Shown: positions 1 to 64,000 of the stretch, one piece after another
Position numbering within the stretch: position 1 is the first letter of the stretch
Layout of the letters: each line of letters starts with the position of its first letter
NCBI RefSeq assembly: GCF_025562455.1
Contig: NZ_JAHPRO010000005.1
Location: forward strand, 1-64,000
Length of the DNA: 64,000 bases
Reading direction: 5' to 3'
Origin: Acinetobacter sp. WU_MDCI_Axc73
Lineage (GTDB): Bacteria > Pseudomonadota > Gammaproteobacteria > Pseudomonadales > Moraxellaceae
Notes under the pieces: model-generated
Told to the model about the DNA's origin: nothing
What the model saw: the letters and a program-made list of their open reading frames with translations, nothing else
Databases searched by the model: none
Program-made: the position numbers and the translations under genes

Positions 1-119
1 AGCCATTTTTACATCTCCAAAGTTAACGTTACGTTATCTTTAGAGGGAATCATTGTCCATTATTTTGGCTAGGATCACGTTACCAAGATCGCGCGATAAA
101 ATTAATCGGTTTTGATCAA

Positions 120-317
120 ATGAGTTTCCATCGCGCTTCTGGTGAACAAAATTCACTGAGCATTAATTTTTCTACAGGAAAATTAAAAGAAATCTCAGGA
201 GAAAATGAGTTTGAAGATGTGCAACAGCCAATAAAAACGAAATGGCGCACTTTAAAACGGCATTATGATTTAAAATTAGAACAAGTAAATTTCAAAGAAC
301 CACCAGAATTTCAATGA
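120..317 (+). CDS. C-terminal part of an unrecognised protein
   Basis: I do not recognise this protein. The frame ends in a charged tail (KTKWRTLKRHYDLKLEQ). The open frame also extends upstream of the ATG to an in-frame stop at 24-26. That upstream part reads like protein (tryptophan- and arginine-containing) but has no ATG, GTG or TTG start. The first 72 bases are open in another frame, so the ATG at 120 may be internal to a longer gene that begins left of the window and is frameshifted near position 45. A weak hairpin just after the stop fits a true gene end here. Real start and integrity are unresolved. Confidence 0.35.
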   Translation: MSFHRASGEQNSLSINFSTGKLKEISGENEFEDVQQPIKTKWRTLKRHYDLKLEQVNFKEPPEFQ

Positions 318-324
318 AAACAGA

Positions 325-341
325 CCTCAATCACATTGAGG
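325..341. terminator. Weak convergent hairpin
   Basis: A 7-bp stem (CCTCAAT/ATTGAGG) with a 3-nt loop lies between two convergent genes. The T tract after it is short, so it is only a modest terminator candidate. Confidence 0.4.
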
Positions 342-367
342 CCTTTGTGTGAAATGCGATCAGAGAT

Positions 368-979
368 TTAAGTAATTAAACCTTCATCACGCATCGCAAT
401 ACTTACTGATTGACGTTCAGCCACTTTATTGCGTAAAGCGACGATATTAGTATACGGGGTTAAATCATGCTCAATACTATTTGACCAATTTGTAAGTACG
501 AATAAATAAGCATCGGCTGGTCCAAAGCCATCATCTACTAAATATTCATGATCTGACTCGCCAATGGCTTTGTCAATATAGGCCAGTAATCGGTCAATTT
601 CAGCATAAGCTTTTTCTTTTGCTTCATTATCTAATGCACCACCGAAGAATACCGCATAGGCATCATGCAATTCTGAGTTCAAATAGCCAAGCCATTCCAA
701 AACTTTGGCACGACCTAACCCCGACGGTGGAATCAAGTTTTGAGCTGGATCATGCTGCGCAATAAAAGGAAGCACCGCAACGTTTTCAGTGAGAACCAAT
801 CCTGGTGTAATTTCAAGTGCAGGGACATAACCTTTTGGATTGATCTCGTAATAGTCAGCACCTTTTTCAGTTTTATGTGTCTTTAAATCAACCTTTTCCA
901 GATCGAAATCAACATTAATTTCATTCAAAAGAATATGTGCAGCCAATGAACATGCACCAGGTGAATAATACAACTTCAT
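368..979 (-). CDS. gst: Beta-class glutathione S-transferase
   Basis: Cytosolic enzyme expected to conjugate or reduce electrophilic and oxidised substrates with glutathione. The N-terminus MKLYYSPGACSLAAHI is the beta-class signature, with the active-site cysteine at residue 10. A thioredoxin-fold half (about 1-80) carries the glutathione-site cis-proline in KGYVPAL and a TENVAV segment like the TEGVAI of E. coli GstA. An all-alpha half follows to residue 203, the usual family length. The gene stands alone, convergent with the ORF to its left. A 270-bp AT-rich gap separates it from the adhesin gene. The physiological substrate cannot be read from sequence. Confidence 0.93.
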   Translation of the reverse strand: MKLYYSPGACSLAAHILLNEINVDFDLEKVDLKTHKTEKGADYYEINPKGYVPALEITPGLVLTENVAVLPFIAQHDPAQNLIPPSGLGRAKVLEWLGYLNSELHDAYAVFFGGALDNEAKEKAYAEIDRLLAYIDKAIGESDHEYLVDDGFGPADAYLFVLTNWSNSIEHDLTPYTNIVALRNKVAERQSVSIAMRDEGLIT

Positions 980-1201
980 AAATAATCCTTGTTATAGCTC
1001 TCTTCACTGTTTTAAAGCGCTTTACTCAAACTTTCAAGCCTCAAACGTTTTAAATTTAAAAAAACGTCGTAACCTGATCTTACATACCATTAAACTATTG
1101 TGTAAAAGACCACCTTTTTCAAGTCAAAAACGTTGTCTTTTATGTTTACTCAAGTGTATGACGAAAAAATGACCTTTCTAAAATTTACTAAAATAAAAAG
1201 A

Positions 1202-1227
1202 AAAACCAGTCACTGTAGACTGGTTTT
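1202..1227 (-). terminator. Terminator of the adhesin gene
   Basis: A perfect 10-bp stem (AAAACCAGTC/GACTGGTTTT) with a 6-nt loop, followed on the minus strand by a T-rich run. It lies 23 bp past the adhesin stop codon. Confidence 0.85.
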
Positions 1228-1249
1228 TTATACTGCTTAAAACATTACT

Positions 1250-4200
1250 TTACCAACTAAACCCGACGCCAACACCACCCGAGCTTTCTTCTTTACTTAG
1301 TGCTCCGCTGATACTCAAACTGGTATTTTCATTAATCATACGTTGATACCCTACTGCAACAGCTTGTTCCGCACCTTGCAAACCAGCGCCAACTCCAATG
1401 CGGTTCTGCCCACGCAATCCAGCTGTACTGGTTGCCATATTCATCATGGCTGCACTCATCGCTCCCTGACGATCAAAACGTTTATCGACTTCCTGAAAAC
1501 GGCGTTCTGTTTGCAGACTATAGTCCCTAAATGTACTTTCCAGACCTGCAAAACGAGTATCTGTATAGCTGTTTGCGCTTGAAAGCATCTCAGTGTTAGA
1601 TTGCTTCATTTGCGCGACATTTACCGCGTCTGTATCAGCCGTACCCGCAGCCACATGAGTAATCTGTCGCTGATTTGTGCTTGAACCAACGGAAACGGTA
1701 TTGTCTCGATCTGAAGTTGAGTCATTACCCAACACCACAGCATTTTTAGCTTCAGTATTGACGTTATTACCTAACACAAAGGTATTATCCCCTTTCACTG
1801 TATTGTCATTTCCCACCACATAGCTGCCGTTACCACTGACCGTATTTGGATCTCCAAATGCGCCCGATCCATTACCAGAAACAGTATTGCCCACACCTAC
1901 CGCAGTTGAGTTATTTCCTGTGACCACAGTATTTGGCCCGATGGCAGTTGAGTTTTTGCCTGTGGCATTGGAACCTGTACTTGCGCCAGCACCATTTCCT
2001 CCAATGCTGATATATTGTCCTGCATCGGCTACTTTTTGATCTGTATAGGACTTAGCAGTATCTAAGGTTGAGGCTGATTGTTGATCAGTATAATTTTTTG
2101 CATTATTTAATGTGGTTATTGCTTGCTGATCTGTATAGGTTTTTGCATCGTTTAGATTTTTGGCATCTTGCTGATCAATATAGTTTTTTGCATTTGCCAA
2201 TGTGCCAGAACTTTGAGTGTCTGTATAAGTATTTGCATCAGCTAATGTTTGCGCATCCTGTTGATCAACATAATTTTTCAAATTACTAACTGAACCTTTT
2301 AACGCGGTTAATTCATTATTGACTGCGCCAAAGGTTGCACCAATATTTGAGTAACTTGCACCTTGAATATTAAAAGTTGGTAGTGCAAAAGTACCATTAC
2401 TAAAACCCGCGCCTCCACCCAATACAGAAGCAAGCTGACTTGCATTACTATTAAACTGATTTGAGAGTGTGGTGATATTTTGATTAGTCGTATAAAGCTG
2501 ACCGCCAGTTATTGCATCTTTAGAGCTAGCAGAGCTGATATCCCCTTCCTGCAAATTGGTCAGTTTAGTTCCATTCGCCCCTTTTAAGCTAATACTATCT
2601 TTAGTAGCGGTATCGTATTGGACGGCCAACTGATTTAGAGCACCTTGTCCTTGTTGTAATGTTGCTATGTCAGCCTCATTGGTTGTGACCCGCCCATCCA
2701 ATGCAGTAATGGCATTTTTATTAGTGGTAATTTTGCTATCCAAAGTAGTTACTTCATTACCAATACGTGTATTTAAGGTTGTTACTTCTCCATCAATACG
2801 AGTATTTAGCGTTCCGACTTCAGTCGTTACACGATTGCCCAGAGTAGTGACATTGCTATTTGTGGTATTTAGCTGTTTACCCGTTACAGCATCGGTCGAG
2901 CTTGTGGAAAGTGTGGCATCTTTCAAATTGGTGAGTTTTGTGCCAGATGTACCCGCTAGAGTAATGCTATCTTTTACAGGATTGTCATAGACCACTGCAC
3001 TGGCTGCAAGATGACCTGTATTGGTTTTTAAAGTTGCAATCTCATTAGTATTGGTGGTTACACGAGTGTCGATACCATCAATACGCGTATTAATAGTATT
3101 CGCACTGGTGGCAATCTTGCCATCTAAAGTTGTAGCTTGTTGGTCGGTATAGCCTTTTGCAGTAGTTAGCGTCGATGCAGTTTCCTGATCAGTATATGCT
3201 TTAGCATTGATTAAAGTATTTGAAAGACCTGTGGTGAGTGCCGTTTGATCTGCTTTTAGGGCTAATCCTGTATCAGCATAGGTTTTAGCATCAGTTAGAG
3301 TGTTGGCTAGCCCTGTCGTTAATGCCGTCGTGGAAGCTTTGGTTGCTAAGCCTGATGTTGCGTTATTCACTTGACTATTTAAAGCATCAAATGTGGTTTT
3401 ATCGGTTTTGAGTGCAAGCCCAGTTGTTAAATCCGTTTGAGAGGCTTTAGTTGCCACAACAGCATTGGTATCTTTTAACTGAGTATAGTTCACTGCATCT
3501 GTATCTTTTGTTGCAACAGCAACATTCGTAATACGTTTTTCAACGCCCGCTTTACCTACAGAAATGGTATTTGCCTCATCGGCTAAAGAATCATGACCAA
3601 TCGCAGTTGAACCATAGGCTATAGCGTTACTATTACTACCGAACACACTACTATAAATAGCAGATGCAGTATTATTTGCACCAACCGCAGTGGAAACACC
3701 ACCTATTGCCTTGTTTGAAACACCTAGACTTGTGCTATTTACGCCTAGCGCCTGATTGTCATACCCCACCGCACTACTTTGAACGCCTAATGCAATATTA
3801 TGTGAACCAACCGCAGCACTACGATCTCCAAATGCCACGGAACCACCATTGCGAAGCGTAGTTTCAAAATCTGCTGCTTGTTGTGCATTTACAGATGTAT
3901 CACCAATTTTGGTAATGGATGCAGTTGTTAAATCTGTTGCCTCAACTTTAATGCCATTAATAGCAGTGAGTTTTGTTCCATCATTTTCTGCATTATAGTT
4001 TTGTCCACTAGCTGCCCCCACAACAGTAGAACCACTACCCTTTGCCAAGTTCTGCGAACCTGCCGCAAAGCTTGCTATACCTGTTGCTTTATTATAGGTA
4101 CCGACTGCATTACTCCATTTTCCAGAAACAGTGTTGCTAATCCCTACGGCAGCACTTTGCTCTTGAGTAACATTGTTATTGAAACCAACGCCAGTACTAT

Positions 4201-5824
4201 ATATACCAGTTACAGTATTTTGACTGCCTAAAGCATTACTGCTATAACCACTTGCGATATTAGAGCGCCCTAAAGCACTACTACTATCACCTATTGCAGT
4301 ATTATTTGAACCAACAGAATTGCTATTATTGCCAAGTGCAAGGTTTTTGCTACCCACCGCATTACTTGCAACTGCTAAAGCAATATTACCGCCTTTTTTT
4401 ACAGCATTTTTAAAAGCAGCAACCTGAGTTGGATCTGTCACCACCGTACCATTAGGTAATGTAAATGACGTGATATCATCAATATTAGTCGTGGTTGCGG
4501 TAACGGTCACACCTGCAACACTTGTCAGTTGTGTCCCATTACTTTGGGAATTATAGGCTGTACCAGATGCAGAGCCTAAAGCATTGGCATTGATATCTTT
4601 TTGTGCATAATTGTCTGAAGTGCCTATAGCGGCATTAGAGAGTAATGACTGCACTTGGGTTAAATTGACTGCATCTGTCCCGTTTGTTGCAGTGGCGACA
4701 TTGGTAATACGTTTCTCAGCACCACTACGCCCCACTGAGACTGTGTTGGCTTCATCGGCTAAAGAATTGTATCCAATGGCTGTCGCATTTTTTGCTGTTG
4801 CAGAACTATAACTACCAAATGCGCTACTATTGGTTGCACTAGCTCTATTTTTAAAACCAACTGCACTACTGCCATCACCTGATGCATTATTTACCACACC
4901 GACTGCACTCGCTGCGAGTCCAGATGCAGTATTTCGATTTGATTGGACGTAATCGATAAAAACTTGTTTCATTGCATCAGTTAGGTCAGTGTTATCATTA
5001 ATTGCGGTAATGTTCGTAATACTGAGGTCTTCAATCTTAGTTGCCGTGGTCTTAACTTTCATATCATTTACATAAAGCACACCATTAACATATCCCGAGC
5101 CATTTTGATAGAAGCCAGAACCAACAGCGACACTACCAAAACCTGATGCTGTATTAATTCCACCTAATGCAATACTATTGGATTGCGATGCAGTATTAGA
5201 ATAACCCAGCGCACTACTATCAAAACCTGATGCATTATTCCTATAACCCAGCGCACTACTAACAAAACCTGATGCGGTATTTGCATAACCCAGCGCACTG
5301 CTAAGTTGACCCGATGCGGTATTTTTATAACCCAGCGCACTGCTATAAGTATCCAATGCTTTATTCCCATAACCCAGCGCACTGCTGGAATAACCCGATG
5401 CAGTATTAGAATAACCCAGCGCACTGCTATATGCATCCGATGCGGTATTTAAAAAACCCAGCGCACTACTAGAATAACCTGATGCAGTATTAGAATAACC
5501 CAGCGCACTACTATAATAACCTGATGCGACATTACCCACACCGCATGCATTAGCATCCACCCCAGTAGCTGTACTTCCTCCATCATCGCCACCATTTAAA
5601 TCACAAATATTCCCTGCCCAAGCATGTGCCCCTATAATCGTTGAGATACTCAAAACCAGCGTTTGCAAACCAAGTATCCGATATCCAGAATCTGTAGTTA
5701 AAACCTCCGAACTAACCACTGCCCCTGTGGTATTATCGGTTTTCCCCACACTTTTGGCATTTTCCGAAACCACCACCATCTGCCCCAGTGATTTATTCCA
5801 GATCAGTTTAAAAATCTTGTTCAT
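1250..5824 (-). CDS. Trimeric autotransporter adhesin (YadA/Ata type)
   Basis: Surface adhesin (type Vc secretion) of 1524 residues. It starts with an extended signal peptide region (MNKIFKLIWNKSLGQMVVVSE). A hydrophobic core follows, with a likely signal peptidase site after AHAWA near residue 70. The head carries many YadA-type 14-residue repeats (SSALGYxNTASGx), densest at about residues 100-220. Neck-like segments (RITNVATATxxTDAVNLTQ) and HIM-like units (GTKLTNLxxxxLS...DAVTGKQL) recur. The stalk is rich in DQQxAxTLxxAKxYT coiled-coil units. The last 70 or so residues form the YadA anchor and end in FSW, as outer-membrane strands do. It is shorter than A. baumannii Ata as I remember it (about 1.8 kb residues). 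A divergent two-component system lies 173 bp upstream and may control it (inference). Confidence 0.95.
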   Translation of the reverse strand: MNKIFKLIWNKSLGQMVVVSENAKSVGKTDNTTGAVVSSEVLTTDSGYRILGLQTLVLSISTIIGAHAWAGNICDLNGGDDGGSTATGVDANACGVGNVASGYYSSALGYSNTASGYSSSALGFLNTASDAYSSALGYSNTASGYSSSALGYGNKALDTYSSALGYKNTASGQLSSALGYANTASGFVSSALGYRNNASGFDSSALGYSNTASQSNSIALGGINTASGFGSVAVGSGFYQNGSGYVNGVLYVNDMKVKTTATKIEDLSITNITAINDNTDLTDAMKQVFIDYVQSNRNTASGLAASAVGVVNNASGDGSSAVGFKNRASATNSSAFGSYSSATAKNATAIGYNSLADEANTVSVGRSGAEKRITNVATATNGTDAVNLTQVQSLLSNAAIGTSDNYAQKDINANALGSASGTAYNSQSNGTQLTSVAGVTVTATTTNIDDITSFTLPNGTVVTDPTQVAAFKNAVKKGGNIALAVASNAVGSKNLALGNNSNSVGSNNTAIGDSSSALGRSNIASGYSSNALGSQNTVTGIYSTGVGFNNNVTQEQSAAVGISNTVSGKWSNAVGTYNKATGIASFAAGSQNLAKGSGSTVVGAASGQNYNAENDGTKLTAINGIKVEATDLTTASITKIGDTSVNAQQAADFETTLRNGGSVAFGDRSAAVGSHNIALGVQSSAVGYDNQALGVNSTSLGVSNKAIGGVSTAVGANNTASAIYSSVFGSNSNAIAYGSTAIGHDSLADEANTISVGKAGVEKRITNVAVATKDTDAVNYTQLKDTNAVVATKASQTDLTTGLALKTDKTTFDALNSQVNNATSGLATKASTTALTTGLANTLTDAKTYADTGLALKADQTALTTGLSNTLINAKAYTDQETASTLTTAKGYTDQQATTLDGKIATSANTINTRIDGIDTRVTTNTNEIATLKTNTGHLAASAVVYDNPVKDSITLAGTSGTKLTNLKDATLSTSSTDAVTGKQLNTTNSNVTTLGNRVTTEVGTLNTRIDGEVTTLNTRIGNEVTTLDSKITTNKNAITALDGRVTTNEADIATLQQGQGALNQLAVQYDTATKDSISLKGANGTKLTNLQEGDISSASSKDAITGGQLYTTNQNITTLSNQFNSNASQLASVLGGGAGFSNGTFALPTFNIQGASYSNIGATFGAVNNELTALKGSVSNLKNYVDQQDAQTLADANTYTDTQSSGTLANAKNYIDQQDAKNLNDAKTYTDQQAITTLNNAKNYTDQQSASTLDTAKSYTDQKVADAGQYISIGGNGAGASTGSNATGKNSTAIGPNTVVTGNNSTAVGVGNTVSGNGSGAFGDPNTVSGNGSYVVGNDNTVKGDNTFVLGNNVNTEAKNAVVLGNDSTSDRDNTVSVGSSTNQRQITHVAAGTADTDAVNVAQMKQSNTEMLSSANSYTDTRFAGLESTFRDYSLQTERRFQEVDKRFDRQGAMSAAMMNMATSTAGLRGQNRIGVGAGLQGAEQAVAVGYQRMINENTSLSISGALSKEESSGGVGVGFSW
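5160..5540. repeat. 42-bp tandem repeats in the adhesin head
   Basis: About eight imperfect 42-bp units, each encoding one 14-residue SSALGY...NTASG turn of the YadA-like head. The core, read on the plus strand, is ATAACCCAGCGCACT. The units are similar enough at DNA level for slippage or recombination to change the copy number. Confidence 0.85.
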
Positions 5825-5899
5825 ATGCTCATCCCCGCCGATTATTTTATGATTTAAATTTATGTATTTATTATTGGATCATGCTCATAAGTTTTTGCG

Positions 5900-5960
5900 A
5901 TATCCCTGAAATTGGTGATATTTTGGTTATACATCGGAAAATACCCAATCTCAGGGATAT
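5900..5960. promoter_or_regulatory. 16-bp inverted repeat between adhesin and two-component genes
   Basis: The arms at 5900-5915 (ATATCCCTGAAATTGG) and 5945-5960 (CCAATCTCAGGGATAT) are complementary at 15 of 16 positions, with a 29-bp spacer. The repeat sits in the 173-bp divergent promoter region. It is therefore a candidate site for the adjacent response regulator (inference), or could form a hairpin in a leader RNA. Confidence 0.6.
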
Positions 5961-5997
5961 AAAAACTAAAAAAAGAACGGCAAATTAGAGGAAGAAA

Positions 5998-6705
5998 ATG
6001 AATCTTTTGAGTGATGTAATGCTGGATCCAGACTTGGTTTTACCTGTACCTGTGATTGTGGTTGAGGATGAACCACTCATACAAAAACGACTCAAAGAAA
6101 TATTATTAGGGATTGGCTATTTACCAGAAAATCTTATTTTTGCCCAAACTTTAGCTCAAGCTCATGAACAACTGAAACAACATTCTGCCTCTTTAGCTTT
6201 GGTTGATCTGGGTTTACCTGATGGAAATGGCATAGAGTTTATCAAACAACTAAAAACATACGATCCAACCATTGCAATTTTGGTCATTTCTGCATGGAGC
6301 ACTGAGGATGCGATTTTAAATGCACTCATGGCAGGTGCTACTGGCTATGTATTAAAAGAACGCGATGATATTGAAGTTGCATTATCTATACGCAGTATTT
6401 TACGTGGCGGTGCGCCTATCGACCCCTTTATTGCCCGTCAAATTTTAAAACAACTTCCTGTCAGTAATAAAGTAAGCTCTAAAAAAAATATTGAAAATGA
6501 GATAGATGACACTTTACTTTCAAAACGTGAACATGAAATATTATTACTGGTTGCACAGGGTTTGAGCAATAAGGAAATTGCCAATCAGATCAATTTGTCA
6601 CGTTATACAGTTGAGTCTCATATCAAGCACATTTATCGGAAACTTGCAGTATGTACACGCATCAAAGCAGTCGATACTGCAAGATCACTTGGTTTGCTCG
6701 ATTAG
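5998..6705 (+). CDS. NarL/LuxR-family response regulator
   Basis: Transcription factor of a two-component system, 235 residues. The receiver domain (about 17-135) has the acidic pocket VVEDEP at 21-26 and the phospho-acceptor aspartate D70 in LALVDLGLPDGNG. The switch lysine lies in YVLKERDD. A linker leads to a LuxR-type HTH (about 170-232) with LSKREHEILLLVAQGLSNKEIA and YTVESHIKHIYRKL. GAGGAAG precedes the ATG as a ribosome binding site. The next gene encodes its likely kinase and overlaps it by 55 bp. The adhesin gene, transcribed the other way, is an obvious candidate target but this is not shown. Confidence 0.93.
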   Translation: MNLLSDVMLDPDLVLPVPVIVVEDEPLIQKRLKEILLGIGYLPENLIFAQTLAQAHEQLKQHSASLALVDLGLPDGNGIEFIKQLKTYDPTIAILVISAWSTEDAILNALMAGATGYVLKERDDIEVALSIRSILRGGAPIDPFIARQILKQLPVSNKVSSKKNIENEIDDTLLSKREHEILLLVAQGLSNKEIANQINLSRYTVESHIKHIYRKLAVCTRIKAVDTARSLGLLD

Positions 6706-8576
6706 GCTTTCTTTTTATTTGCTCTATATTTAATTTATTTAGCAGCGTGTCTTCAGCTCATGCAGCGTCATTGCAAGATTTAGTCTTACTGCCTAAAAAC
6801 CATGTTTGTACGATTAAAATAAACAATATTCAATCGGCTCAAGCCCCGCCCGATCTTCGGCTTAGTAATATCCAGACTGTAAAAAATTGGCAAACAGTCA
6901 AATTACCCGATTTTTGGGAAAATCGCTGGAAAAACTATTCGGGTGTAGTCTGGTATCGTATTTTATGGTCAAAAGACTGCCCTACACCTCAAATTGAACC
7001 GTTTGCATTAAATATTGACAGCATCAACATGGCTGGCGAAGTTTATCTTAATAAACAATTGATTTGGCGAGATAAAAATCTAATCGAACCTTTAAGCCGT
7101 AGCTGGAATATGCCGCGCTATTGGGTTTTACCTGATTCAAGGCTAAGGCATGGTGAAAACGAAATTTTAATTAAAGTGATTGGTGTTGCTACTCAAAGTC
7201 CTGGTTTAGGTAAAGTCTATATTGGAACGCCACATGCGATTATTGAACAAAATTCAAAATATGTATTTCAATACCGAACTCTCTATTTTATTAATTTGGT
7301 CATTTCACTTACCTTAGGAACAATTACTTTCATTATTTGGTTAGTACGACGAAAAGACTCAACATTTGGCTGGTTTACATTGACTTCTCTTTTATGGGGA
7401 GTTTTTGTTGGCAATGTTCTTAAAGTAGAAACTTATCCTTTCACAGATACCATGCAACAGGCCAAAATTAATATGATTTTTTTGGTCGGATATGTGATTT
7501 GTTTTACTATTTATACATGGCGTTTTTCTGTAAGAAAATATAAAAAAGTAGAAAATTTGCTTTGGATGACTGGCTTCATTGGTGGTGTAGCACTGTTGAT
7601 AGCGCCTTCTGTTTACATCAGGCCTATTCTATTTACTCTATTTTTATTTGCGACCATCATCTTTTTAGGTTGCTGTTTTTTTTATCAATGGATTGCCTAT
7701 AAAACTCCCAAGGCAGACATCCGTTTTCTTGCATTGATCTTACTCGGTTTTATCGGGATCAATGTCCATGACGTTTATCTGCTTTTAACTCAAAATACTG
7801 ATCATACCTTCATTACTCCATTTGCAGCCCCTCTAACAGCTTTGGCTGTCTCAATGATTTTGGCATGGCGGATTGCACAAAACGTTAATCATATTGAAGA
7901 GTTTAATCAGACCTTAACCCAGACAGTTGAGCAAGTTACTGCTGATTTAAAAAGTTCATTAGATAACAAACATCAACTTGAAATAGAAAATATGCGGTTG
8001 CAAGAACGACTTAATCTTTCTCATGAACTACATGATGGCTTAGGTGGTTCATTAGTTCGCTCTATGATTTTAGTAGATAAACAAGACAAGATTGATAAAC
8101 AGCATGTTTTATCGATTTTAAAATTATTGCGTAATGACCTACGGCAAGTGATTGATAGCGGTTCGACCATCGGCGCAAAAGTACCAGAATCCCCCATTAT
8201 CTGGGCTTCGTCGATCAGAAGGCGTTTTGTACAACTTTTTGAGGAACTTGAAATTGAATCTGAGTGGAAATTAGCAGAACAATGGCTGAAGCAACCGACT
8301 ACTTTAGAGTGTTTAACACTTGCTCGCGTGGTAGAAGAGGCTTTAACTAATATCATTAAACATAGCCATGCAACATTGGTTAAAGTCAGTTTATTTCAAG
8401 ACTATCAGTTATTAACTCTTGAGATTGAAGATAATGGTGTTGGATTTGATCCAAGTGCAGTCCAACAAAGTTTACATGTCGGCTTACAAAGCATGCAAGT
8501 TAGAGTCAATCGTATCGGTGGAACATTTGAAATACATTCGAAAATGGGACAAACTCTGATTCGGGTCAAGCTTTAA
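6651..8576 (+). CDS. Membrane sensor histidine kinase (HisKA_3 type)
   Basis: Partner kinase of the preceding regulator, 641 residues. A signal-like hydrophobic segment near 20-38 ends in AHA. A periplasmic beta-rich domain follows to about 205, then roughly seven membrane segments (about 210-400), an architecture like the 7TMR-DISM receptors. A coiled coil leads to the HisKA_3 dimerisation helix with ELHDGLGGSL, whose H461 is the likely phosphorylated histidine. The ATPase has N box EEALTNIIKHSHA and G1 DNGVGFD. The start lies inside the upstream gene with no clear Shine-Dalgarno. No other in-frame start lies before the hydrophobic segment, so translational coupling is likely. The ligand is unknown. 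Confidence 0.88.
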   Translation: MYTHQSSRYCKITWFARLGFLFICSIFNLFSSVSSAHAASLQDLVLLPKNHVCTIKINNIQSAQAPPDLRLSNIQTVKNWQTVKLPDFWENRWKNYSGVVWYRILWSKDCPTPQIEPFALNIDSINMAGEVYLNKQLIWRDKNLIEPLSRSWNMPRYWVLPDSRLRHGENEILIKVIGVATQSPGLGKVYIGTPHAIIEQNSKYVFQYRTLYFINLVISLTLGTITFIIWLVRRKDSTFGWFTLTSLLWGVFVGNVLKVETYPFTDTMQQAKINMIFLVGYVICFTIYTWRFSVRKYKKVENLLWMTGFIGGVALLIAPSVYIRPILFTLFLFATIIFLGCCFFYQWIAYKTPKADIRFLALILLGFIGINVHDVYLLLTQNTDHTFITPFAAPLTALAVSMILAWRIAQNVNHIEEFNQTLTQTVEQVTADLKSSLDNKHQLEIENMRLQERLNLSHELHDGLGGSLVRSMILVDKQDKIDKQHVLSILKLLRNDLRQVIDSGSTIGAKVPESPIIWASSIRRRFVQLFEELEIESEWKLAEQWLKQPTTLECLTLARVVEEALTNIIKHSHATLVKVSLFQDYQLLTLEIEDNGVGFDPSAVQQSLHVGLQSMQVRVNRIGGTFEIHSKMGQTLIRVKL

Positions 8577-8675
8577 AAGTTTTGAGTAAACAGTCAGTAA
8601 TTGCCAGATTAGGTTTGACTTCAATTATTAAGCCTTTAAAATACGGCATTCAGATTTTTGAGTCCTACCCAAATT

Positions 8676-9392
8676 ATGTCGACTGATCAGTTAGAAGCGC
8701 AAATTACTGAACTGGATAATTTGCCTGAGCATCGTGAAATTGTGACGTTTATGCGCCGATCTGCGCCTTTAAATACATCACAACGTACCGCATTAGAACA
8801 ATATCAGCATTTAATTTTGGGATATCCAGTTGGGGATTTGCGCCAGCATTTTGAACATCCTGAACGTCCTTTGACTGTTGAAATCGGTTTTGGAATGGGT
8901 CGCTCTTTAGTTCTCATGGCTAAAGCCAATCCTGAACGTAATTATGTGGGTATCGAGGTACATGTACCAGGTATTGCACAATGTGTCTATGAAGCAGGGA
9001 TGGCTGGACTCACCAATCTTCGTGTGTTGGATGCCGATGCGATTCAAGTTCTTCGTGAAATGCCAGACAATAGTATTCATTGCGTTCAGCTTTATTTCCC
9101 AGATCCGTGGCAAAAGAAGCGTCATTTCAAACGTCGTTTCGTTATCCATGAACGTATGCAACTGGTAGAACAAAAGCTTGAAATTGGCGGTACGTTTCAT
9201 GCCGCCACTGACTGGGAACCTTATGCTGAGTGGATGCTGGAAGTATTAGATAATAGAGAAAATCTTGAAAATCTGGCGGGTAGAGGCAATAATTATCCAC
9301 GTCCAGATTGGAGGCCTCAAACCAAATTTGAACGTCGTGGTTTAGAATCAGGTCATAAAATTAATGACTTTATTTTCAAAAAAATTCATTAA
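8676..9392 (+). CDS. trmB: tRNA (guanine-N7-)-methyltransferase TrmB
   Basis: Forms m7G46 in the variable loop of tRNAs using S-adenosylmethionine. The SAM motif is VEIGFGMGRSLV. The family signature LYFPDPWQKKRHFKRR and the C-terminal TKFERRG are intact. I start it at the ATG giving MSTDQLEAQ. An in-frame TTG at 8658 would add six residues, and neither has a convincing Shine-Dalgarno. The length of 238 residues is normal. It is not obviously in an operon: about 100 bp separate it from the kinase gene and a strong terminator follows. Confidence 0.93.
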   Translation: MSTDQLEAQITELDNLPEHREIVTFMRRSAPLNTSQRTALEQYQHLILGYPVGDLRQHFEHPERPLTVEIGFGMGRSLVLMAKANPERNYVGIEVHVPGIAQCVYEAGMAGLTNLRVLDADAIQVLREMPDNSIHCVQLYFPDPWQKKRHFKRRFVIHERMQLVEQKLEIGGTFHAATDWEPYAEWMLEVLDNRENLENLAGRGNNYPRPDWRPQTKFERRGLESGHKINDFIFKKIH

Positions 9393-9398
9393 AAACTT

Positions 9399-9430
9399 TA
9401 AGCACTTATTTGATAAAAAATAAGTGCTTA
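9399..9430 (+). terminator. trmB terminator
   Basis: A perfect 12-bp stem (TAAGCACTTATT/AATAAGTGCTTA) with an 8-nt loop, starting 7 bp after the trmB stop and followed by TCTTT. Confidence 0.8.
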
Positions 9431-9435
9431 TCTTT

Positions 9436-9990
9436 AAAAAATAAAACAAAACACCAAATAAATAACAATTCAATGTCTTAGCATCTACCCAACATCACTG
9501 ATCCATATATCAAAAATTATCCGCGCCATTTCACTTTTCAGTCACAATCAAAATTTTATATTTAGAGCTCTTTTATCATTTTTTCTTTTCTCTCCTCGGG
9601 CAAAATATAAATAACTTATAAAAGCAGCCTAAACTTTAATGTTAAATCTAATGAATACATCATAAAATTTACGTATTTTTAATTGCATGACTTTGAATTA
9701 TTTATTTCACAGATACCTCGAAATATAGATATTCTTTTGCAATAACCTTTTGTGACAAATCAATAACCTAACTATTATGCGAAAAATAGAAAAAATAAAC
9801 TATTTATAAGAAGAACAAAAACAACTTTTGAGCTTTATCAATAAAACAGGGAAATTAAGCTATTCATTTTATAAAGATTTCTCCTGTATGAAAACTGATA
9901 CATCATTGATTTAAGTCAAAAAAGTTAAAACCTTTCCATCATTTTTAACGCATTGATTTGATATAAAATGCAACTACCCAAGGAGTAAGT
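9436..9990. other. AT-rich gap before fadE
   Basis: About 555 bp without a credible ORF, tRNA or repeat. The only clear element is the fadE Shine-Dalgarno AAGGAG at 9980-9985, with a TATAAA-like -10 candidate at 9962-9967. No FadR-like operator could be identified by eye. Confidence 0.5.
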
Positions 9991-12477
9991 ATGACTTTTT
10001 TCCTGTTTATCGTTGCTATTTTGGTACAGCTTTTTGCCATTTGGGCTGTTTTCTATTTTAGCCTATCCAGAACAGTCGGTAGTATCGTGACTATTGTTGT
10101 GGCGATTGCATCTGCCTTTATTTTTACAGCTTGGTCACTATTATTAGGTATTCCTCTGATCCTTCTCAGTTTGGTTATCTTAATTGATCCACTTCGTTTT
10201 AATTTGATAACGAAGCCCGCGTTTAATAGCTTAGGCAATTCTATGCCCAGTATTAGTACCACTGAACAAGAAGCACTTGAAGCAGGTACAAGCTGGTGGG
10301 AAAAAGAGCTATTTATGGGAGCGCCCAACTGGGACACTTTTAATGCCTATCCATTTCCACAGTTATCAGAAGAAGAACAAGCTTTTATTGACAACGAAGC
10401 AGAACAGTTATGTAGCATGTTAGATGAATGGGAAATTCATCATCAAACTAAAGATCTGCCTGAACATGTCTGGCAGTTTATTAAAGATAAAGGCTTCTTA
10501 AGCCTGATTATTCCTAAATCTTATGGTGACAAGGAGTTTAGTTCTTTTGCACAAAGTCGCATCATGAGTAAAATCGCTTCTCGCTCACTCACCACAGCCG
10601 TAAGTTGTATGGTTCCTAACTCTTTGGGGCCAGGTGAATTACTGATGCACTATGGTACAGATGAACAAAAGCAGCGTTATTTGCCAGGTTTGGCTGCGGG
10701 AACTGAGATTCCATGTTTTGGTTTGACCAGCCCTGAAGCTGGGTCTGATGCAGGTGCAATTCCAGATACAGGAGTGGTGTGCTACGGCGAATTTGAAGGT
10801 CAGGAAGTACTAGGGCTTCGTATGAACTTCTCTAAACGTTGGATTACCCTTGCTCCAATTGCAACTGTAGTAGGTTTAGCTTTTAAACTTTATGACCCTG
10901 ATGGTTTACTTGGTGATACATCTAAAACAGAATACGGTATTACTTGTGCCTTGATTCCTGCGAATCATGAAGGTGTTGAGATTGGGCCAAGACATTATCC
11001 CGGCTCTCCATTTATGAATGGAACTGTGGAAGGTCGAAATGTATTTATTCCAATTGACTACATTATTGGCGGCCCTAAAAATGCAGGTAAAGGCTGGCGT
11101 ATGTTGATGGAATGTCTAGGCGTAGGTCGTGGTATTTCTTTGCCTGCCTTGTCAACTGCCGCTGGAGAAATGTCTTACTTAACAGTTGGTGCATTTGCCA
11201 AAGTTCGAGAACAATTTAAGCTTTCTGTCGGTAAATTTGAAGGCGTGCAGGAAGCGACCAGTGACATCGCCAGTGATGCTTACATGTTAGAGTCATTTCG
11301 CTATTTGGTCACATGTGGACTGAATCAAGGCGGCACACCTGCGGTTATGACAGCTATGGCCAAATATTATGCGACTGAAACCATGCGCAAAGTAGTGAAT
11401 CATGGTATGGATGTCGTTGGAGGTCGTGCCATTCAGCTTGGACCACGTAACTTTTTAGCGCTATCTTATCAGGCAATTCCGGTCGCAATTACAGTTGAAG
11501 GTGCAAATATCCTGACCCGCTCATTGATGATCTTTGGTCAAGGCTCTATGCGCTGTCATCCTTATTTATTTGAGGAATTGCAATTATTGCAATCCGATGA
11601 TAAACCAAGCGCACTCAAACAATTTCACGAAATTTTATTTAAACACTTAGGTTATACCTTTAATCGCGGAGCTCGTTCATTTGCCTACGGTTTTACTGGC
11701 GGCTCAAATGACGCGCCTATGATTTCAGATGATTTTACTCAACCTTATTATAAAATCATCAATCGCCTCAGTGCTAACTTGGCTCTAACCGCTGATATGT
11801 CATTGGGTTTACTAGCAGGTGATATCAAACGCAAAGAAATGCTATCTGGGCGTTTAGCAGATATTCATGCTTATCTGTTTATTGCCTCTTCTATTTTAAA
11901 ATTTTATGCCAACGGTACCAAATCTGAAGCAGAACAATTACATGCAAAATTAGCACTAGAGAAATCGCTTTATCATGTGCAAGAAGCATTTTATGGCTTG
12001 TTTGAAAATTTCCCAATCAAGCTGGGTGCAGCACTGGTTAAGTTTGTTTGTTTCCCACTTGGACGACCTATTGGTAAACCAAGCGATGAACTCAAACAAC
12101 AAGTTGCAGAGCTCATCATGCAGGAAAATCCATTCCGTGAGCAATTGAAAAAACATGTGTATTATTCTCAGGATGCTAACGATGTAACAGGTCGTATGGA
12201 ATCAGCATTTCAAATGCTGTTACAAATTGAACCACTTTGGCATAAATTTAAAAAAGCGGAATCTAAAGATCAGTTTAAGGGTTTAACTTTTGAAGAGCAT
12301 ATTACAGATGCTGTTGCGACTAAGTTTATAACTGAATCAGAAGCTCAAAGTTTGATCGTTTATAATGCTAAACGTTATGACAGTATGCTTACTGATATTT
12401 TTGACATGGAGCTTAATCATGATCTTGAACTTGAAAATCCACATATGCCTATTACAGGTGAAGCAACTCTGGATTAA
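9991..12477 (+). CDS. fadE: Acyl-CoA dehydrogenase FadE
   Basis: First step of fatty acid beta-oxidation: FAD-dependent oxidation of acyl-CoA to trans-2-enoyl-CoA. At 828 residues it has the long YafH/FadE architecture. Two or three N-terminal membrane segments (about 1-65) precede the acyl-CoA dehydrogenase core (GLTSPEAGSDAGAIPDTG, then CLGVGRGISLPALS and VVGGRAIQLGPRN) and an extra C-terminal domain (DUF1974 type). AAGGAG lies 5 nt before the ATG. The gene is followed by a perfect palindromic terminator and so appears monocistronic. Oleate hydratase lies a few kilobases away, but no shared regulation can be seen. Confidence 0.93.
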   Translation: MTFFLFIVAILVQLFAIWAVFYFSLSRTVGSIVTIVVAIASAFIFTAWSLLLGIPLILLSLVILIDPLRFNLITKPAFNSLGNSMPSISTTEQEALEAGTSWWEKELFMGAPNWDTFNAYPFPQLSEEEQAFIDNEAEQLCSMLDEWEIHHQTKDLPEHVWQFIKDKGFLSLIIPKSYGDKEFSSFAQSRIMSKIASRSLTTAVSCMVPNSLGPGELLMHYGTDEQKQRYLPGLAAGTEIPCFGLTSPEAGSDAGAIPDTGVVCYGEFEGQEVLGLRMNFSKRWITLAPIATVVGLAFKLYDPDGLLGDTSKTEYGITCALIPANHEGVEIGPRHYPGSPFMNGTVEGRNVFIPIDYIIGGPKNAGKGWRMLMECLGVGRGISLPALSTAAGEMSYLTVGAFAKVREQFKLSVGKFEGVQEATSDIASDAYMLESFRYLVTCGLNQGGTPAVMTAMAKYYATETMRKVVNHGMDVVGGRAIQLGPRNFLALSYQAIPVAITVEGANILTRSLMIFGQGSMRCHPYLFEELQLLQSDDKPSALKQFHEILFKHLGYTFNRGARSFAYGFTGGSNDAPMISDDFTQPYYKIINRLSANLALTADMSLGLLAGDIKRKEMLSGRLADIHAYLFIASSILKFYANGTKSEAEQLHAKLALEKSLYHVQEAFYGLFENFPIKLGAALVKFVCFPLGRPIGKPSDELKQQVAELIMQENPFREQLKKHVYYSQDANDVTGRMESAFQMLLQIEPLWHKFKKAESKDQFKGLTFEEHITDAVATKFITESEAQSLIVYNAKRYDSMLTDIFDMELNHDLELENPHMPITGEATLD

Positions 12478-12507
12478 TTAAGTCTTTCAGCCAATTTTAT
12501 AATGTGA

Positions 12508-12531
12508 TAAAAGCGTCCATGGACGCTTTTA
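12508..12531 (+). terminator. fadE terminator
   Basis: A 24-bp perfect palindrome (TAAAAGCGTCC and its complement around the centre) ends in a T-rich tract. It lies between fadE and the next gene and argues against starting that gene at the ATG at 12518 or further upstream. Confidence 0.85.
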
Positions 12532-12557
12532 TTCTTTTACAAATTATAGGAAAGATA

Positions 12558-12947
12558 ATGTCACAACAAGATTATGAAAACGGTTTAAAAGTTCGAACTG
12601 AAGTCATGGGTGAATCATTTGTTAAACGTGCTCAGGACAATACAGTGTCATTCACAGCACCCCTTCAAAACTGGATTAATGAACATGCTTGGGGATCTAC
12701 ATGGCAACGCGAAGGTGTACTTCCACGTAAGTATCGCTCACTCATTACCCTTGCTATGTTAACCGCACTTAAAGCACCTACAGAACTGAAAGGTCATGTG
12801 CGCGGTGCATTAAATAATGGTTGTAGTATTGAGGAAATACAAGAAACGCTGTTGCATAGTTTGCCTTATTGCGGCGCGCCAGCAGCCCAAGAAGCATTTC
12901 GGGCCGCCTTAGAAGTGATTCAGGAATATCAAAATAATCAAAATTAA
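12558..12947 (+). CDS. Carboxymuconolactone decarboxylase / AhpD-like family protein
   Basis: Small all-helical protein of 129 residues in the CMD family, resembling PcaC (4-carboxymuconolactone decarboxylase of the protocatechuate pathway). Supporting segments are PRKYRSLITLAMLTAL, LKGHVRGALNNGCSIEEI and LLHSLPYCGAPAAQEAF. It has no CxxC pair of the AhpD type, so a peroxidase role is less likely. No other pca genes are nearby, so the substrate is open. The start gives MSQQDYENG after TAGGAAAG. Longer starts would lie inside the upstream terminator hairpin. Confidence 0.85.
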   Translation: MSQQDYENGLKVRTEVMGESFVKRAQDNTVSFTAPLQNWINEHAWGSTWQREGVLPRKYRSLITLAMLTALKAPTELKGHVRGALNNGCSIEEIQETLLHSLPYCGAPAAQEAFRAALEVIQEYQNNQN

Positions 12948-12977
12948 ATCAGATTTTACGAATACATATGTTTATTG

Positions 12978-14036
12978 CTAATAAATCTGGATTCCATCTC
13001 GACCATTGCGTTTGACATAATAAAGCGCTTTATCGGCCAGACCAAACCATTCAGAGACTGTTTGTGCAGTCTCTATAGACGCAATTCCTATACTAATACT
13101 TGCGGAAAAGCACTCATCACTTTGTAATCGGATATTCTTGATAGATGCTGCAATATTTTCAGCAAGTATTAAAATTTCATCGTTGCTTCGATCTACTACA
13201 ATAATTGCAAGTTCATCACCACCAAAACGAGCTGGGGTATCTTTAGGGCCAATAAAATGCCTTAAAATACTGGAAATTTCGGCTAAAAAGTAATCCCCTG
13301 ATTCATGTCCATAAGTGTCATTAATATATTTAAAGTCATCGACATCTAGCAACATCAAATGTGCATGAGTTCCATTTCTCTGAGTTTGGATAAAAGTTGA
13401 AGAAAGGCGCTGTTCAAATAAACGGCGGTTAGGAATATGTAAACGTGGATCCATTAAGGCAATACGCTCAAATTCGCGGTTTTTATGGATCAACTGCACC
13501 GCAAGGTTTCGGGTTACTACGCTTAAAAACATGACATATAGTGTTGCCAAAGGTAGTGAACACCATACAATGTGACTATTAAAATCGCTATTTACATGAA
13601 AACCTAACAATACCCACGTGATCAAACAACTCACTGTCATAGCAATCAGAGAGGGTTTTAAAATGACCCACCCACCTGCGGCATAACGATCAGAAATTAA
13701 AATCGCGATCATAATTAATGATGGAAAAGGACTAACCTCCATCACAGCAATCCATGCTCCCCCTAAAGCAGCATCGACCACTAAGCTCATATTTGTGGTT
13801 TTCACCGCATCACGTTTGCTTTTTGCAAAAAAATAAGCTGCTGCGGGCCAAATAAAGGCATTGATACCCAGTAGCATATATACAAATAAAGAGTAATTTA
13901 AATAATGAAGAACTGAGGAAATGGATAGAAAACATAGAATCGTTCCCATTTGCCGCATTAAAAAAATCCGATGAACATATCGCTTGCTGCGTTCAAGTAA
14001 TATTGCTTCATCCGTTTTTATATAGGGCATAGTCAT
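12978..14036 (-). CDS. MASE2-GGDEF diguanylate cyclase
   Basis: Membrane protein of 352 residues predicted to make cyclic di-GMP. The N-terminal half (about 20-185) matches the MASE2 sensor of E. coli DgcC/AdrA, with AFIWPAAAY and VVDAALGGAWIAVM. The GGDEF domain (about 190-350) has the metal/substrate motif LLDVDDFKYINDTYGH and the active-site loop ARFGGDEL at 270-276, with leucine instead of phenylalanine at the last position. The inhibitory I-site RxxD expected just before the loop is replaced by GPKD, so product inhibition may be lost. It stands alone, convergent with the CMD-like gene with only 30 bp between. Confidence 0.9.
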   Translation of the reverse strand: MTMPYIKTDEAILLERSKRYVHRIFLMRQMGTILCFLSISSVLHYLNYSLFVYMLLGINAFIWPAAAYFFAKSKRDAVKTTNMSLVVDAALGGAWIAVMEVSPFPSLIMIAILISDRYAAGGWVILKPSLIAMTVSCLITWVLLGFHVNSDFNSHIVWCSLPLATLYVMFLSVVTRNLAVQLIHKNREFERIALMDPRLHIPNRRLFEQRLSSTFIQTQRNGTHAHLMLLDVDDFKYINDTYGHESGDYFLAEISSILRHFIGPKDTPARFGGDELAIIVVDRSNDEILILAENIAASIKNIRLQSDECFSASISIGIASIETAQTVSEWFGLADKALYYVKRNGRDGIQIY

Positions 14037-14567
14037 TAGGGCTTTTTATTCAATGATAAAACGAATCGCTTATTGCTAAGCGGCCTATGCAACATCATTT
14101 TCTCTTCAACTACATGATTCTAACCACATTTTACTCAAAATATAATGCATATATATACCAATTTTTTTAAATATATTTGATTAAATAATATTTATTTACA
14201 ACAAAAAATAAAAACTGACATATTACGACACTTTTTTGCTATTTATGAATATTTAGAATAATTTGCATTTTTATATTTCTAAAATTTATAACTATTATTT
14301 AAATTTTCGCATCAAATTACATATTTACATCATAGGCACACATTTTATTCATAATCATGCAACACATAAATTTAAAGATCACTTTAAAATTATAATTCTC
14401 TGATATTTAATCATTTTAAGAAATACACATACAGTCTTTATGGTTTTGTGTGTTTCCAAAGTGATATCGCAAAGATGATCTTCATGAATTGTTAACATAT
14501 ATTGCTGTTGAATTGCTAGAGCTAGTGAAACTACATCAAATTATGATTACTCAGGAAATAAGCCACT
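14037..14567. other. Very AT-rich gap between divergent genes
   Basis: About 530 bp separate the cyclase gene from proP. The stretch is strikingly AT-rich, with many A and T runs. I see no ORF, hairpin with a T tail, or tRNA. It must hold the promoters of both flanking genes, but none stands out. Confidence 0.5.
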
Positions 14568-16049
14568 ATGTCCAAAAGAAAAATAAAACCTCTTGAAATA
14601 GATGATGTTGAAATTGTTGATTATGAAAAAACCAAAAAAGCGATTAAGGCTGCCGCACTTGGTAATGCAATTGAGTGGTTCGATTTTGGTGTATATGGCT
14701 ATGTTGCCTATGTACTGGGTAAAGTATTTTTCCCCAATTCATCTCCCAGTGTACAGATGATTGCTGCGCTTGCAACTTTCTCCATTCCTTTTATTTTTAG
14801 ACCATTAGGAGGAATATTCTTTGGTCGCTTAGGCGATAAATACGGACGACAAAAAGTTCTGGCCATTACCATTATTATCATGTCCGTAAGTACTTTTGGT
14901 ATCGGCTTGATTCCATCTTATGAAAGTATAGGGATTTGGGCACCCATCCTATTGCTGATTGTCAAAATTGCGCAAGGTTTTTCGGTTGGCGGTGAGTATG
15001 CAGGAGCTGCGATTTTTGTAGCTGAATATTCTCCCGATCGAAAACGCGGCTTCATGGGAAGTTGGCTGGATTTTGGCTCAATCTTAGGTTTCGTCGTGGG
15101 TGCTGGGGTTGTATCCTTAATCAGTTTTTCTGTAGGTGAAACTGCCTTTATGGAATGGGGTTGGAGAATTCCATTTTATCTGGCTTTACCGTTGGGCTTA
15201 ATAGGACTGTATTTACGTCACTCTCTTGATGAAACCCCGACCTTTCAAGCACATACTGAAAATCAATCAAATTCAAAAAAACCTAAAAAAATTGGTTTTA
15301 AGCAAATTTTAAGTGCACATAAACGTAGTTTATTGGTCTGTGTGGGCATAGTCATTTGTACTAATGTCACCTATTACATGCTACTGACTTATTTACCTAG
15401 TTATTTTTCACATAACTTAGGCTATTCAGAAGATCATGGGGTGTTGATCATCATTGCGGTTATGGTTGGAATGCTGTTTGTTCAACCCTTTGTTGGGATG
15501 TTCAGTGACAAAATTGGTCGTCGTCCTTTTATATTTGCAGGCAGCATTGCGCTAGTTTTATTTTCTTATCCCGCCTTTCTTTTACTTGATACCAATAATG
15601 TCTACTTGATTTTTCTAGGCCTTTTAATTTTGGCACTTTCACTAAATATGCTGATTGGCGTTATGGCTTCTACCTTGCCTGCCCTATTTCCTACCGAGAT
15701 TCGTTATAGTGCGCTTGCCATTGCATTTAATATTTCAGTCGTCATCGCAGGTTTAACCCCAACGATTACCGCTACATTGGTTGAGACTACGCAGAATATT
15801 ATGGTTCCAGCTTACTATTTAATGCTATGTGGGGTATTTGGAGTCATGACCGCATTTTACCTGAAAGAAACAGCCAACTTACCCCTTAAAGGCGCAACGC
15901 CAATGGCAGTTAATACTGAAGAAGCCGAAGAGTTGTTGGAACAATATCACGATAATATTGAACAAAGAATTGAACAAATTGACCAGAAAATTGAAGAACT
16001 TCAGGAAAAAAGGGATCACTTAGCCAAACAACATCCTGATATTGATTAA
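14568..16049 (+). CDS. proP: ProP-type proline/betaine:H+ symporter
   Basis: Major facilitator transporter of the metabolite:H+ symporter family, 493 residues and 12 predicted membrane segments. It closely resembles E. coli ProP: KKAIKAAALGNAIEWFDFG at the start, the signature GRLGDKYGRQKVL in loop 2-3, and KIAQGFSVGGEYAGAA in TM4. A charged C-terminal tail (about 440-493) with EQRIEQIDQKIEELQEKRD reads as a coiled coil, the feature of osmosensing ProP proteins. It should import proline, glycine betaine or ectoine under osmotic stress. It is monocistronic, ending at a bidirectional terminator. Confidence 0.88.
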   Translation: MSKRKIKPLEIDDVEIVDYEKTKKAIKAAALGNAIEWFDFGVYGYVAYVLGKVFFPNSSPSVQMIAALATFSIPFIFRPLGGIFFGRLGDKYGRQKVLAITIIIMSVSTFGIGLIPSYESIGIWAPILLLIVKIAQGFSVGGEYAGAAIFVAEYSPDRKRGFMGSWLDFGSILGFVVGAGVVSLISFSVGETAFMEWGWRIPFYLALPLGLIGLYLRHSLDETPTFQAHTENQSNSKKPKKIGFKQILSAHKRSLLVCVGIVICTNVTYYMLLTYLPSYFSHNLGYSEDHGVLIIIAVMVGMLFVQPFVGMFSDKIGRRPFIFAGSIALVLFSYPAFLLLDTNNVYLIFLGLLILALSLNMLIGVMASTLPALFPTEIRYSALAIAFNISVVIAGLTPTITATLVETTQNIMVPAYYLMLCGVFGVMTAFYLKETANLPLKGATPMAVNTEEAEELLEQYHDNIEQRIEQIDQKIEELQEKRDHLAKQHPDID

Positions 16050-16066
16050 CTTCACTTTACCTCAAA

Positions 16067-16096
16067 AACAAGCCCCTTCATCCTTAGGGGCTTGTT
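16067..16096. terminator. Bidirectional terminator proP / oleate hydratase
   Basis: A perfect 10-bp stem (AACAAGCCCC/GGGGCTTGTT) with a 10-nt loop lies between two convergent genes. Confidence 0.8.
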
Positions 16097-16107
16097 GATT
16101 CTAAAAA

Positions 16108-18054
16108 TTATTTTACTTTATCTTTTATAGAACTGATCCAATCTTTAAAATGTCCAAACTGTTCAGATAAAAAAGATTCGTTTTCAGACTGCTCGGCATC
16201 TTTGGGCAAAATATGTTCATAATAAGTGCCTTTTAACACATGTCTGAGTAAACGTTCACCTGGAAATGGCCCACCGTCATTTAAGGTTTTTGCACCTTTA
16301 ATTAGATGACGAATGTCATATTGCAACGGCGAAAGATCTGGCACTTGTTTATCAATATTAAGAAGTTTATACACTGCTAAACGTCCTGTTCGAGCTGAAC
16401 TTTCAATAGTAAAAACAACATCATTATTGGTTTCAACAAATTGCCCAACCAGCGCTAAGTTTTTATATCCTTTTGGCACTACACGTGGACGATCACCCTT
16501 AGCACGTGGCATGAACATTGAAGTAATATAGGGCATAAAGGAAATGCGAGCGATGGTATTTTCGATCACATTGTCTAGTTGATCAAGAATACCCAAGTGG
16601 TAACACAATTCGGTCAGTATTTCATTACCTGTGCATTCTGGCATGGTCTTTTTGACATAATTTCCTGGTTTATCCATAAACAACGCATAAACCCAAAGCA
16701 CTAAGACATCATCTGGCTGCTCAGGGAAATGCGGCTGGCGGTTACACGTAAAGCTCATTAACCAGTTTGAATCTGTGATTGTGATGATTCCACCAGTGAC
16801 AGTTTTACCAGAGTATGGATCGTTAACTGAGTATTCTTTCAGTTTTTCAACAAAAGCTGACGGTTTACAAGTCAAGGTCACGGATAACCAAGATGATTTT
16901 TCAATGTTGCCACAAAACTTCTCAGGTTTGCCAAATACTGGAGATTTCTTTGCCAAGTTTTTCCAGAGTAGCCAACCCGCACTTTGACCACTCGTGCTAT
17001 TGTCCACTTTGCTCATTGCAGCAGTTGTATTGTTACCATACGAAGTATCTTCAGTCATTGAACCTGTGGTAATCACCACAAAATCATTTTCAGTGAGATC
17101 AATTTTTTGTTCTTTACCCTCTTTTTCAATCAATAAAGATTTTGCAAAACTATCCTGCCCTTTCTGCTCAACTTCCACATCTTTGACCCATGTGTTGAGT
17201 TGAATTGTGACCCCTTTTTCCTTTAAATACTGTCCTAAAGGTTTAACAAAGGTATCGTGCTGATTATATTTTGGAAATACCAATGCAGTCATATCTTTAA
17301 AACCATCAAACTGATGTAAAAAACGATGCATATAAAGTTTGCATTCTAGTAAGCTATGCCAGTTTTCAAAAGCGAACATGGTCCGCCATAAAGTCCAAAA
17401 GTTTGATGCTAAAAACTCGCTACTGAAATATTCTTCGATTGTGGTATCGTCCAGATCTTCTTTTTTGGTGAGAAGTAATTTGACAATCGCAAGTTGATCT
17501 TTCTTAGACAAACCAAACTTACTAAAATCCTGAACTTGACCTTGTTGATGAATCAATCGCGCTTTGGAAAAGTTGGGATCATTATCATTGAGTAAGCGAT
17601 ATTCATCCAGCACACTAAAAGGTTCTGGCAATTCCAATGCAGGAATGTCCTGAAAAATGTTCCAGATATTTTCATAGGCAAATTCCATTTCACGGCCACC
17701 ACGAATCAGGAAACCATCTTGGGCATTACCTGATCCATCTAATGAACCACCATCAACAGGGAGTTGCTCTAGAAAAATGATGTTCGATGCCGGTATTTGT
17801 CCGTCACGAATGAAATAATAAGCGGCTGACAATCCTGCGATCCCACTGCCGACAATATAAATTTTACTGTTTTGATACTGGTCAGAACCAATGCCACGAT
17901 TTCTTTGATAATTGCCGATATAGTCGGCTGGTGGTGTCGTGATATCAGGTGAGTTTTGATAAGTTTCCGTACTCGAGTCTGGTTCGTGAACCATCTTTCC
18001 GTGAAATTTTGATGTATCGAGAACCTTATCAAATTTTGAAGTAATTTTACTCAT
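16108..18054 (-). CDS. ohyA: Oleate hydratase (MCRA family)
   Basis: FAD-dependent enzyme that adds water to the cis-9 double bond of oleic acid, giving 10-hydroxystearate. At 648 residues it is full length. It has the dinucleotide fold [18 protein letters not shown] near residue 65 and the family hallmark [12 protein letters not shown], which contains the catalytic glutamate region. Further motifs are FVVITTGSM and [20 protein letters not shown] near the C-terminus. There is no signal peptide. In bacteria such enzymes are usually linked to detoxifying host or environmental unsaturated fatty acids. The neighbours are proP (convergent) and an unrelated DUF4424-like gene, so no operon is evident. 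Confidence 0.95.
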
Positions 18055-18345
18055 GAGTTCCTCTACGGATTTATTATCTGAAATATGTTATTTATGAGCC
18101 TATTAGTATGATCATATCCACTACCATTTTTAGCCAAATTCTGTATTAACTTTGTATTTGATCTGACTACCTCTGAAGCCCTATTGATTTGGTCTGTATT
18201 TAAAATAAAATTATTTAAAAACAAGATAATACCTCCATTTTACATTTCTTTCTACGGAAGAAAAACAAATAAGGATTGAACCATCATAAAATAAGTCGAC
18301 TCTATTTTTATATTATTTGCTCTGGATGAAAAATATCAAACTTAT

Positions 18346-19311
18346 TTATTTTAATATTGGCACAAAAATAATATCTACATCCTCTGTAGGTTTAAAGTTT
18401 TTCTCAGAGATTTTGAATTGGGTAGCATTTATTTTTTGTATATTTCCTTGCCAGCAGAGTGAAATCAATTCATTTTTATCTCGCTCAATGACCATGTTAA
18501 AATTTCCAATCGGTTTTGCCCAGTTTGCTCCCGTTTTTAAAATATAACCCAGCCCCATATATGGAGGATTCTGATTTGACATTTTGTTGAGTGCATTTTT
18601 AAAACTCTGATCGATACAATGATCTTTTGCTACTTCATCATCAAGATAGACTGAACCCCCGACTAAAGGTCGATATTGATGCTCAACATGCGTCACACTA
18701 TTGGCTTTAAAACCTTGTTGCCAGTTATAAATAACTTGTGCCTCCCAATAAATGAAATCGTCTGGATGATAGGGCTTAATTAGTTTTTGCACTTTAGGCT
18801 GTTGGCAGCGGAAAATACGTTGATTTAATATTTCATCACTGATTTTCTGTGTCCACGGATTCATCAGTTCTTGATCGCTCAAGCCACATTTTTTTAATTC
18901 CTGAGTCACATCAATCGAATCTTTCTTCCAATCTATTTCACCCTTTTTGTTCAATGCTGGCAAAAAAGCTCGAACATGCACAGATACATCAATAGGCGTT
19001 TGATTGACTTTTACTTTAAAACTATTAATGAATGCTTCTGTATTAGCAAAATCACTTTCTCGTGAATTGCCAACTTTAGGCATAGGAAATAAAATATTTT
19101 CATGAATATTATGAGGCGTTAGATTTTTAAATTCATATTCGACACGAATGAGTTTTTTACTGATAAATAAATTTTCTTTTTGAATACTAATGTTCGGATT
19201 TTTAATATACGCAACCCCACCTGTTGCAACATATCCCGTTGAATCATTGGCAGATAAACAAGAAATAGTAAAAACACCAACCAGACCAAAACATAGTATT
19301 TTTTTAATCAT
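18346..19311 (-). CDS. Exported DUF4424-like protein
   Basis: Secreted protein of 321 residues. An N-terminal signal segment (MIKKILCFGLVGVFTISC) ends at a cysteine, so it could be a lipoprotein, although TISC is a poor lipobox. Past it, STGYVATGGVAYIKNPNISI resembles the start of DUF4424 proteins, as do the beta-rich body and conserved VEYEFKN segment. Function is not known for the family. It lies upstream of the oleate hydratase gene on the same strand with about 290 bp between, too far to assume an operon. Confidence 0.7.
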   Translation of the reverse strand: MIKKILCFGLVGVFTISCLSANDSTGYVATGGVAYIKNPNISIQKENLFISKKLIRVEYEFKNLTPHNIHENILFPMPKVGNSRESDFANTEAFINSFKVKVNQTPIDVSVHVRAFLPALNKKGEIDWKKDSIDVTQELKKCGLSDQELMNPWTQKISDEILNQRIFRCQQPKVQKLIKPYHPDDFIYWEAQVIYNWQQGFKANSVTHVEHQYRPLVGGSVYLDDEVAKDHCIDQSFKNALNKMSNQNPPYMGLGYILKTGANWAKPIGNFNMVIERDKNELISLCWQGNIQKINATQFKISEKNFKPTEDVDIIFVPILK

Positions 19312-19485
19312 TATAATGATCTCTCTATTTTATTTAAAGTATCTATATTTATTATAAAACTTCTTTCATCATTGTTTAGACCCTTTTATTGTTCTCCTAC
19401 TCAGGCAAAGTAAAAGGGTCTTATGAAAGAGGTCTTTTGTTTCTGATTGACTTATCATATTTCAAAAATTCTGTTTTTGTCTCTG

Positions 19486-20028
19486 CTAATTGAATTTCGT
19501 AGATTGCATCAATTTTAGCTCTTGATCATTAATTAAAATTACTTGTCTGCAAATTCCTTCTGCATGACGTTGTTGCTCAAATAAAAAAGCCGGCATCGGA
19601 TCAAAACTATCAAAAAAACAAATTTCTTGTTCATCTATTGAATAAACTAAGGACTGATTGCCTATACCATCTAAAGTATCATAAGAAACAATGACCATCT
19701 GGCCACTTTCAATTGCCTGTTGAATTTCGGAGTAAGTGAGCGCCGAATGAATTGGTATACTTAAAGCTTGAGCTTGTTGATAAATCAAACGTTCACTGTC
19801 ATCGATATAGGGATCAGGATCTGTATAGAAAGACACATCAAAACCAAATTGTTTTAATGCGACAGCTAAAGCAATAGTAAACGTACCATACTCTTGATCA
19901 TGTTGAGTTGCCTGTATCAATTCCGAAATATTCATTTCAACCCCATGATGCTGAAATAACATCCATAGTGCAAAAATGCCACAGTTGGCTTCAAGGTTTA
20001 CTAAGGACTCTGGAATTTCTAGTGCCAT
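19486..20028 (-). CDS. C39-peptidase-like cysteine protein
   Basis: Protein of 180 residues resembling the papain-like C39 domain. The N-terminal ANCGIFALWMLFQHHG has the cysteine and following helix. GTFTIALAVALKQFGFDVSFY is the usual second helix. A DGIGNQSLVYSIDE segment occupies the histidine region, but the expected catalytic histidine is not evident there, so proteolytic activity is doubtful. No transporter domain or leader-peptide gene is nearby, so a bacteriocin role is not supported. I start at the ATG giving MALEIPES; a GTG one codon earlier is possible. It is divergent from ahcY. Confidence 0.65.
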   Translation of the reverse strand: MALEIPESLVNLEANCGIFALWMLFQHHGVEMNISELIQATQHDQEYGTFTIALAVALKQFGFDVSFYTDPDPYIDDSERLIYQQAQALSIPIHSALTYSEIQQAIESGQMVIVSYDTLDGIGNQSLVYSIDEQEICFFDSFDPMPAFLFEQQRHAEGICRQVILINDQELKLMQSTKFN

Positions 20029-20075
20029 CACGTTGAACTCGTATTACATTTATGCGAATCATACACAAAACAGCG

Positions 20076-20104
20076 TTGGCACTATAACAATTTATCAGTA
20101 CAAT
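20076..20104 (+). promoter_or_regulatory. Sigma-70 promoter of ahcY
   Basis: TTGGCA, a 17-bp spacer and TACAAT. Transcription would begin near 20111, exactly at the start of the predicted SAH riboswitch. Confidence 0.75.
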
Positions 20105-20110
20105 AGCGCC

Positions 20111-20190
20111 ACCAGTCGAGGGATGCTGCGACTTTTTCACACACTGATATTTAAAATTAGTCATGTGAAATCGCTAGGCTCGACGTCTGA
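20111..20190 (+). promoter_or_regulatory. S-adenosylhomocysteine riboswitch
   Basis: The conserved core GTCGAGGGATGCTGCGAC (20115-20132) and the distal GCTAGGCTCGACG match the SAH-sensing element found before ahcY in proteobacteria. P1 pairs GTCGAG (20115-20120) with CTCGAC (20179-20184). An inner helix pairs TTTCAC (20135-20140) with GTGAAA (20165-20170). The ahcY Shine-Dalgarno lies about 85 nt downstream. In this class SAH binding raises expression, so the cell makes the hydrolase when SAH accumulates. Confidence 0.87.
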
Positions 20191-20282
20191 AGTAGCTGAA
20201 AAACTCAGTAATCACACTTTACAAAATAACGGCATCCGCGAACTGAATGATCAATATTTGTTTTTAAAAAAAGGAGATCGTG

Positions 20283-21665
20283 ATGAACGCGGTTAATGCT
20301 TCATTTACAGATTATAAAGTTGCTGATATTTCCCTAGCGGACTACGGTCGTAAAGAGATCAAACTTGCTGAAGCAGAAATGCCAGCTTTAATCGGTCTGC
20401 GTAAACGTTATTCAGCTGCTAAACCTCTTGCTGGTGCAAAAATCCTGGGTTGTATCCATATGACAATCCAGACTGCGGTTTTGATTGAAACTTTGGTTGA
20501 ACTTGGAGCTGAAGTTCGTTGGACATCTTGTAACATCTTCTCTACTCAAGATCATGCTGCTGCTGCAATCGCTGCAAGTGGAGTTCCCGTTTTCGCTTGG
20601 AAAGGTGAAACTGAAGAAGAATATGTCTGGTGTTTAGAACAGCAAATTAATGTCAATGGTCAACCTTGGGATGCCAACATGATCTTGGACGATGGCGGTG
20701 ATTTGACTGCACTTGTTCATGAAAAATACCCTACACTTTTAGAAAAGATTCACGGCATTACCGAAGAAACCACCACAGGCGTACAACGTCTACTTGAAAT
20801 GTGGAAAGATGGTTCGCTTAAAGTTCCTGCAATCAATGTCAATGATTCAATCACAAAATCTAAAAATGACAACAAATACGGTTGCCGTCATTCTTTAAAT
20901 GATGCGATTAAACGCGCAACTGACATGTTACTTTCTGGTCGACGTGCGCTTGTGATCGGTTACGGTGACGTAGGTAAAGGTTCTGCCCAATCATTACGTC
21001 AAGAAGGCATGATCGTTCGTGTAACTGAAGTTGATCCAATTTGTGCAATGCAAGCATGCATGGATGGTTACGAAGTTGTTTCTCCATACAAAAATGGTGT
21101 ACAAACAGGTAAGAAAGAAGACATTAACCAAGACTTGTTAGGCAATACTGACCTCGTTGTGACTACCACTGGTAACTATCATGTATGTGATTCTGCAATG
21201 CTCGATAGTTTAAAAGCTGGTGCTGTGGTATGTAACATCGGTCACTTCGATACAGAAATCGATACAGCGTATTTGCGTGATTACAAATGGGTTGAAGTTA
21301 AACCACAAGTACACCAAGTTTATCGTTCAGAAGATGAAAGTAATTACTTGATCCTGCTTTCTGAAGGTCGTCTGGTCAATCTTGGCAATGCAACAGGTCA
21401 TCCATCACGTGTAATGGATGGTTCTTTCGCCAACCAAGTTTTAGGTCAAATGCATTTATTTGCTGAAAAATTTGCTGACTTACCAGCTGATCAAAAACAA
21501 GCGGCCATTCGTGTCGAAGTGCTTCCTAAAAAATTAGATGAAGAAGTCGCTGCTGCAATGGTTGTTGGTTTTGGGGGTGTACTGACTCAACTGACTCAAG
21601 TACAAGCAGATTACTTGGGCGTTCCTGTTGAAGGTCCATTCAAATCTGACGCTTATAAATACTAA
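20283..21665 (+). CDS. ahcY: Adenosylhomocysteinase (SAH hydrolase)
   Basis: NAD-dependent reversible cleavage of S-adenosylhomocysteine to adenosine and homocysteine, which removes the inhibitory product of SAM-dependent methylation. The 460 residues show the family signatures: [33 protein letters not shown], and the NAD site [17 protein letters not shown]. The C-terminal PFKSDAYKY is the classic end that completes the neighbouring NAD site in the tetramer. AAGGAG at 20271-20276 favours the ATG over the GTG one codon earlier. It sits behind an SAH riboswitch and before metF, forming a methyl-cycle cluster. Confidence 0.97.
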
Positions 21666-21675
21666 GTTTTTATTA

Positions 21676-21773
21676 GAATCCCCCTAAGTCCTCCTTTAAG
21701 AAAAGGGAGGCTTTCCACAGATCATTAAATCGGTGTGATTCCCCTCTTTGAAAAGAGGGGTCGGGGGAGATTT
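21676..21773. repeat. Palindromic repeat unit between ahcY and metF
   Basis: The unit begins AATCCCCC and ends GGGGGAGATT, which are near-complementary. Inside are two hairpins: CCTCCTTT...AAAGGGAGG at 21690-21710, and a perfect CCCCTCTTT/AAAGAGGGG at 21741-21760. This looks like a dispersed REP-type element of the kind common in Acinetobacter genomes. A related half-copy precedes purB. Confidence 0.7.
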
Positions 21774-21788
21774 AAAAAAGGATTTGAA

Positions 21789-22625
21789 ATGACGAAACGT
21801 GTTCCTATTTCTTTTGAATTTTTCCCACCAAAAACTGATGCTGGTGCAGAAAAGTTAAAAGTTGTTCACCAAGAACTCCAATTACTCAACCCCGCGTTTT
21901 TTTCGATTACTTATGGTGCAGGTGGTTCTACACGTGAACGCACTTTAGCAGCCATTAACGACTTTAATGGTAAAGGGACAGCCGTTGCCCCTCACCTTTC
22001 TTGTATCGGCGATGATAAAGCACGTATTGCCGAGTTACTCGATTTATATCAATCACAAGGTATTGATCGTATTGTAGCGTTACGTGGTGACTTGCCTTCA
22101 GGTCAAGTTGGACTGGGTGAATTACCTTATGCTCAGGACTTGGTGCGCTTTATTCGTGAACACTCTGGTGATCATTTTCATATTGAGGTTGCCGCCTATC
22201 CTGAAATGCATCCGCAGGCCGAAACGTTTGATGCAGACATCAAGCGCTTTGTTGAGAAAGTTAATGCTGGCGCAAATGCAGGTATTACCCAATTTTTCTT
22301 CAATCCCGATGCCTATTTCTACTTTATTGATCGACTAGAAAAAGAAGGAATTACGATTCCAATTGCACCTGGGATTATGCCTATTACCAATGCCAGCAAT
22401 CTCATTCGTTTTGCTGATGGAACAGGTGCTGAAATTCCTCGCTGGATTCGCAAACAACTAGCAGCCTATGGCGATGACAGTGCAAGCATTAAAGCTTTTG
22501 GTCATGAAGTGATTGTTAAACTTTGCGAACGTTTAATCGCAGGTGGTGCACCAACACTTCACTTCTATTCAATGAACCAAACTGAACCGACTCGACAATT
22601 AGTTGTTGATCTCGGTTTAAACTAA
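21789..22625 (+). CDS. metF: 5,10-methylenetetrahydrofolate reductase
   Basis: FAD/NADH enzyme making 5-methyltetrahydrofolate, the methyl donor for homocysteine remethylation. ISFEFFPPKT at the start and GGSTRERTL carry the family's catalytic residues. LRGDLPSG and SCIGDDK are further signatures, and GITQFFFNPDAYFYFIDR is typical. Starting at the ATG giving MTKRVPISFEFF makes 278 residues; an in-frame earlier start would translate the palindromic repeat and is rejected. It is 123 bp behind ahcY, so cotranscription under the SAH riboswitch is possible but must pass the repeat hairpins. rsmE follows 22 bp later. Confidence 0.94.
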   Translation: MTKRVPISFEFFPPKTDAGAEKLKVVHQELQLLNPAFFSITYGAGGSTRERTLAAINDFNGKGTAVAPHLSCIGDDKARIAELLDLYQSQGIDRIVALRGDLPSGQVGLGELPYAQDLVRFIREHSGDHFHIEVAAYPEMHPQAETFDADIKRFVEKVNAGANAGITQFFFNPDAYFYFIDRLEKEGITIPIAPGIMPITNASNLIRFADGTGAEIPRWIRKQLAAYGDDSASIKAFGHEVIVKLCERLIAGGAPTLHFYSMNQTEPTRQLVVDLGLN

Positions 22626-22647
22626 TTTGTACGAGCCCTACCCAATC

Positions 22648-23373
22648 ATGAATCGCTTTTATATTGAAACAGAGTTAGATACCCATCAGTCTATAGAGCT
22701 CACTGAGTCAGTATTTCATCATTGGGTTCGTGTGCTCCGTGCAAAAGAGCAAGAACAAGCTATTTTTTTCAATGGAAAAGGTGGTGAATATCTTGTAACG
22801 CTCACTGAGGTGAATAAAAAGAATGCGTTTGTCTCCGTTGATCACTTTAATCCCACTGATCGAACTCCGCCATTTCAAGTTACCTTAGGTCAAGTGATGA
22901 GTAAAGGTGATCGTATGGATTACGCGATTCAAAAAGCAACCGAACTTGGTGTATCAACGATTCAACTATTAACCAGCGAACGCTGCGAAATGCGACTCAA
23001 ATATGAGCGTGACCAAAAGAAAATTGAACATTGGCAATCTATAGCAATTGCTGCGTGTGAACAATGTGGCATGAATCGCATTCCTAAAATTCTCGCTCCT
23101 ATTCCTCTCAATGAGTGGTTAGTTTCCGATCTCCCGTCCTCCCGTTTTGTTTTAGCGCCTAACAAAGACCAAGTAAATGTCTTACTCAATAGTTCATCTG
23201 AGATTACCCTGCTCATAGGGCCAGAAGGTGGACTCAGCGAAGCAGAAATCCAACATTCTAATGAAAAGGGTTTTTTAAACTGGTGTATTGGTGAGAGAGT
23301 ATTACGTACTGAAACAGCACCTGTCGTTGCGCTTTCAATTTTGAACTATCATTTTTTGTCAAAAGCCGACTAA
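22648..23373 (+). CDS. rsmE: 16S rRNA m3U1498 methyltransferase
   Basis: SAM-dependent SPOUT-class enzyme that methylates N3 of U1498 in the 30S decoding region. The 241 residues include an N-terminal PUA-like part (VFHHWVRVLRAKEQEQAIFFNGKGGEY). The knotted domain has KATELGVSTIQLLTSERCEM, LLIGPEGGLSEAE and the knot end GERVLRTETAPVVAL. A TTG start seven codons earlier is possible, but MNRFYIETEL is the normal family start. The gene lies 22 bp after metF and is probably cotranscribed with it. Confidence 0.94.
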   Translation: MNRFYIETELDTHQSIELTESVFHHWVRVLRAKEQEQAIFFNGKGGEYLVTLTEVNKKNAFVSVDHFNPTDRTPPFQVTLGQVMSKGDRMDYAIQKATELGVSTIQLLTSERCEMRLKYERDQKKIEHWQSIAIAACEQCGMNRIPKILAPIPLNEWLVSDLPSSRFVLAPNKDQVNVLLNSSSEITLLIGPEGGLSEAEIQHSNEKGFLNWCIGERVLRTETAPVVALSILNYHFLSKAD

Positions 23374-23524
23374 TTTAGTCGAAACAAATATTGATTTTCC
23401 ATGTTAGGTATGACAACGTAAAACGACTCTAACAAACACCTTTATTAACATTAAAAAAGTATTTTTGATTTTATTTTTTGTATTCACTTAATTGTTGTGT
23501 GAATTTTAACCGGAACATATTTAT

Positions 23525-26386
23525 ATGTCTGAACCACAAGAAACAGAATTGTACGATCATGTCGATACAGCTCATATCAAAAGCTCAATTAGACAGAGTA
23601 AAGTTTTACTCATTAATTTATTTTTACTCTGTATTTTTGACTATTTGTTATATCGTTTATTTTATAGTCCCGTTTCTTCTTTTTATTTTAATATTTGGAT
23701 TGCTGTTAGCAGTTTATTTTTTATAGCTTGTTGGAGCATTTCTGAGTTTTATTTTAAACAAAATCATTATTGTCTCAACAACGCTAATCTTTGGATGCAA
23801 TTTATTTGTTTCGGTAGTGGTGTCGTCATTGGTACAGGCATCTTGTTAATCAACTTTAATTTGACATCGCTTAATCCACCATTAACGGCAGCTCATGTAT
23901 TAACCTTAAGTTCCGTCTTATACATTATTACTGGGATCATTTGCCTTACTTATCTTACTCAATCGCTCAGACTTTTTTTTCTCGTTTTTTTACCTACTGT
24001 TTTACCCTTATTTATTTCACAGTTTACTCATCCGCAAACAGCCTCCTCTCTATTTCATGTAGCATATAACTTTATCTTAATCATTTTTGTTTTTTGTGCA
24101 TTTGCATCTCATCGTAACAAACGACGAATGTCGATTTTATTTTTTAAAAATAAAGAACTCAAACTAAACGCCGAAGAACAAGTTAAATGGACTGATGAAC
24201 TTTATCAACAACTACAAGTTGAAATGGATAAATCCAAAGAAATTGAATTGCAACTGCAATTGCATAATCAACTCCTTGAGCAAAAAGTTAAAGAAAGAAC
24301 TTATGATATTGAAAAGATGAACGAAAGATTAGAAAACAACGCCCAAAATTTGAGATTAGCTCATGAAATTGCAGGAATTCGTCCATGGCACTGGGATATT
24401 GAACATCGTAAAATCGAACTGACCACACCAGAACAAGATCGGATTACCAAAGACTGGAAATCACATCAAAGTTATCTTGAACAAATTACCCATCCTGATG
24501 ATTTATTATTGGTCAAAAGAGCACTTTATCGACATTTAAGAGGCTACACAACACGTTTTGATGTGATCATGCGGATTCAATATGACGATCATTGGTACTG
24601 GGTGCAGGAAGTCGGTCAGGTGGTTTTGCGCCATCCACAAAGTAATATTCCTTTACGAATGGTGGGTATTCGACGCGATATCAGCCAAGAGAAAAAAGAT
24701 CAAGATCAACTCAAGCTTGCGGCTAGTGTTGTTCAACAGGCAGCCGAAGGCATTTTCGTTCTGGATGAAAATCTATGTTATGTCGATGCTAATCCTTGTT
24801 ATGAGCAACTCACTGGTTTTAAAAAACAAGAAATGTTGGACAAACATTTATTTGATATTACCCAAAATGATAAATTCCAACAAAAAAACATGCACCTCAA
24901 TATCACCAAACAACTCTTACAAAAAGGTGAATTTGATGGTGAATTAAATGAGAGTTTTTTATCAGGCAAAGAGGTTTCAATCTGGACGCATATCAATGCT
25001 GTTAAAAATGACAATGACCACATTATTAATTATATCGGCATTGTCTCTGATCAAACTGAGAAAAAACGCCAAGAACAACGTTTATCTTATCTGGAAAATT
25101 ACGACACTCTCACCGATTTGCCAAATCGTTTTTACTATAACTATCAGCTTCATCAATATTTAGTGAATCAAAAAGATCCTATTAAACAGTTTGCAGTCAT
25201 TCGTTTTAATATCGACCGTTTTAGAACATTAAATGAGTTCCTGACCAACAATGGTGGCGATGAATTATTGAAAAAAGTCGCACAACGTTTGCGCTTAACT
25301 ACCCCTGAAGCACTTTTGGTTGCCCATTTAAATGGTGATGACTTTGCTATTCTTTATGAAATTTCACATATTCGTCCCTCTATCGAACAACATTGTTCTC
25401 GTATCTTTGAAAGTTTTATTGAACCTTTTCATGTTCAAGGTCATGACATTGTTATGACTGTTTCAATGGGTGTCGCGTACTATCCTGAACATGGTCGTCA
25501 AATTGATAGTTTGAATAATCATGCTGAACAAGCTTTAAAAGATGCTAAACGCTTAGGTGGTAATACCGTTTGTTATTATTCACCTGAAAAATCAGCTTTA
25601 TTAACTCAAGGCGTGAATATTGAACGAGAATTACGTAATGCCATCAAAAATAATGAACTCGTCGTTTATTATCAGCCGAAAGTTTGCGCACAAAGCCATG
25701 ATACTTATGGCTTTGAAGCATTAGCGCGCTGGAATCACCCAACGCGCGGGTTGATCGGACCTGATCTATTTATCCCTATTGCACAGGAAACTAGCCTTAT
25801 TTCTGATATTGGTCGATTTGTAATCATGGAGACCACCAAACAAATCAGGATTTGGGATGATTTAGGTTTTAAGAATATTTGTGTTTCAGTTAATGTTGTC
25901 GCCCAGCAGATTCATCGTGGTCAATTGCTTAATGATCTGGATGATGCCATGCAGTATTATCAAATTAACGGAAAAAAAATAGAACTTGAAATTACAGAGT
26001 CTTCACTCATGGACAGCTCTGAAATCGTTAAGGAAATGCTACAGGAAATTAAGCAAAGGGAAATTCTCATTTCACTAGATGACTTTGGAACTGGTTATTC
26101 TTCTCTCGCTTATTTGACCGAATACCCAATTGATATTTTAAAAATAGATCGTAGCTTTATTTCTAAAATTGGTAATCCAAAACAAGAGGCGATCGTCAGT
26201 GCCATGATTGCAATGGGCAAAGCTATGAACCTGACTTTGGTGGCTGAAGGTGTCGAAACGCAAGAACAGGCTGACTTTTTAAACCAACAAAAATGCGATA
26301 TTTTGCAGGGCTTTTTATTTTCTAAACCGCTCAATCCTGAAAAGAGTACTGAGTTTTTAAAAGCCCACAAATGTGTGGGTGAATGA
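23525..26386 (+). CDS. Membrane PAS-GGDEF-EAL cyclic di-GMP phosphodiesterase
   Basis: Sensor and effector of 953 residues. The N-terminus (about 25-200) has five or six hydrophobic segments. A long coiled coil (about 215-280) leads to two PAS/PAC units: GIRPWHWDIEHRKIEL with its PAC, then AAEGIFVLDENLCYVDANPC. The GGDEF domain looks degenerate, with HLNGDDFAI where GGDEF should be, so it probably does not synthesise c-di-GMP. The EAL domain keeps GFEALARWNHP, ELEITES, SLDDFGTGYSSL and LKIDRSFI, so phosphodiesterase activity is expected. It stands alone, about 150 bp after rsmE. Confidence 0.92.
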   Translation: MSEPQETELYDHVDTAHIKSSIRQSKVLLINLFLLCIFDYLLYRLFYSPVSSFYFNIWIAVSSLFFIACWSISEFYFKQNHYCLNNANLWMQFICFGSGVVIGTGILLINFNLTSLNPPLTAAHVLTLSSVLYIITGIICLTYLTQSLRLFFLVFLPTVLPLFISQFTHPQTASSLFHVAYNFILIIFVFCAFASHRNKRRMSILFFKNKELKLNAEEQVKWTDELYQQLQVEMDKSKEIELQLQLHNQLLEQKVKERTYDIEKMNERLENNAQNLRLAHEIAGIRPWHWDIEHRKIELTTPEQDRITKDWKSHQSYLEQITHPDDLLLVKRALYRHLRGYTTRFDVIMRIQYDDHWYWVQEVGQVVLRHPQSNIPLRMVGIRRDISQEKKDQDQLKLAASVVQQAAEGIFVLDENLCYVDANPCYEQLTGFKKQEMLDKHLFDITQNDKFQQKNMHLNITKQLLQKGEFDGELNESFLSGKEVSIWTHINAVKNDNDHIINYIGIVSDQTEKKRQEQRLSYLENYDTLTDLPNRFYYNYQLHQYLVNQKDPIKQFAVIRFNIDRFRTLNEFLTNNGGDELLKKVAQRLRLTTPEALLVAHLNGDDFAILYEISHIRPSIEQHCSRIFESFIEPFHVQGHDIVMTVSMGVAYYPEHGRQIDSLNNHAEQALKDAKRLGGNTVCYYSPEKSALLTQGVNIERELRNAIKNNELVVYYQPKVCAQSHDTYGFEALARWNHPTRGLIGPDLFIPIAQETSLISDIGRFVIMETTKQIRIWDDLGFKNICVSVNVVAQQIHRGQLLNDLDDAMQYYQINGKKIELEITESSLMDSSEIVKEMLQEIKQREILISLDDFGTGYSSLAYLTEYPIDILKIDRSFISKIGNPKQEAIVSAMIAMGKAMNLTLVAEGVETQEQADFLNQQKCDILQGFLFSKPLNPEKSTEFLKAHKCVGE

Positions 26387-26530
26387 TTTATTCCGCTTTG
26401 AAAACCATGAGTTCTAAGCAAATTGATAGTTTTTGACTGTGCGTAAAGCCCAACTAATGTTATATTCGAACGGCTTTACCCGTTACACCCAAGCATTCAC
26501 TAGTTAACTCTTGTAACAATCGAGATTCAG

Positions 26531-28801
26531 ATGGACGATCAATCATTAAAACAGGCTGCTTTGTATTATCATGAACATCCTACTCCAGGGAAAATCAGCG
26601 TTACACCAAGCAAGCAACTTGTCAATCAGCATGACTTAGCTCTTGCTTATTCTCCAGGAGTTGCAGCTCCATGTTTAGAGATTGAACGCGATCCTTCTAC
26701 AGCGGCAAAATATACTGCGCGCGGAAATTTGGTCGCAGTGGTCAGTAATGGTACGGCAGTTTTAGGTCTTGGTAATATTGGACCTTTGGCATCTAAGCCA
26801 GTTATGGAAGGTAAAGGCGTTCTCTTTAAAAAATTTGCGGGCGTAGACGTTTTTGATATTGAAATTGCAGAAAATGATCCCGATAAAATTGTGGACATTG
26901 TTGCTGCTTTAGAACCTACTTTTGGCGGTATTAACCTTGAAGATATTAAAGCTCCAGAGTGCTTTTATATCGAGAAAAAACTTCGTGAACGCATGAATAT
27001 TCCTGTGTTTCATGATGACCAACATGGAACCAGTATTATCGTGGGTTCAGCATTATTAAATGCACTGCAACTGGTCAACAAAAAAATCGAAGACATTAAA
27101 ATTGTAGCGTCAGGCGCTGGTGCTGCTGCATTATCTTGTCTGGATTTATTATGTGCACTTGGTGTGCGTAAAGAAAATATCACCGTTGCCGATTCACGTG
27201 GACTTTTAACCACTTCTCGTGACGGTCTGGATGATTCTAAAAAACGCTATGTTCAAGATATTCCACAAACCAAACTTCATGAAGTCATGGCGGGTGCGGA
27301 TATGTTCTTGGGTCTTTCTGCGGCAGGTATTTTGACCAAAGAAATGGTCAAAGAAATGGCAGAAAATCCAATTATTTTTGCTTTAGCAAATCCAGATCCT
27401 GAAATTTTACCTGAACATGCACATGAAGTTCGTCCTGATGTCATTATGGCGACTGGTCGCTCAGACTATCCAAATCAGGTAAATAATGCACTTTGTTTCC
27501 CTTACATTTTCCGTGGGGCGCTCGATGTAGGTGCAACGACCATCAATGAAGAAATGAAAATTGCCTGTGTACATGCAATCGCGCGTATGGCACACGTTGA
27601 AGCCGATGCTGCGACCTATGGTGAAAAATCTGCTTCATTTGGTCGTGATTACCTGATTCCTCGCCCATTAGATCAACGTTTGATTCTTGAAATCGCGCCA
27701 GCCGTTGCAAAAGCAGCCATGGATTCAGGTGTTGCAACTCGTCCTATCGAAGATTTTGCAGCATATCGTCAAAAGCTTTCTGAGTTTGTCTATAACTCAG
27801 CGTTTATGATGAAACCGATTTTTTCACAAGCCAAAACTGATCCTAAACGTATTGTGTATGCAGAAGGTGAAGATCAACGTGTCCTTCGTGCTGCACAAAT
27901 TGCAGTAGATGAAGGCATTGCTTTTCCAATTTTGGTTGGTCGCACCGCGGTCATTGAAAACAATATCAAAAAACTAGGCTTACGTTTAGAACATGGCACT
28001 AATATTGAGATTGTGGACCAAGAAAATAATCCTCTCTATGAGGAGTTTTGGAAAGACTATCACCACACCATGCAACGCAAAGGTGTTACAGAAGAATACG
28101 CTCAACGTGAAGCACGTCGCCGCTCCACACTAATTGCTGCATTGTTGGTTAAATTTGGCAAAGCTGATGGCATGCTATGTGGTACATACAGTAGTTATGA
28201 TATCCATCTCGACTTTGTGAGCAATGTAATTGGCCTTAAAGAAGGTGTAAACAACTTCTTTACCCTAAATGCATTGATGCTAGAAGATCGTAATTTGTTT
28301 ATTGCTGATACTTATGTAAATACTAATCCAACCGCAGAGCAATTAGTGGATATGACCATTATGGCGGCTGAAGAAGTACGTCGTTTTGGTATTACGCCAC
28401 GTATTGCGCTACTTTCCCACTCAAGCTTTGGTAGTGACCAGAACGATCCAAGTGCGAAAAAAATGCGTGAAGTTTATCGCTTGCTATCTGAACGTGCACC
28501 TGAGCTAGAAGTCGAAGGTGAAATGCATGGTGATGCAGCACTTGATGAAAGTATTCGTCACTTTGCATTCCCAAATTCACGTTTCAAAGGTTCTGCAAAT
28601 CTATTGATCATGCCGAATCTGGATTCAGCGAATATTTCATTTAACTTGCTCAAAGCGACTTCAGGGAACAATGTCACAATTGGACCTATTTTACTGGGTG
28701 CAGCAAAACCTGTGCATATTTTGACACCAACAGCAACAACACGTCGTGTCTTAAATATGACAGCATTGACTGTCGCAGAAATTCAGCAAAGTGGTGGCTA
28801 A
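26531..28801 (+). CDS. maeB: NADP-dependent malic enzyme with phosphotransacetylase-like domain
   Basis: Oxidative decarboxylation of malate to pyruvate with NADPH formation. The 756 residues are the MaeB architecture. A malic enzyme half (about 1-425) has [25 protein letters not shown] and [19 protein letters not shown]-terminal phosphotransacetylase-like domain (about 430-750) has [16 protein letters not shown]. In this family that domain is thought to be regulatory (acetyl-CoA) rather than catalytic. It is followed by a strong terminator that abuts cca. Confidence 0.95.
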
Positions 28802-28847
28802 TTCTTTAAACTTAAGAGATTAGAAAAGCTTAACTTTGTGACTTGAG

Positions 28848-28892
28848 AAAACCTCTGTTCTGTAGCATGATGAGCTTAAGAACAGAGGTTTT
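28848..28892 (+). terminator. maeB terminator whose 3' arm holds the cca ribosome binding site
   Basis: A 14-bp perfect stem (AAAACCTCTGTTCT/AGAACAGAGGTTTT) with a 17-nt loop, then TTTT. The AGAGG Shine-Dalgarno of cca (28884-28888) lies in the 3' arm, 7 nt before its ATG. Confidence 0.85.
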
Positions 28893-28895
28893 TTC

Positions 28896-30131
28896 ATGCA
28901 TGTTTATTTAGTAGGCGGTGCCGTACGCGATTTTTTACTTGGGCACCCCTATCACGAAAAAGATTATGTCGTGGTTGGAGCAACACCACAGCAATTGCTT
29001 GATCAGGGCTATCAGCCTGTTGGTAAAGATTTCCCTGTATTTCTACATCCGCAAACCAAAGATGAATATGCTCTTGCGCGTACTGAACGTAAATCGGGTA
29101 TCGGTTATCATGGTTTTCAATTTTTTACTGATCCAGACGTCACACTTGAAAATGATTTAATTCGGCGAGACCTTACCATCAATGCCATTGCGATGGATGA
29201 AACTTCAGGTGAGATTTTTGATCCTTATGGTGGTCGACAAGATCTGGAACTTAAACAATTACGCCATGTATCCAGTGCTTTTTTAGAAGATCCCCTTCGC
29301 GTGTTACGAGTCGCACGATTTGCAGCACGTTATTTTCAATACGGGTTTAGCATTGCTCCAGAAACATTAGACTTAATGCAACAATTAAGTCAGTCTGGTG
29401 AGTTAGATGCACTAACCCCTGAACGTGTCTGGAAGGAAACTTCCAGAGCATTGATGGAAACTCATGCTAATGTTTATTTCGAAGTTTTACATCAATGTGG
29501 TGCACTAAAAGTTTTGTTTCCAGAAATTGAAGCTTTATTTGGTGTACCACAACGCCCAGAATATCATCCCGAAATTGACTGTGGTATTCATACATTAATG
29601 GCCCTACAACAAGCATGTAATGCCCATTACTCACTTGATGTGCGCTATGCGGTTTTAGTTCATGACTTGGGTAAAGCACTTACCCCTGTAAATGAACTTC
29701 CGCGTCATATCATGCACGAAGAACGTGGTGTTGTGCCTGTTCAAGATTTATCTGATCGTTTAAAAGTTCCGACACAACTTAAACAATTAGCAGTTTCAGT
29801 CTGTAAAGAACATTTAAAATGCCATCAGGCTATGACCTTAAAACCTGGAACATTATGGCGTTTACTGCAACGTTTGGATGTTTTAAGACGCCCTGAACGA
29901 GTTGAAGCTTTTATTCAAGCCTGTGAATGTGATGCGCGTGGTCGATTAGGTTTAGAAGATCGTGCTTATCCACAAGCAGAATATATGCGTAAAGCCATGC
30001 ATATTGTCCGTTCAATTAAAGCTTCTGATTTACCTGAAGATATTCATGGCGCAGAGATTGGCGAAATGCTGATTCAGTATCGAATTGATGCTTTGGCTGA
30101 TCTCAAACAGCAGTATGAGAATAACGTTTAG
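28896..30131 (+). CDS. cca: CCA-adding tRNA nucleotidyltransferase with HD domain
   Basis: Adds or repairs the 3' CCA of tRNAs. This is the class II bacterial enzyme, with VYLVGGAVRDFLLG, the catalytic DVTLENDLIRRDLTINAIAM region (RRD) and EDPLRVLRVARFAARY. The C-terminal HD domain shows HTLMALQQA and VHDLGKALTP, as in the multifunctional E. coli-type enzyme with phosphohydrolase activities. The 411 residues are normal. The ATG is decided by AGAGG 7 nt upstream. That site lies in the maeB terminator stem, so readthrough RNA would hide it. Confidence 0.96.
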   Translation: MHVYLVGGAVRDFLLGHPYHEKDYVVVGATPQQLLDQGYQPVGKDFPVFLHPQTKDEYALARTERKSGIGYHGFQFFTDPDVTLENDLIRRDLTINAIAMDETSGEIFDPYGGRQDLELKQLRHVSSAFLEDPLRVLRVARFAARYFQYGFSIAPETLDLMQQLSQSGELDALTPERVWKETSRALMETHANVYFEVLHQCGALKVLFPEIEALFGVPQRPEYHPEIDCGIHTLMALQQACNAHYSLDVRYAVLVHDLGKALTPVNELPRHIMHEERGVVPVQDLSDRLKVPTQLKQLAVSVCKEHLKCHQAMTLKPGTLWRLLQRLDVLRRPERVEAFIQACECDARGRLGLEDRAYPQAEYMRKAMHIVRSIKASDLPEDIHGAEIGEMLIQYRIDALADLKQQYENNV

Positions 30132-30153
30132 ATTGCACGATATAAAATCCCAT

Positions 30154-30184
30154 AAAAAAACCTGAGAAAATCTCAGGTTTTTTT
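30154..30184. terminator. Bidirectional terminator cca / grxD
   Basis: A 13-bp perfect stem (AAAAAAACCTGAG/CTCAGGTTTTTTT) with a 5-nt loop between convergent genes. Confidence 0.9.
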
Positions 30185-30200
30185 ACATCAATGGCTTAAA

Positions 30201-30542
30201 TTAAGCTTCTGGCGCAGGGCTATATTGCTCAATTAAAGTTTTTAACTCACCATTTTGGAACATTTCCAGCATGATATCGCTACCACCCACCAACTCACTA
30301 TTTACCCAGAGCTGTGGGAAAGTCGGCCAATTTGCAATTTGTGGAAGTGTTGCACGAATATCTGGATTCTCCAAAATATTCACATAGGCAAATGGACGAC
30401 CAATTTGACTGAGCGCTTCAACCGCACGCGCAGAGAAACCACATTGTGGAAACTGCGGAGTGCCTTTCATATAAAGTAAAACCGAGTGCTTAGCAATTTG
30501 ATCGCGAATCAGTGCTTCGGTGTCACGTGCTTGTTCAGTCAT
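30201..30542 (-). CDS. grxD: Monothiol glutaredoxin Grx4
   Basis: Cytosolic CGFS-type glutaredoxin of 113 residues, which binds and transfers [2Fe-2S] clusters with glutathione and BolA partners. MKGTPQFPQCGFSARAVEAL carries the active-site C34. WPTFPQLWV and LVGGSDIM are the glutathione-binding signatures. The start giving MTEQARDTEA is the family norm. An open extension of 22 codons upstream has no family similarity. It is convergent with cca and is probably transcribed alone. Confidence 0.95.
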   Translation of the reverse strand: MTEQARDTEALIRDQIAKHSVLLYMKGTPQFPQCGFSARAVEALSQIGRPFAYVNILENPDIRATLPQIANWPTFPQLWVNSELVGGSDIMLEMFQNGELKTLIEQYSPAPEA

Positions 30543-30703
30543 AGATAAATCCTCAACTATTCTATGACTATTATACCTAAAACCGGGGTATTTGTTAGGA
30601 TAGAACATGATAATTCTATTTTAATTTCGTTTAGCCCTTTCATTCTGCGGTTGTTTTTGCTTATATAAACCCTTTCCTTTTATTCAACAGATAAGAGTTC
30701 GTT

Positions 30704-31915
30704 ATGAATCACATTACTCTCGCCCCTGTACAACCTGATCAACCTTCACATTTGATGGCAACCTATGGCCGCCAAGCGATCAGTTTTGTGCGAGGACGAG
30801 GTTCTTATCTTTATACAGAAGATGGCACAGAATATCTGGATGCTCTCACAGGTATAGCCGTTTGTGGCTTAGGCCATTCGCATCCTGTTATTGCGAAAGC
30901 CATTGCTGAACAGGCAGCCACTTTAATTCACACCAGCAACCTATTTGAAATCCCGTGGCAAACTGCTGCGGCACAAAAACTGGCAGAAGTTTCGGGGATG
31001 CAAGAAGTCTTCTTTTCCAATAGTGGAGCTGAAGCTAACGAAGGCGCAATTAAAATTGCACGCAAGTACGCCAGTCAGCAAGGTATTCAAAATCCTAAAA
31101 TCGTTGTTGCTGAAAAATCTTTTCATGGTCGAACGCTAGCAACGCTATCTGCAACAGGTAACACCAAAGTTCAAGAAGGCTTTTTCCCTTTAGTTGAAGG
31201 TTTCATTCGTGTACCTTTCGGAGATTTAGAAGCATTGCAGGAAGTGGCTTTGCAACATCCAGATATTGTCGCTATTTTGATCGAACCTATTCAAGGTGAA
31301 GGTGGGATCAATACCGCACCACAGGGTTTTAGCTATCTAGAAGATGTTCGTGCTTTATGTAATCAGCATAACTGGCTAATGATGCTCGATGAAATCCAAA
31401 CTGGAAATGGTCGTACAGGTCAATATTTTGCTTATCAACATACCAATATTGTTCCAGATGTTTTAACGACTGCTAAGGGTTTGGGCAATGGCTTTCCTAT
31501 TGGTGCTGTAATGACTCAAGCCAAAGCGGTTGGCATACTTGGACCAGGTAGCCATGGTTCAACCTATGGTGGAACTGTTCTAGGTTCACGTGTGGTTTAT
31601 ACGGTGATTGATACTATTCAGAAAGAGAATGCCGTAGAAAATGCTGCAAAAGTTGGAAGCTACATTGTCAAACAGTTACGTGATCAACTCTCTGGCTTAA
31701 ATGTTGAAGTACGTGGTTTTGGAATGATGATTGGTGTTGAATTACCGAAAGCCTGTCCTGAAATGGTTGCTATTGCACGTGATGAATATAAATTGATTAT
31801 CAATGTTACCGCGGGTTCTGTAATACGTTTACTACCCCCTCTGAATATGACTCAAGAACAAGCCGATGATTTACTTGCACGTTTAGTTCCTGCAATTCGA
31901 CAATTCTTAGCTTAA
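30704..31915 (+). CDS. argD: Acetylornithine/succinylornithine aminotransferase
   Basis: Class III PLP aminotransferase that converts N-acetylglutamate semialdehyde to N-acetylornithine in arginine synthesis. It probably also acts on succinyl-diaminopimelate or succinylornithine, as relatives do. The 403 residues include FFSNSGAEANEGAIKIARKY, FHGRTLATLSATGN, MMLDEIQTGNGRTG and the PLP lysine in TTAKGLGNGFPIGA. No other arg genes are adjacent. A terminator follows. AstC of arginine catabolism is close in sequence, but no ast genes surround it. Confidence 0.92.
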   Translation: MNHITLAPVQPDQPSHLMATYGRQAISFVRGRGSYLYTEDGTEYLDALTGIAVCGLGHSHPVIAKAIAEQAATLIHTSNLFEIPWQTAAAQKLAEVSGMQEVFFSNSGAEANEGAIKIARKYASQQGIQNPKIVVAEKSFHGRTLATLSATGNTKVQEGFFPLVEGFIRVPFGDLEALQEVALQHPDIVAILIEPIQGEGGINTAPQGFSYLEDVRALCNQHNWLMMLDEIQTGNGRTGQYFAYQHTNIVPDVLTTAKGLGNGFPIGAVMTQAKAVGILGPGSHGSTYGGTVLGSRVVYTVIDTIQKENAVENAAKVGSYIVKQLRDQLSGLNVEVRGFGMMIGVELPKACPEMVAIARDEYKLIINVTAGSVIRLLPPLNMTQEQADDLLARLVPAIRQFLA

Positions 31916-31938
31916 AGATTGAGTTTTAAAATTACTTT

Positions 31939-31966
31939 AAAAACCGTAACTCAGTTATGGTTTTTT
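31939..31966 (+). terminator. argD terminator
   Basis: The stem AAAACCGTAAC/GTTATGGTTTT, with one G-U pair, has a 3-nt loop and is followed by a T run. Confidence 0.85.
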
Positions 31967-31985
31967 TTATTGTCTTAAAATAAAA

Positions 31986-32015
31986 AAAATCGAGCTATTG
32001 GCATAACTCGATTTT
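31986..32015 (-). terminator. Terminator of the LysR gene
   Basis: A perfect 9-bp stem (AAAATCGAG/CTCGATTTT). On the minus strand it is followed by a T run and lies just past the LysR stop. Confidence 0.85.
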
Positions 32016-32048
32016 CTTCACTGCTGTATTTACAGATAAACCATGCTT

Positions 32049-32978
32049 TTAAGACGCTTCATGAAAAGTTCGCCCACCTGGTAACTGGCTGAAATACTGC
32101 CTTAACGCATCCAGACAACGATGGATTTTCATCGGTTGTTGTTCACGCTTAGACGTAATTGCATACAGTGTAAAAGCGGGTAGATTCCAATCAGGTAAGA
32201 CTTCAACCAAAGAACCATTTACAAGCTCTTTTTGTACATCTAAGTACAGAATTCTGGTTAAACCATGTCCTTGTTGACATAAAGATTTCGCGACAAAAAC
32301 ATTATTCGTTTGTAGACGGGTTTTCATGTCAATCGTTACGGACTCACCATTTGTAGCATGCTGAAATGAAAAGTTCTGGTAATTATTCATTAGATTTACA
32401 GGAATCAGATCATGATTCTTTAAATCTTCAGGACGCGAAATGGGGGCTGATTGATTCAAATAGCTCGGTGAAGCGACCAAAACCTGATCGACACGTGCCA
32501 TTGGAATAATAGTTAAGTTTTGATCCTCAATTTTTGAACTCATACGAATGGCAATATCAATGCGCCCTTCGATAAGATCAATATATCGATGATCTGCTTC
32601 AAAATTTACAGATAATCCACGATGTGCGGACATCCAGTGAGATAAAGCTGGAACAATATGTAAAGCGCATAATTCAGGAGTTGTTGCAATACGCAAATCC
32701 CCAACCAAATCATCACGCAATTCATTAATACGAATCTTGCCACGTTCCGCAGCAGCTAGCATTTCTTGGCAACTGTGGAAAAAAGCTTGTCCAGCCTCAG
32801 TTAAGCTTAATTTACGGGTAGAACGGTGAAGAAGTGTTACTTCCATGTCCTGCTCTAGAGACCGAATCTGTTGACTCACTGCACTGGTGGTAATACCCAG
32901 ATCGCGGGCGGCACCACTAAACGAACTTTTCTCTACAACACAAGCAAACACTCCCATTGCTCGAAGTTGATCTAACAT
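32049..32978 (-). CDS. LysR-family transcriptional regulator
   Basis: DNA-binding regulator of 309 residues. The N-terminal winged HTH (about 1-60) reads SSFSGAARDLGITTSAVSQQIRSLE. A linker helix leads to a periplasmic-binding-protein-like effector domain that begins LRIATTPELCALHIVPAL. It resembles the large subgroup that includes PA0477/CrgA-type regulators. The start follows GAGGGAAA at good spacing; an upstream ATG 19 codons earlier lacks family similarity. There is no divergent partner gene, because argD is convergent and nlpD lies upstream on the same strand, so the target is not evident. Confidence 0.9.
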   Translation of the reverse strand: MLDQLRAMGVFACVVEKSSFSGAARDLGITTSAVSQQIRSLEQDMEVTLLHRSTRKLSLTEAGQAFFHSCQEMLAAAERGKIRINELRDDLVGDLRIATTPELCALHIVPALSHWMSAHRGLSVNFEADHRYIDLIEGRIDIAIRMSSKIEDQNLTIIPMARVDQVLVASPSYLNQSAPISRPEDLKNHDLIPVNLMNNYQNFSFQHATNGESVTIDMKTRLQTNNVFVAKSLCQQGHGLTRILYLDVQKELVNGSLVEVLPDWNLPAFTLYAITSKREQQPMKIHRCLDALRQYFSQLPGGRTFHEAS

Positions 32979-33086
32979 AAATTTCCCTCTAAACTTATGA
33001 GATGCAGTTATCATTATTTGATAAAGGCATCTCATTGTATTATACGGAGAAATTTAGCTTTTGCATTATTTAATTTTAACTTTCAA

Positions 33087-33935
33087 CTAGTTCATTGGGA
33101 TAATATTTGCAGGATTAATTGGTTTACCATCCAAGCGAATTTGGAACTCTAACATGACTCGATTGGTACCAGATGAGCCCATTTCCGCAATTTTTTGTCC
33201 TGCCGTGACGTTGTCGCCACTTTTAACTAGCATTTTACTATTATGTGCATAAGCCGTAATGTAGCCATCAATATGTTTGATCAACACTAAATTACCGTAC
33301 TCTTTAAGTCCATCCGCTGCATAGACAACTTGTCCATTTGCTGCTGCATAGATCGGGTCACCTAGATTTCCACCATAGCGTAGACCTTTTACATTTGTTG
33401 CCAGATTAAATTGCTGAATCACGGGTCCAGTCGATGGTTTTACCCAACGCAAACTGGTCGACGTTGGCGTTGCTGTAATCACGGGTGCTGTTGTTACAGG
33501 TGCAACAGCTGGAGTGACTGGACGAGATGCCGTCTGTGTTGTAGTCGATGGCGTTGTAGGTAGCGCAATCGTTTGACGTTGTATTGGTGCAGCTTGGGTA
33601 ATAGGTTGCGTTGTAGTGGTACGTTTGGCTGCTGAACCTTTTAAACGCAAAGATTGATTGACATAAATCCGATATGGCGGCGCAATATCGTTTAACTGTG
33701 CAATATTGATGTAATTCAAACCATAACGCGCAGCAATTCCACTCAAGGTATCTCCCGATCGCACCGTATAGTAATCTGGTGAATTCATTACACGGGTTGA
33801 ATTTGAAATTTGCGGCTTAGAGGCACAACCTGTTATTGCAAGTGCGGAGACAACCGCCACAGACATCATTATTTTTTTTAGAAATATATGGCTTGAAATA
33901 AACGAAATTTCACTTTCATATCGAAACAATGGCAT
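33087..33935 (-). CDS. nlpD: NlpD-like lipoprotein (LysM plus degenerate LytM domain)
   Basis: Outer-membrane lipoprotein expected to activate a cell-wall amidase during division. The lipobox ALAITGC is near residue 28, after an unusually long basic N-terminus. A LysM domain (YYTVRSGDTLSGIAARYGLN) follows, then a Thr/Pro/Ala-rich linker (about 95-160) and a LytM/M23 domain (about 165-280). The zinc ligands are degenerate (GLRYGGN where HxxxD should be, LEFQIR where HFE should be), as in NlpD and EnvC, so it is not a hydrolase itself. The start follows GAGAGAGGGAGAT. It is downstream of surE, the order seen next to rpoS in other gammaproteobacteria. Confidence 0.88.
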   Translation of the reverse strand: MPLFRYESEISFISSHIFLKKIMMSVAVVSALAITGCASKPQISNSTRVMNSPDYYTVRSGDTLSGIAARYGLNYINIAQLNDIAPPYRIYVNQSLRLKGSAAKRTTTTQPITQAAPIQRQTIALPTTPSTTTQTASRPVTPAVAPVTTAPVITATPTSTSLRWVKPSTGPVIQQFNLATNVKGLRYGGNLGDPIYAAANGQVVYAADGLKEYGNLVLIKHIDGYITAYAHNSKMLVKSGDNVTAGQKIAEMGSSGTNRVMLEFQIRLDGKPINPANIIPMN

Positions 33936-33993
33936 CGATCTCCCTCTCTCATCAATATAGAACAACAGACATTTGCGCTAAGAGTACCAAAAA

Positions 33994-34020
33994 AGGACGA
34001 AGACGCACGTTCATCGTCCT
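33994..34020 (-). terminator. Terminator between surE and nlpD
   Basis: A 7-bp stem (AGGACGA/TCGTCCT) with a 13-nt loop, followed on the minus strand by TTTTTT. Some readthrough into nlpD is possible. Confidence 0.65.
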
Positions 34021-34070
34021 AATTTTCACAAAGTTATAACATTCTGCACCATTTAATGATGGAGCCGTTT

Positions 34071-34847
34071 TCAAATAGATGAAGATAGTGATTTTTGTAA
34101 ATCTTCAAGTATTCCATAGTTAGTTGCATCCATCTGAATAGGAGTGATGCTGACATAACCATTAGCAACTGCAAAAAAATCGGACTGGGCATGACTAGGT
34201 GTTCTTTTAGGATCCGTCACCGCTTCACCAGCGAGTCCAATCCAGTACACTTGTCGACCACGCGGATCAACATGGCTAGTAATTGGCTTAGACTGTGCAC
34301 GAAGCCCCTGATATGTAATCTTTTCACCCATAAGTTCTGGCACATCTGGAATATTAATATTCAAAATATGACGAGGCGGTAACTGTGGTAAGCCTCGCGA
34401 GATAAAATCATGTACCCATTGAGCAGCAACTGCGTAATCATCTGCATGTTCATAAGAACGTACATTGCTTCCTGCCAGAGACACAGCAATAGCAGGCTGC
34501 TTCATTAAGCGCCCTTCAAACGCGGCACCGACTGTACCTGAATAAAGCACATCATCACCGAGATTTGCCCCGCTATTAATACCACTTACAACCAGATCAA
34601 ATTCAAAATCAAACAAACCATTCATGGAAAGATAGACACAATCCGCTGGTGTACCATTGACTGCCCAGACATCTTGTGCAATTGGGATAGGACGCAAAGG
34701 ACGATCCAAGGTCAACGCACTTGAAAATCCACTTCGCTCACTTTCTGGAGCGACCACAACAACACGACCTAATGGTTTTAAAGCTTGCGCAAGCGCCTGA
34801 ATGCCTGGTGCAAAAACACCATCATCGTTGGCTATAAGAATATTCAC
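34071..34847 (-). CDS. surE: 5'/3'-nucleotidase SurE
   Basis: Metal-dependent nucleoside monophosphate phosphatase of 258 residues. The signature [19 protein letters not shown] gives the metal-binding Asp pair. [32 protein letters not shown] and [21 protein letters not shown] are all present. In gammaproteobacteria surE is usually near nlpD and rpoS. Here nlpD follows with a hairpin between, and rpoS is not in this segment. Confidence 0.96.
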
Positions 34848-34948
34848 AAAACACGATCTCTATAAATGACTGATGAGGTTATTCGATTGAAATATTCATT
34901 TAATTATATATATTTAGCGGCTAAATTCATTAATAATTTTGTGAAACC

Positions 34949-35323
34949 ATGAGAACATCACTTATATCACGCTTTTGTTTATTTACTCTGACTGCAATCA
35001 CATTTAGTCAAATGGCTTTTGCAAATGAGGTACTATCTCAGGCAGAACGTAATGCTTTAGTTAAAGAAGATATTGCGGGAACACAAGTTTTAAGTGAAGT
35101 TTGCCCCGCTCTTATCGGGAAAAATACGACATTTGAGCAAAATATTCAAAAATTGATTCAAACGAATTTAAAAGAATATTCGGATCAAAATATGACATTT
35201 ACAGCATTACAAAGTGATGCTGAGTATAAATCTCTATTGGCTGATGCACATCAAACACTCAAAGAAACTTCGGCTGATGAACAAAAAACAGTATGTGAAG
35301 ATGTTTTAAGTTATCAAGAATAA
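34949..35323 (+). CDS. Small secreted protein with VLSEVCP motif, copy 1
   Basis: Exported protein of 124 residues with a signal peptide ending at MAFA near residue 25. The mature part is helical and has two cysteines: one in VLSEVCPALIGK and one near the C-terminus in KTVCEDVLSYQE. They could form a disulfide. It shares this pattern with the next gene, so the two are paralogues. I believe it belongs to the small Moraxellaceae group annotated as MCR_0457 family, but I am not certain. Function is unknown. It is divergent from surE and followed by its own hairpin. Confidence 0.7.
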   Translation: MRTSLISRFCLFTLTAITFSQMAFANEVLSQAERNALVKEDIAGTQVLSEVCPALIGKNTTFEQNIQKLIQTNLKEYSDQNMTFTALQSDAEYKSLLADAHQTLKETSADEQKTVCEDVLSYQE

Positions 35324-35345
35324 ATTATCGACCTGATCAAAATTT

Positions 35346-35374
35346 GGTTCTAAATAATTCAACCACTTAGAACC
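35346..35374 (+). terminator. Hairpin after copy 1
   Basis: A perfect 8-bp stem (GGTTCTAA/TTAGAACC) followed by TTGTTCT. The T tail is imperfect. Confidence 0.55.
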
Positions 35375-35468
35375 TTGTTCTGCATAAGTTCTACAGCAAA
35401 GATACAAATTAAAACTGCTTTTCGTGCTATAAATGATTCAAATTCTTTGAGTCTTATTTTGAGTTTTT

Positions 35469-35870
35469 ATGAAAAAAAATGTGTTTAAAATAGCTGGCCT
35501 ATCATTCCTCCTCGCTTCTAGCGTTTTCACCAGCACTGCCTTTGCCAAAGACAAAAAAGCTGAATCTGAACAAATTGAAGTCACACCAACTTCTGATAAT
35601 GTTACCCCTCAAGAGCTTGCGGCAATTTATGTCTTGTCTGAGGTGTGTCCAAGCCTAATTGGTAAGGACTTAAAGTTTAATAAAGCTTATGAAAACTTGG
35701 TTAAGGCTTATCTAAACAACGAACCGAATGCTGTTCAGGTTTTAAACAAACGTGCTAAAACCAAAGAGTTTCAACCTGCTTTAAAAGAAGCCCGTGCAGA
35801 TGCCAAAAAAGCATCTGATGATGACAACCGTCAAATTTGCGATGATGTCCGTAATTATTATTCGAAATAA
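35469..35870 (+). CDS. Small secreted protein with VLSEVCP motif, copy 2
   Basis: Paralogue of the preceding gene, 133 residues. The signal peptide ends at TAFA near residue 26, followed by a lysine-rich start of the mature protein. It repeats the YVLSEVCPSLIGKDL motif and the C-terminal cysteine (RQICDDVRNYYSK), with the same spacing as copy 1. Between the cysteines the chain is alpha-helical and charged. Function is unknown; a periplasmic helical disulfide protein is the most that can be said. The two copies have diverged widely outside the motifs, so the duplication is old. Confidence 0.72.
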   Translation: MKKNVFKIAGLSFLLASSVFTSTAFAKDKKAESEQIEVTPTSDNVTPQELAAIYVLSEVCPSLIGKDLKFNKAYENLVKAYLNNEPNAVQVLNKRAKTKEFQPALKEARADAKKASDDDNRQICDDVRNYYSK

Positions 35871-35896
35871 CTGATTATTTACAATATGTATGAAAT

Positions 35897-35925
35897 AAGC
35901 CGACTTTTAACGTAGAAGTCGGCTT
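35897..35925 (+). terminator. Hairpin after copy 2
   Basis: A perfect 10-bp stem (AAGCCGACTT/AAGTCGGCTT) with a 9-nt loop. The following tract is GGCTTTA, so the tail is weak. Confidence 0.6.
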
Positions 35926-35983
35926 GGCTTTATCCTAAAATGCTAGGCTCATCTGCTTCACACAAGTTATCGGAACGCCTAGA

Positions 35984-37132
35984 ATGATTCAAAAAAGCAC
36001 CTTTGCTGCACTTATACTCTTACCATCATTTACCTATGCAGCAACTGTTTTATCCTCACCCCCAGAATTAAATAATAAATCTTATGTCTTAATGGATTAT
36101 GAGACAGGACAAATTCTCGCATCTAAGAATGAAAATGAACATCTTGCCCCTGCCTCAATGACCAAAATGATGACCAGTTATATCATTGAGCAAAAACTTT
36201 TAAAGGGTGATTTGACTGAAAACGAAAGCGTTCGCATGAACGAATCTGCATGGTGTCGTGGCAGTAGTGCAGAATCATGTATGTATGTTCCTTTAAATGG
36301 AACAGCGACCGTTCTGGAAATGTTACGCGGTATTATTGTGCAATCTGGTAACGATGCCTCTATTGCAATGGCTGAACATATTGCAGGTAACGAGGGAACG
36401 TTTGCCCACATGATGAATCAGGAAGCTAAACGTATTGGCATGACCAATACTCACTTTATTAATTCAACAGGGATGCCTGCTGATGGCCATTATTCTTCTG
36501 CAAAGGATATGGCGCTTCTTGCACAACATATCATCAAAGACAGCTCAAAATATTACCCGATTTATTCTGAAAAAGAATTTACCTTTAATGGAATTAAACA
36601 AGGTAATCGCAATGCGTTACTTTATACAGACCCAAGCGTAGATGGTTTAAAAACAGGTCATACCAACGAAGCTGGTTTCTGTATGACAACATCGAGTAAA
36701 CGTGGTCCTATGCGTTTAATTTCCGTGATTTTTGGTACACCAAGCATGAATGAGCGTGCTTCTCAAACACGTAGTTTATTGGCTTGGGGTTTTGCTAACT
36801 TTGAAACTGTCAATGTTCAACCAGCAAACCAAGTTTTAGCTAAAACAAAAGTCTGGTTTGGTAAGCAAGATGAAGCTCAAATCGGTTTAGCTGAGAACTT
36901 TAATGTCACTATGCCTAAAGGGCAAGCGGGTAACATTAAAACACAACTGGTGATCCAACCTAAGCTCAATGCACCTTTAGCTAAAGGTCAAGTGGTTGGT
37001 AAACTGGTGGCAAGCCTTGATGGTAAAGTGATTGCAGAAAAACCACTGGTTGCTTTAAAACCAGTAGAAGAAGCAGGTTTCTTTGCTCGCATGATTGACC
37101 ATATCAAAATGTTCTTTAGCAACTTGTTCTAA
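35984..37132 (+). CDS. dacC: D-alanyl-D-alanine carboxypeptidase (PBP5/6 family)
   Basis: Periplasmic penicillin-binding protein that trims the terminal D-Ala of peptidoglycan stem peptides. The signal peptide ends near AATV at residue 20. The three active-site motifs are present: S58-M-T-K61, SGN in IVQSGNDASIAMAEH, and K223-T-G. A C-terminal PBP5-like beta domain follows from about 275, and an amphipathic membrane helix (FFARMIDHIKMFFSNLF) ends the protein. The 382 residues are typical. Choice between dacA and dacC names is arbitrary from sequence alone. Confidence 0.93.
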   Translation: MIQKSTFAALILLPSFTYAATVLSSPPELNNKSYVLMDYETGQILASKNENEHLAPASMTKMMTSYIIEQKLLKGDLTENESVRMNESAWCRGSSAESCMYVPLNGTATVLEMLRGIIVQSGNDASIAMAEHIAGNEGTFAHMMNQEAKRIGMTNTHFINSTGMPADGHYSSAKDMALLAQHIIKDSSKYYPIYSEKEFTFNGIKQGNRNALLYTDPSVDGLKTGHTNEAGFCMTTSSKRGPMRLISVIFGTPSMNERASQTRSLLAWGFANFETVNVQPANQVLAKTKVWFGKQDEAQIGLAENFNVTMPKGQAGNIKTQLVIQPKLNAPLAKGQVVGKLVASLDGKVIAEKPLVALKPVEEAGFFARMIDHIKMFFSNLF

Positions 37133-37151
37133 TTTTTAGAACAACTAGATT

Positions 37152-37181
37152 AAGCATTCATGCTCTTGGGTATGAATGCTT
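37152..37181 (+). terminator. Terminator of the carboxypeptidase gene
   Basis: A perfect 10-bp stem (AAGCATTCAT/ATGAATGCTT) with a 10-nt loop, then TTTTT. Confidence 0.88.
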
Positions 37182-37223
37182 TTTTATTTTATAATTCCGC
37201 TAAATTTTCAAGCGAACGCTGCT

Positions 37224-37769
37224 ATGCCAAAGAACATTCGTCCTTATCTCGACCAAAAACCTGATGTTGATTCTAGCTGTTATATCGATGAGATGTCGGT
37301 TGTTGTGGGTGATGTTAAATTAGCTGAAAATGTTTCGGTCTGGCCTTTTGCTGTGATTCGTGGTGACGTGAACGCAATTCAGATTGGCAAAAACAGTAAT
37401 GTACAGGATCATTGTATGTTGCATGTCAGCCATAAAAACCAATCTAAACCGAATGGTTCGCCATTGGTCATTGGTGAAGATGTAACGGTTGGGCATCATG
37501 TGACTTTACATGGTTGTACCATTGGCAATCGTGTCTTGATCGGGATTAATACCGTTGTTTTAGATGACGTGATCATTGAAGATGATGTAATGATTGGTGC
37601 TGGTAGTCTTGTTCCGCCACGTAAAGTGTTAAAAAGCGGTTATTTGTATGTCGGTAGTCCAGTACAACAAGTGCGTGCACTGACCGAAAAAGAAATGGAA
37701 TTTTTACCTTATTCAGCACGCCATTATGTGAAAGTGAAGGATAATTATTTAGATCAATCACACGACTAA
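37224..37769 (+). CDS. Gamma-carbonic-anhydrase-like hexapeptide protein (YrdA type)
   Basis: Left-handed beta-helix protein of 181 residues. Hexapeptide repeats include VWPFAVIRGDVNAIQIGKNSNVQDHCMLH and GHHVTLHGCTIGNRVLIGINTVVLDDVIIEDDVMIGAGS. The histidines at HCMLH and GHHVTLHGC match the zinc ligands of the Cam/YrdA/PaaY group. Whether it has carbonic anhydrase activity is not predictable. The start giving MPKNIRPYLD is preferred; a 16-codon extension would begin inside the upstream terminator. Its 3' end overlaps the convergent broken gene by 12 bp. Confidence 0.88.
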   Translation: MPKNIRPYLDQKPDVDSSCYIDEMSVVVGDVKLAENVSVWPFAVIRGDVNAIQIGKNSNVQDHCMLHVSHKNQSKPNGSPLVIGEDVTVGHHVTLHGCTIGNRVLIGINTVVLDDVIIEDDVMIGAGSLVPPRKVLKSGYLYVGSPVQQVRALTEKEMEFLPYSARHYVKVKDNYLDQSHD

Positions 37770-38495
37770 GCTAAAAACACCAGTACTAAACGAGATGTCT
37801 ACCCAAGTATAAATCTCTTTTAGCCTATTAAGAGAGATCTCATCGATTAACTGAGGGTTATTAAGCTCTTTTAATAAGAAGTAGAGTTCATCTTTTTGTT
37901 GGGGATAAACCTGTATTGCTTGATCAATGGTGTCGTTTAAACTTAATGGCCACTTTTCAACATGCGGTAAGGTTAAAGGTAGCAATCGGATCATTCTTTT
38001 AATTAAAGATTTTTTTATATTGCTCAACTCTTCTAGAGGCTTTTCTTTTAATTCTAACCAATCAAAATAGCGGTGTATCTCTTCATGATGTTCCTTGTTA
38101 ATTGCCTCGATTACCTCTCTATCAATCTCTATATCTTGAAAAAAATGAGTTAAATCTTGGCCGTAAATAGCTGTACAAAAAAATTTAATCCATGCACCCC
38201 AACCCTTCCTATTCTGTTGATCTAGGATCTCTTTTAAATAGCCAACATCAATATCAATTTTTGGGATAAATGGGTAACTAGTAATCAAGCTTGATTTTAT
38301 TTTAGCGAGTTTTTGATCCAGATTCTCAATTTGATGCTTAAAGACCACACATATATCTAAATCTGACTGACCAACAACCGCTTTTCCTTACGCAACACTT
38401 CCATAAATGTAAAGGCTATCATGCTCCGTCATGAATTCTCTAGCAAAAACTGAGATTAGATCGTCTAAAATTGGCTGATATGCCTTTTGAATCAT
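37758..38495 (-). pseudogene. Nucleotidyltransferase gene with an in-frame stop
   Basis: The reading frame is continuous for 245 codons except for TAA at 38388-38390 (codon 36). The N-terminal part ends IYGSVA, then the stop, then GKAVVGQSDLDICVVF. This is the GS-x10-DxD active site of MNT-type nucleotidyltransferases, and the stop replaces one residue of the motif. One base change from AAA, CAA or GAA would create it. The C-terminal part (about 50-245) is an intact helical domain with no recognised family. Any product restarted downstream would lack the catalytic motif, so the gene is probably dead unless the stop is suppressed or is a sequencing error. Start codon confidence is moderate. 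Confidence 0.75.
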
Positions 38496-38837
38496 ATTTA
38501 TATCTCTACGCAGCAATATATTAAAAAGACCATCACTGTCTATTTTAATTTAATAAATATCGTATATTTATTAGTTTTGGAAATGGGTTTAAATGATTAC
38601 TTGCGTCATGAATACACCCATGAATTGGATGTTCATCTAAGAAAATAGCTGAAATTGACTGCATATGTTTCAAAAAATTGGAAAAATATAAAATATATAT
38701 TAAACACTCATTGATTCATGCATAACTTTACAACAAAAACATAACTTTTAGTGGTAGTAAGAAAATTGCTCAATGACATCAACTAGCCACCACGCTTCAA
38801 ATTTTGTATCATACTGCTTTTAAATCAGGGTGCTTTT
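38496..38837. other. Gap before nudJ
   Basis: About 340 bp, AT-rich, with no credible ORF, tRNA or strong hairpin. It separates the divergent broken nucleotidyltransferase gene and nudJ and must hold the promoter of the nudJ cluster, which I could not place with confidence. Confidence 0.45.
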
Positions 38838-39323
38838 ATGACCGCTTGGACACCGCACGTTACCGTTGCCACAGTTGTTGAAAAAGATGGTCGTTTTCTA
38901 TTTGTCGAAGAATATAGCGAAGGCGTCACCCATACTGTATTCAACCAGCCTGCGGGCCATGTTGAATGTGGTGAAACCCTGATACAAGCTGCGATTCGTG
39001 AGACGCTTGAAGAAACAGGTCATACGGTTGAAATTGATGCCTTACTCGGCATTTACACCTATACTCCACCGATGTTTCCAGATCGAACGTATTATCGTTT
39101 TTGTTTTTTAGCGCATAGTATTGAAGCAGACCTGAATGCCACTTTAGATAAAGGCATCGTACGCGCTGTGTGGATGAACCTGAATGAGTTACAGGAAACA
39201 GCACGTGCTCGCAGTCCGTTAGTTACCAAAGCCATTCAAGACGCTTTAAGCGATCAACGCTTTCCTTTATCGCTCATATATGAGCACCAATCTCCTTCTT
39301 TTACTTCAAATCTGGATGCCTAA
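38838..39323 (+). CDS. nudJ: NUDIX hydrolase NudJ
   Basis: Phosphohydrolase that in E. coli acts on thiamine pyrophosphate precursors and nucleoside di/triphosphates. The Nudix box is complete: [22 protein letters not shown], with the metal-binding REXXEE core. [20 protein letters not shown] and the tail [13 protein letters not shown] match NudJ closely. The 161 residues are normal. It is the first gene of nudJ-mnmA-hflD-purB, the same set as in E. coli, and is 4 bp from mnmA, so cotranscription is likely. Confidence 0.92.
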
Positions 39324-39327
39324 TACT

Positions 39328-40461
39328 ATGCCACAACGCGTCATCGTCGGGATGTCTGGTGGGGTCGATTCATCAGTTTCTGCTGCACTTTTACTTCAAC
39401 AAGGATATCAAGTTGAAGGTCTTTTCATGAAAAACTGGGAAGAAGATGACGGAACGGAATATTGTACAGCACTTGAAGATTTGGCAGATGCGCAAGCAGT
39501 TGCCGATAAAATTGGCATCAAGCTACATACGGCTAACTTTGCCATGGAATACTGGGATCGCGTATTTGAGCATTTTCTGGCTGAATACGCGGCAGGTCGT
39601 ACTCCAAACCCAGATATCTTATGCAATAAAGAAATCAAATTCCGCGCGTTTTTAGATCATGCCATGACATTGGGTGCAGATTTTATTGCCACAGGTCATT
39701 ACGCACGTCGTGGTGAAAGTTTGAAAAATTCACGTGGTGAAAGCTATGCTCCCCTACTTCGTGGTGTCGACAATAATAAAGACCAAACCTATTTCCTGCA
39801 TGCAGTTCATGGTCGTGAAATTAACAAGACCTTATTTCCTGTAGGTGAAATCGAGAAACCAGAAGTTCGTCGCATTGCAGAAGAGTTAGATCTGGCAACT
39901 GCCAAGAAAAAAGACTCTACAGGGATCTGTTTTATTGGTGAACGTCGCTTTAATGATTTTCTTAAACAATATTTACCTGCTCAACCTGGAAAAATTGTTT
40001 TGGATAATGGTCAAGAGGTTGGTGAACATCACGGCTTAATGTACTATACGCTGGGTCAACGTGGTGGTATTGGTTTAGGTGGTTTAAAGAATGCACCTGA
40101 AGGCGCCTGGTTCGTACTGCATAAAGATATTGCCAATAATCGACTTGTGATTGGTCAAGGTCATGAACATCCACTTATGCAAAGCACACAACTGTGGAGT
40201 GACGCTATCGACTGGGTTGCAGGTGAGCAGGAAATTCCAACTTCAGGTTTTCGATGTACGGCCAAGACTCGTTATCGTCAACCCGATCAAACGTGTACTA
40301 TTTATCGTGATGAAAATACTGAAAATGGTATTCGTGTTGAATTTGATCAACCACAGCGGGCGGTGACACCAGGACAAAGCGTTGTATTTTACGCCGATGA
40401 AATTTGTTTAGGTGGCGGTGTAATTTTAAACACTAATGCACCCAAACCCGATTTTATTTAA
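39328..40461 (+). CDS. mnmA: tRNA-specific 2-thiouridylase MnmA
   Basis: ATP-dependent 2-thiolation of the wobble uridine in Lys, Glu and Gln tRNAs, with sulfur relayed from IscS through TusE. The PP-loop [15 protein letters not shown] starts at residue 8. The catalytic cysteines lie in [12 protein letters not shown] and [13 protein letters not shown]. The beta-barrel end [12 protein letters not shown] is intact. The length is 377 residues from [12 protein letters not shown]. An in-frame ATG four codons earlier (overlapping nudJ) cannot be excluded. Its stop codon overlaps the Shine-Dalgarno of hflD. Confidence 0.95.
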
Positions 40462-40474
40462 AGGAATCTTAGGC

Positions 40475-41212
40475 ATGGTTGACACCCCTTTTCAACAGCC
40501 TCAAGCACTGAATGTACGTCAAAACCGTGCCTTAGCGCTTGCGGGTGTCTTTCAGGCCGCTCAGTTGACACACATGACAGCGATGACAGGTCAACAAAGT
40601 ATTGGTGAAAGTGGAAACTTCTACTTTGAACAACTGATTAAAGCCTGTCTTAATATACGCCCTGCTATGAATTCCAGTACGCAAACACTGGATTTCTTTC
40701 ATCAGCTTGCCGACATTTCGCTCGGTTTAAAAACACTGGAAAATAGTATCACTCAACCTTTTTCAAGCTCACCGAAATCGCGTTTACCGAAACTATCAAA
40801 TGCCAAGCTGCCTATGACTTATGCTATGTCGTTGTTGCAACTTGAAAAGAAAGTCTACAAAAACCCAGAATATGTTGAAATTATTGAAAAATCACAGCAA
40901 AAAATTTTAAAACAACTGTCATTTTTTGATAACAACTATTTGCATCCAAGTATTATTGCCAACCTTGCACAAACCTATGTCGAGACGGCAGGTCAGATCA
41001 ATCCGCGCATCATGGTTCGCGGCAATGCTGAAGCATTTAAGGATAGTCACCACACAAACCGTATTCGTGCCTGCTTATTTACAGGCCTACAAATGGCGCA
41101 TCTTTGGCGGCAGTTAGGTGGCAGCTCATGGAATATGATTTTTAGCAAACGCAAATTGCTACAAGATATTCAAACACTCGCTCGTTTACAGTATCAAATG
41201 GTCGAACTTTGA
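40475..41212 (+). CDS. hflD: HflD family protein
   Basis: Peripheral membrane protein of 245 residues. In E. coli HflD binds phage lambda CII and lies beside pur[21 protein letters not shown] at the N-terminus and [21 protein letters not shown] at the C-terminus are the family blocks. The AAGGAA ribosome site overlaps the mnmA stop codon, giving tight coupling. I start at the ATG giving [10 protein letters not shown]. The cellular role outside lambda biology is poorly known. Confidence 0.92.
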
Positions 41213-41252
41213 TATTGCAACGAATTTTATTTTATATTTAAACCCCACCTAG

Positions 41253-42679
<1,427 letters not shown>

Positions 42680-42698
42680 TCGATAGTGGTTAAACTAG

Positions 42699-42726
42699 AG
42701 CGGAATCATTTTAAAATGGTTCCGCT
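42699..42726 (+). terminator. purB terminator
   Basis: A 12-bp stem (AGCGGAATCATT/AATGGTTCCGCT) with one G-U pair and a 4-nt loop, followed by a T run. Confidence 0.88.
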
Positions 42727-42750
42727 TTTTTAATGCGTACTATTAAAAGA

Positions 42751-44724
42751 TTAGTTTCGAGTTACAATAGGAAATGTACCATTTGCTTTATCAAACAAAG
42801 AAAAAAACTTTCTTAAACTCATGCGGCTTCCTTGTATTTGGGTATCTTTAGAAAACATAAGAGCTAGTGCGCCACTCTGCCCTGTCATCATATTCAAAAA
42901 GAAGGGTTTGGTCAGCGTGAGAGTTACAGCAGCATCTGCTGTAGGTTGCTTAACTTCCTTAAAGTTCATAACCGCATTATTGACTTTAATTTCATATATT
43001 TGATTTAAATCAGAGAAAACTAAATTTAATGTCAAATTTACATTTTCAGCACGATTTGCATTTAAACTAGCTGCCATAGACTCCAAAAAACGCTCAACTG
43101 GCGTATGTTGCAACATATCCAATAATATAACCGGTGTCACTCCTGTTTTTGGAGTACCATTTTTTAGTTCCTGAGCGCCTGTTAAATAGAAATTTCGCCA
43201 TGTAGATGCTTCTGACATATAGCCCAATTGACTAAATGTTTTGATCTGCAAGTCCTTAGCCTGCTGATTATTTGGATTCGCATATATAACATGTTTTAGC
43301 AGTTCAGCCCCCCAACGATAATTACCTTGATCATATGCTTGTTGTGCCGTTGCAATCATTTTAGCTTCACCACCCGCCAAATCCACATAACCTTGTGCAG
43401 CTTGCTTAACGGGTAAATTATCCAGATTTGCAGGGTTAGCATCAAACCAGCCCATGTAATATTGATACACTGCTCGTGCATTATGTTTAACCGTTCCATA
43501 ATAACCGTGCACATTTAAATACTGATCTAGTTGAGGCGGCAATTTAATATTGTCGGATATTTCACTTCCAGTCATACCTGCATTAATCATACGTACAGTT
43601 TGATCATGAATGTATTTGTAACTATCTCGCTGTACAGTAATAAATTGTTTGATATTATCATTTCCCCAAACAGGCCAATGATGCTGGGCAAAGAACACTT
43701 CTGCGTCTTTTGCATGATCAAGTGCTTGATCGAGATAGCTCACCCATTTTAATGTATCCCGAACTTTCGCCCCTCTTAAAGTATACAAATTATGCAAAGT
43801 ATGTGAGAGGATTTCAGCGCCACCATAGGCTTTTTGCTGGGGTAAATAAAACGTTAATTCCGCAGGAGCTTCAGAGTTTGGAACGTTATAAAAAATGAAA
43901 TCAACCCCATCGACAGTCATCGGTTGAACGGGTTGAGTTACCAAAACTGTCGGTTCGAGAATACCAATATGACCAAATGAAACCGCTTTTCCTAAGCCAT
44001 TATCGACCAATCCAGACTCATTTCGAGGAAGAGATCGACCATACATATAGTTTGCGCGGCGCCCCATTGCAGGGCCTACCATTAAATTTTCACTGGTTGC
44101 TTCTTCCATAAACCCCACAGGTGCAATCACAAGAATGTTCTTTGATTTAACCTCTTGTTCAGATAAAACGCCGAGCGCTCCACCAAAATGATCAACATGA
44201 CTATGAGTAAATATAATGGCGGATACTGGCTGATTACCCAAATGCTGACGAGCAAACTGCATAGCTGCAGTCGCTGTTTCTTTAGAAGTCAATGTATCTA
44301 CCACAATCCAGCCTGTTTTTCCCTGAATTAATGTAATATTGGCTAAATCAAAACCACGAAGCTGCCAAATGCCATCACTGACTTTAAATAACCCAATTTG
44401 GTTATTTAAAATTGCCTGCTTCCATAAACTTGGGTTAACTGTATCTGGTGCATTTCCTTGCACAAAACCAAAACTGTCAAAATCCCAGACAATATTTCCC
44501 TGATCATCACTAATTTTCCCAAAAGGTTTGGCAATAAATCCTTTCATTGCATTTTTTATTTCTTGGGTATTATTTAAATCATGAGCTTGTGTGAATTTTT
44601 TCTGATAATTCAGAGTAGTCTGCTCAACAGGAATACTGCCGGAGAAAGATACAGGTGCATACATGGAAAATAAAATAGAAATCACTAACGATTTATGATT
44701 TAAATTAAAATTTTTTATCTGCAT
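42751..44724 (-). CDS. sdsA1: Secreted alkyl sulfatase (SdsA1/BDS1 family)
   Basis: Zinc metallo-beta-lactamase-fold enzyme that hydrolyses primary alkyl sulfates such as dodecyl sulfate to alcohol and sulfate. The 657 residues begin with a signal peptide (hydrophobic core, end near SFSGS). The lactamase domain has the metal motif FTHSHVDHFGGALG near residue 173 and further ligands in SEAPAELTFYLP and FFAQHHWPVWG. A helical dimerisation domain (about 400-530) and an SCP2-like C-terminal domain (about 535-655) complete the family layout. A divergent TetR gene with a large palindrome between them suggests substrate-inducible control. Confidence 0.92.
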   Translation of the reverse strand: MQIKNFNLNHKSLVISILFSMYAPVSFSGSIPVEQTTLNYQKKFTQAHDLNNTQEIKNAMKGFIAKPFGKISDDQGNIVWDFDSFGFVQGNAPDTVNPSLWKQAILNNQIGLFKVSDGIWQLRGFDLANITLIQGKTGWIVVDTLTSKETATAAMQFARQHLGNQPVSAIIFTHSHVDHFGGALGVLSEQEVKSKNILVIAPVGFMEEATSENLMVGPAMGRRANYMYGRSLPRNESGLVDNGLGKAVSFGHIGILEPTVLVTQPVQPMTVDGVDFIFYNVPNSEAPAELTFYLPQQKAYGGAEILSHTLHNLYTLRGAKVRDTLKWVSYLDQALDHAKDAEVFFAQHHWPVWGNDNIKQFITVQRDSYKYIHDQTVRMINAGMTGSEISDNIKLPPQLDQYLNVHGYYGTVKHNARAVYQYYMGWFDANPANLDNLPVKQAAQGYVDLAGGEAKMIATAQQAYDQGNYRWGAELLKHVIYANPNNQQAKDLQIKTFSQLGYMSEASTWRNFYLTGAQELKNGTPKTGVTPVILLDMLQHTPVERFLESMAASLNANRAENVNLTLNLVFSDLNQIYEIKVNNAVMNFKEVKQPTADAAVTLTLTKPFFLNMMTGQSGALALMFSKDTQIQGSRMSLRKFFSLFDKANGTFPIVTRN

Positions 44725-44874
44725 TTATTTTCATCCATTGAATTTAAGTACATCTATATATTTAAGACAAGCATCCTCACAATTAAAAAATAATTTTTTT
44801 AAACATTTAAGTGATGATTATCAAAATAAAAAAAATCATTAAATTTTGGTTTTGAATCCAAGTCATTCTGATCG

Positions 44875-44912
44875 GTTGACAACATTAATCCAATTAGATT
44901 AATGTTGTCAAC
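44875..44912. promoter_or_regulatory. 38-bp perfect palindrome with symmetric promoter elements
   Basis: The arms GTTGACAACATTAATC and GATTAATGTTGTCAAC are fully complementary around a 6-bp AT spacer. Each strand carries TTGACA, 17 bp and TTAATG, so a promoter may face both ways. The site lies 28 bp before the tetR ATG. It is the probable operator of the adjacent TetR protein, controlling both itself and the alkylsulfatase gene (inference). Confidence 0.8.
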
Positions 44913-44940
44913 AGACTTTAGATCTGAAGTGTAATCAGAA

Positions 44941-45558
44941 ATGCAACATAGTGAAACCCAACTAAAACTGATTGAAGCAGCCATTCTTCTCTTTTCACAG
45001 AATGATGCGACTCGTCTTTCCGTTCAACAAATCAATGACTTAGCAGGAGTTTCAAATAAATCTGCATTGTATTACCACTTTAAATCTAAATGGGGACTGC
45101 TGGAAGCTGCATTGAGCTATGTATTGACCCCCTACGCCAAACAAAGCTTAGAGGAACTTAATAAAATTTCAGAAGATCATATTGAACCTAACAGCATTGT
45201 AAAAGCCATGTATAGACCAATGGTGAATATTTTATTGCAGGACAACGGGCTTCAATATCTCAAGTTTTTTTCTCGAATGATTAGTACTGGAGAAGAAGGA
45301 CGAAAAATGATTGCAAAAGAATTATCACCTATTGCAAAAAAGGCAACTCAACTTCTGTCTCAGGCATTTCCGGAAGCCAGTAAAGATGCCATTGATTTAA
45401 AAGTCTTATTTACTTTTAACATTATTTTAAATGTCATTAGTGATGTAGGACTAGAGCAATATTGGGCTACAGATATTAAAGATCGTAAATTAATATCAAA
45501 ATATCTGATTGATTATATTGAAGGAGGAATCACCTTTAAAATAGATTTACAGTATTAA
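44941..45558 (+). CDS. TetR-family transcriptional regulator
   Basis: Regulator of 205 residues. The N-terminal HTH (about 1-55) reads IEAAILLFSQNDATRLSVQQINDLAGVSNKSALYYHFKSKWGLLEAAL. The C-terminal ligand domain is helical and not recognisable. It lies divergent from the alkylsulfatase gene, with the 38-bp palindrome just upstream, so local repression with relief by an alkyl sulfate or alcohol is the natural model (inference). The lipoprotein gene 95 bp downstream may be read through from it. Confidence 0.9.
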   Translation: MQHSETQLKLIEAAILLFSQNDATRLSVQQINDLAGVSNKSALYYHFKSKWGLLEAALSYVLTPYAKQSLEELNKISEDHIEPNSIVKAMYRPMVNILLQDNGLQYLKFFSRMISTGEEGRKMIAKELSPIAKKATQLLSQAFPEASKDAIDLKVLFTFNIILNVISDVGLEQYWATDIKDRKLISKYLIDYIEGGITFKIDLQY

Positions 45559-45653
45559 AAAGCCAAACTATTTTAATTTTATTTATAAGCGCCTTTATAG
45601 AATATATAAAATTATTCAGGTACTGATTAAAGTATAGAGAATGGATTCAAAAT

Positions 45654-47021
45654 ATGAAAATTTTAAATCGTACTTTAGTGATAGCACTTTCAAGTACATG
45701 CTTTCTCACGGCTTGTCACGATGACGATGATAATGACGTGGCACAAATCACTCCACCACCAGCGTTAACTGACTGTATGTGGCATGATGGAGTAACCAGT
45801 AAATCGCATACTGGCGAAGATGCAATGAATTTTGCCTATCCTGATACCAATGTAAATTATTACACTAGCCAATTTAGTATTCCAGATGGTGCAAGAGTAT
45901 TTGTCGATGGTGACTTCCCCTATTCTCGTCATATGTCTTTGGTAAGCTATGAATCAAATGGAACGCGTGTCAATTCACTATTAGATGCGGAGATTCAGCC
46001 AAATACTGGAGTTACCAACCCATTCGTGGTTGGCAATAAGCGTTTAGAAAAAGAACGTGGCTATTCAACAGAAATTAAAATTGGAAATTTACCCGCAAAG
46101 CCTGAGAAAAATACATTATATGCACCACCAACAAATGATAATTCTTTAGTCATTTGGTATCGCGTTTATGTTCCAAATGAAGGTTATGACAATAAAGGTG
46201 GGGTCGAGTTTCCACATTTTAGAGTAGTCACTAAAGAAGGAAAGGAAATTAAAGGTCAGGAGGTCTGTCAGTTCCTAAACGTTAAAGATAAACCTGTCCA
46301 AAATTATAATGCTTTTTCAGGGGACATCGTCCAAAAAGCATTTTCTAGACAATTATATCCTGGCTTTCCAGCACAATTAACTCCAACATGGTATGCTGCG
46401 CGTAATGGAACAGCCAATGCCCAATGTGCTTATAAGATTGGTATAGAAAAATGTGAAGGATTAACTCCTGAACGTAAACTCAATTTTTGGGCAACTCCCG
46501 ACAATGAATATGTATTTGCTACCACTAGTCGAAGAATAGGCAAGGTACTGCTATTAAATGGTAAATTACCAAAAATTGCTTCAACTCAAAATAACGAAGC
46601 CGTTCTAGGAGCTGGTGATCTTCGTTACATGTCGATTTGTACCAACGAAATTACATCTACAGCGACCAATTATTGCTTATATGATGGTGATCTAAGTAAA
46701 AATCTGGATGCTGAAGGTAAATATAAAATCATTGTTTCTTTGCCAGAAGATCGACCAAAAAATGCAACTGAAGAGTGCGGTTATAAGTTCTTGGCATTAT
46801 CTCCACGCGGCAGTGGTCTTAAGAGTCCAGTGGGTGAGGATTATGGTCATGAAGACTTTGGTTTATTAATTATGAGAAATTTACTGCCATATCCAGGCTT
46901 TAATCAAGCCGTTCAAAATACTTTGACTTGGGGTGATGAAAAGTCAATTATGGGTGATTATCTACCAACGATTCAGTATTTAGATCAAAATACTATCGAT
47001 AATCTAGAATGTAAGCATTAA
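45654..47021 (+). CDS. Unrecognised lipoprotein, 455 residues
   Basis: I cannot name a family. The signal peptide ends in the lipobox LTAC (Cys near 21), followed by an acidic HDDDDND stretch that would keep it from inner-membrane retention rules based on a single Asp at +2 only. The body is beta-rich and has six or more cysteines. Notable blocks are LVIWYRVYVPNEGYD, FPHFRVV and the C-terminal LIMRNLLPYPGFNQAVQN...IMGDYLPTIQYL. That last pattern resembles C-termini of other exported bacterial hypotheticals I have seen. Its position after the TetR gene and near the secreted alkylsulfatase suggests a shared regulon. A terminator follows. Confidence 0.72.
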   Translation: MKILNRTLVIALSSTCFLTACHDDDDNDVAQITPPPALTDCMWHDGVTSKSHTGEDAMNFAYPDTNVNYYTSQFSIPDGARVFVDGDFPYSRHMSLVSYESNGTRVNSLLDAEIQPNTGVTNPFVVGNKRLEKERGYSTEIKIGNLPAKPEKNTLYAPPTNDNSLVIWYRVYVPNEGYDNKGGVEFPHFRVVTKEGKEIKGQEVCQFLNVKDKPVQNYNAFSGDIVQKAFSRQLYPGFPAQLTPTWYAARNGTANAQCAYKIGIEKCEGLTPERKLNFWATPDNEYVFATTSRRIGKVLLLNGKLPKIASTQNNEAVLGAGDLRYMSICTNEITSTATNYCLYDGDLSKNLDAEGKYKIIVSLPEDRPKNATEECGYKFLALSPRGSGLKSPVGEDYGHEDFGLLIMRNLLPYPGFNQAVQNTLTWGDEKSIMGDYLPTIQYLDQNTIDNLECKH

Positions 47022-47029
47022 CTCTATAT

Positions 47030-47060
47030 AAAAGCCTACTTCAAATTGAAGTAGGCTTTT
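47030..47060. terminator. Bidirectional terminator lipoprotein / sohB
   Basis: A 14-bp perfect stem (AAAAGCCTACTTCA/TGAAGTAGGCTTTT) with a 3-nt loop and T/A flanks between convergent genes. Confidence 0.92.
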
Positions 47061-47094
47061 ATTTTGCTCGTGATTTTGTCGATAGATTTTCAAA

Positions 47095-48057
47095 TTAAAG
47101 CTTAGGATCACGCATTTGAACCAAATTACTATTCGTTTTACTCAAAGTTTCAATGACTTTATTCATTACAGTTGGAATCAAATGATCCGCTAACTGCGCG
47201 GCTTGAAGTCCAAGCTTTTCACCTAAGGTTGGACGCTTACGTGTGGTAATGACATAGACATCATGTTGAGGTAATAAACCCAAAATGTATTCATCAGACG
47301 TTTGTAATTTATCCACCAAATTCAGATCTAAAGCATGCTGACCATACCAGTGTTCACCAGTTGCGACTTTTTCAACATTCAGTTGTGGACGGTATTTCTC
47401 TACAAAATGCTTGAAAAGCGCATGGGTTTGTTGCAACTCTTCTTCAAATTTGGCTTTACCTTCTGGGGTATTTTCACCAAACATCGTCACAGTACGCTTA
47501 TATTCACCTGCTGTGTAGAGTTCAAAATCAACATTATGTTGCTTGAGCAAACGGTTAAAGTTTGGAACTTGTGCGACCACTCCAATTGATCCCAAAATTG
47601 CAAAAGGTGCTGAAATAATTTCCGTTCCAATACAGGCCATCATATAACCGCCACTCGCAGCCACTTTATCGACCACGATGGTGACATGAAAACCAGCATC
47701 ACGCAGACGAACCAATTGTGCTGCAGCCAAACCATAACCGTGCACCATGCCACCTGGACTTTCTAAACGAACCACTACACGATCTTTTCCTGCTTTTGCC
47801 GTAGCAAGAACTAAAGTAATTTCTTCACGTAATTGTTCAACCGCAGAAGCTTGGATATCACCTTTAAAATCGAGTACAAAGATTTTCTGATTATTTTTCT
47901 TACGAACACGAGCTTCTTTTGCTAACTGCTGCGTCAATTGTAATAACTCAAATTTTGATGCTGTAGTCTGGGCAATTTTCTTTCGCTGTTCACTCACGCG
48001 TGCATTCAAATGGCTAACATGAATTTCTGCTGGTAATTTGGGTAAATGAAATAGCAT
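47095..48057 (-). CDS. sohB: SohB-like S49 serine protease
   Basis: Signal peptide peptidase-like protease of 320 residues. It matches E. coli SohB through VLDFKGDIQASAVEQLREEIT and RLESPGGMVHGYGLAAAQL. The nucleophile serine is in VDKVAASGGYMMACI and the general-base lysine in TAGEYKRTVTMFGENT. Unlike E. coli SohB (about 349 residues with an N-terminal membrane anchor), this one starts with a polar segment and shows no membrane helix, so its anchoring is unclear. I see no upstream in-frame extension supplying one. It is convergent with the lipoprotein gene. Confidence 0.9.
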   Translation of the reverse strand: MLFHLPKLPAEIHVSHLNARVSEQRKKIAQTTASKFELLQLTQQLAKEARVRKKNNQKIFVLDFKGDIQASAVEQLREEITLVLATAKAGKDRVVVRLESPGGMVHGYGLAAAQLVRLRDAGFHVTIVVDKVAASGGYMMACIGTEIISAPFAILGSIGVVAQVPNFNRLLKQHNVDFELYTAGEYKRTVTMFGENTPEGKAKFEEELQQTHALFKHFVEKYRPQLNVEKVATGEHWYGQHALDLNLVDKLQTSDEYILGLLPQHDVYVITTRKRPTLGEKLGLQAAQLADHLIPTVMNKVIETLSKTNSNLVQMRDPKL

Positions 48058-48169
48058 GAGCTGTTTTTTCTCTAAAGTTCCTAATTATGCATAGAAGATG
48101 AGGGCTAAATACTTTAATTTCAATATGACTTTTGAAAACAAGATCATTTATCATTTTTTTTAGATAAAA

Positions 48170-48189
48170 AAAGCACCCCAAGGTGCTTT
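48170..48189 (-). terminator. Terminator of the pst operon
   Basis: A perfect 8-bp stem (AAAGCACC/GGTGCTTT) with a 4-nt loop and a long T run on the minus strand, 17 bp past pstB. Confidence 0.9.
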
Positions 48190-48205
48190 CCTTAATACAG
48201 CAGAA

Positions 48206-49120
48206 TTAACCAAAACGCCCCGTAATATAGGCTTCTGTCAACTGATGATCGGGTTGAGTAAAGACTTTCTCAGTTGAGTTAACCTCAATCAGATCACCTA
48301 AATGAAAATAAGCTGTACGATCTGACACACGTGCTGCTTGTTGCATCGAGTGCGTTACAATGGCAATGGTATATTGCGTCGATAATTCAGAAATTAGCTC
48401 TTCAACTTTTGCTGTTGCGATTGGATCAAGTGCCGAACAAGGTTCATCCATCAAAATCACTTCAGGACTGACCGCAATGGTACGTGCAATACACAAACGC
48501 TGTTGTTGACCACCCGACAAACCTGTTCCAGGCTGATTCAAACGATCTTTGACCTCATCCCATAAACCTGCTTTACGCAGACTATTTTCAACAATCTCTT
48601 CCAGATCGTATTTATCACGTGCCAAGCCATGTAGTTTAGGACCATAGGCAACGTTATCAAAAATTGATTTTGGGAATGGATTTGGTTTTTGAAATACCAT
48701 TCCGACTTGAGCACGTAGTAACACGACATCCAAGTTTGGATCATAGATATCATGGTTATCCAGTAAAACTTTACCAGTTACACGACAGCTATCAATCGTA
48801 TCATTCATACGGTTCAGGGTACGTAAAAACGTTGATTTACCACAACCCGATGGCCCAATAAAAGCAATGACTTCATTTTCATAAATACTGATATCGATGC
48901 CTTTAATCGCTTCGCTATCACCATAATACACATGTACATCATTGGCACTTAATTTAACGTTTTGCTTAGTTTCTTTTTTAGGACTCGCTTGAGTATCAAA
49001 CTGCGAGACAAATGAAGTCTGACGTTTTTGTTCAGTTTCAGCACTGGTAAATTGCTTTTGATCAGAAGTCACTGTTTTATCCTTTTCTAAGGCATTAGTT
49101 GTATCAATAGTATTCATCAT
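48206..49120 (-). CDS. pstB: Phosphate ABC transporter ATPase PstB
   Basis: ATPase of the high-affinity phosphate importer. Walker A is GPSGCGKST, the signature is [13 protein letters not shown] and Walker B is [13 protein letters not shown]. Compared with the 257-residue E. coli protein there is a polar N-terminal extension of about 48 residues, rich in Lys, Gln and Thr, of unknown role. GAAGGTGAG sets the start at the first of two adjacent ATGs. It follows pstA with 11 bp between and ends the operon. phoU, often next to pstB, is absent here. Confidence 0.96.
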
Positions 49121-49131
49121 CTCACCTTCTA

Positions 49132-50529
49132 TTACCAACGCACTTCGAATTTTTTACGTAACCAAATTGCGAGGCTATTTAAACCAATCATCATTGCCAG
49201 TAATACAATAATGGCTGCTGCGGTACGCCCTTCAAAGAAGTTACGTAGTTCATTGCCTTGCCACAAGAAAATTTGAACAGGTAGGGCTGTTGATTGATCC
49301 AGTGGACTGGTAGGAATACTTGCGACGAAAGCACTCATACCAATTAAAAGTAACGGCGCAGTTTCACCTAAAGCTTGAGCTACACCAATAATTGCACCTG
49401 TTAAAATACCCGGCAATGCCAGTGGCAACACATGATGGAACACCACTTGCACCCGAGAAGCCCCTAAACCCAAAGCCGCCTGACGAATAGAGGGTGGAAC
49501 AGCTTTCAGGGCAGCACGAGTCGTAATAATAACGGTTGGAAGCGTCATCAAACTGAGCACCAAACCGCCGACTAATGGCGCAGAAAGTGGTAAATGCATC
49601 CAGTTAATGAAGATAGCTGCACCTAACAAACCAAATACAATCGAAGGGACAGCCGCAAGGTTGTTAATATTAACTTCAATGACATCGGTTAAAACGTTTT
49701 GCTTAGCAAATTCTTCCAGATATACCGCACTCGCAACACCAATCGGGATCGAAATAAAGATCACAATCAGCATCATAAACAGTGAGCCCATGAATGCCCC
49801 AGCTAAACCACTGGTTGCGGGTGAACTACGAGAGTCTGGGTTGGTAAAAATATTGGTATTGAATGAATGAGTAAGGATACCATTCTTATCTAATTGATCA
49901 GCCAATTGACGTACTTCTGGACTTAATTGTTGCTGATCATCTGGCAAACTACGGTCAATTTTACCTGTTAGCCACACATCAACATTTGCATCCGCTAAAA
50001 ACTTGATATTTTCGCGCTTACCGATCAGTGAAGGATCTTTAAATACCATATCACGTAAACGATAAGCTTCTGAACTTGTATAGAGGCTACTCAGATCATC
50101 ACGCTTCGTTGCCAACGCTGGATCTTTAGCAATCAAACCATTAATGATTAGTGCATCCCAATCCACCATCCCCATTTTTGTTTGCCATTCTATATAACGT
50201 TCTTGAAAATGTGCTGGTGTTTCTCCTGCGGCTTGTACAGGTTTAGGCCCCGCATCAATTACTGTCGGATCAAAATAAACAGGAACCGTCATACTGGTTT
50301 GCCAAAAAGCTGGCAAACCTTTTGCCAAGATACTGCCAAACAGTAACGCGACAAATAACAGGCCAATCACAACCGCAGAAAAACCAAATAATCGAAATGT
50401 CGTTTCTTTGCGATGGCGTTTTGCCAAAGACTTTTGAATCGTTTTTTTTCGTTTTTCGCGTAATTCAGCGGCAAGTCGTGGATCAAAACTATTTTGATCC
50501 AAAGGTGTAGAAGTATTTGATGTACTCAT
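49132..50529 (-). CDS. pstA: Phosphate ABC transporter permease PstA
   Basis: Inner-membrane channel subunit of 465 residues, long compared with about 296 in E. coli. After a first membrane helix (about 50-70) comes a soluble insert of roughly 170 residues before the second helix, as in the long PstA proteins with the DUF3333 region. The permease core has [33 protein letters not shown] and the EAA loop [22 protein letters not shown]. It overlaps pstC by 4 bp, indicating coupled translation. Confidence 0.94.
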
Positions 50530-51905
50530 TCGTATTGCTCGCGATATTTACGCACAATATAAAGTGCAACAATGTTAAGACCTAAAGTGATTACAAATAG
50601 TGTCAAACCTAGAGCAAATGCAACCAATGCCTGAGGACTTGCGAAATCTGTATCACCTGTTAATTGGTTGACAATCGTGACTGTCACTGTAGATACAGCT
50701 TCTAATGGATTGACATGAAGTAAAGGGCTATTACCAGCTGCTAGTACCACAATCATGGTTTCACCAATAGCACGTGATGCGGCCAATAAAAATGCACCAA
50801 TAATGCCGGGTAACGCTGCTGGAATCACCACCTGACGAATCGTTTCTGATTTGGTTGCCCCTAGTCCAAGTGAACCATCACGTAATGCACGAGGGACTTG
50901 AGTAATAATGTCATCTGAAAGAGAGGATACGAATGGGATAATCATGATTCCCATAACGAAACCTGCTGTCAGCGCACTCGTGGCATTAATATTAATGCCA
51001 ACCATTTCACCTGCCATTTTGAAAAATGGACCAATAATCATTAGGGCAAATACACCATAAACGATGGTAGGAATACCTGCCAAAATTTCAATAGCGGGTT
51101 TAGCCCATGAACGTAGCATCGGTGAGGCATATTCAGCCAAATAGATCGCAATCATCAGACCAATCGGGACTGAAACCAATAAGGCAATACCACTCACCAT
51201 GAGGGTGCCCCAAAGTAATGGCAACAGACCGTAACTACCTTCTGCACTACCTGATGTACTAAAACCAGGATTCCACTCAGTACCAAAGAAGAAATCGATT
51301 GGACTTACGAATGAGAAAAATCTTAAGGCTTCACTAAACATTGACATCACAATGCCAAGCGTCGTCAGAATTGCGACACCTGAGCAGAGTGCAAGTGTGA
51401 TATTAATAATTTTTTCAACTTTATTTCGTGCCCTAAAATTCTCTGCAACACGTTTTTTTGCAACTAAAAGACCAACAATCGCGGCACAAAGCACTACCGC
51501 AAGTTTGGCATATGAACCAATGGTCTGTACTTTTGCAAGTTGTGCTGCAGCGGCAAGCTCATATGCTGCTGGTTGATCTGTCACCCCAAAACCAGAAGCA
51601 ATCGCTTTTACACGATTCATTAACACTTCTATACTGGCTTGATCCATTCCCGCCAAAGTTGCGGCTGGAACTTGATCCAAAACGACATGCTTTAAAATAT
51701 TCGGTTCGACCAAATTCCAAACAATCAAAATTAAAAAAGCAGGGATACCACACCATAACGCAACCAATGCACCATAATAGCCCGGTCGTGAATGTAATAA
51801 TGCAGAGTTATTTCCCTTACCTGCTAGGCTGCGACTTTTGCTCAACCCAATTTGATAAGCTATGGCGATGAGTGCCAATAGCACGCCAATCAATAGCAGA
51901 TTCAT
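50526..51905 (-). CDS. pstC: Phosphate ABC transporter permease PstC
   Basis: Second channel subunit, 459 residues, also longer than its E. coli counterpart (about 319). The extra N-terminus carries two or three membrane segments and a periplasmic loop (about 1-190). The core has PIGLMIAIYLAEYASPMLRSWAKPAIEILAGIPTIVYG and the EAA loop LRDGSLGLGATKSETIRQVVIPAALPG. It lies about 110 bp after pstS with a hairpin between, and overlaps pstA by ATGA-type coupling. Confidence 0.94.
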   Translation of the reverse strand: MNLLLIGVLLALIAIAYQIGLSKSRSLAGKGNNSALLHSRPGYYGALVALWCGIPAFLILIVWNLVEPNILKHVVLDQVPAATLAGMDQASIEVLMNRVKAIASGFGVTDQPAAYELAAAAQLAKVQTIGSYAKLAVVLCAAIVGLLVAKKRVAENFRARNKVEKIINITLALCSGVAILTTLGIVMSMFSEALRFFSFVSPIDFFFGTEWNPGFSTSGSAEGSYGLLPLLWGTLMVSGIALLVSVPIGLMIAIYLAEYASPMLRSWAKPAIEILAGIPTIVYGVFALMIIGPFFKMAGEMVGININATSALTAGFVMGIMIIPFVSSLSDDIITQVPRALRDGSLGLGATKSETIRQVVIPAALPGIIGAFLLAASRAIGETMIVVLAAGNSPLLHVNPLEAVSTVTVTIVNQLTGDTDFASPQALVAFALGLTLFVITLGLNIVALYIVRKYREQYE

Positions 51906-51972
51906 GTAATCTCCACCGTTTTCTCAATTTTCATTATTTGAAAAACCCAGTTAAACATCTTGCTAGACAAAA

Positions 51973-52003
51973 AGCTGATGAAGGCATCACACCGACATCA
52001 GCT
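51973..52003 (-). terminator. Hairpin between pstS and pstC
   Basis: An 8-bp stem (AGCTGATG/CATCAGCT) with a 15-nt loop and TTTTT on the minus strand. It probably attenuates transcription so that PstS is made in excess over the membrane subunits. Confidence 0.75.
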
Positions 52004-52018
52004 CTCATTTTCAATCTA

Positions 52019-53050
52019 TTACTTAACAGACTTACCAGCTTTAAAGTCGGCCAGTACTTTTGCACGCTCTGAATCAGACATTGAAATTAAACCTGCTTTT
52101 TCAAGTTTAGAACCTTTACCTGAAGTCTTTTTATTCAGGAAGAATTCTACATATTGCGGTAAGCCTTTAATTGATTTTACATGCTCGCCTTTTACATAGA
52201 AGAATAAAGGACGAGAAACTGGATAACTACCATTCAAAATCGTTTTTTCTGAAGGCGCTACATTATTGACTGTAGCTACACGAAGTTTGTCACGGTTTTG
52301 GTCATAGAAACCTAAACCAAATACACCGACAGCACTTGGAGAAGTTTTTAAACGTGCCAAAGTTTCAGTATAATCACCCGCAATTTCAATTACACGACCA
52401 TCCTTACGGAAAGCAGAACATGCTTTTTTCTGCTCTTCTTTGTCTAATTTTTTGAAATAATCATAAGCTTCACAGCCCGCCTCAACCATTTTTTCCTGGA
52501 ATACTTCACGTGTACCGTGATTAGATGCAGGAACAACTAAAGTAATCGGCTCGTTTGGAAGTGATTTGTCAATCTGATTCCAACGTGTATATGGGTTTGG
52601 TACAAGTTGACCATTTGATGGCAATTTCTCAGCAAGAGCTGCAAAAACAAATGCAGGTTTTAATTTATAAGCAGCTTTACTTGCATTTGAGGCGAATACG
52701 ATACCGTCATAACCAATTTTTATTTCTTGTACTTGATTTACACCAGCTTTTTTACAAGCAGCTAATTCTGTATCTTTAATTTTGCGCGATGCGTTTGCAA
52801 TATCAATCGTATTATCGCCAACGCCTTGACAGAATTGCTTTAAACCACCAGAAGTACCGCCAGAGCCAACTACTGGAGTTTTGAACTGTGGGAAAGTATT
52901 ACCAAACTCTTCTGCAACGATACTTGCATAAGGTAAAACTGTGGATGAACCAGCGATCTGAATCGTATCACGGGCTGCATTCGCAGTTGTCGCGATAGCG
53001 GCCCCAGAAACTGCAAGTGCAATGGCAAGTTGACGTGGATTTAAGCGCAT
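52019..53050 (-). CDS. pstS: Phosphate-binding protein PstS
   Basis: Periplasmic phosphate receptor of the Pst importer, 343 residues. The signal peptide ends at TANA near residue 25. Then come IQIAGSSTVLPYASIVAEEF and VVGSGGTSGGLKQFC, which carry phosphate-contacting residues, and NHGTREVFQEKM. It resembles the longer PstS branch found in Pseudomonas. It is the first gene of pstSCAB, preceded by a Pho box and followed by an attenuating hairpin, as expected for a phosphate-starvation operon. Confidence 0.95.
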   Translation of the reverse strand: MRLNPRQLAIALAVSGAAIATTANAARDTIQIAGSSTVLPYASIVAEEFGNTFPQFKTPVVGSGGTSGGLKQFCQGVGDNTIDIANASRKIKDTELAACKKAGVNQVQEIKIGYDGIVFASNASKAAYKLKPAFVFAALAEKLPSNGQLVPNPYTRWNQIDKSLPNEPITLVVPASNHGTREVFQEKMVEAGCEAYDYFKKLDKEEQKKACSAFRKDGRVIEIAGDYTETLARLKTSPSAVGVFGLGFYDQNRDKLRVATVNNVAPSEKTILNGSYPVSRPLFFYVKGEHVKSIKGLPQYVEFFLNKKTSGKGSKLEKAGLISMSDSERAKVLADFKAGKSVK

Positions 53051-53140
53051 GCTCTTCTCTCTTTATTTAGCTTAATGTAGGTACATCACTGATGTCAGTG
53101 AGTGTGTGTACTTTCGATACATGCATTTTGATTTTAAAAT

Positions 53141-53169
53141 ATGACAATTAGGTGACAACTTGATGACGC
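53141..53169 (-). promoter_or_regulatory. Pho box of pstSCAB
   Basis: On the minus strand three heptamers follow one another every 11 bp: GCGTCAT, TTGTCAC and TTGTCAT, separated by CAAG and CTAA. This matches the PhoB consensus CTGTCAT with its 11-bp repeat. A TAAAAT-like -10 lies a few bases further toward pstS. Confidence 0.85.
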
Positions 53170-53304
53170 TTTTGTGATAATTCGACCCTAAACTTTGATT
53201 TTTATAAAATTCTTTTAATTTCAATATGTAACTTCAATTTTCAATATCAGCTTTATATTTTTATTTATTCGTTAAAATGTATAATTTCATGATTCTGTCA
53301 TAAA

Positions 53305-53328
53305 AAAAGGCCACCGCAGTGACCTTTT
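53305..53328 (-). terminator. ddc terminator
   Basis: A 10-bp stem with one mismatch (AAAAGGCCAC/GTGACCTTTT), then a T run on the minus strand, just past the ddc stop. Confidence 0.8.
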
Positions 53329-53341
53329 GTAAAAATAAGAC

Positions 53342-54874
53342 TTAATCAATCGCTGGTGTATAGGTTCCTGCCGCAATTGCATCTTTAATGCGATCACTTT
53401 CAGCCAGCACCATCGCCAATAAGCTTTTCACATTATCCAATGTTGCAACAGGGCTTAATGTTGTCATTTTTAAAGACTGTACATCACCCACTTTAGTCAC
53501 ACCAATATTGGCATCACCACGCGCAAATAATTCATCTGCTACGTTTTGATTTAACGTATCGATCAACTCCACTGGATAATCTTTTGGTACAACTCGGAAC
53601 AATACTGATGCAAACTGTGGTTCAACTAAAAGCTCTAGACCTTCTGTTGCTTTAATATAATCGGCAACATCACGAGTTAAAGTCACACCATGATCAATCA
53701 TTGAACCATAAAGCTCTTCGCCCAAGGCTTCAACCGTCATCCAAAGCTTTAATGCATCAAAACGACGTGTCGTTTGCAATGATTTAGAGACAAGGTTTGG
53801 AACACCATGTTCTTCATCGTAAGCTGAATTCAAATATTCTGCTTCATAGTGCATAAAGCGATAATTCGATTCATCTTTCAGCAAAAAGGCACCACAGCTA
53901 ATGCTCTGGAAATAATGCTTATGGAAATCGAGTGTAATCGAATCAGATAGCTCAATTCCGTCTAGCATGGCACGATGTGCATTCGACAGAATCAGTGCTC
54001 CGCCCCAAGCTGCATCAATGTGCATCCATGCACCATATTTATTGGTGATTTCACGGATTTTCTTGAGTGGATCAATTGCACCTGCGTCAGTTGTACCCGC
54101 AGTTGCAACGACACAAGCAACAATTTTACCTTCAGCTTGTAAATGTGCCATTGTTTTTTCGAGCGCATTGACATCCATTTGCGCATTTTGATTGACAGGT
54201 ACCGTCACGACTGACTGAAAGCCCATGCCCATCATCGCCATGTTCTTTTGCACAGAAAAATGTGCATTTTCAGAACAAATGACTTTGACATTACGCATCG
54301 CTTCCGCAGGAACGCCATCACGTTGCACTGACCATGGCTGACCATTTTCATCTTTCCAGTTTTTGGAAATACACCAGTCACGTGCAAGCAATACACCCAT
54401 CAAATTTGACTGCGTACCACCAGAAGTAAATACACCAGCCTGACCTGCACCATAACCAACTTTTTGGCGTAACCAGTCAATCAATTGCACTTCCATCAAC
54501 GAACCCGCAGGACTTTGATCCCATGAATCCATCGACTGGTTGGTTGCATTGATCAGCACTTCTGCAATCTGGCTAGTCACCATCGTTGGGCAATGCAAAT
54601 GCGCAAGTGAATATGGATGGTGAACCTTCAAACTTTTATTGAGAAATAACTCAACCATACGCTTTAAAGATGGCTGTAAGCCCATTCCTTCTTTTGAAGG
54701 ATTAAAAGCAATTGCCGAACGCAATTCCTTAATGCTGCCACCTGTATACATCTTGTCGTTTTGCAACCATGCAGCGACGGCTTTTACCGCCTCATCCATT
54801 GCTGACTGATAGTCAGCAATAGAACCAGCATCATTGCAGAGTAAGGCTTTACGATGTTCTGCAAAATCAACCAT
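53342..54874 (-). CDS. ddc: L-2,4-diaminobutyrate decarboxylase
   Basis: PLP enzyme that decarboxylates L-2,4-diaminobutyrate to 1,3-diaminopropane. It belongs to the group II decarboxylases, 510 residues. [36 protein letters not shown] and [11 protein letters not shown] are present. [15 protein letters not shown] and the PLP lysine in [10 protein letters not shown] complete the site. It lies 5 bp after dat, so the two form the known Acinetobacter 1,3-diaminopropane operon. The diamine is reported to affect surface motility and virulence in A. baumannii. Confidence 0.95.
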
Positions 54875-54879
54875 GTAGA

Positions 54880-56250
54880 TTAGCCTCGTACTGCTTTAAG
54901 TGCTTCACCAATTGCTTTTTTGAAACGTGCAATCACTTCAACACATTCATCTTGACTAATCACAAGTGGACAAAGTAAACGAATCACCGTACCGTTACGG
55001 CCACCTTTTTCAAGCAATAATTTATTGTTGAAACAAGCCGTTTGAATCGCAGCAGCCAACTGAGCATCAGCAGGACGTGAACCAATACGATCCGCTGGTT
55101 TACGCTCGTCCACAATCTCGATACCAATCATCAAACCACGACCACGAACGTTACCAATACACGGGAACTCTTGTGCAAGCTGTTTAAGTTCAGCTTTTAA
55201 GTAATCACCACGTTCTTGCGCATTTTGAGCCAGATTTTGCTCTTTAATGGTATTTAATACCACCAAACCTGTACCCATAGCCAATTGGTTACCGCGGAAA
55301 GTTCCTGTATGACCAGCAGGTTGCCATGCATCAAACTTACGTTTAATCCCCAATACAGCAAGCGGTAAACCACCACCAACTGCTTTTGACATCACTACAA
55401 CATCAGGTTCGATACCTGCGTGTTCAAATGCAAACATTTTACCTGAACGGCCAAAGCCTGCTTGAACTTCATCCAAAATAAGAACGATGTTATGACGCTC
55501 AGTCACTTCACGGATTTTTTGCAACCATTTCACTGGCGCAGTAACCACACCGCCTTCACCTTGAATCGCTTCAAGAATCACGGCAGCAGGCTTGGTGACA
55601 CCGCTTTCAACATCTTCAATTAAATTTTCAAAATAATAAGTTAATGCGTCAACACCCGCTTCGCCACCAAGACCCAATGGGCAACGGTATTCGTGCGGAT
55701 AAGGCATAAACTGTACGCCCGGCATTAAATTATTCACGGCATTTTTAGCACTAAGGTTACCTGTCATTGCAAGAGAACCATGCGTCATACCATGATAACC
55801 GCCAGAAAAACTAATGACTGAACTACGGCCAGTATAAGTTTTGGCAAGTTTAATCGCTGCCTCGGTCGCATCTGCACCAGATGGACCACAAAACTGCAAG
55901 CAATACTCTTCCTGACCGCCAGGCAAGTAAGATAATAATGCTTCAGTAAATGCATCTTTCAAAGGAGTTGTTAAATCTAAAGTATGTAAAGGCAAACCAC
56001 TTGCTAAAGTGTCTTGAATACTTTGAATCACCGCAGGATGATTGTGGCCTAAAGCCAATGTCCCCGCCCCCGCTAAACAGTCTAGGTATTCTTTACCTTC
56101 AACGTCTGTAACCCAGCAGCCTTGCGCTTTGGCAATGGCTAACGGTAATTTACGCGGATAACTACGAACATTCGATTCCATCTGACTTTGGCGAGTCAAG
56201 TAGTATTCGTTAGTTGAATGGGTGGCAGGATTTACGGAATTAACGCTCAT
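54880..56250 (-). CDS. dat: Diaminobutyrate-2-oxoglutarate transaminase
   Basis: Class III PLP aminotransferase, 456 residues, that forms L-2,4-diaminobutyrate from aspartate semialdehyde using glutamate. [52 protein letters not shown] and the PLP lysine in [17 protein letters not shown] are intact. Gene order dat-ddc with a 5-bp gap shows cotranscription. No siderophore genes are adjacent, so 1,3-diaminopropane rather than siderophore synthesis is the likely purpose. Confidence 0.95.
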
Positions 56251-56726
56251 ATCGAATTACCATCTCTGATATGGGTTGAAAGAAATAAGTCTGGTGACTT
56301 GCGGTCCTTTGACTCGGTGCTTGTAGGATTCTAGTTAGGCAACATTTGCTTTCTTATCACTAGGAGGGCGATGATACCCTTTTTTGTATAAAAATAAAGA
56401 CCTTTGGGTCTATAATTTCATACAGATAGATCAAAAAAAATAAATGGCTAACTCCTTGAACAATTTATAATCATACTATGTGACAATCGAAAGAAAGTAT
56501 GCTTTTTTTAACTTGTATTTTGCTTTTGATAAATTTAACATTTATTTCACGATAAAAAATAATTAAATATATGATTTTTATAAACTTAATTGTCAATATA
56601 CAGATTCTAATTGCATCTAAACTATTACAAACTTTCCACAAAAGATTTTTAAGTTCTACATCACTGATCATTAAGATAGATTGAGAGAAAAACAATTTTT
56701 TATTTTTTAAATTCTAAGGAAATTTT
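56251..56726. other. Divergent gap between dat and the SIMPL gene
   Basis: About 475 bp, AT-rich toward its right end. A short hairpin-like AGACCTTTGGGTCT occurs near 56398. I see no small ORF with a ribosome site and no recognisable operator. Both flanking promoters must lie here. Confidence 0.45.
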
Positions 56727-57431
56727 ATGCGTCATTTACTTTTAAGCAGCGTATTACTTTCAGCTAGCATTAGTCCTGTTGCGTTTGCAGCAGAAAATGA
56801 GTCACTTAACTATAACGTGGTGAATATTCAGGCAGAAGCATCGCGTCAGGTGTCCAATGATGAAATGCACGCCACACTTTATATTGAAAAAAGTAATAAA
56901 CAACCTGCAGCATTAGCTACACAAATTAATCAATTGATGAATGAAGCGATGGCGGTCTCACGTAAATATCCTCAGGTCAAAGTAGAAACAGGAGCGCAAA
57001 GCACTTATCCAGTTTATGACAATGACAGCAGCAAATTTAAGGAATGGCGAGGACGCGCTGAAATTCGTTTGGAAAGTAAAGATTTTAAAGCGGCAAGTCA
57101 GTTGATTAGTGAATTACAACAAAACTTCCAAACTCAATCCATTAATTTTACAGTTTCAGATGAACAACGTAAAAAAGTTGAAAACGAATTAATGGTTGAA
57201 GCTTCCAAGAACTTCCAGCAACGCGCGCAAGTGATTACACAGGTTTGGAATAAAGGCAGTTATAATTTGGTTAATCTCAATTTAAATACTAATAATAATT
57301 TTCCGCAGCCCATTATGATGCGTGCCAGCATGGCAAAATTTGCGACGGCTGAAGCTGCTCCAGCTCAGGATATGGCTGCGGGTGAATCTAAAATTACAGT
57401 CAGTGCAAATGGTACAATTCAATTTAAATAA
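56727..57431 (+). CDS. SIMPL-domain (DUF541) periplasmic protein
   Basis: Exported protein of 234 residues with a signal peptide ending at VAFA near residue 21. The mature part fits the SIMPL/DUF541 family: VVNIQAEASRQVSNDEMHATLYIEKS at the start. A central VETGAQSTYPVYDNDSSKFKEWRGRAEIRLESKDF precedes a closing strand SKITVSANGTIQFK. AAGGAAA precedes the ATG. Family members are periplasmic and linked loosely to oxidative or envelope stress. It is monocistronic and ends at a strong terminator. Confidence 0.88.
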   Translation: MRHLLLSSVLLSASISPVAFAAENESLNYNVVNIQAEASRQVSNDEMHATLYIEKSNKQPAALATQINQLMNEAMAVSRKYPQVKVETGAQSTYPVYDNDSSKFKEWRGRAEIRLESKDFKAASQLISELQQNFQTQSINFTVSDEQRKKVENELMVEASKNFQQRAQVITQVWNKGSYNLVNLNLNTNNNFPQPIMMRASMAKFATAEAAPAQDMAAGESKITVSANGTIQFK

Positions 57432-57444
57432 TGGTCTAATTATA

Positions 57445-57475
57445 AAAAATAGAGCGCATTAAGCGCTCTATTTTT
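57445..57475. terminator. Bidirectional terminator SIMPL gene / desaturase
   Basis: A 13-bp perfect stem (AAAAATAGAGCGC/GCGCTCTATTTTT) with a 5-nt loop between convergent genes. Confidence 0.93.
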
Positions 57476-57492
57476 AATTTATGATTTAAATA

Positions 57493-58587
57493 CTATTTCT
57501 TAAACGGAAATGCATATTTCACAATACGTCCAAGTACTTGACCATACTGTTTTACCAAACTCGCATTGTTATAATTAATGCCATATTTTTTACAGACTGC
57601 TTCAACTTTGGGTGCCATTTTTCGATACCGACGTGCAGGGACATCTGGAAATAAATGGTGCTCAATTTGGTGACTCAAATGACCTGTCAAAATATGGAAA
57701 ACTTCTGAACCTGTCAGGTTGGAAGAACCGCGGATTTGACGCATATACCAATGTCCACGGCTTTCATTTTGTAAAACTGTTTTAGGGAAAACTTCGACAT
57801 CTTTGGTAAAGTGACCACAAAAAATAATACTAAAAGTCCAAATATTGCGAATGCCGTTCGCAACCAGATTACCTGTAAATACAGGTAAAGCCGCTGGTCC
57901 TGCAATCAATGGAAAAAATACATAGTCCTTAAACAACAATTTACCCATTTTTTTCTGGGCAGGTTTCCAATCTGCCATAAACTGTTTCCATGTTCTACGT
58001 TTATAGATCACTTTACCAATTTCCAGATTTTGAATGGCAACGCCCCATTGAAATAGTAAGCAAAAAGGGATGCTGTAGATGGGTTGCAACAAGAAACTTG
58101 GTTTCCAGCGTTGTTCAGGAAATAAACGTAACAGCCCATAGCCAATGTCATCATCCATACCTTTAATATTGGTATAGGTATGATGTTTAAAATTATGAGT
58201 TTGACGCCAGTTATCTGCGGTACCTACCGTGTCCCATTCATAAGTTTGTCCGTTAAATTTGGGATCATTCATCCAGTCATATTGTCCATGCATCACATTG
58301 TGACCCATTTCCATATTTTCCAGAATCTTGGAAACACCTAATAGCCCTGTACCCAAGACCCATGCTGGTGGAAACCAGCCTGCAAATAAACAGGCGCGCC
58401 CTAAAGCACTACTATAACGAATTGCACTGTATACACGGCGAATGTAGGCAGCATCTTTTTCACCAATGTCATCCAAGACTTCTTGCTTGATTTCATCTAA
58501 CTCTTGAGCAAATTGATCTAACTCAGCTTGGGTTAATTCTCTATTTTTTGGATTTTTAAAATATTCGACTTTGACAGGCATATTCAT
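57493..58587 (-). CDS. Membrane fatty acid/acyl-CoA desaturase
   Basis: Di-iron membrane desaturase of 364 residues. The three histidine boxes are present: HNVMHGQY, HNFKHHTY and HQIEHHLFP. The layout resembles Pseudomonas DesB, which introduces the delta-9 bond into saturated acyl-CoA. Hydrophobic segments lie near 68-90 and 190-250. It is 13 bp downstream of a ferredoxin reductase gene that would supply electrons. The FabR/DesT-like regulator is divergent from that pair. Regioselectivity cannot be read from sequence. Confidence 0.9.
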   Translation of the reverse strand: MNMPVKVEYFKNPKNRELTQAELDQFAQELDEIKQEVLDDIGEKDAAYIRRVYSAIRYSSALGRACLFAGWFPPAWVLGTGLLGVSKILENMEMGHNVMHGQYDWMNDPKFNGQTYEWDTVGTADNWRQTHNFKHHTYTNIKGMDDDIGYGLLRLFPEQRWKPSFLLQPIYSIPFCLLFQWGVAIQNLEIGKVIYKRRTWKQFMADWKPAQKKMGKLLFKDYVFFPLIAGPAALPVFTGNLVANGIRNIWTFSIIFCGHFTKDVEVFPKTVLQNESRGHWYMRQIRGSSNLTGSEVFHILTGHLSHQIEHHLFPDVPARRYRKMAPKVEAVCKKYGINYNNASLVKQYGQVLGRIVKYAFPFKK

Positions 58588-58600
58588 GGGAGTTCTCTCT

Positions 58601-59662
58601 TTAAAGGTCGATCACGAGATCAGACTTGGCTGAACTAACACAGATTTTAATGTGATTTTTCGGTTCGCTATTTTCACTGGCATTGAGCAAATCTTTAGTA
58701 GTGCCTTGCATCTTTTGGCAGACGCACTTGTGACAGACTCCCATACGACAACCGTAAGTGGGTTTGATATTAGCTTGTTCAAGTCCAGCCAAAATGGATT
58801 GTCCTTTAGGAATAGCAACTGTTTTATTGGAACGACTTAAAGTCACATTTATAAAGCCTGTGTCATTGTCAGAAATCTGAGTCAAACTAAATGCTTCACT
58901 CATAAAGTATTGAGCATGCCCAAATAGTTCTTCCGCAGTTTTTACAAAACCTGATGGTCCACAAGCATAGACGGTTGTATGTTCCAGATTTTCGATTTCA
59001 GCCAAATGCGTTACATTTAAACGATCATCGTATTGCACATCTTGAGTACTAAAAATTTTATACTTAAATTGCGGATATTGAGATGCAAGTTGTTCAAACT
59101 CTGAGTAAAAAGCGGCCTCTTCGCGATGTTTCACCCAATATAAAAGTCTAACGCTTACTTGACTCAATTGCTGCTGACGTTTTAATTGTTGAATCAGGCT
59201 GTACATTGGAGTGATACCACTTCCCGCAGCCAGCAAGACCACATGTTGGCGATCATCTAGTTGCATATCCCCAAATGGCTGGCCAAGTTCAACAATATCC
59301 CCCACTCGACTTTGCTCGTGTAACCAAGTACTGACTTTACCATCAGCAATTCTTTTTACCGTCAAAATCAGATTGCCATGCCGTTCCGTTAAGCTATAAC
59401 TGCGCTCATATAAACGACCATCTATTTTAACTTTCACTGGATGATGTTGGCCTGCCTTGCCCAACTTCACATGACGATTGGTTTGTAGGGTTAGACTGAT
59501 CGTATCTTTTGCAACTTGTTTTTTTTCTATAATTTTGACCAAAGCACGTGATGTTGACCAAATTGGATTAATTTTTTGTAGCCAAAAATCAGTTGCATGC
59601 GGATCGAACACAGATTTTGTCAATATGTGAAAGAGTGATGAACTCTTTTGAATTGCTTGCAT
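58601..59662 (-). CDS. Ferredoxin reductase with C-terminal 2Fe-2S domain
   Basis: Electron-transfer flavoprotein of 353 residues. The FAD site is RSYSLTER and the NAD(P) site LLAAGSGITPMYSLIQQL, ending in CGPSGF. A plant-type [2Fe-2S] domain follows with cysteines in YGCRMGVCHKCVC and ICVSSAKSDL. This is the DesC-like partner of the desaturase gene immediately downstream, and the two are almost certainly cotranscribed. The N-terminal 35 residues lack a clear domain. Confidence 0.92.
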   Translation of the reverse strand: MQAIQKSSSLFHILTKSVFDPHATDFWLQKINPIWSTSRALVKIIEKKQVAKDTISLTLQTNRHVKLGKAGQHHPVKVKIDGRLYERSYSLTERHGNLILTVKRIADGKVSTWLHEQSRVGDIVELGQPFGDMQLDDRQHVVLLAAGSGITPMYSLIQQLKRQQQLSQVSVRLLYWVKHREEAAFYSEFEQLASQYPQFKYKIFSTQDVQYDDRLNVTHLAEIENLEHTTVYACGPSGFVKTAEELFGHAQYFMSEAFSLTQISDNDTGFINVTLSRSNKTVAIPKGQSILAGLEQANIKPTYGCRMGVCHKCVCQKMQGTTKDLLNASENSEPKNHIKICVSSAKSDLVIDL

Positions 59663-59694
59663 AGTAATGCCACTCTAGGTTGCTTTCTAATTAT

Positions 59695-59731
59695 TATACA
59701 TATGTATATAAACTTGTATATATACTTGTAC
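59695..59731. promoter_or_regulatory. AT palindromes and direct repeat before the desaturase genes
   Basis: TATACATATGTATA (59695-59708) is a perfect palindrome. Next, ACTTGTA occurs twice, 12 bp apart (59712-59718 and 59724-59730). The site sits in the 140-bp divergent promoter region and is a candidate operator for the TetR-family regulator. It does not closely match the published FabR or DesT boxes as I remember them. Confidence 0.45.
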
Positions 59732-59802
59732 TTTTATTTACATTTCACAATGGTCTAGCTGTGTGGTTATAATGGCTCAATACTGACAATGTATTGAAAA
59801 AT

Positions 59803-60495
59803 ATGAATGCTTCTTACCTTTCTTCTACGCTTGCTTCTCATTCTGATGTCCCTGAATTTGATCAGAAAGCACCTAGTCGTACCGTAGGGCGTAAAGCAAC
59901 GATTACCAAAGAGGAATTGTTTGAAGCCGCATTAAACTTGATTGGACCAGAAAAAAGTATTGCGTCCCTAAGTTTAAGAGAAGTTGCTCGAGAGGCTGGT
60001 ATTGCCCCGAATAGTTTTTATCGCCATTTTAAGGACATTGATGAACTTGCAATTGCTTTGATTGATCGTTCAGGAATTGTATTGCGTCAGATTATCCGTG
60101 AATCCAGATTACAAGCGTCCAAGCAAAACAGCATCATTCGTAGTTCGGTCGAAGTATTCATTCAACAACTAGATACCGATGAGGGTAATCTAAGTTTATT
60201 GTTACGTGAAGGTTTTACGGGTTCAAAGTCATATAAGGAAGCCGTAGAACGTCAGCTCATATTCTTTCAACAAGAATTACAAGAAGATTTAATTCGTCTG
60301 GAACGCTTAAACCATAGTAAGCTTTTTCATCCAGATCTCGTTGCCAAAGCCATTACTCAGTTGGTATTTAATATGGGGGCAAAAGTTATTGATTTGCCTA
60401 ATCAACAGCGCGAAGAGGTGGCAGAACAGACAATGGTGATGATTCGCATGATCTTAGAGGGCGCGCGTCACCTAGATGAATCAAAAATACGCTAA
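59803..60495 (+). CDS. fabR: FabR/DesT-like TetR-family regulator of unsaturated lipid synthesis
   Basis: Regulator of 230 residues. Its HTH block ASLSLREVAREAGIAPNSFYRHFKDIDELAIALID closely matches E. coli FabR. The RQIIRESRL...SIIRSSVEVFIQQL and LLLREGFTGS segments of the ligand domain match too. FabR and DesT sense the saturated/unsaturated acyl-CoA or ACP ratio. Divergence from the desaturase/reductase pair is the DesT-DesC-DesB arrangement of Pseudomonas, so control of those genes is likely. The ATG giving MNASYLSS is chosen over a TTG three codons earlier. An N-terminal extension of about 30 residues precedes the HTH. Confidence 0.9.
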   Translation: MNASYLSSTLASHSDVPEFDQKAPSRTVGRKATITKEELFEAALNLIGPEKSIASLSLREVAREAGIAPNSFYRHFKDIDELAIALIDRSGIVLRQIIRESRLQASKQNSIIRSSVEVFIQQLDTDEGNLSLLLREGFTGSKSYKEAVERQLIFFQQELQEDLIRLERLNHSKLFHPDLVAKAITQLVFNMGAKVIDLPNQQREEVAEQTMVMIRMILEGARHLDESKIR

Positions 60496-60526
60496 TTATT
60501 TGACTTAACAAATAAAAGTCAAATAA
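60496..60526. terminator. AT-rich inverted repeat after fabR
   Basis: An 11-bp perfect stem (TTATTTGACTT/AAGTCAAATAA) begins next to the stop codon. It is followed by A rather than T on the plus strand, so terminator function is uncertain. Confidence 0.4.
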
Positions 60527-60650
60527 AAAATTCTGATACAAAACTTGAATAATAAAAACAATTCTCAATTACATATTGTGATAGCTTAAAAATACAACAT
60601 TAAGTCAGACCAATTTTCATTGGTTAATATCATCTCAATACGGGGTTATC

Positions 60651-61157
60651 ATGAGTAAAGCAACTTCAAAAGTATTAAAAGTTTATACGCGAAATAATTT
60701 AGATGTTTCTGTGAAAGAAGCAACGGTTAAAATCCTGAATCAAATTCTTGCGAATCTGATTGATCTTTCATTGCTGACCAAACAAGCGCACTGGAATATG
60801 CGTGGCAGCAACTTTATTGCAGTTCATGAAATGCTGGATACCTTTAGAACTTCACTCATCACGCACTTAGATAACGTTGCTGAACGTGCAGTTCAGATTG
60901 GTGGTACAGCATTGGGAACAACTCAAGCCGTAGCTAACACTTCACATTTAAAAGCCTACCCAGTCGAAATCCATGATGTTCAGGATCAATTAAAAGAACT
61001 AGCCGATCGTTATGCGATTGTAGCGAATCATTTACGCGATACGATTGATGAAATTGAAGATCCAATTTCCGAGGATATTATTCATGCAGCTTTAGAAGAT
61101 CTGGACCAATATTTGTGGTTCCTTGAAGCTAATATCGATCAGGATAAAACGGCTTAA
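60651..61157 (+). CDS. dps: Dps ferritin-like DNA-protection protein
   Basis: Dodecameric ferroxidase that stores iron and shields DNA in starvation and peroxide stress, 168 residues. The inter-subunit ferroxidase site is present: [25 protein letters not shown] and the following [14 protein letters not shown]. The basic N-terminus ([14 protein letters not shown]) is the usual DNA-binding tail. No OxyR or Fur site could be recognised by eye in the 155-bp upstream gap. It is monocistronic, with a strong terminator. Confidence 0.95.
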
Positions 61158-61190
61158 TTTCAGTTTTGAGTGAATAAATTCTTATCAAAT

Positions 61191-61218
61191 AAAAAGGAGG
61201 AATTTTTTCCTCCTTTTT
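61191..61218. terminator. Bidirectional terminator dps / rapA
   Basis: A 12-bp perfect stem (AAAAAGGAGGAA/TTCCTCCTTTTT) with a TTTT loop between convergent genes. Confidence 0.9.
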
Positions 61219-61242
61219 ATATCTACAACCAAATTTATCTAA

Positions 61243-64000
61243 TTACGGTTTAACCACCACCATAACTTGAATCGCTTCTGGCGTAACCGACAAACCATCC
61301 AGTAAGGTTAAGCCTTCTTTTTGCAATTTTTGCAAACGCTCAATCTCATCAGGACGAATGCTTGGGTTAAACTGTTTTAAATAACTTAAACGCTCAATTT
61401 CATATTGCCATTTCTGCGCATAATGTTGCTTGGCCTGTTCGATCAAAGTAGGCAATGATGTTTTAGCAATATCCAAAGCCTGACCATAACGCTGCTCGAT
61501 CACTTCACGACGAGCTTTGACCACTTGACGGCAGCTATTACCATCAAGATGATGCAAATGTGGTCTTAAAATCACTGGATCAATCTTTTCAGATAAGTCC
61601 TGACCATTTTCACTCAACAAAACACGAATTAACTGCTTTGGTAAGCTCGCTGGCAGATTAAGTGATTTAGGCGCAATCACATCCACTTTAAACCAAACTT
61701 CAAGTAATACTGAGCCCTGCTTGAGTGCACTTGATTTTAACACTGCCACATTGGTACTACCAAAAGCTTGGGTGTTAATCATTTCCATCACACTTTCAAC
61801 AAATGGATGTTCCAAGGTCAAATATTGTGCATCTTCACGGATTTGTGCTTGATCACGATAAAAAGTCGCCGTCATGCCTTCCTCATCCAAAGTGAGTCCT
61901 TGTACTTGCATCTGATCTGTCGGCTTGATGATCACGGTACCATTACTTTGCTCATCAAAGTCAATATTGGTCGACGACATGAAACGCTTCATAAACATCG
62001 GCAGCGTGGTATTGTCATCATAATCTTCAAGCGCTGCCACAATCTTTTGCGCCACCACAGGACGACAAGAATTATACTCTAGTAAACGATCACGACCCGC
62101 TTGTAACTCAGCTTCCAATGCCTGACGTTGAACATTCACCTCTTCGAGTAAATCTTCAAAACGTTGCCCCAGATCAGCCAATAAACAATCTTTGAGATCA
62201 ACAATAAAGTTTTCTTGCAAAGTTTGTGCAGTTGGCGAGATGCTAGCAAAAATATTTAAGGCTTCGTTATACCAACGGAACATACGCTCTTGAGCTGTTC
62301 CAAGCAAATATGGTACATGAATCTGAATCCGATTCTCTTGTCCAATACGATCCAGACGACCAATACGTTGTTCTAGTACATCAGGATTCGCTGGCAAATC
62401 GAATAAAATTAAATCACTGGCAAACTGGAAATTACGACCTTCAGAACCAATTTCTGAACAAAGTAAAATCTGTGCGCCGTAGCTATCTTCCGCAAAATAT
62501 GCAGCGGCCTGATCACGTTCAAGTAAACTCATACCTTCATGGAACATTGCAGTACGAATACCTGCATGTAAGCGTAATGCATTTTCCAAGGCTTCGACCA
62601 CTGGCCCACTACGCGCAATCAGTAATACTTTTTTGTGTTTTAAATCCTTACGCAAAACTTCCATGAGCCACGCGACCCGCGGATCTGTTTCCATCCACGC
62701 ACCGTCAAGCTGGCCTTCTTCTGGCCACATTTGTTCGCGGAGTTTACCATCCATTGACCAATCGGCAGGCGCTGGTAAAGGAGCAGGCTGACAATCACGT
62801 CCAGGGAAACCCTGAATGGCTTCACGCGTATTACGGAACAAGATACGGCCCGTACCATGACGGTCTAATAACTCTTGAATGGCTTGATAACGCTGTTCAG
62901 GCTGATCTTCAATACGATGTCCCAATAAATCTTCTACCGCACTGATATGTTCTTCATTCAATGCGTCATTTGACATTAATACTTCAGCCACTTTGGCGGT
63001 TTGTTGATATTGTTCTTCTTCATCTAAAAAACGATCTAAATTGCTAAAGCGTTGTGGATCGAGCAAACGTAAACGAGCAAAGTGACTTTCAACACCCAAC
63101 TGTTCAGGTGTTGCAGTTAGTAATAAGACTCCTGCGGTTTGTTGTGCAAGCTCTTCAACCAGATCATAACGATCATTACCACCTTCTTCTTCACTCCACA
63201 TCAAATGATGTGCTTCATCCACCACCAATAAATCAAAACCTGCTTCCAGCGCCTGTTCACGCAAATCTTCATGGTCAATCATCAAGTCAACACTGGCAAT
63301 AATACATTGCTCAGTCGTGAATGGATTCAAATCAGGATCATGTTCTTTCATCGATGCCGTACGGGTCAAATCAAATAAAGAAAAATGTAAATTGAAACGA
63401 CGACGCATTTCAATCATCCATTGGTATTGCAATGAATCTGGTACCAAAATCAAAATACGTTCCGAACGTCCTGTTTTCAGTTGCTGATGGATAATCAAAC
63501 CAGCCTCAATGGTTTTACCCAGCCCTACTTCATCGGCAAGTAAAACACGTGGCGCAAAACGTTGACCAACTTCATGTGCAATATAAAGTTGATGTGGAAT
63601 CAGCCCCACACGTGCACCAATCAAACCACGTAAAGGACTGGTTTGCATTTGCGCTTGCATCATTAATGCTTCAATACGCAAATCGTACCATTCCTTATAA
63701 TCGACCTGACTAGCAAGCAAACGGTCTACAGGTTTAGACAGTTGAATATGGGCGCCAATCCGTGTTTCATTTAATGCTTTACGTTCTTGTTCACCATTTT
63801 GTAATGTCCGCATCACATTGTAACGTAACACACCGTGCCGATCTTCAATGGACTCAACAAACCATTTGCTACCTTCTTGATCTTGCACTTCATCATTAAT
63901 ATTAAAAATAATACGCGATAAAGGTGCGTTGTTGCGTGCATAGACACGAGTTTCATCGCTCTTTGGAAATAAAATGCTGATTGATCGCTCATCAACATCA
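61243..64000 (-). CDS. rapA: RNA polymerase-associated ATPase RapA (5' end beyond the window)
   Basis: SWI2/SNF2-type ATPase that binds RNA polymerase and helps recycle it after transcription. The frame is open to the right edge, so the first residues are missing. The visible start resembles the Tudor-like N-terminus of E. coli RapA (SILFPKSDETRVYARNNAPLSR). The helicase motifs follow: DEVGLGKTIEAG (I), VVDEAHHLMW (II), LLLTATPEQLG (III), LLCSEIGSEGRNFQFAS and EQRIGRLDRIGQ (V-VI). The C-terminal RapA-specific region ends MVVVKP. About 919 codons are visible, against 968 residues in E. coli. A GTG near 63888 is internal, not the start. Confidence 0.95.
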   Translation of the reverse strand, partial: DVDERSISILFPKSDETRVYARNNAPLSRIIFNINDEVQDQEGSKWFVESIEDRHGVLRYNVMRTLQNGEQERKALNETRIGAHIQLSKPVDRLLASQVDYKEWYDLRIEALMMQAQMQTSPLRGLIGARVGLIPHQLYIAHEVGQRFAPRVLLADEVGLGKTIEAGLIIHQQLKTGRSERILILVPDSLQYQWMIEMRRRFNLHFSLFDLTRTASMKEHDPDLNPFTTEQCIIASVDLMIDHEDLREQALEAGFDLLVVDEAHHLMWSEEEGGNDRYDLVEELAQQTAGVLLLTATPEQLGVESHFARLRLLDPQRFSNLDRFLDEEEQYQQTAKVAEVLMSNDALNEEHISAVEDLLGHRIEDQPEQRYQAIQELLDRHGTGRILFRNTREAIQGFPGRDCQPAPLPAPADWSMDGKLREQMWPEEGQLDGAWMETDPRVAWLMEVLRKDLKHKKVLLIARSGPVVEALENALRLHAGIRTAMFHEGMSLLERDQAAAYFAEDSYGAQILLCSEIGSEGRNFQFASDLILFDLPANPDVLEQRIGRLDRIGQENRIQIHVPYLLGTAQERMFRWYNEALNIFASISPTAQTLQENFIVDLKDCLLADLGQRFEDLLEEVNVQRQALEAELQAGRDRLLEYNSCRPVVAQKIVAALEDYDDNTTLPMFMKRFMSSTNIDFDEQSNGTVIIKPTDQMQVQGLTLDEEGMTATFYRDQAQIREDAQYLTLEHPFVESVMEMINTQAFGSTNVAVLKSSALKQGSVLLEVWFKVDVIAPKSLNLPASLPKQLIRVLLSENGQDLSEKIDPVILRPHLHHLDGNSCRQVVKARREVIEQRYGQALDIAKTSLPTLIEQAKQHYAQKWQYEIERLSYLKQFNPSIRPDEIERLQKLQKEGLTLLDGLSVTPEAIQVMVVVKP

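Follow-up and report, generated by a model that had tools for sequence, protein, structure and literature searches.

Between a TetR-family regulator gene and the alkylsulfatase gene that diverges from it, the window (the whole 64-kb stretch of DNA analysed here) carries a long inverted repeat at 44875-44912. Is this repeat an operator, a pair of promoters or both at once, and which genes would it control? The features on which the answer depends are listed below.

42751-44724, minus strand: type III alkylsulfatase (metallo-beta-lactamase fold), 657 aa, divergent from tetR; PF14863, PF14864, PF00753
44875-44912, no strand: composite inverted repeat, read as one candidate operator with two opposed promoters from its symmetry and its conservation in A. 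guerrae
44876-44881, plus strand: putative -35 box TTGACA towards tetR and the lipoprotein gene, predicted from the sequence and the TTG-hexamer of relatives
44882-44887, minus strand: probable -10 TAATGT (N18) towards the alkylsulfatase gene, predicted as the mirror of the plus-strand element
44885-44902, no strand: candidate TetR operator core TTAATCCAATTAGATTAA; genus consensus TTAATCyAnnTrGATTAA, present within two mismatches at 18/18 tetR loci
44898-44903 and 44899-44904, plus strand: alternative -10s ATTAAT (N16) and TTAATG (N17) towards tetR
44900-44905, plus strand: probable -10 TAATGT (N18) towards tetR, predicted from the -10 position of relatives
44906-44911, minus strand: putative -35 box TTGACA towards the alkylsulfatase gene; mirror copy only in three genomes with divergent genes
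44941-45558, plus strand: TetR-family regulator, 205 aa (TetR_N and TetR_C_30); PF00440 at E 3.3e-9, PF17939 at E 2.4e-9
45654-47021, plus strand: 455-aa putative lipoprotein with a lipobox-like motif, LTAC (residues 18-21); constant neighbour of tetR, no Pfam or NCBIfam match at E 0.001

The inverted repeat and its rarity

The regulator belongs to the TetR family, with 36.8 bits for PF00440 (cut-off 24) and 37.9 bits for PF17939 (cut-off 26.3). The sulfatase exceeds the cut-offs of PF00753, PF14863 and PF14864, which places it among the type III alkylsulfatases, and its structural relatives are SdsA1 (chain E 4.6e-153), YjcS and PSdsA. By eye its N-terminus is signal-peptide-like. A second alkylsulfatase, 44% identical, is encoded elsewhere in the same genome (L021, G000:C11:13050-14933), and its 4.9-kb stretch holds no operator core within two mismatches.

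The repeat reads GTTGACAACATTAATC-CAATTA-GATTAATGTTGTCAAC. The sequence-only reading described it as a 38-bp perfect palindrome with 16-bp arms free of mismatches. The exact 16-bp arms are confirmed, and they enclose a 6-nt centre; "perfect" is slightly overstated for the whole, since 18 of the 19 pairs are complementary and one central pair fails. The remark that such exact symmetry is unusual holds as well. A first-order Markov simulation of the window, with exact arms, spacers of at most 10 nt and nested repeats counted, gave no arms of 16 bp or more in 60 simulated windows (longest 15), and a chance origin is thus unlikely. Under the same limits on arms and spacer, the real window holds only one further repeat with arms of at least 16 bp. 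This repeat, at 47028-47062, is terminator-like and lies directly past the end of the lipoprotein gene. The arms of the palindrome are single-copy in the 3.42-Mb assembly when searched within three mismatches. Compared with A. guerrae, 35 of the 38 positions of the palindrome are identical, against 94 of 191 columns in the remaining intergenic alignment (p 4e-7).

The operator core and its neighbours in Acinetobacter

Homologues of the regulator are found in 18 of 175 genomes of the genus (E 1e-10). At all 18 loci the core TTAATCyAnnTrGATTAA stands beside tetR or its partner gene (scan with at most two mismatches), which is the pattern of an autoregulated operator, a palindrome next to the regulator gene and conserved with it. 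The recognition-helix region of the regulator (residues 37-47) is invariant save residue 38 in a 17-row alignment. We counted 37 core sites, 12 exact, 23 with one mismatch and two with two mismatches; this count omits all three-mismatch sites and one two-mismatch A. proteolyticus site (L038:3507). At 14 of the 18 core positions the commonest base is present in at least 32 of the 37 sites. As to conservation of the arms in other genomes, the inner 18 bp is retained at 18/18 loci while the outer symmetry is present in three genomes only. As the simplest reading, an operator of the whole 38 bp was therefore discarded: recurrence is confined to the inner 18 bp in 15 of the 18 genomes.

The number of cores differs between loci. 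Ahead of the lipoprotein gene, 13 of the 18 genomes carry a pair of cores 21-25 bp apart (start to start), whereas the window locus has a single 18-bp core, a difference that bears on the dimer pair of TetR suggested in the sequence-only reading. Five of these 13, in which tetR comes first, hold an additional core ahead of tetR. In a sixth genome with tetR first (L037), one core lies ahead of tetR and one ahead of the lipoprotein gene.

The core is linked to the regulator. A search of the 18 tetR genomes with at most one mismatch finds it at 47 places, of which 35 are at the locus and 12 outside it; the reversed control pattern occurs at 14 places in the same genomes, so the off-locus sites show no excess. 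The exact core is found at 15 places in the 175 genomes, 12 of them at the locus in nine tetR genomes, compared with six places for the control pattern. It is present in 9/18 tetR genomes versus 3/157 others (Fisher 2.7e-8, with the 18 genomes not independent). The 3-kb surroundings of the three exact cores in genomes lacking this TetR match none of the seven locus genes tried. The window's own genome contains one exact core (44885-44902) and no one-mismatch copy. No regulon was found elsewhere in it, where nine sites within two mismatches (the exact one and eight with two mismatches) compare with 11 for the control.

A search of 72,556 plasmid records for the regulator gave no match at E 1e-30. 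In an order-wide sample of 390 genomes (E 1e-35) the one match was the window's own genome, only three members of the genus being among the genomes listed. Repeats of the AACCAATC...GATTGGTT type, seen near the lipoprotein, tetR or sulfatase genes of several relatives, were considered as an alternative operator and rejected as terminator-like by eye; where positions were compared, they sit shortly past the lipoprotein stop codon.

The lipoprotein gene adjoins tetR in 18/18 genomes, nine with tetR first and nine with the lipoprotein gene first. The sulfatase gene adjoins this unit in 9/18, three times divergently, five times after the lipoprotein gene and once after tetR. Judged from this gene order, the constant unit is tetR with the lipoprotein gene, and the sulfatase is a recurring recruit. 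At E 1e-60 a sulfatase was found in 12 of the 18 tetR genomes and no match in six. In the three genomes that carry it away from the locus, there is no core with at most one mismatch near the sulfatase gene, and TetR control of the sulfatase is thus not general. At E 1e-100 the sulfatase is present in 31 of the 175 genomes, 19 of them without this TetR. Its score is identical (889.2 bits) in eight genomes, suggesting a recent spread. On plasmids, 25 Acinetobacter records match the sulfatase (E 1e-100), with 58-71% identity among the best 15 of the 25. In the two plasmid sulfatase regions inspected, IS elements lie close by, no TetR is annotated and no core falls within two mismatches, though some sites have three or four.

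Each of the 18 tetR genomes has a lipoprotein at least 50% identical to that of the window, with the gene split in one of them, and G094 has an 87% identical fragment; ten further genomes hold only distant relatives (33-40%). A profile search against PDB sequences gave no match at E 1. A structural model from 17 sequences (mean pLDDT 71.6, pTM 0.70) matches 6ans (Z 15.9, rmsd 4.0, 269 aligned residues), VPA0106 (3u07, Z 11.7) and VPA0735 (3vb9, Z 11.3; 2p3y, Z 10.8), and the next row falls to 7.1. The model resembles these structures, at an identity of 10-12%, and the lipoprotein is without a Pfam match. In this model the VPA0735-like match is a fold relation and not one of function. We take the VPA0735 fold to be the one named DUF1254/DUF1214; a literature search for DUF1254 with DUF1214 returned nothing.

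The Pfam-less lipoprotein family (the window and L075-L078) falls into two groups, one accompanied by this TetR in 18 genomes and one more distant. The A. proteolyticus genome holds lipoproteins of both groups, and its operator-like site L038:3507 (normalised orientation, two mismatches) lies 29 nt upstream of the second, distant copy. In A. dispersus, A. sichuanensis and two Psychrobacter genomes, the lipoprotein relatives adjoin an opposed AraC-type gene. In the two Psychrobacter genomes the relative (35-36% identical) is near an alkylsulfatase (50-51%), with the AraC-type gene between them, an arrangement that points to a functional link of lipoprotein and sulfatase under different regulators. 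The locus ties an alkylsulfatase to a lipoprotein family that is uncharacterised, and distant members of this family are likewise found close to alkylsulfatases in these two Psychrobacter genomes.

Gene decay is also seen. In G164 the lipoprotein gene consists of two overlapping frames (L034:6406-7771), and tetR and the paired operators are kept. In L092 (G094:C3:843500-853500) a gene for a 310-aa DDE transposase occupies the place where tetR and operator would sit, and both flanking genes are truncated, from which a decayed divergent locus can be read. Alignments A1 and A2 omit the near-duplicate L025 rows and A1 also both pieces of the split G164 lipoprotein; alignment A3 omits L074 and the three remote rows L079-L081.

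Promoter elements and the operator model

In the window, TTGACA stands 3 nt outside the core on both sides and faces inwards on each strand. The proposed pair TTGACA-17-TTAATG is indeed present on both strands, but TTAATG is a poor -10 with 2/6 matches to TATAAT. ATTAAT (N16) has four matches and TAATGT (N18) three, the latter agreeing with TATAAT at the first T, the A next to it and the final T. TAATGT with an 18-bp spacer is the more likely -10 than TTAATG at 17, since it is aligned with the -10 of relatives relative to the core. Among the 15 genomes with a non-divergent layout, 13 have a TTG-hexamer 1 nt upstream of the first core before the lipoprotein gene, followed at 16-nt spacing by TATTAT (ten genomes) or TAATAT (three); L037 and L038 are the two that depart from this arrangement. 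As these elements bracket the core in the 13 relatives, the operator would fill the promoter spacer there.

The symmetry outside the core follows the gene layout. Of the ten flank pairs counted outside the core, all ten are complementary in the window, in Acinetobacter sp. S54 and in A. guerrae, and one to six at the 34 other sites. These are the only three genomes in which tetR and the sulfatase gene diverge. They are closely related, and the flank symmetry therefore counts as one evolutionary event. The reverse-strand hexamer pair matches at 10/12 positions in the three genomes versus 6-9/12 at the 34 other sites; the latter values show that promoter-like hexamers arise easily in such A+T-rich DNA. 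A consensus promoter scan of 44600-45750 gave six promoter-like sites, equal to the shuffled mean of 6.0, and none inside the palindrome at its thresholds. Read together with the gene layout, the outer arms are best interpreted as two -35 boxes. The symmetry itself, the linkage of core and tetR and the limitation of the flank symmetry to the divergent layout can be read directly from the DNA.

From these we infer TetR binding, repression, promoter use and an inducer, and the following model is in our judgement a probable one. The operator at 44885-44902 would lie in the spacer between -35 and -10 of two superposed, oppositely directed promoters of sigma-70 type, the rightward one serving tetR and the lipoprotein gene and the leftward one the alkylsulfatase gene. 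A dimer of the neighbouring TetR on the core would block polymerase both ways and so repress its own gene, the lipoprotein gene and the sulfatase gene. Its release would follow the binding of a ligand, probably a lipid-like compound that the sulfatase uses or produces, and at the free site polymerase would bind in one direction at a time. The shared operator over both promoters that the sequence-only reading had put forward is thus retained, on the strength of the core at 18/18 loci and of an outer symmetry limited to divergent genes, with the inner 18 bp in place of the 38. Its joint site for regulator and sulfatase also agrees with the comparison of genomes, with the correction that the constant neighbour is the lipoprotein gene (18/18) and not the sulfatase (9/18).

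A stronger form of this model is possible but tentative. One TetR dimer and polymerase facing either way would all compete for the same 38 bp, as a fully superposed antiparallel promoter, and the symmetry would have been selected once the sulfatase gene came to lie head to head with tetR. If true, such a promoter would impose a strict one-way-at-a-time choice between the sulfatase and the repressor with the lipoprotein.

Three other explanations were weighed against this model. In one, the core is a TetR operator whose main effect is on rightward transcription of tetR and the lipoprotein gene; the TTGACA that faces left would belong to a wider binding site, and the sulfatase promoter would lie nearer to its gene. 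The distance of about 150 nt from the palindrome to the sulfatase start, which implies a predicted leader of that length, would fit this, as would the weak -10s, the sulfatase adjoining at 9/18 loci only and the two plasmid sulfatase regions without a core within two mismatches. We nevertheless regard it as rather unlikely: the outer symmetry occurs only where the sulfatase gene diverges, and between palindrome and sulfatase start no leftward promoter was called in the scan of 44600-45750, although this does not list the palindrome either.

Another regulator (of LysR or AraC type, or a global factor) could also bind the core, with the TetR link being incidental. The identity of the operator is drawn from co-occurrence, more distant lipoprotein relatives adjoin AraC-type regulators, and an alkylsulfatase operon with the AraC-type SlfR is described in the excerpt of PMC3346939. 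Against this, the TetR is present at 18/18 core loci, and the exact core is rare without it (3/157), in 3-kb stretches that match none of the seven locus genes tried, which makes the explanation very improbable. A purely structural palindrome without a regulator (terminator, cruciform, mobile-element end or chance repeat) has, we think, a negligible probability. Long perfect arms are typical of terminators and repeat elements too, and the other 16-bp repeat of the window looks like a terminator; but no T-run or terminator was called in 44600-45750, and the single copy in the genome, the simulated windows and the better conservation than the surroundings in A. guerrae all speak against it.

Comparison with known systems

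A search of titles and abstracts found no description of this locus. The comparison puts forward a closely defined operator candidate for a small regulon of Acinetobacter, which did not come up in that search either. TetR-family autorepressors that act over divergent promoters are textbook knowledge. The general design suggested here is therefore already known, while the promoter geometry, as read from the sequence, would be unusual and is unproven.

The best NCBIfam match of the window TetR is the PsrA model NF053516, at 44.4 bits against a model cut-off of 300. As described in the excerpt of PMC13104628, PsrA, a repressor, has a palindromic site at the promoter of its own gene and is released by oleic acid at fadBA5. 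The operator given there, C/GAAACN2-4GTTTG/C, differs from TTAATCyAnnTrGATTAA of the present locus, and neither score nor site makes the window regulator a PsrA. The SlfR-slfCHSL operon of the Psychrobacter plasmid pP62BP1 is closer in layout: according to the excerpt of PMC3346939, it combines a type III alkylsulfatase with a divergently placed regulator gene, and repeats lie over both putative promoters, as in the window. Its regulator is of AraC type with proposed direct-repeat sites, however, and its sulfatase lies inside a longer catabolic operon; the excerpt mentions no lipoprotein, whereas the window locus has one.

In E. coli acrR/acrAB, the gene of a TetR-family autorepressor likewise lies beside its target with opposed promoters, and binding of one polymerase prevents that of the other (PMC12825309, in excerpt). 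Part of a single -10 hexamer is common to both directions in that case, while in the window separate -10s would lie within the operator arms with the -35s outermost. The class of bidirectional promoters outlined in the excerpt of PMC10268837 has starts 7-25 bp apart and overlapping -10 positions, compared with predicted starts about 37 bp apart (consensus placement) in the window. The superposed antiparallel geometry, if true, would thus be distinct from the shared -10 bidirectional promoters of these two accounts, and the locus would offer a compact natural test of polymerase's choice of direction, with two promoters on the same symmetric DNA.
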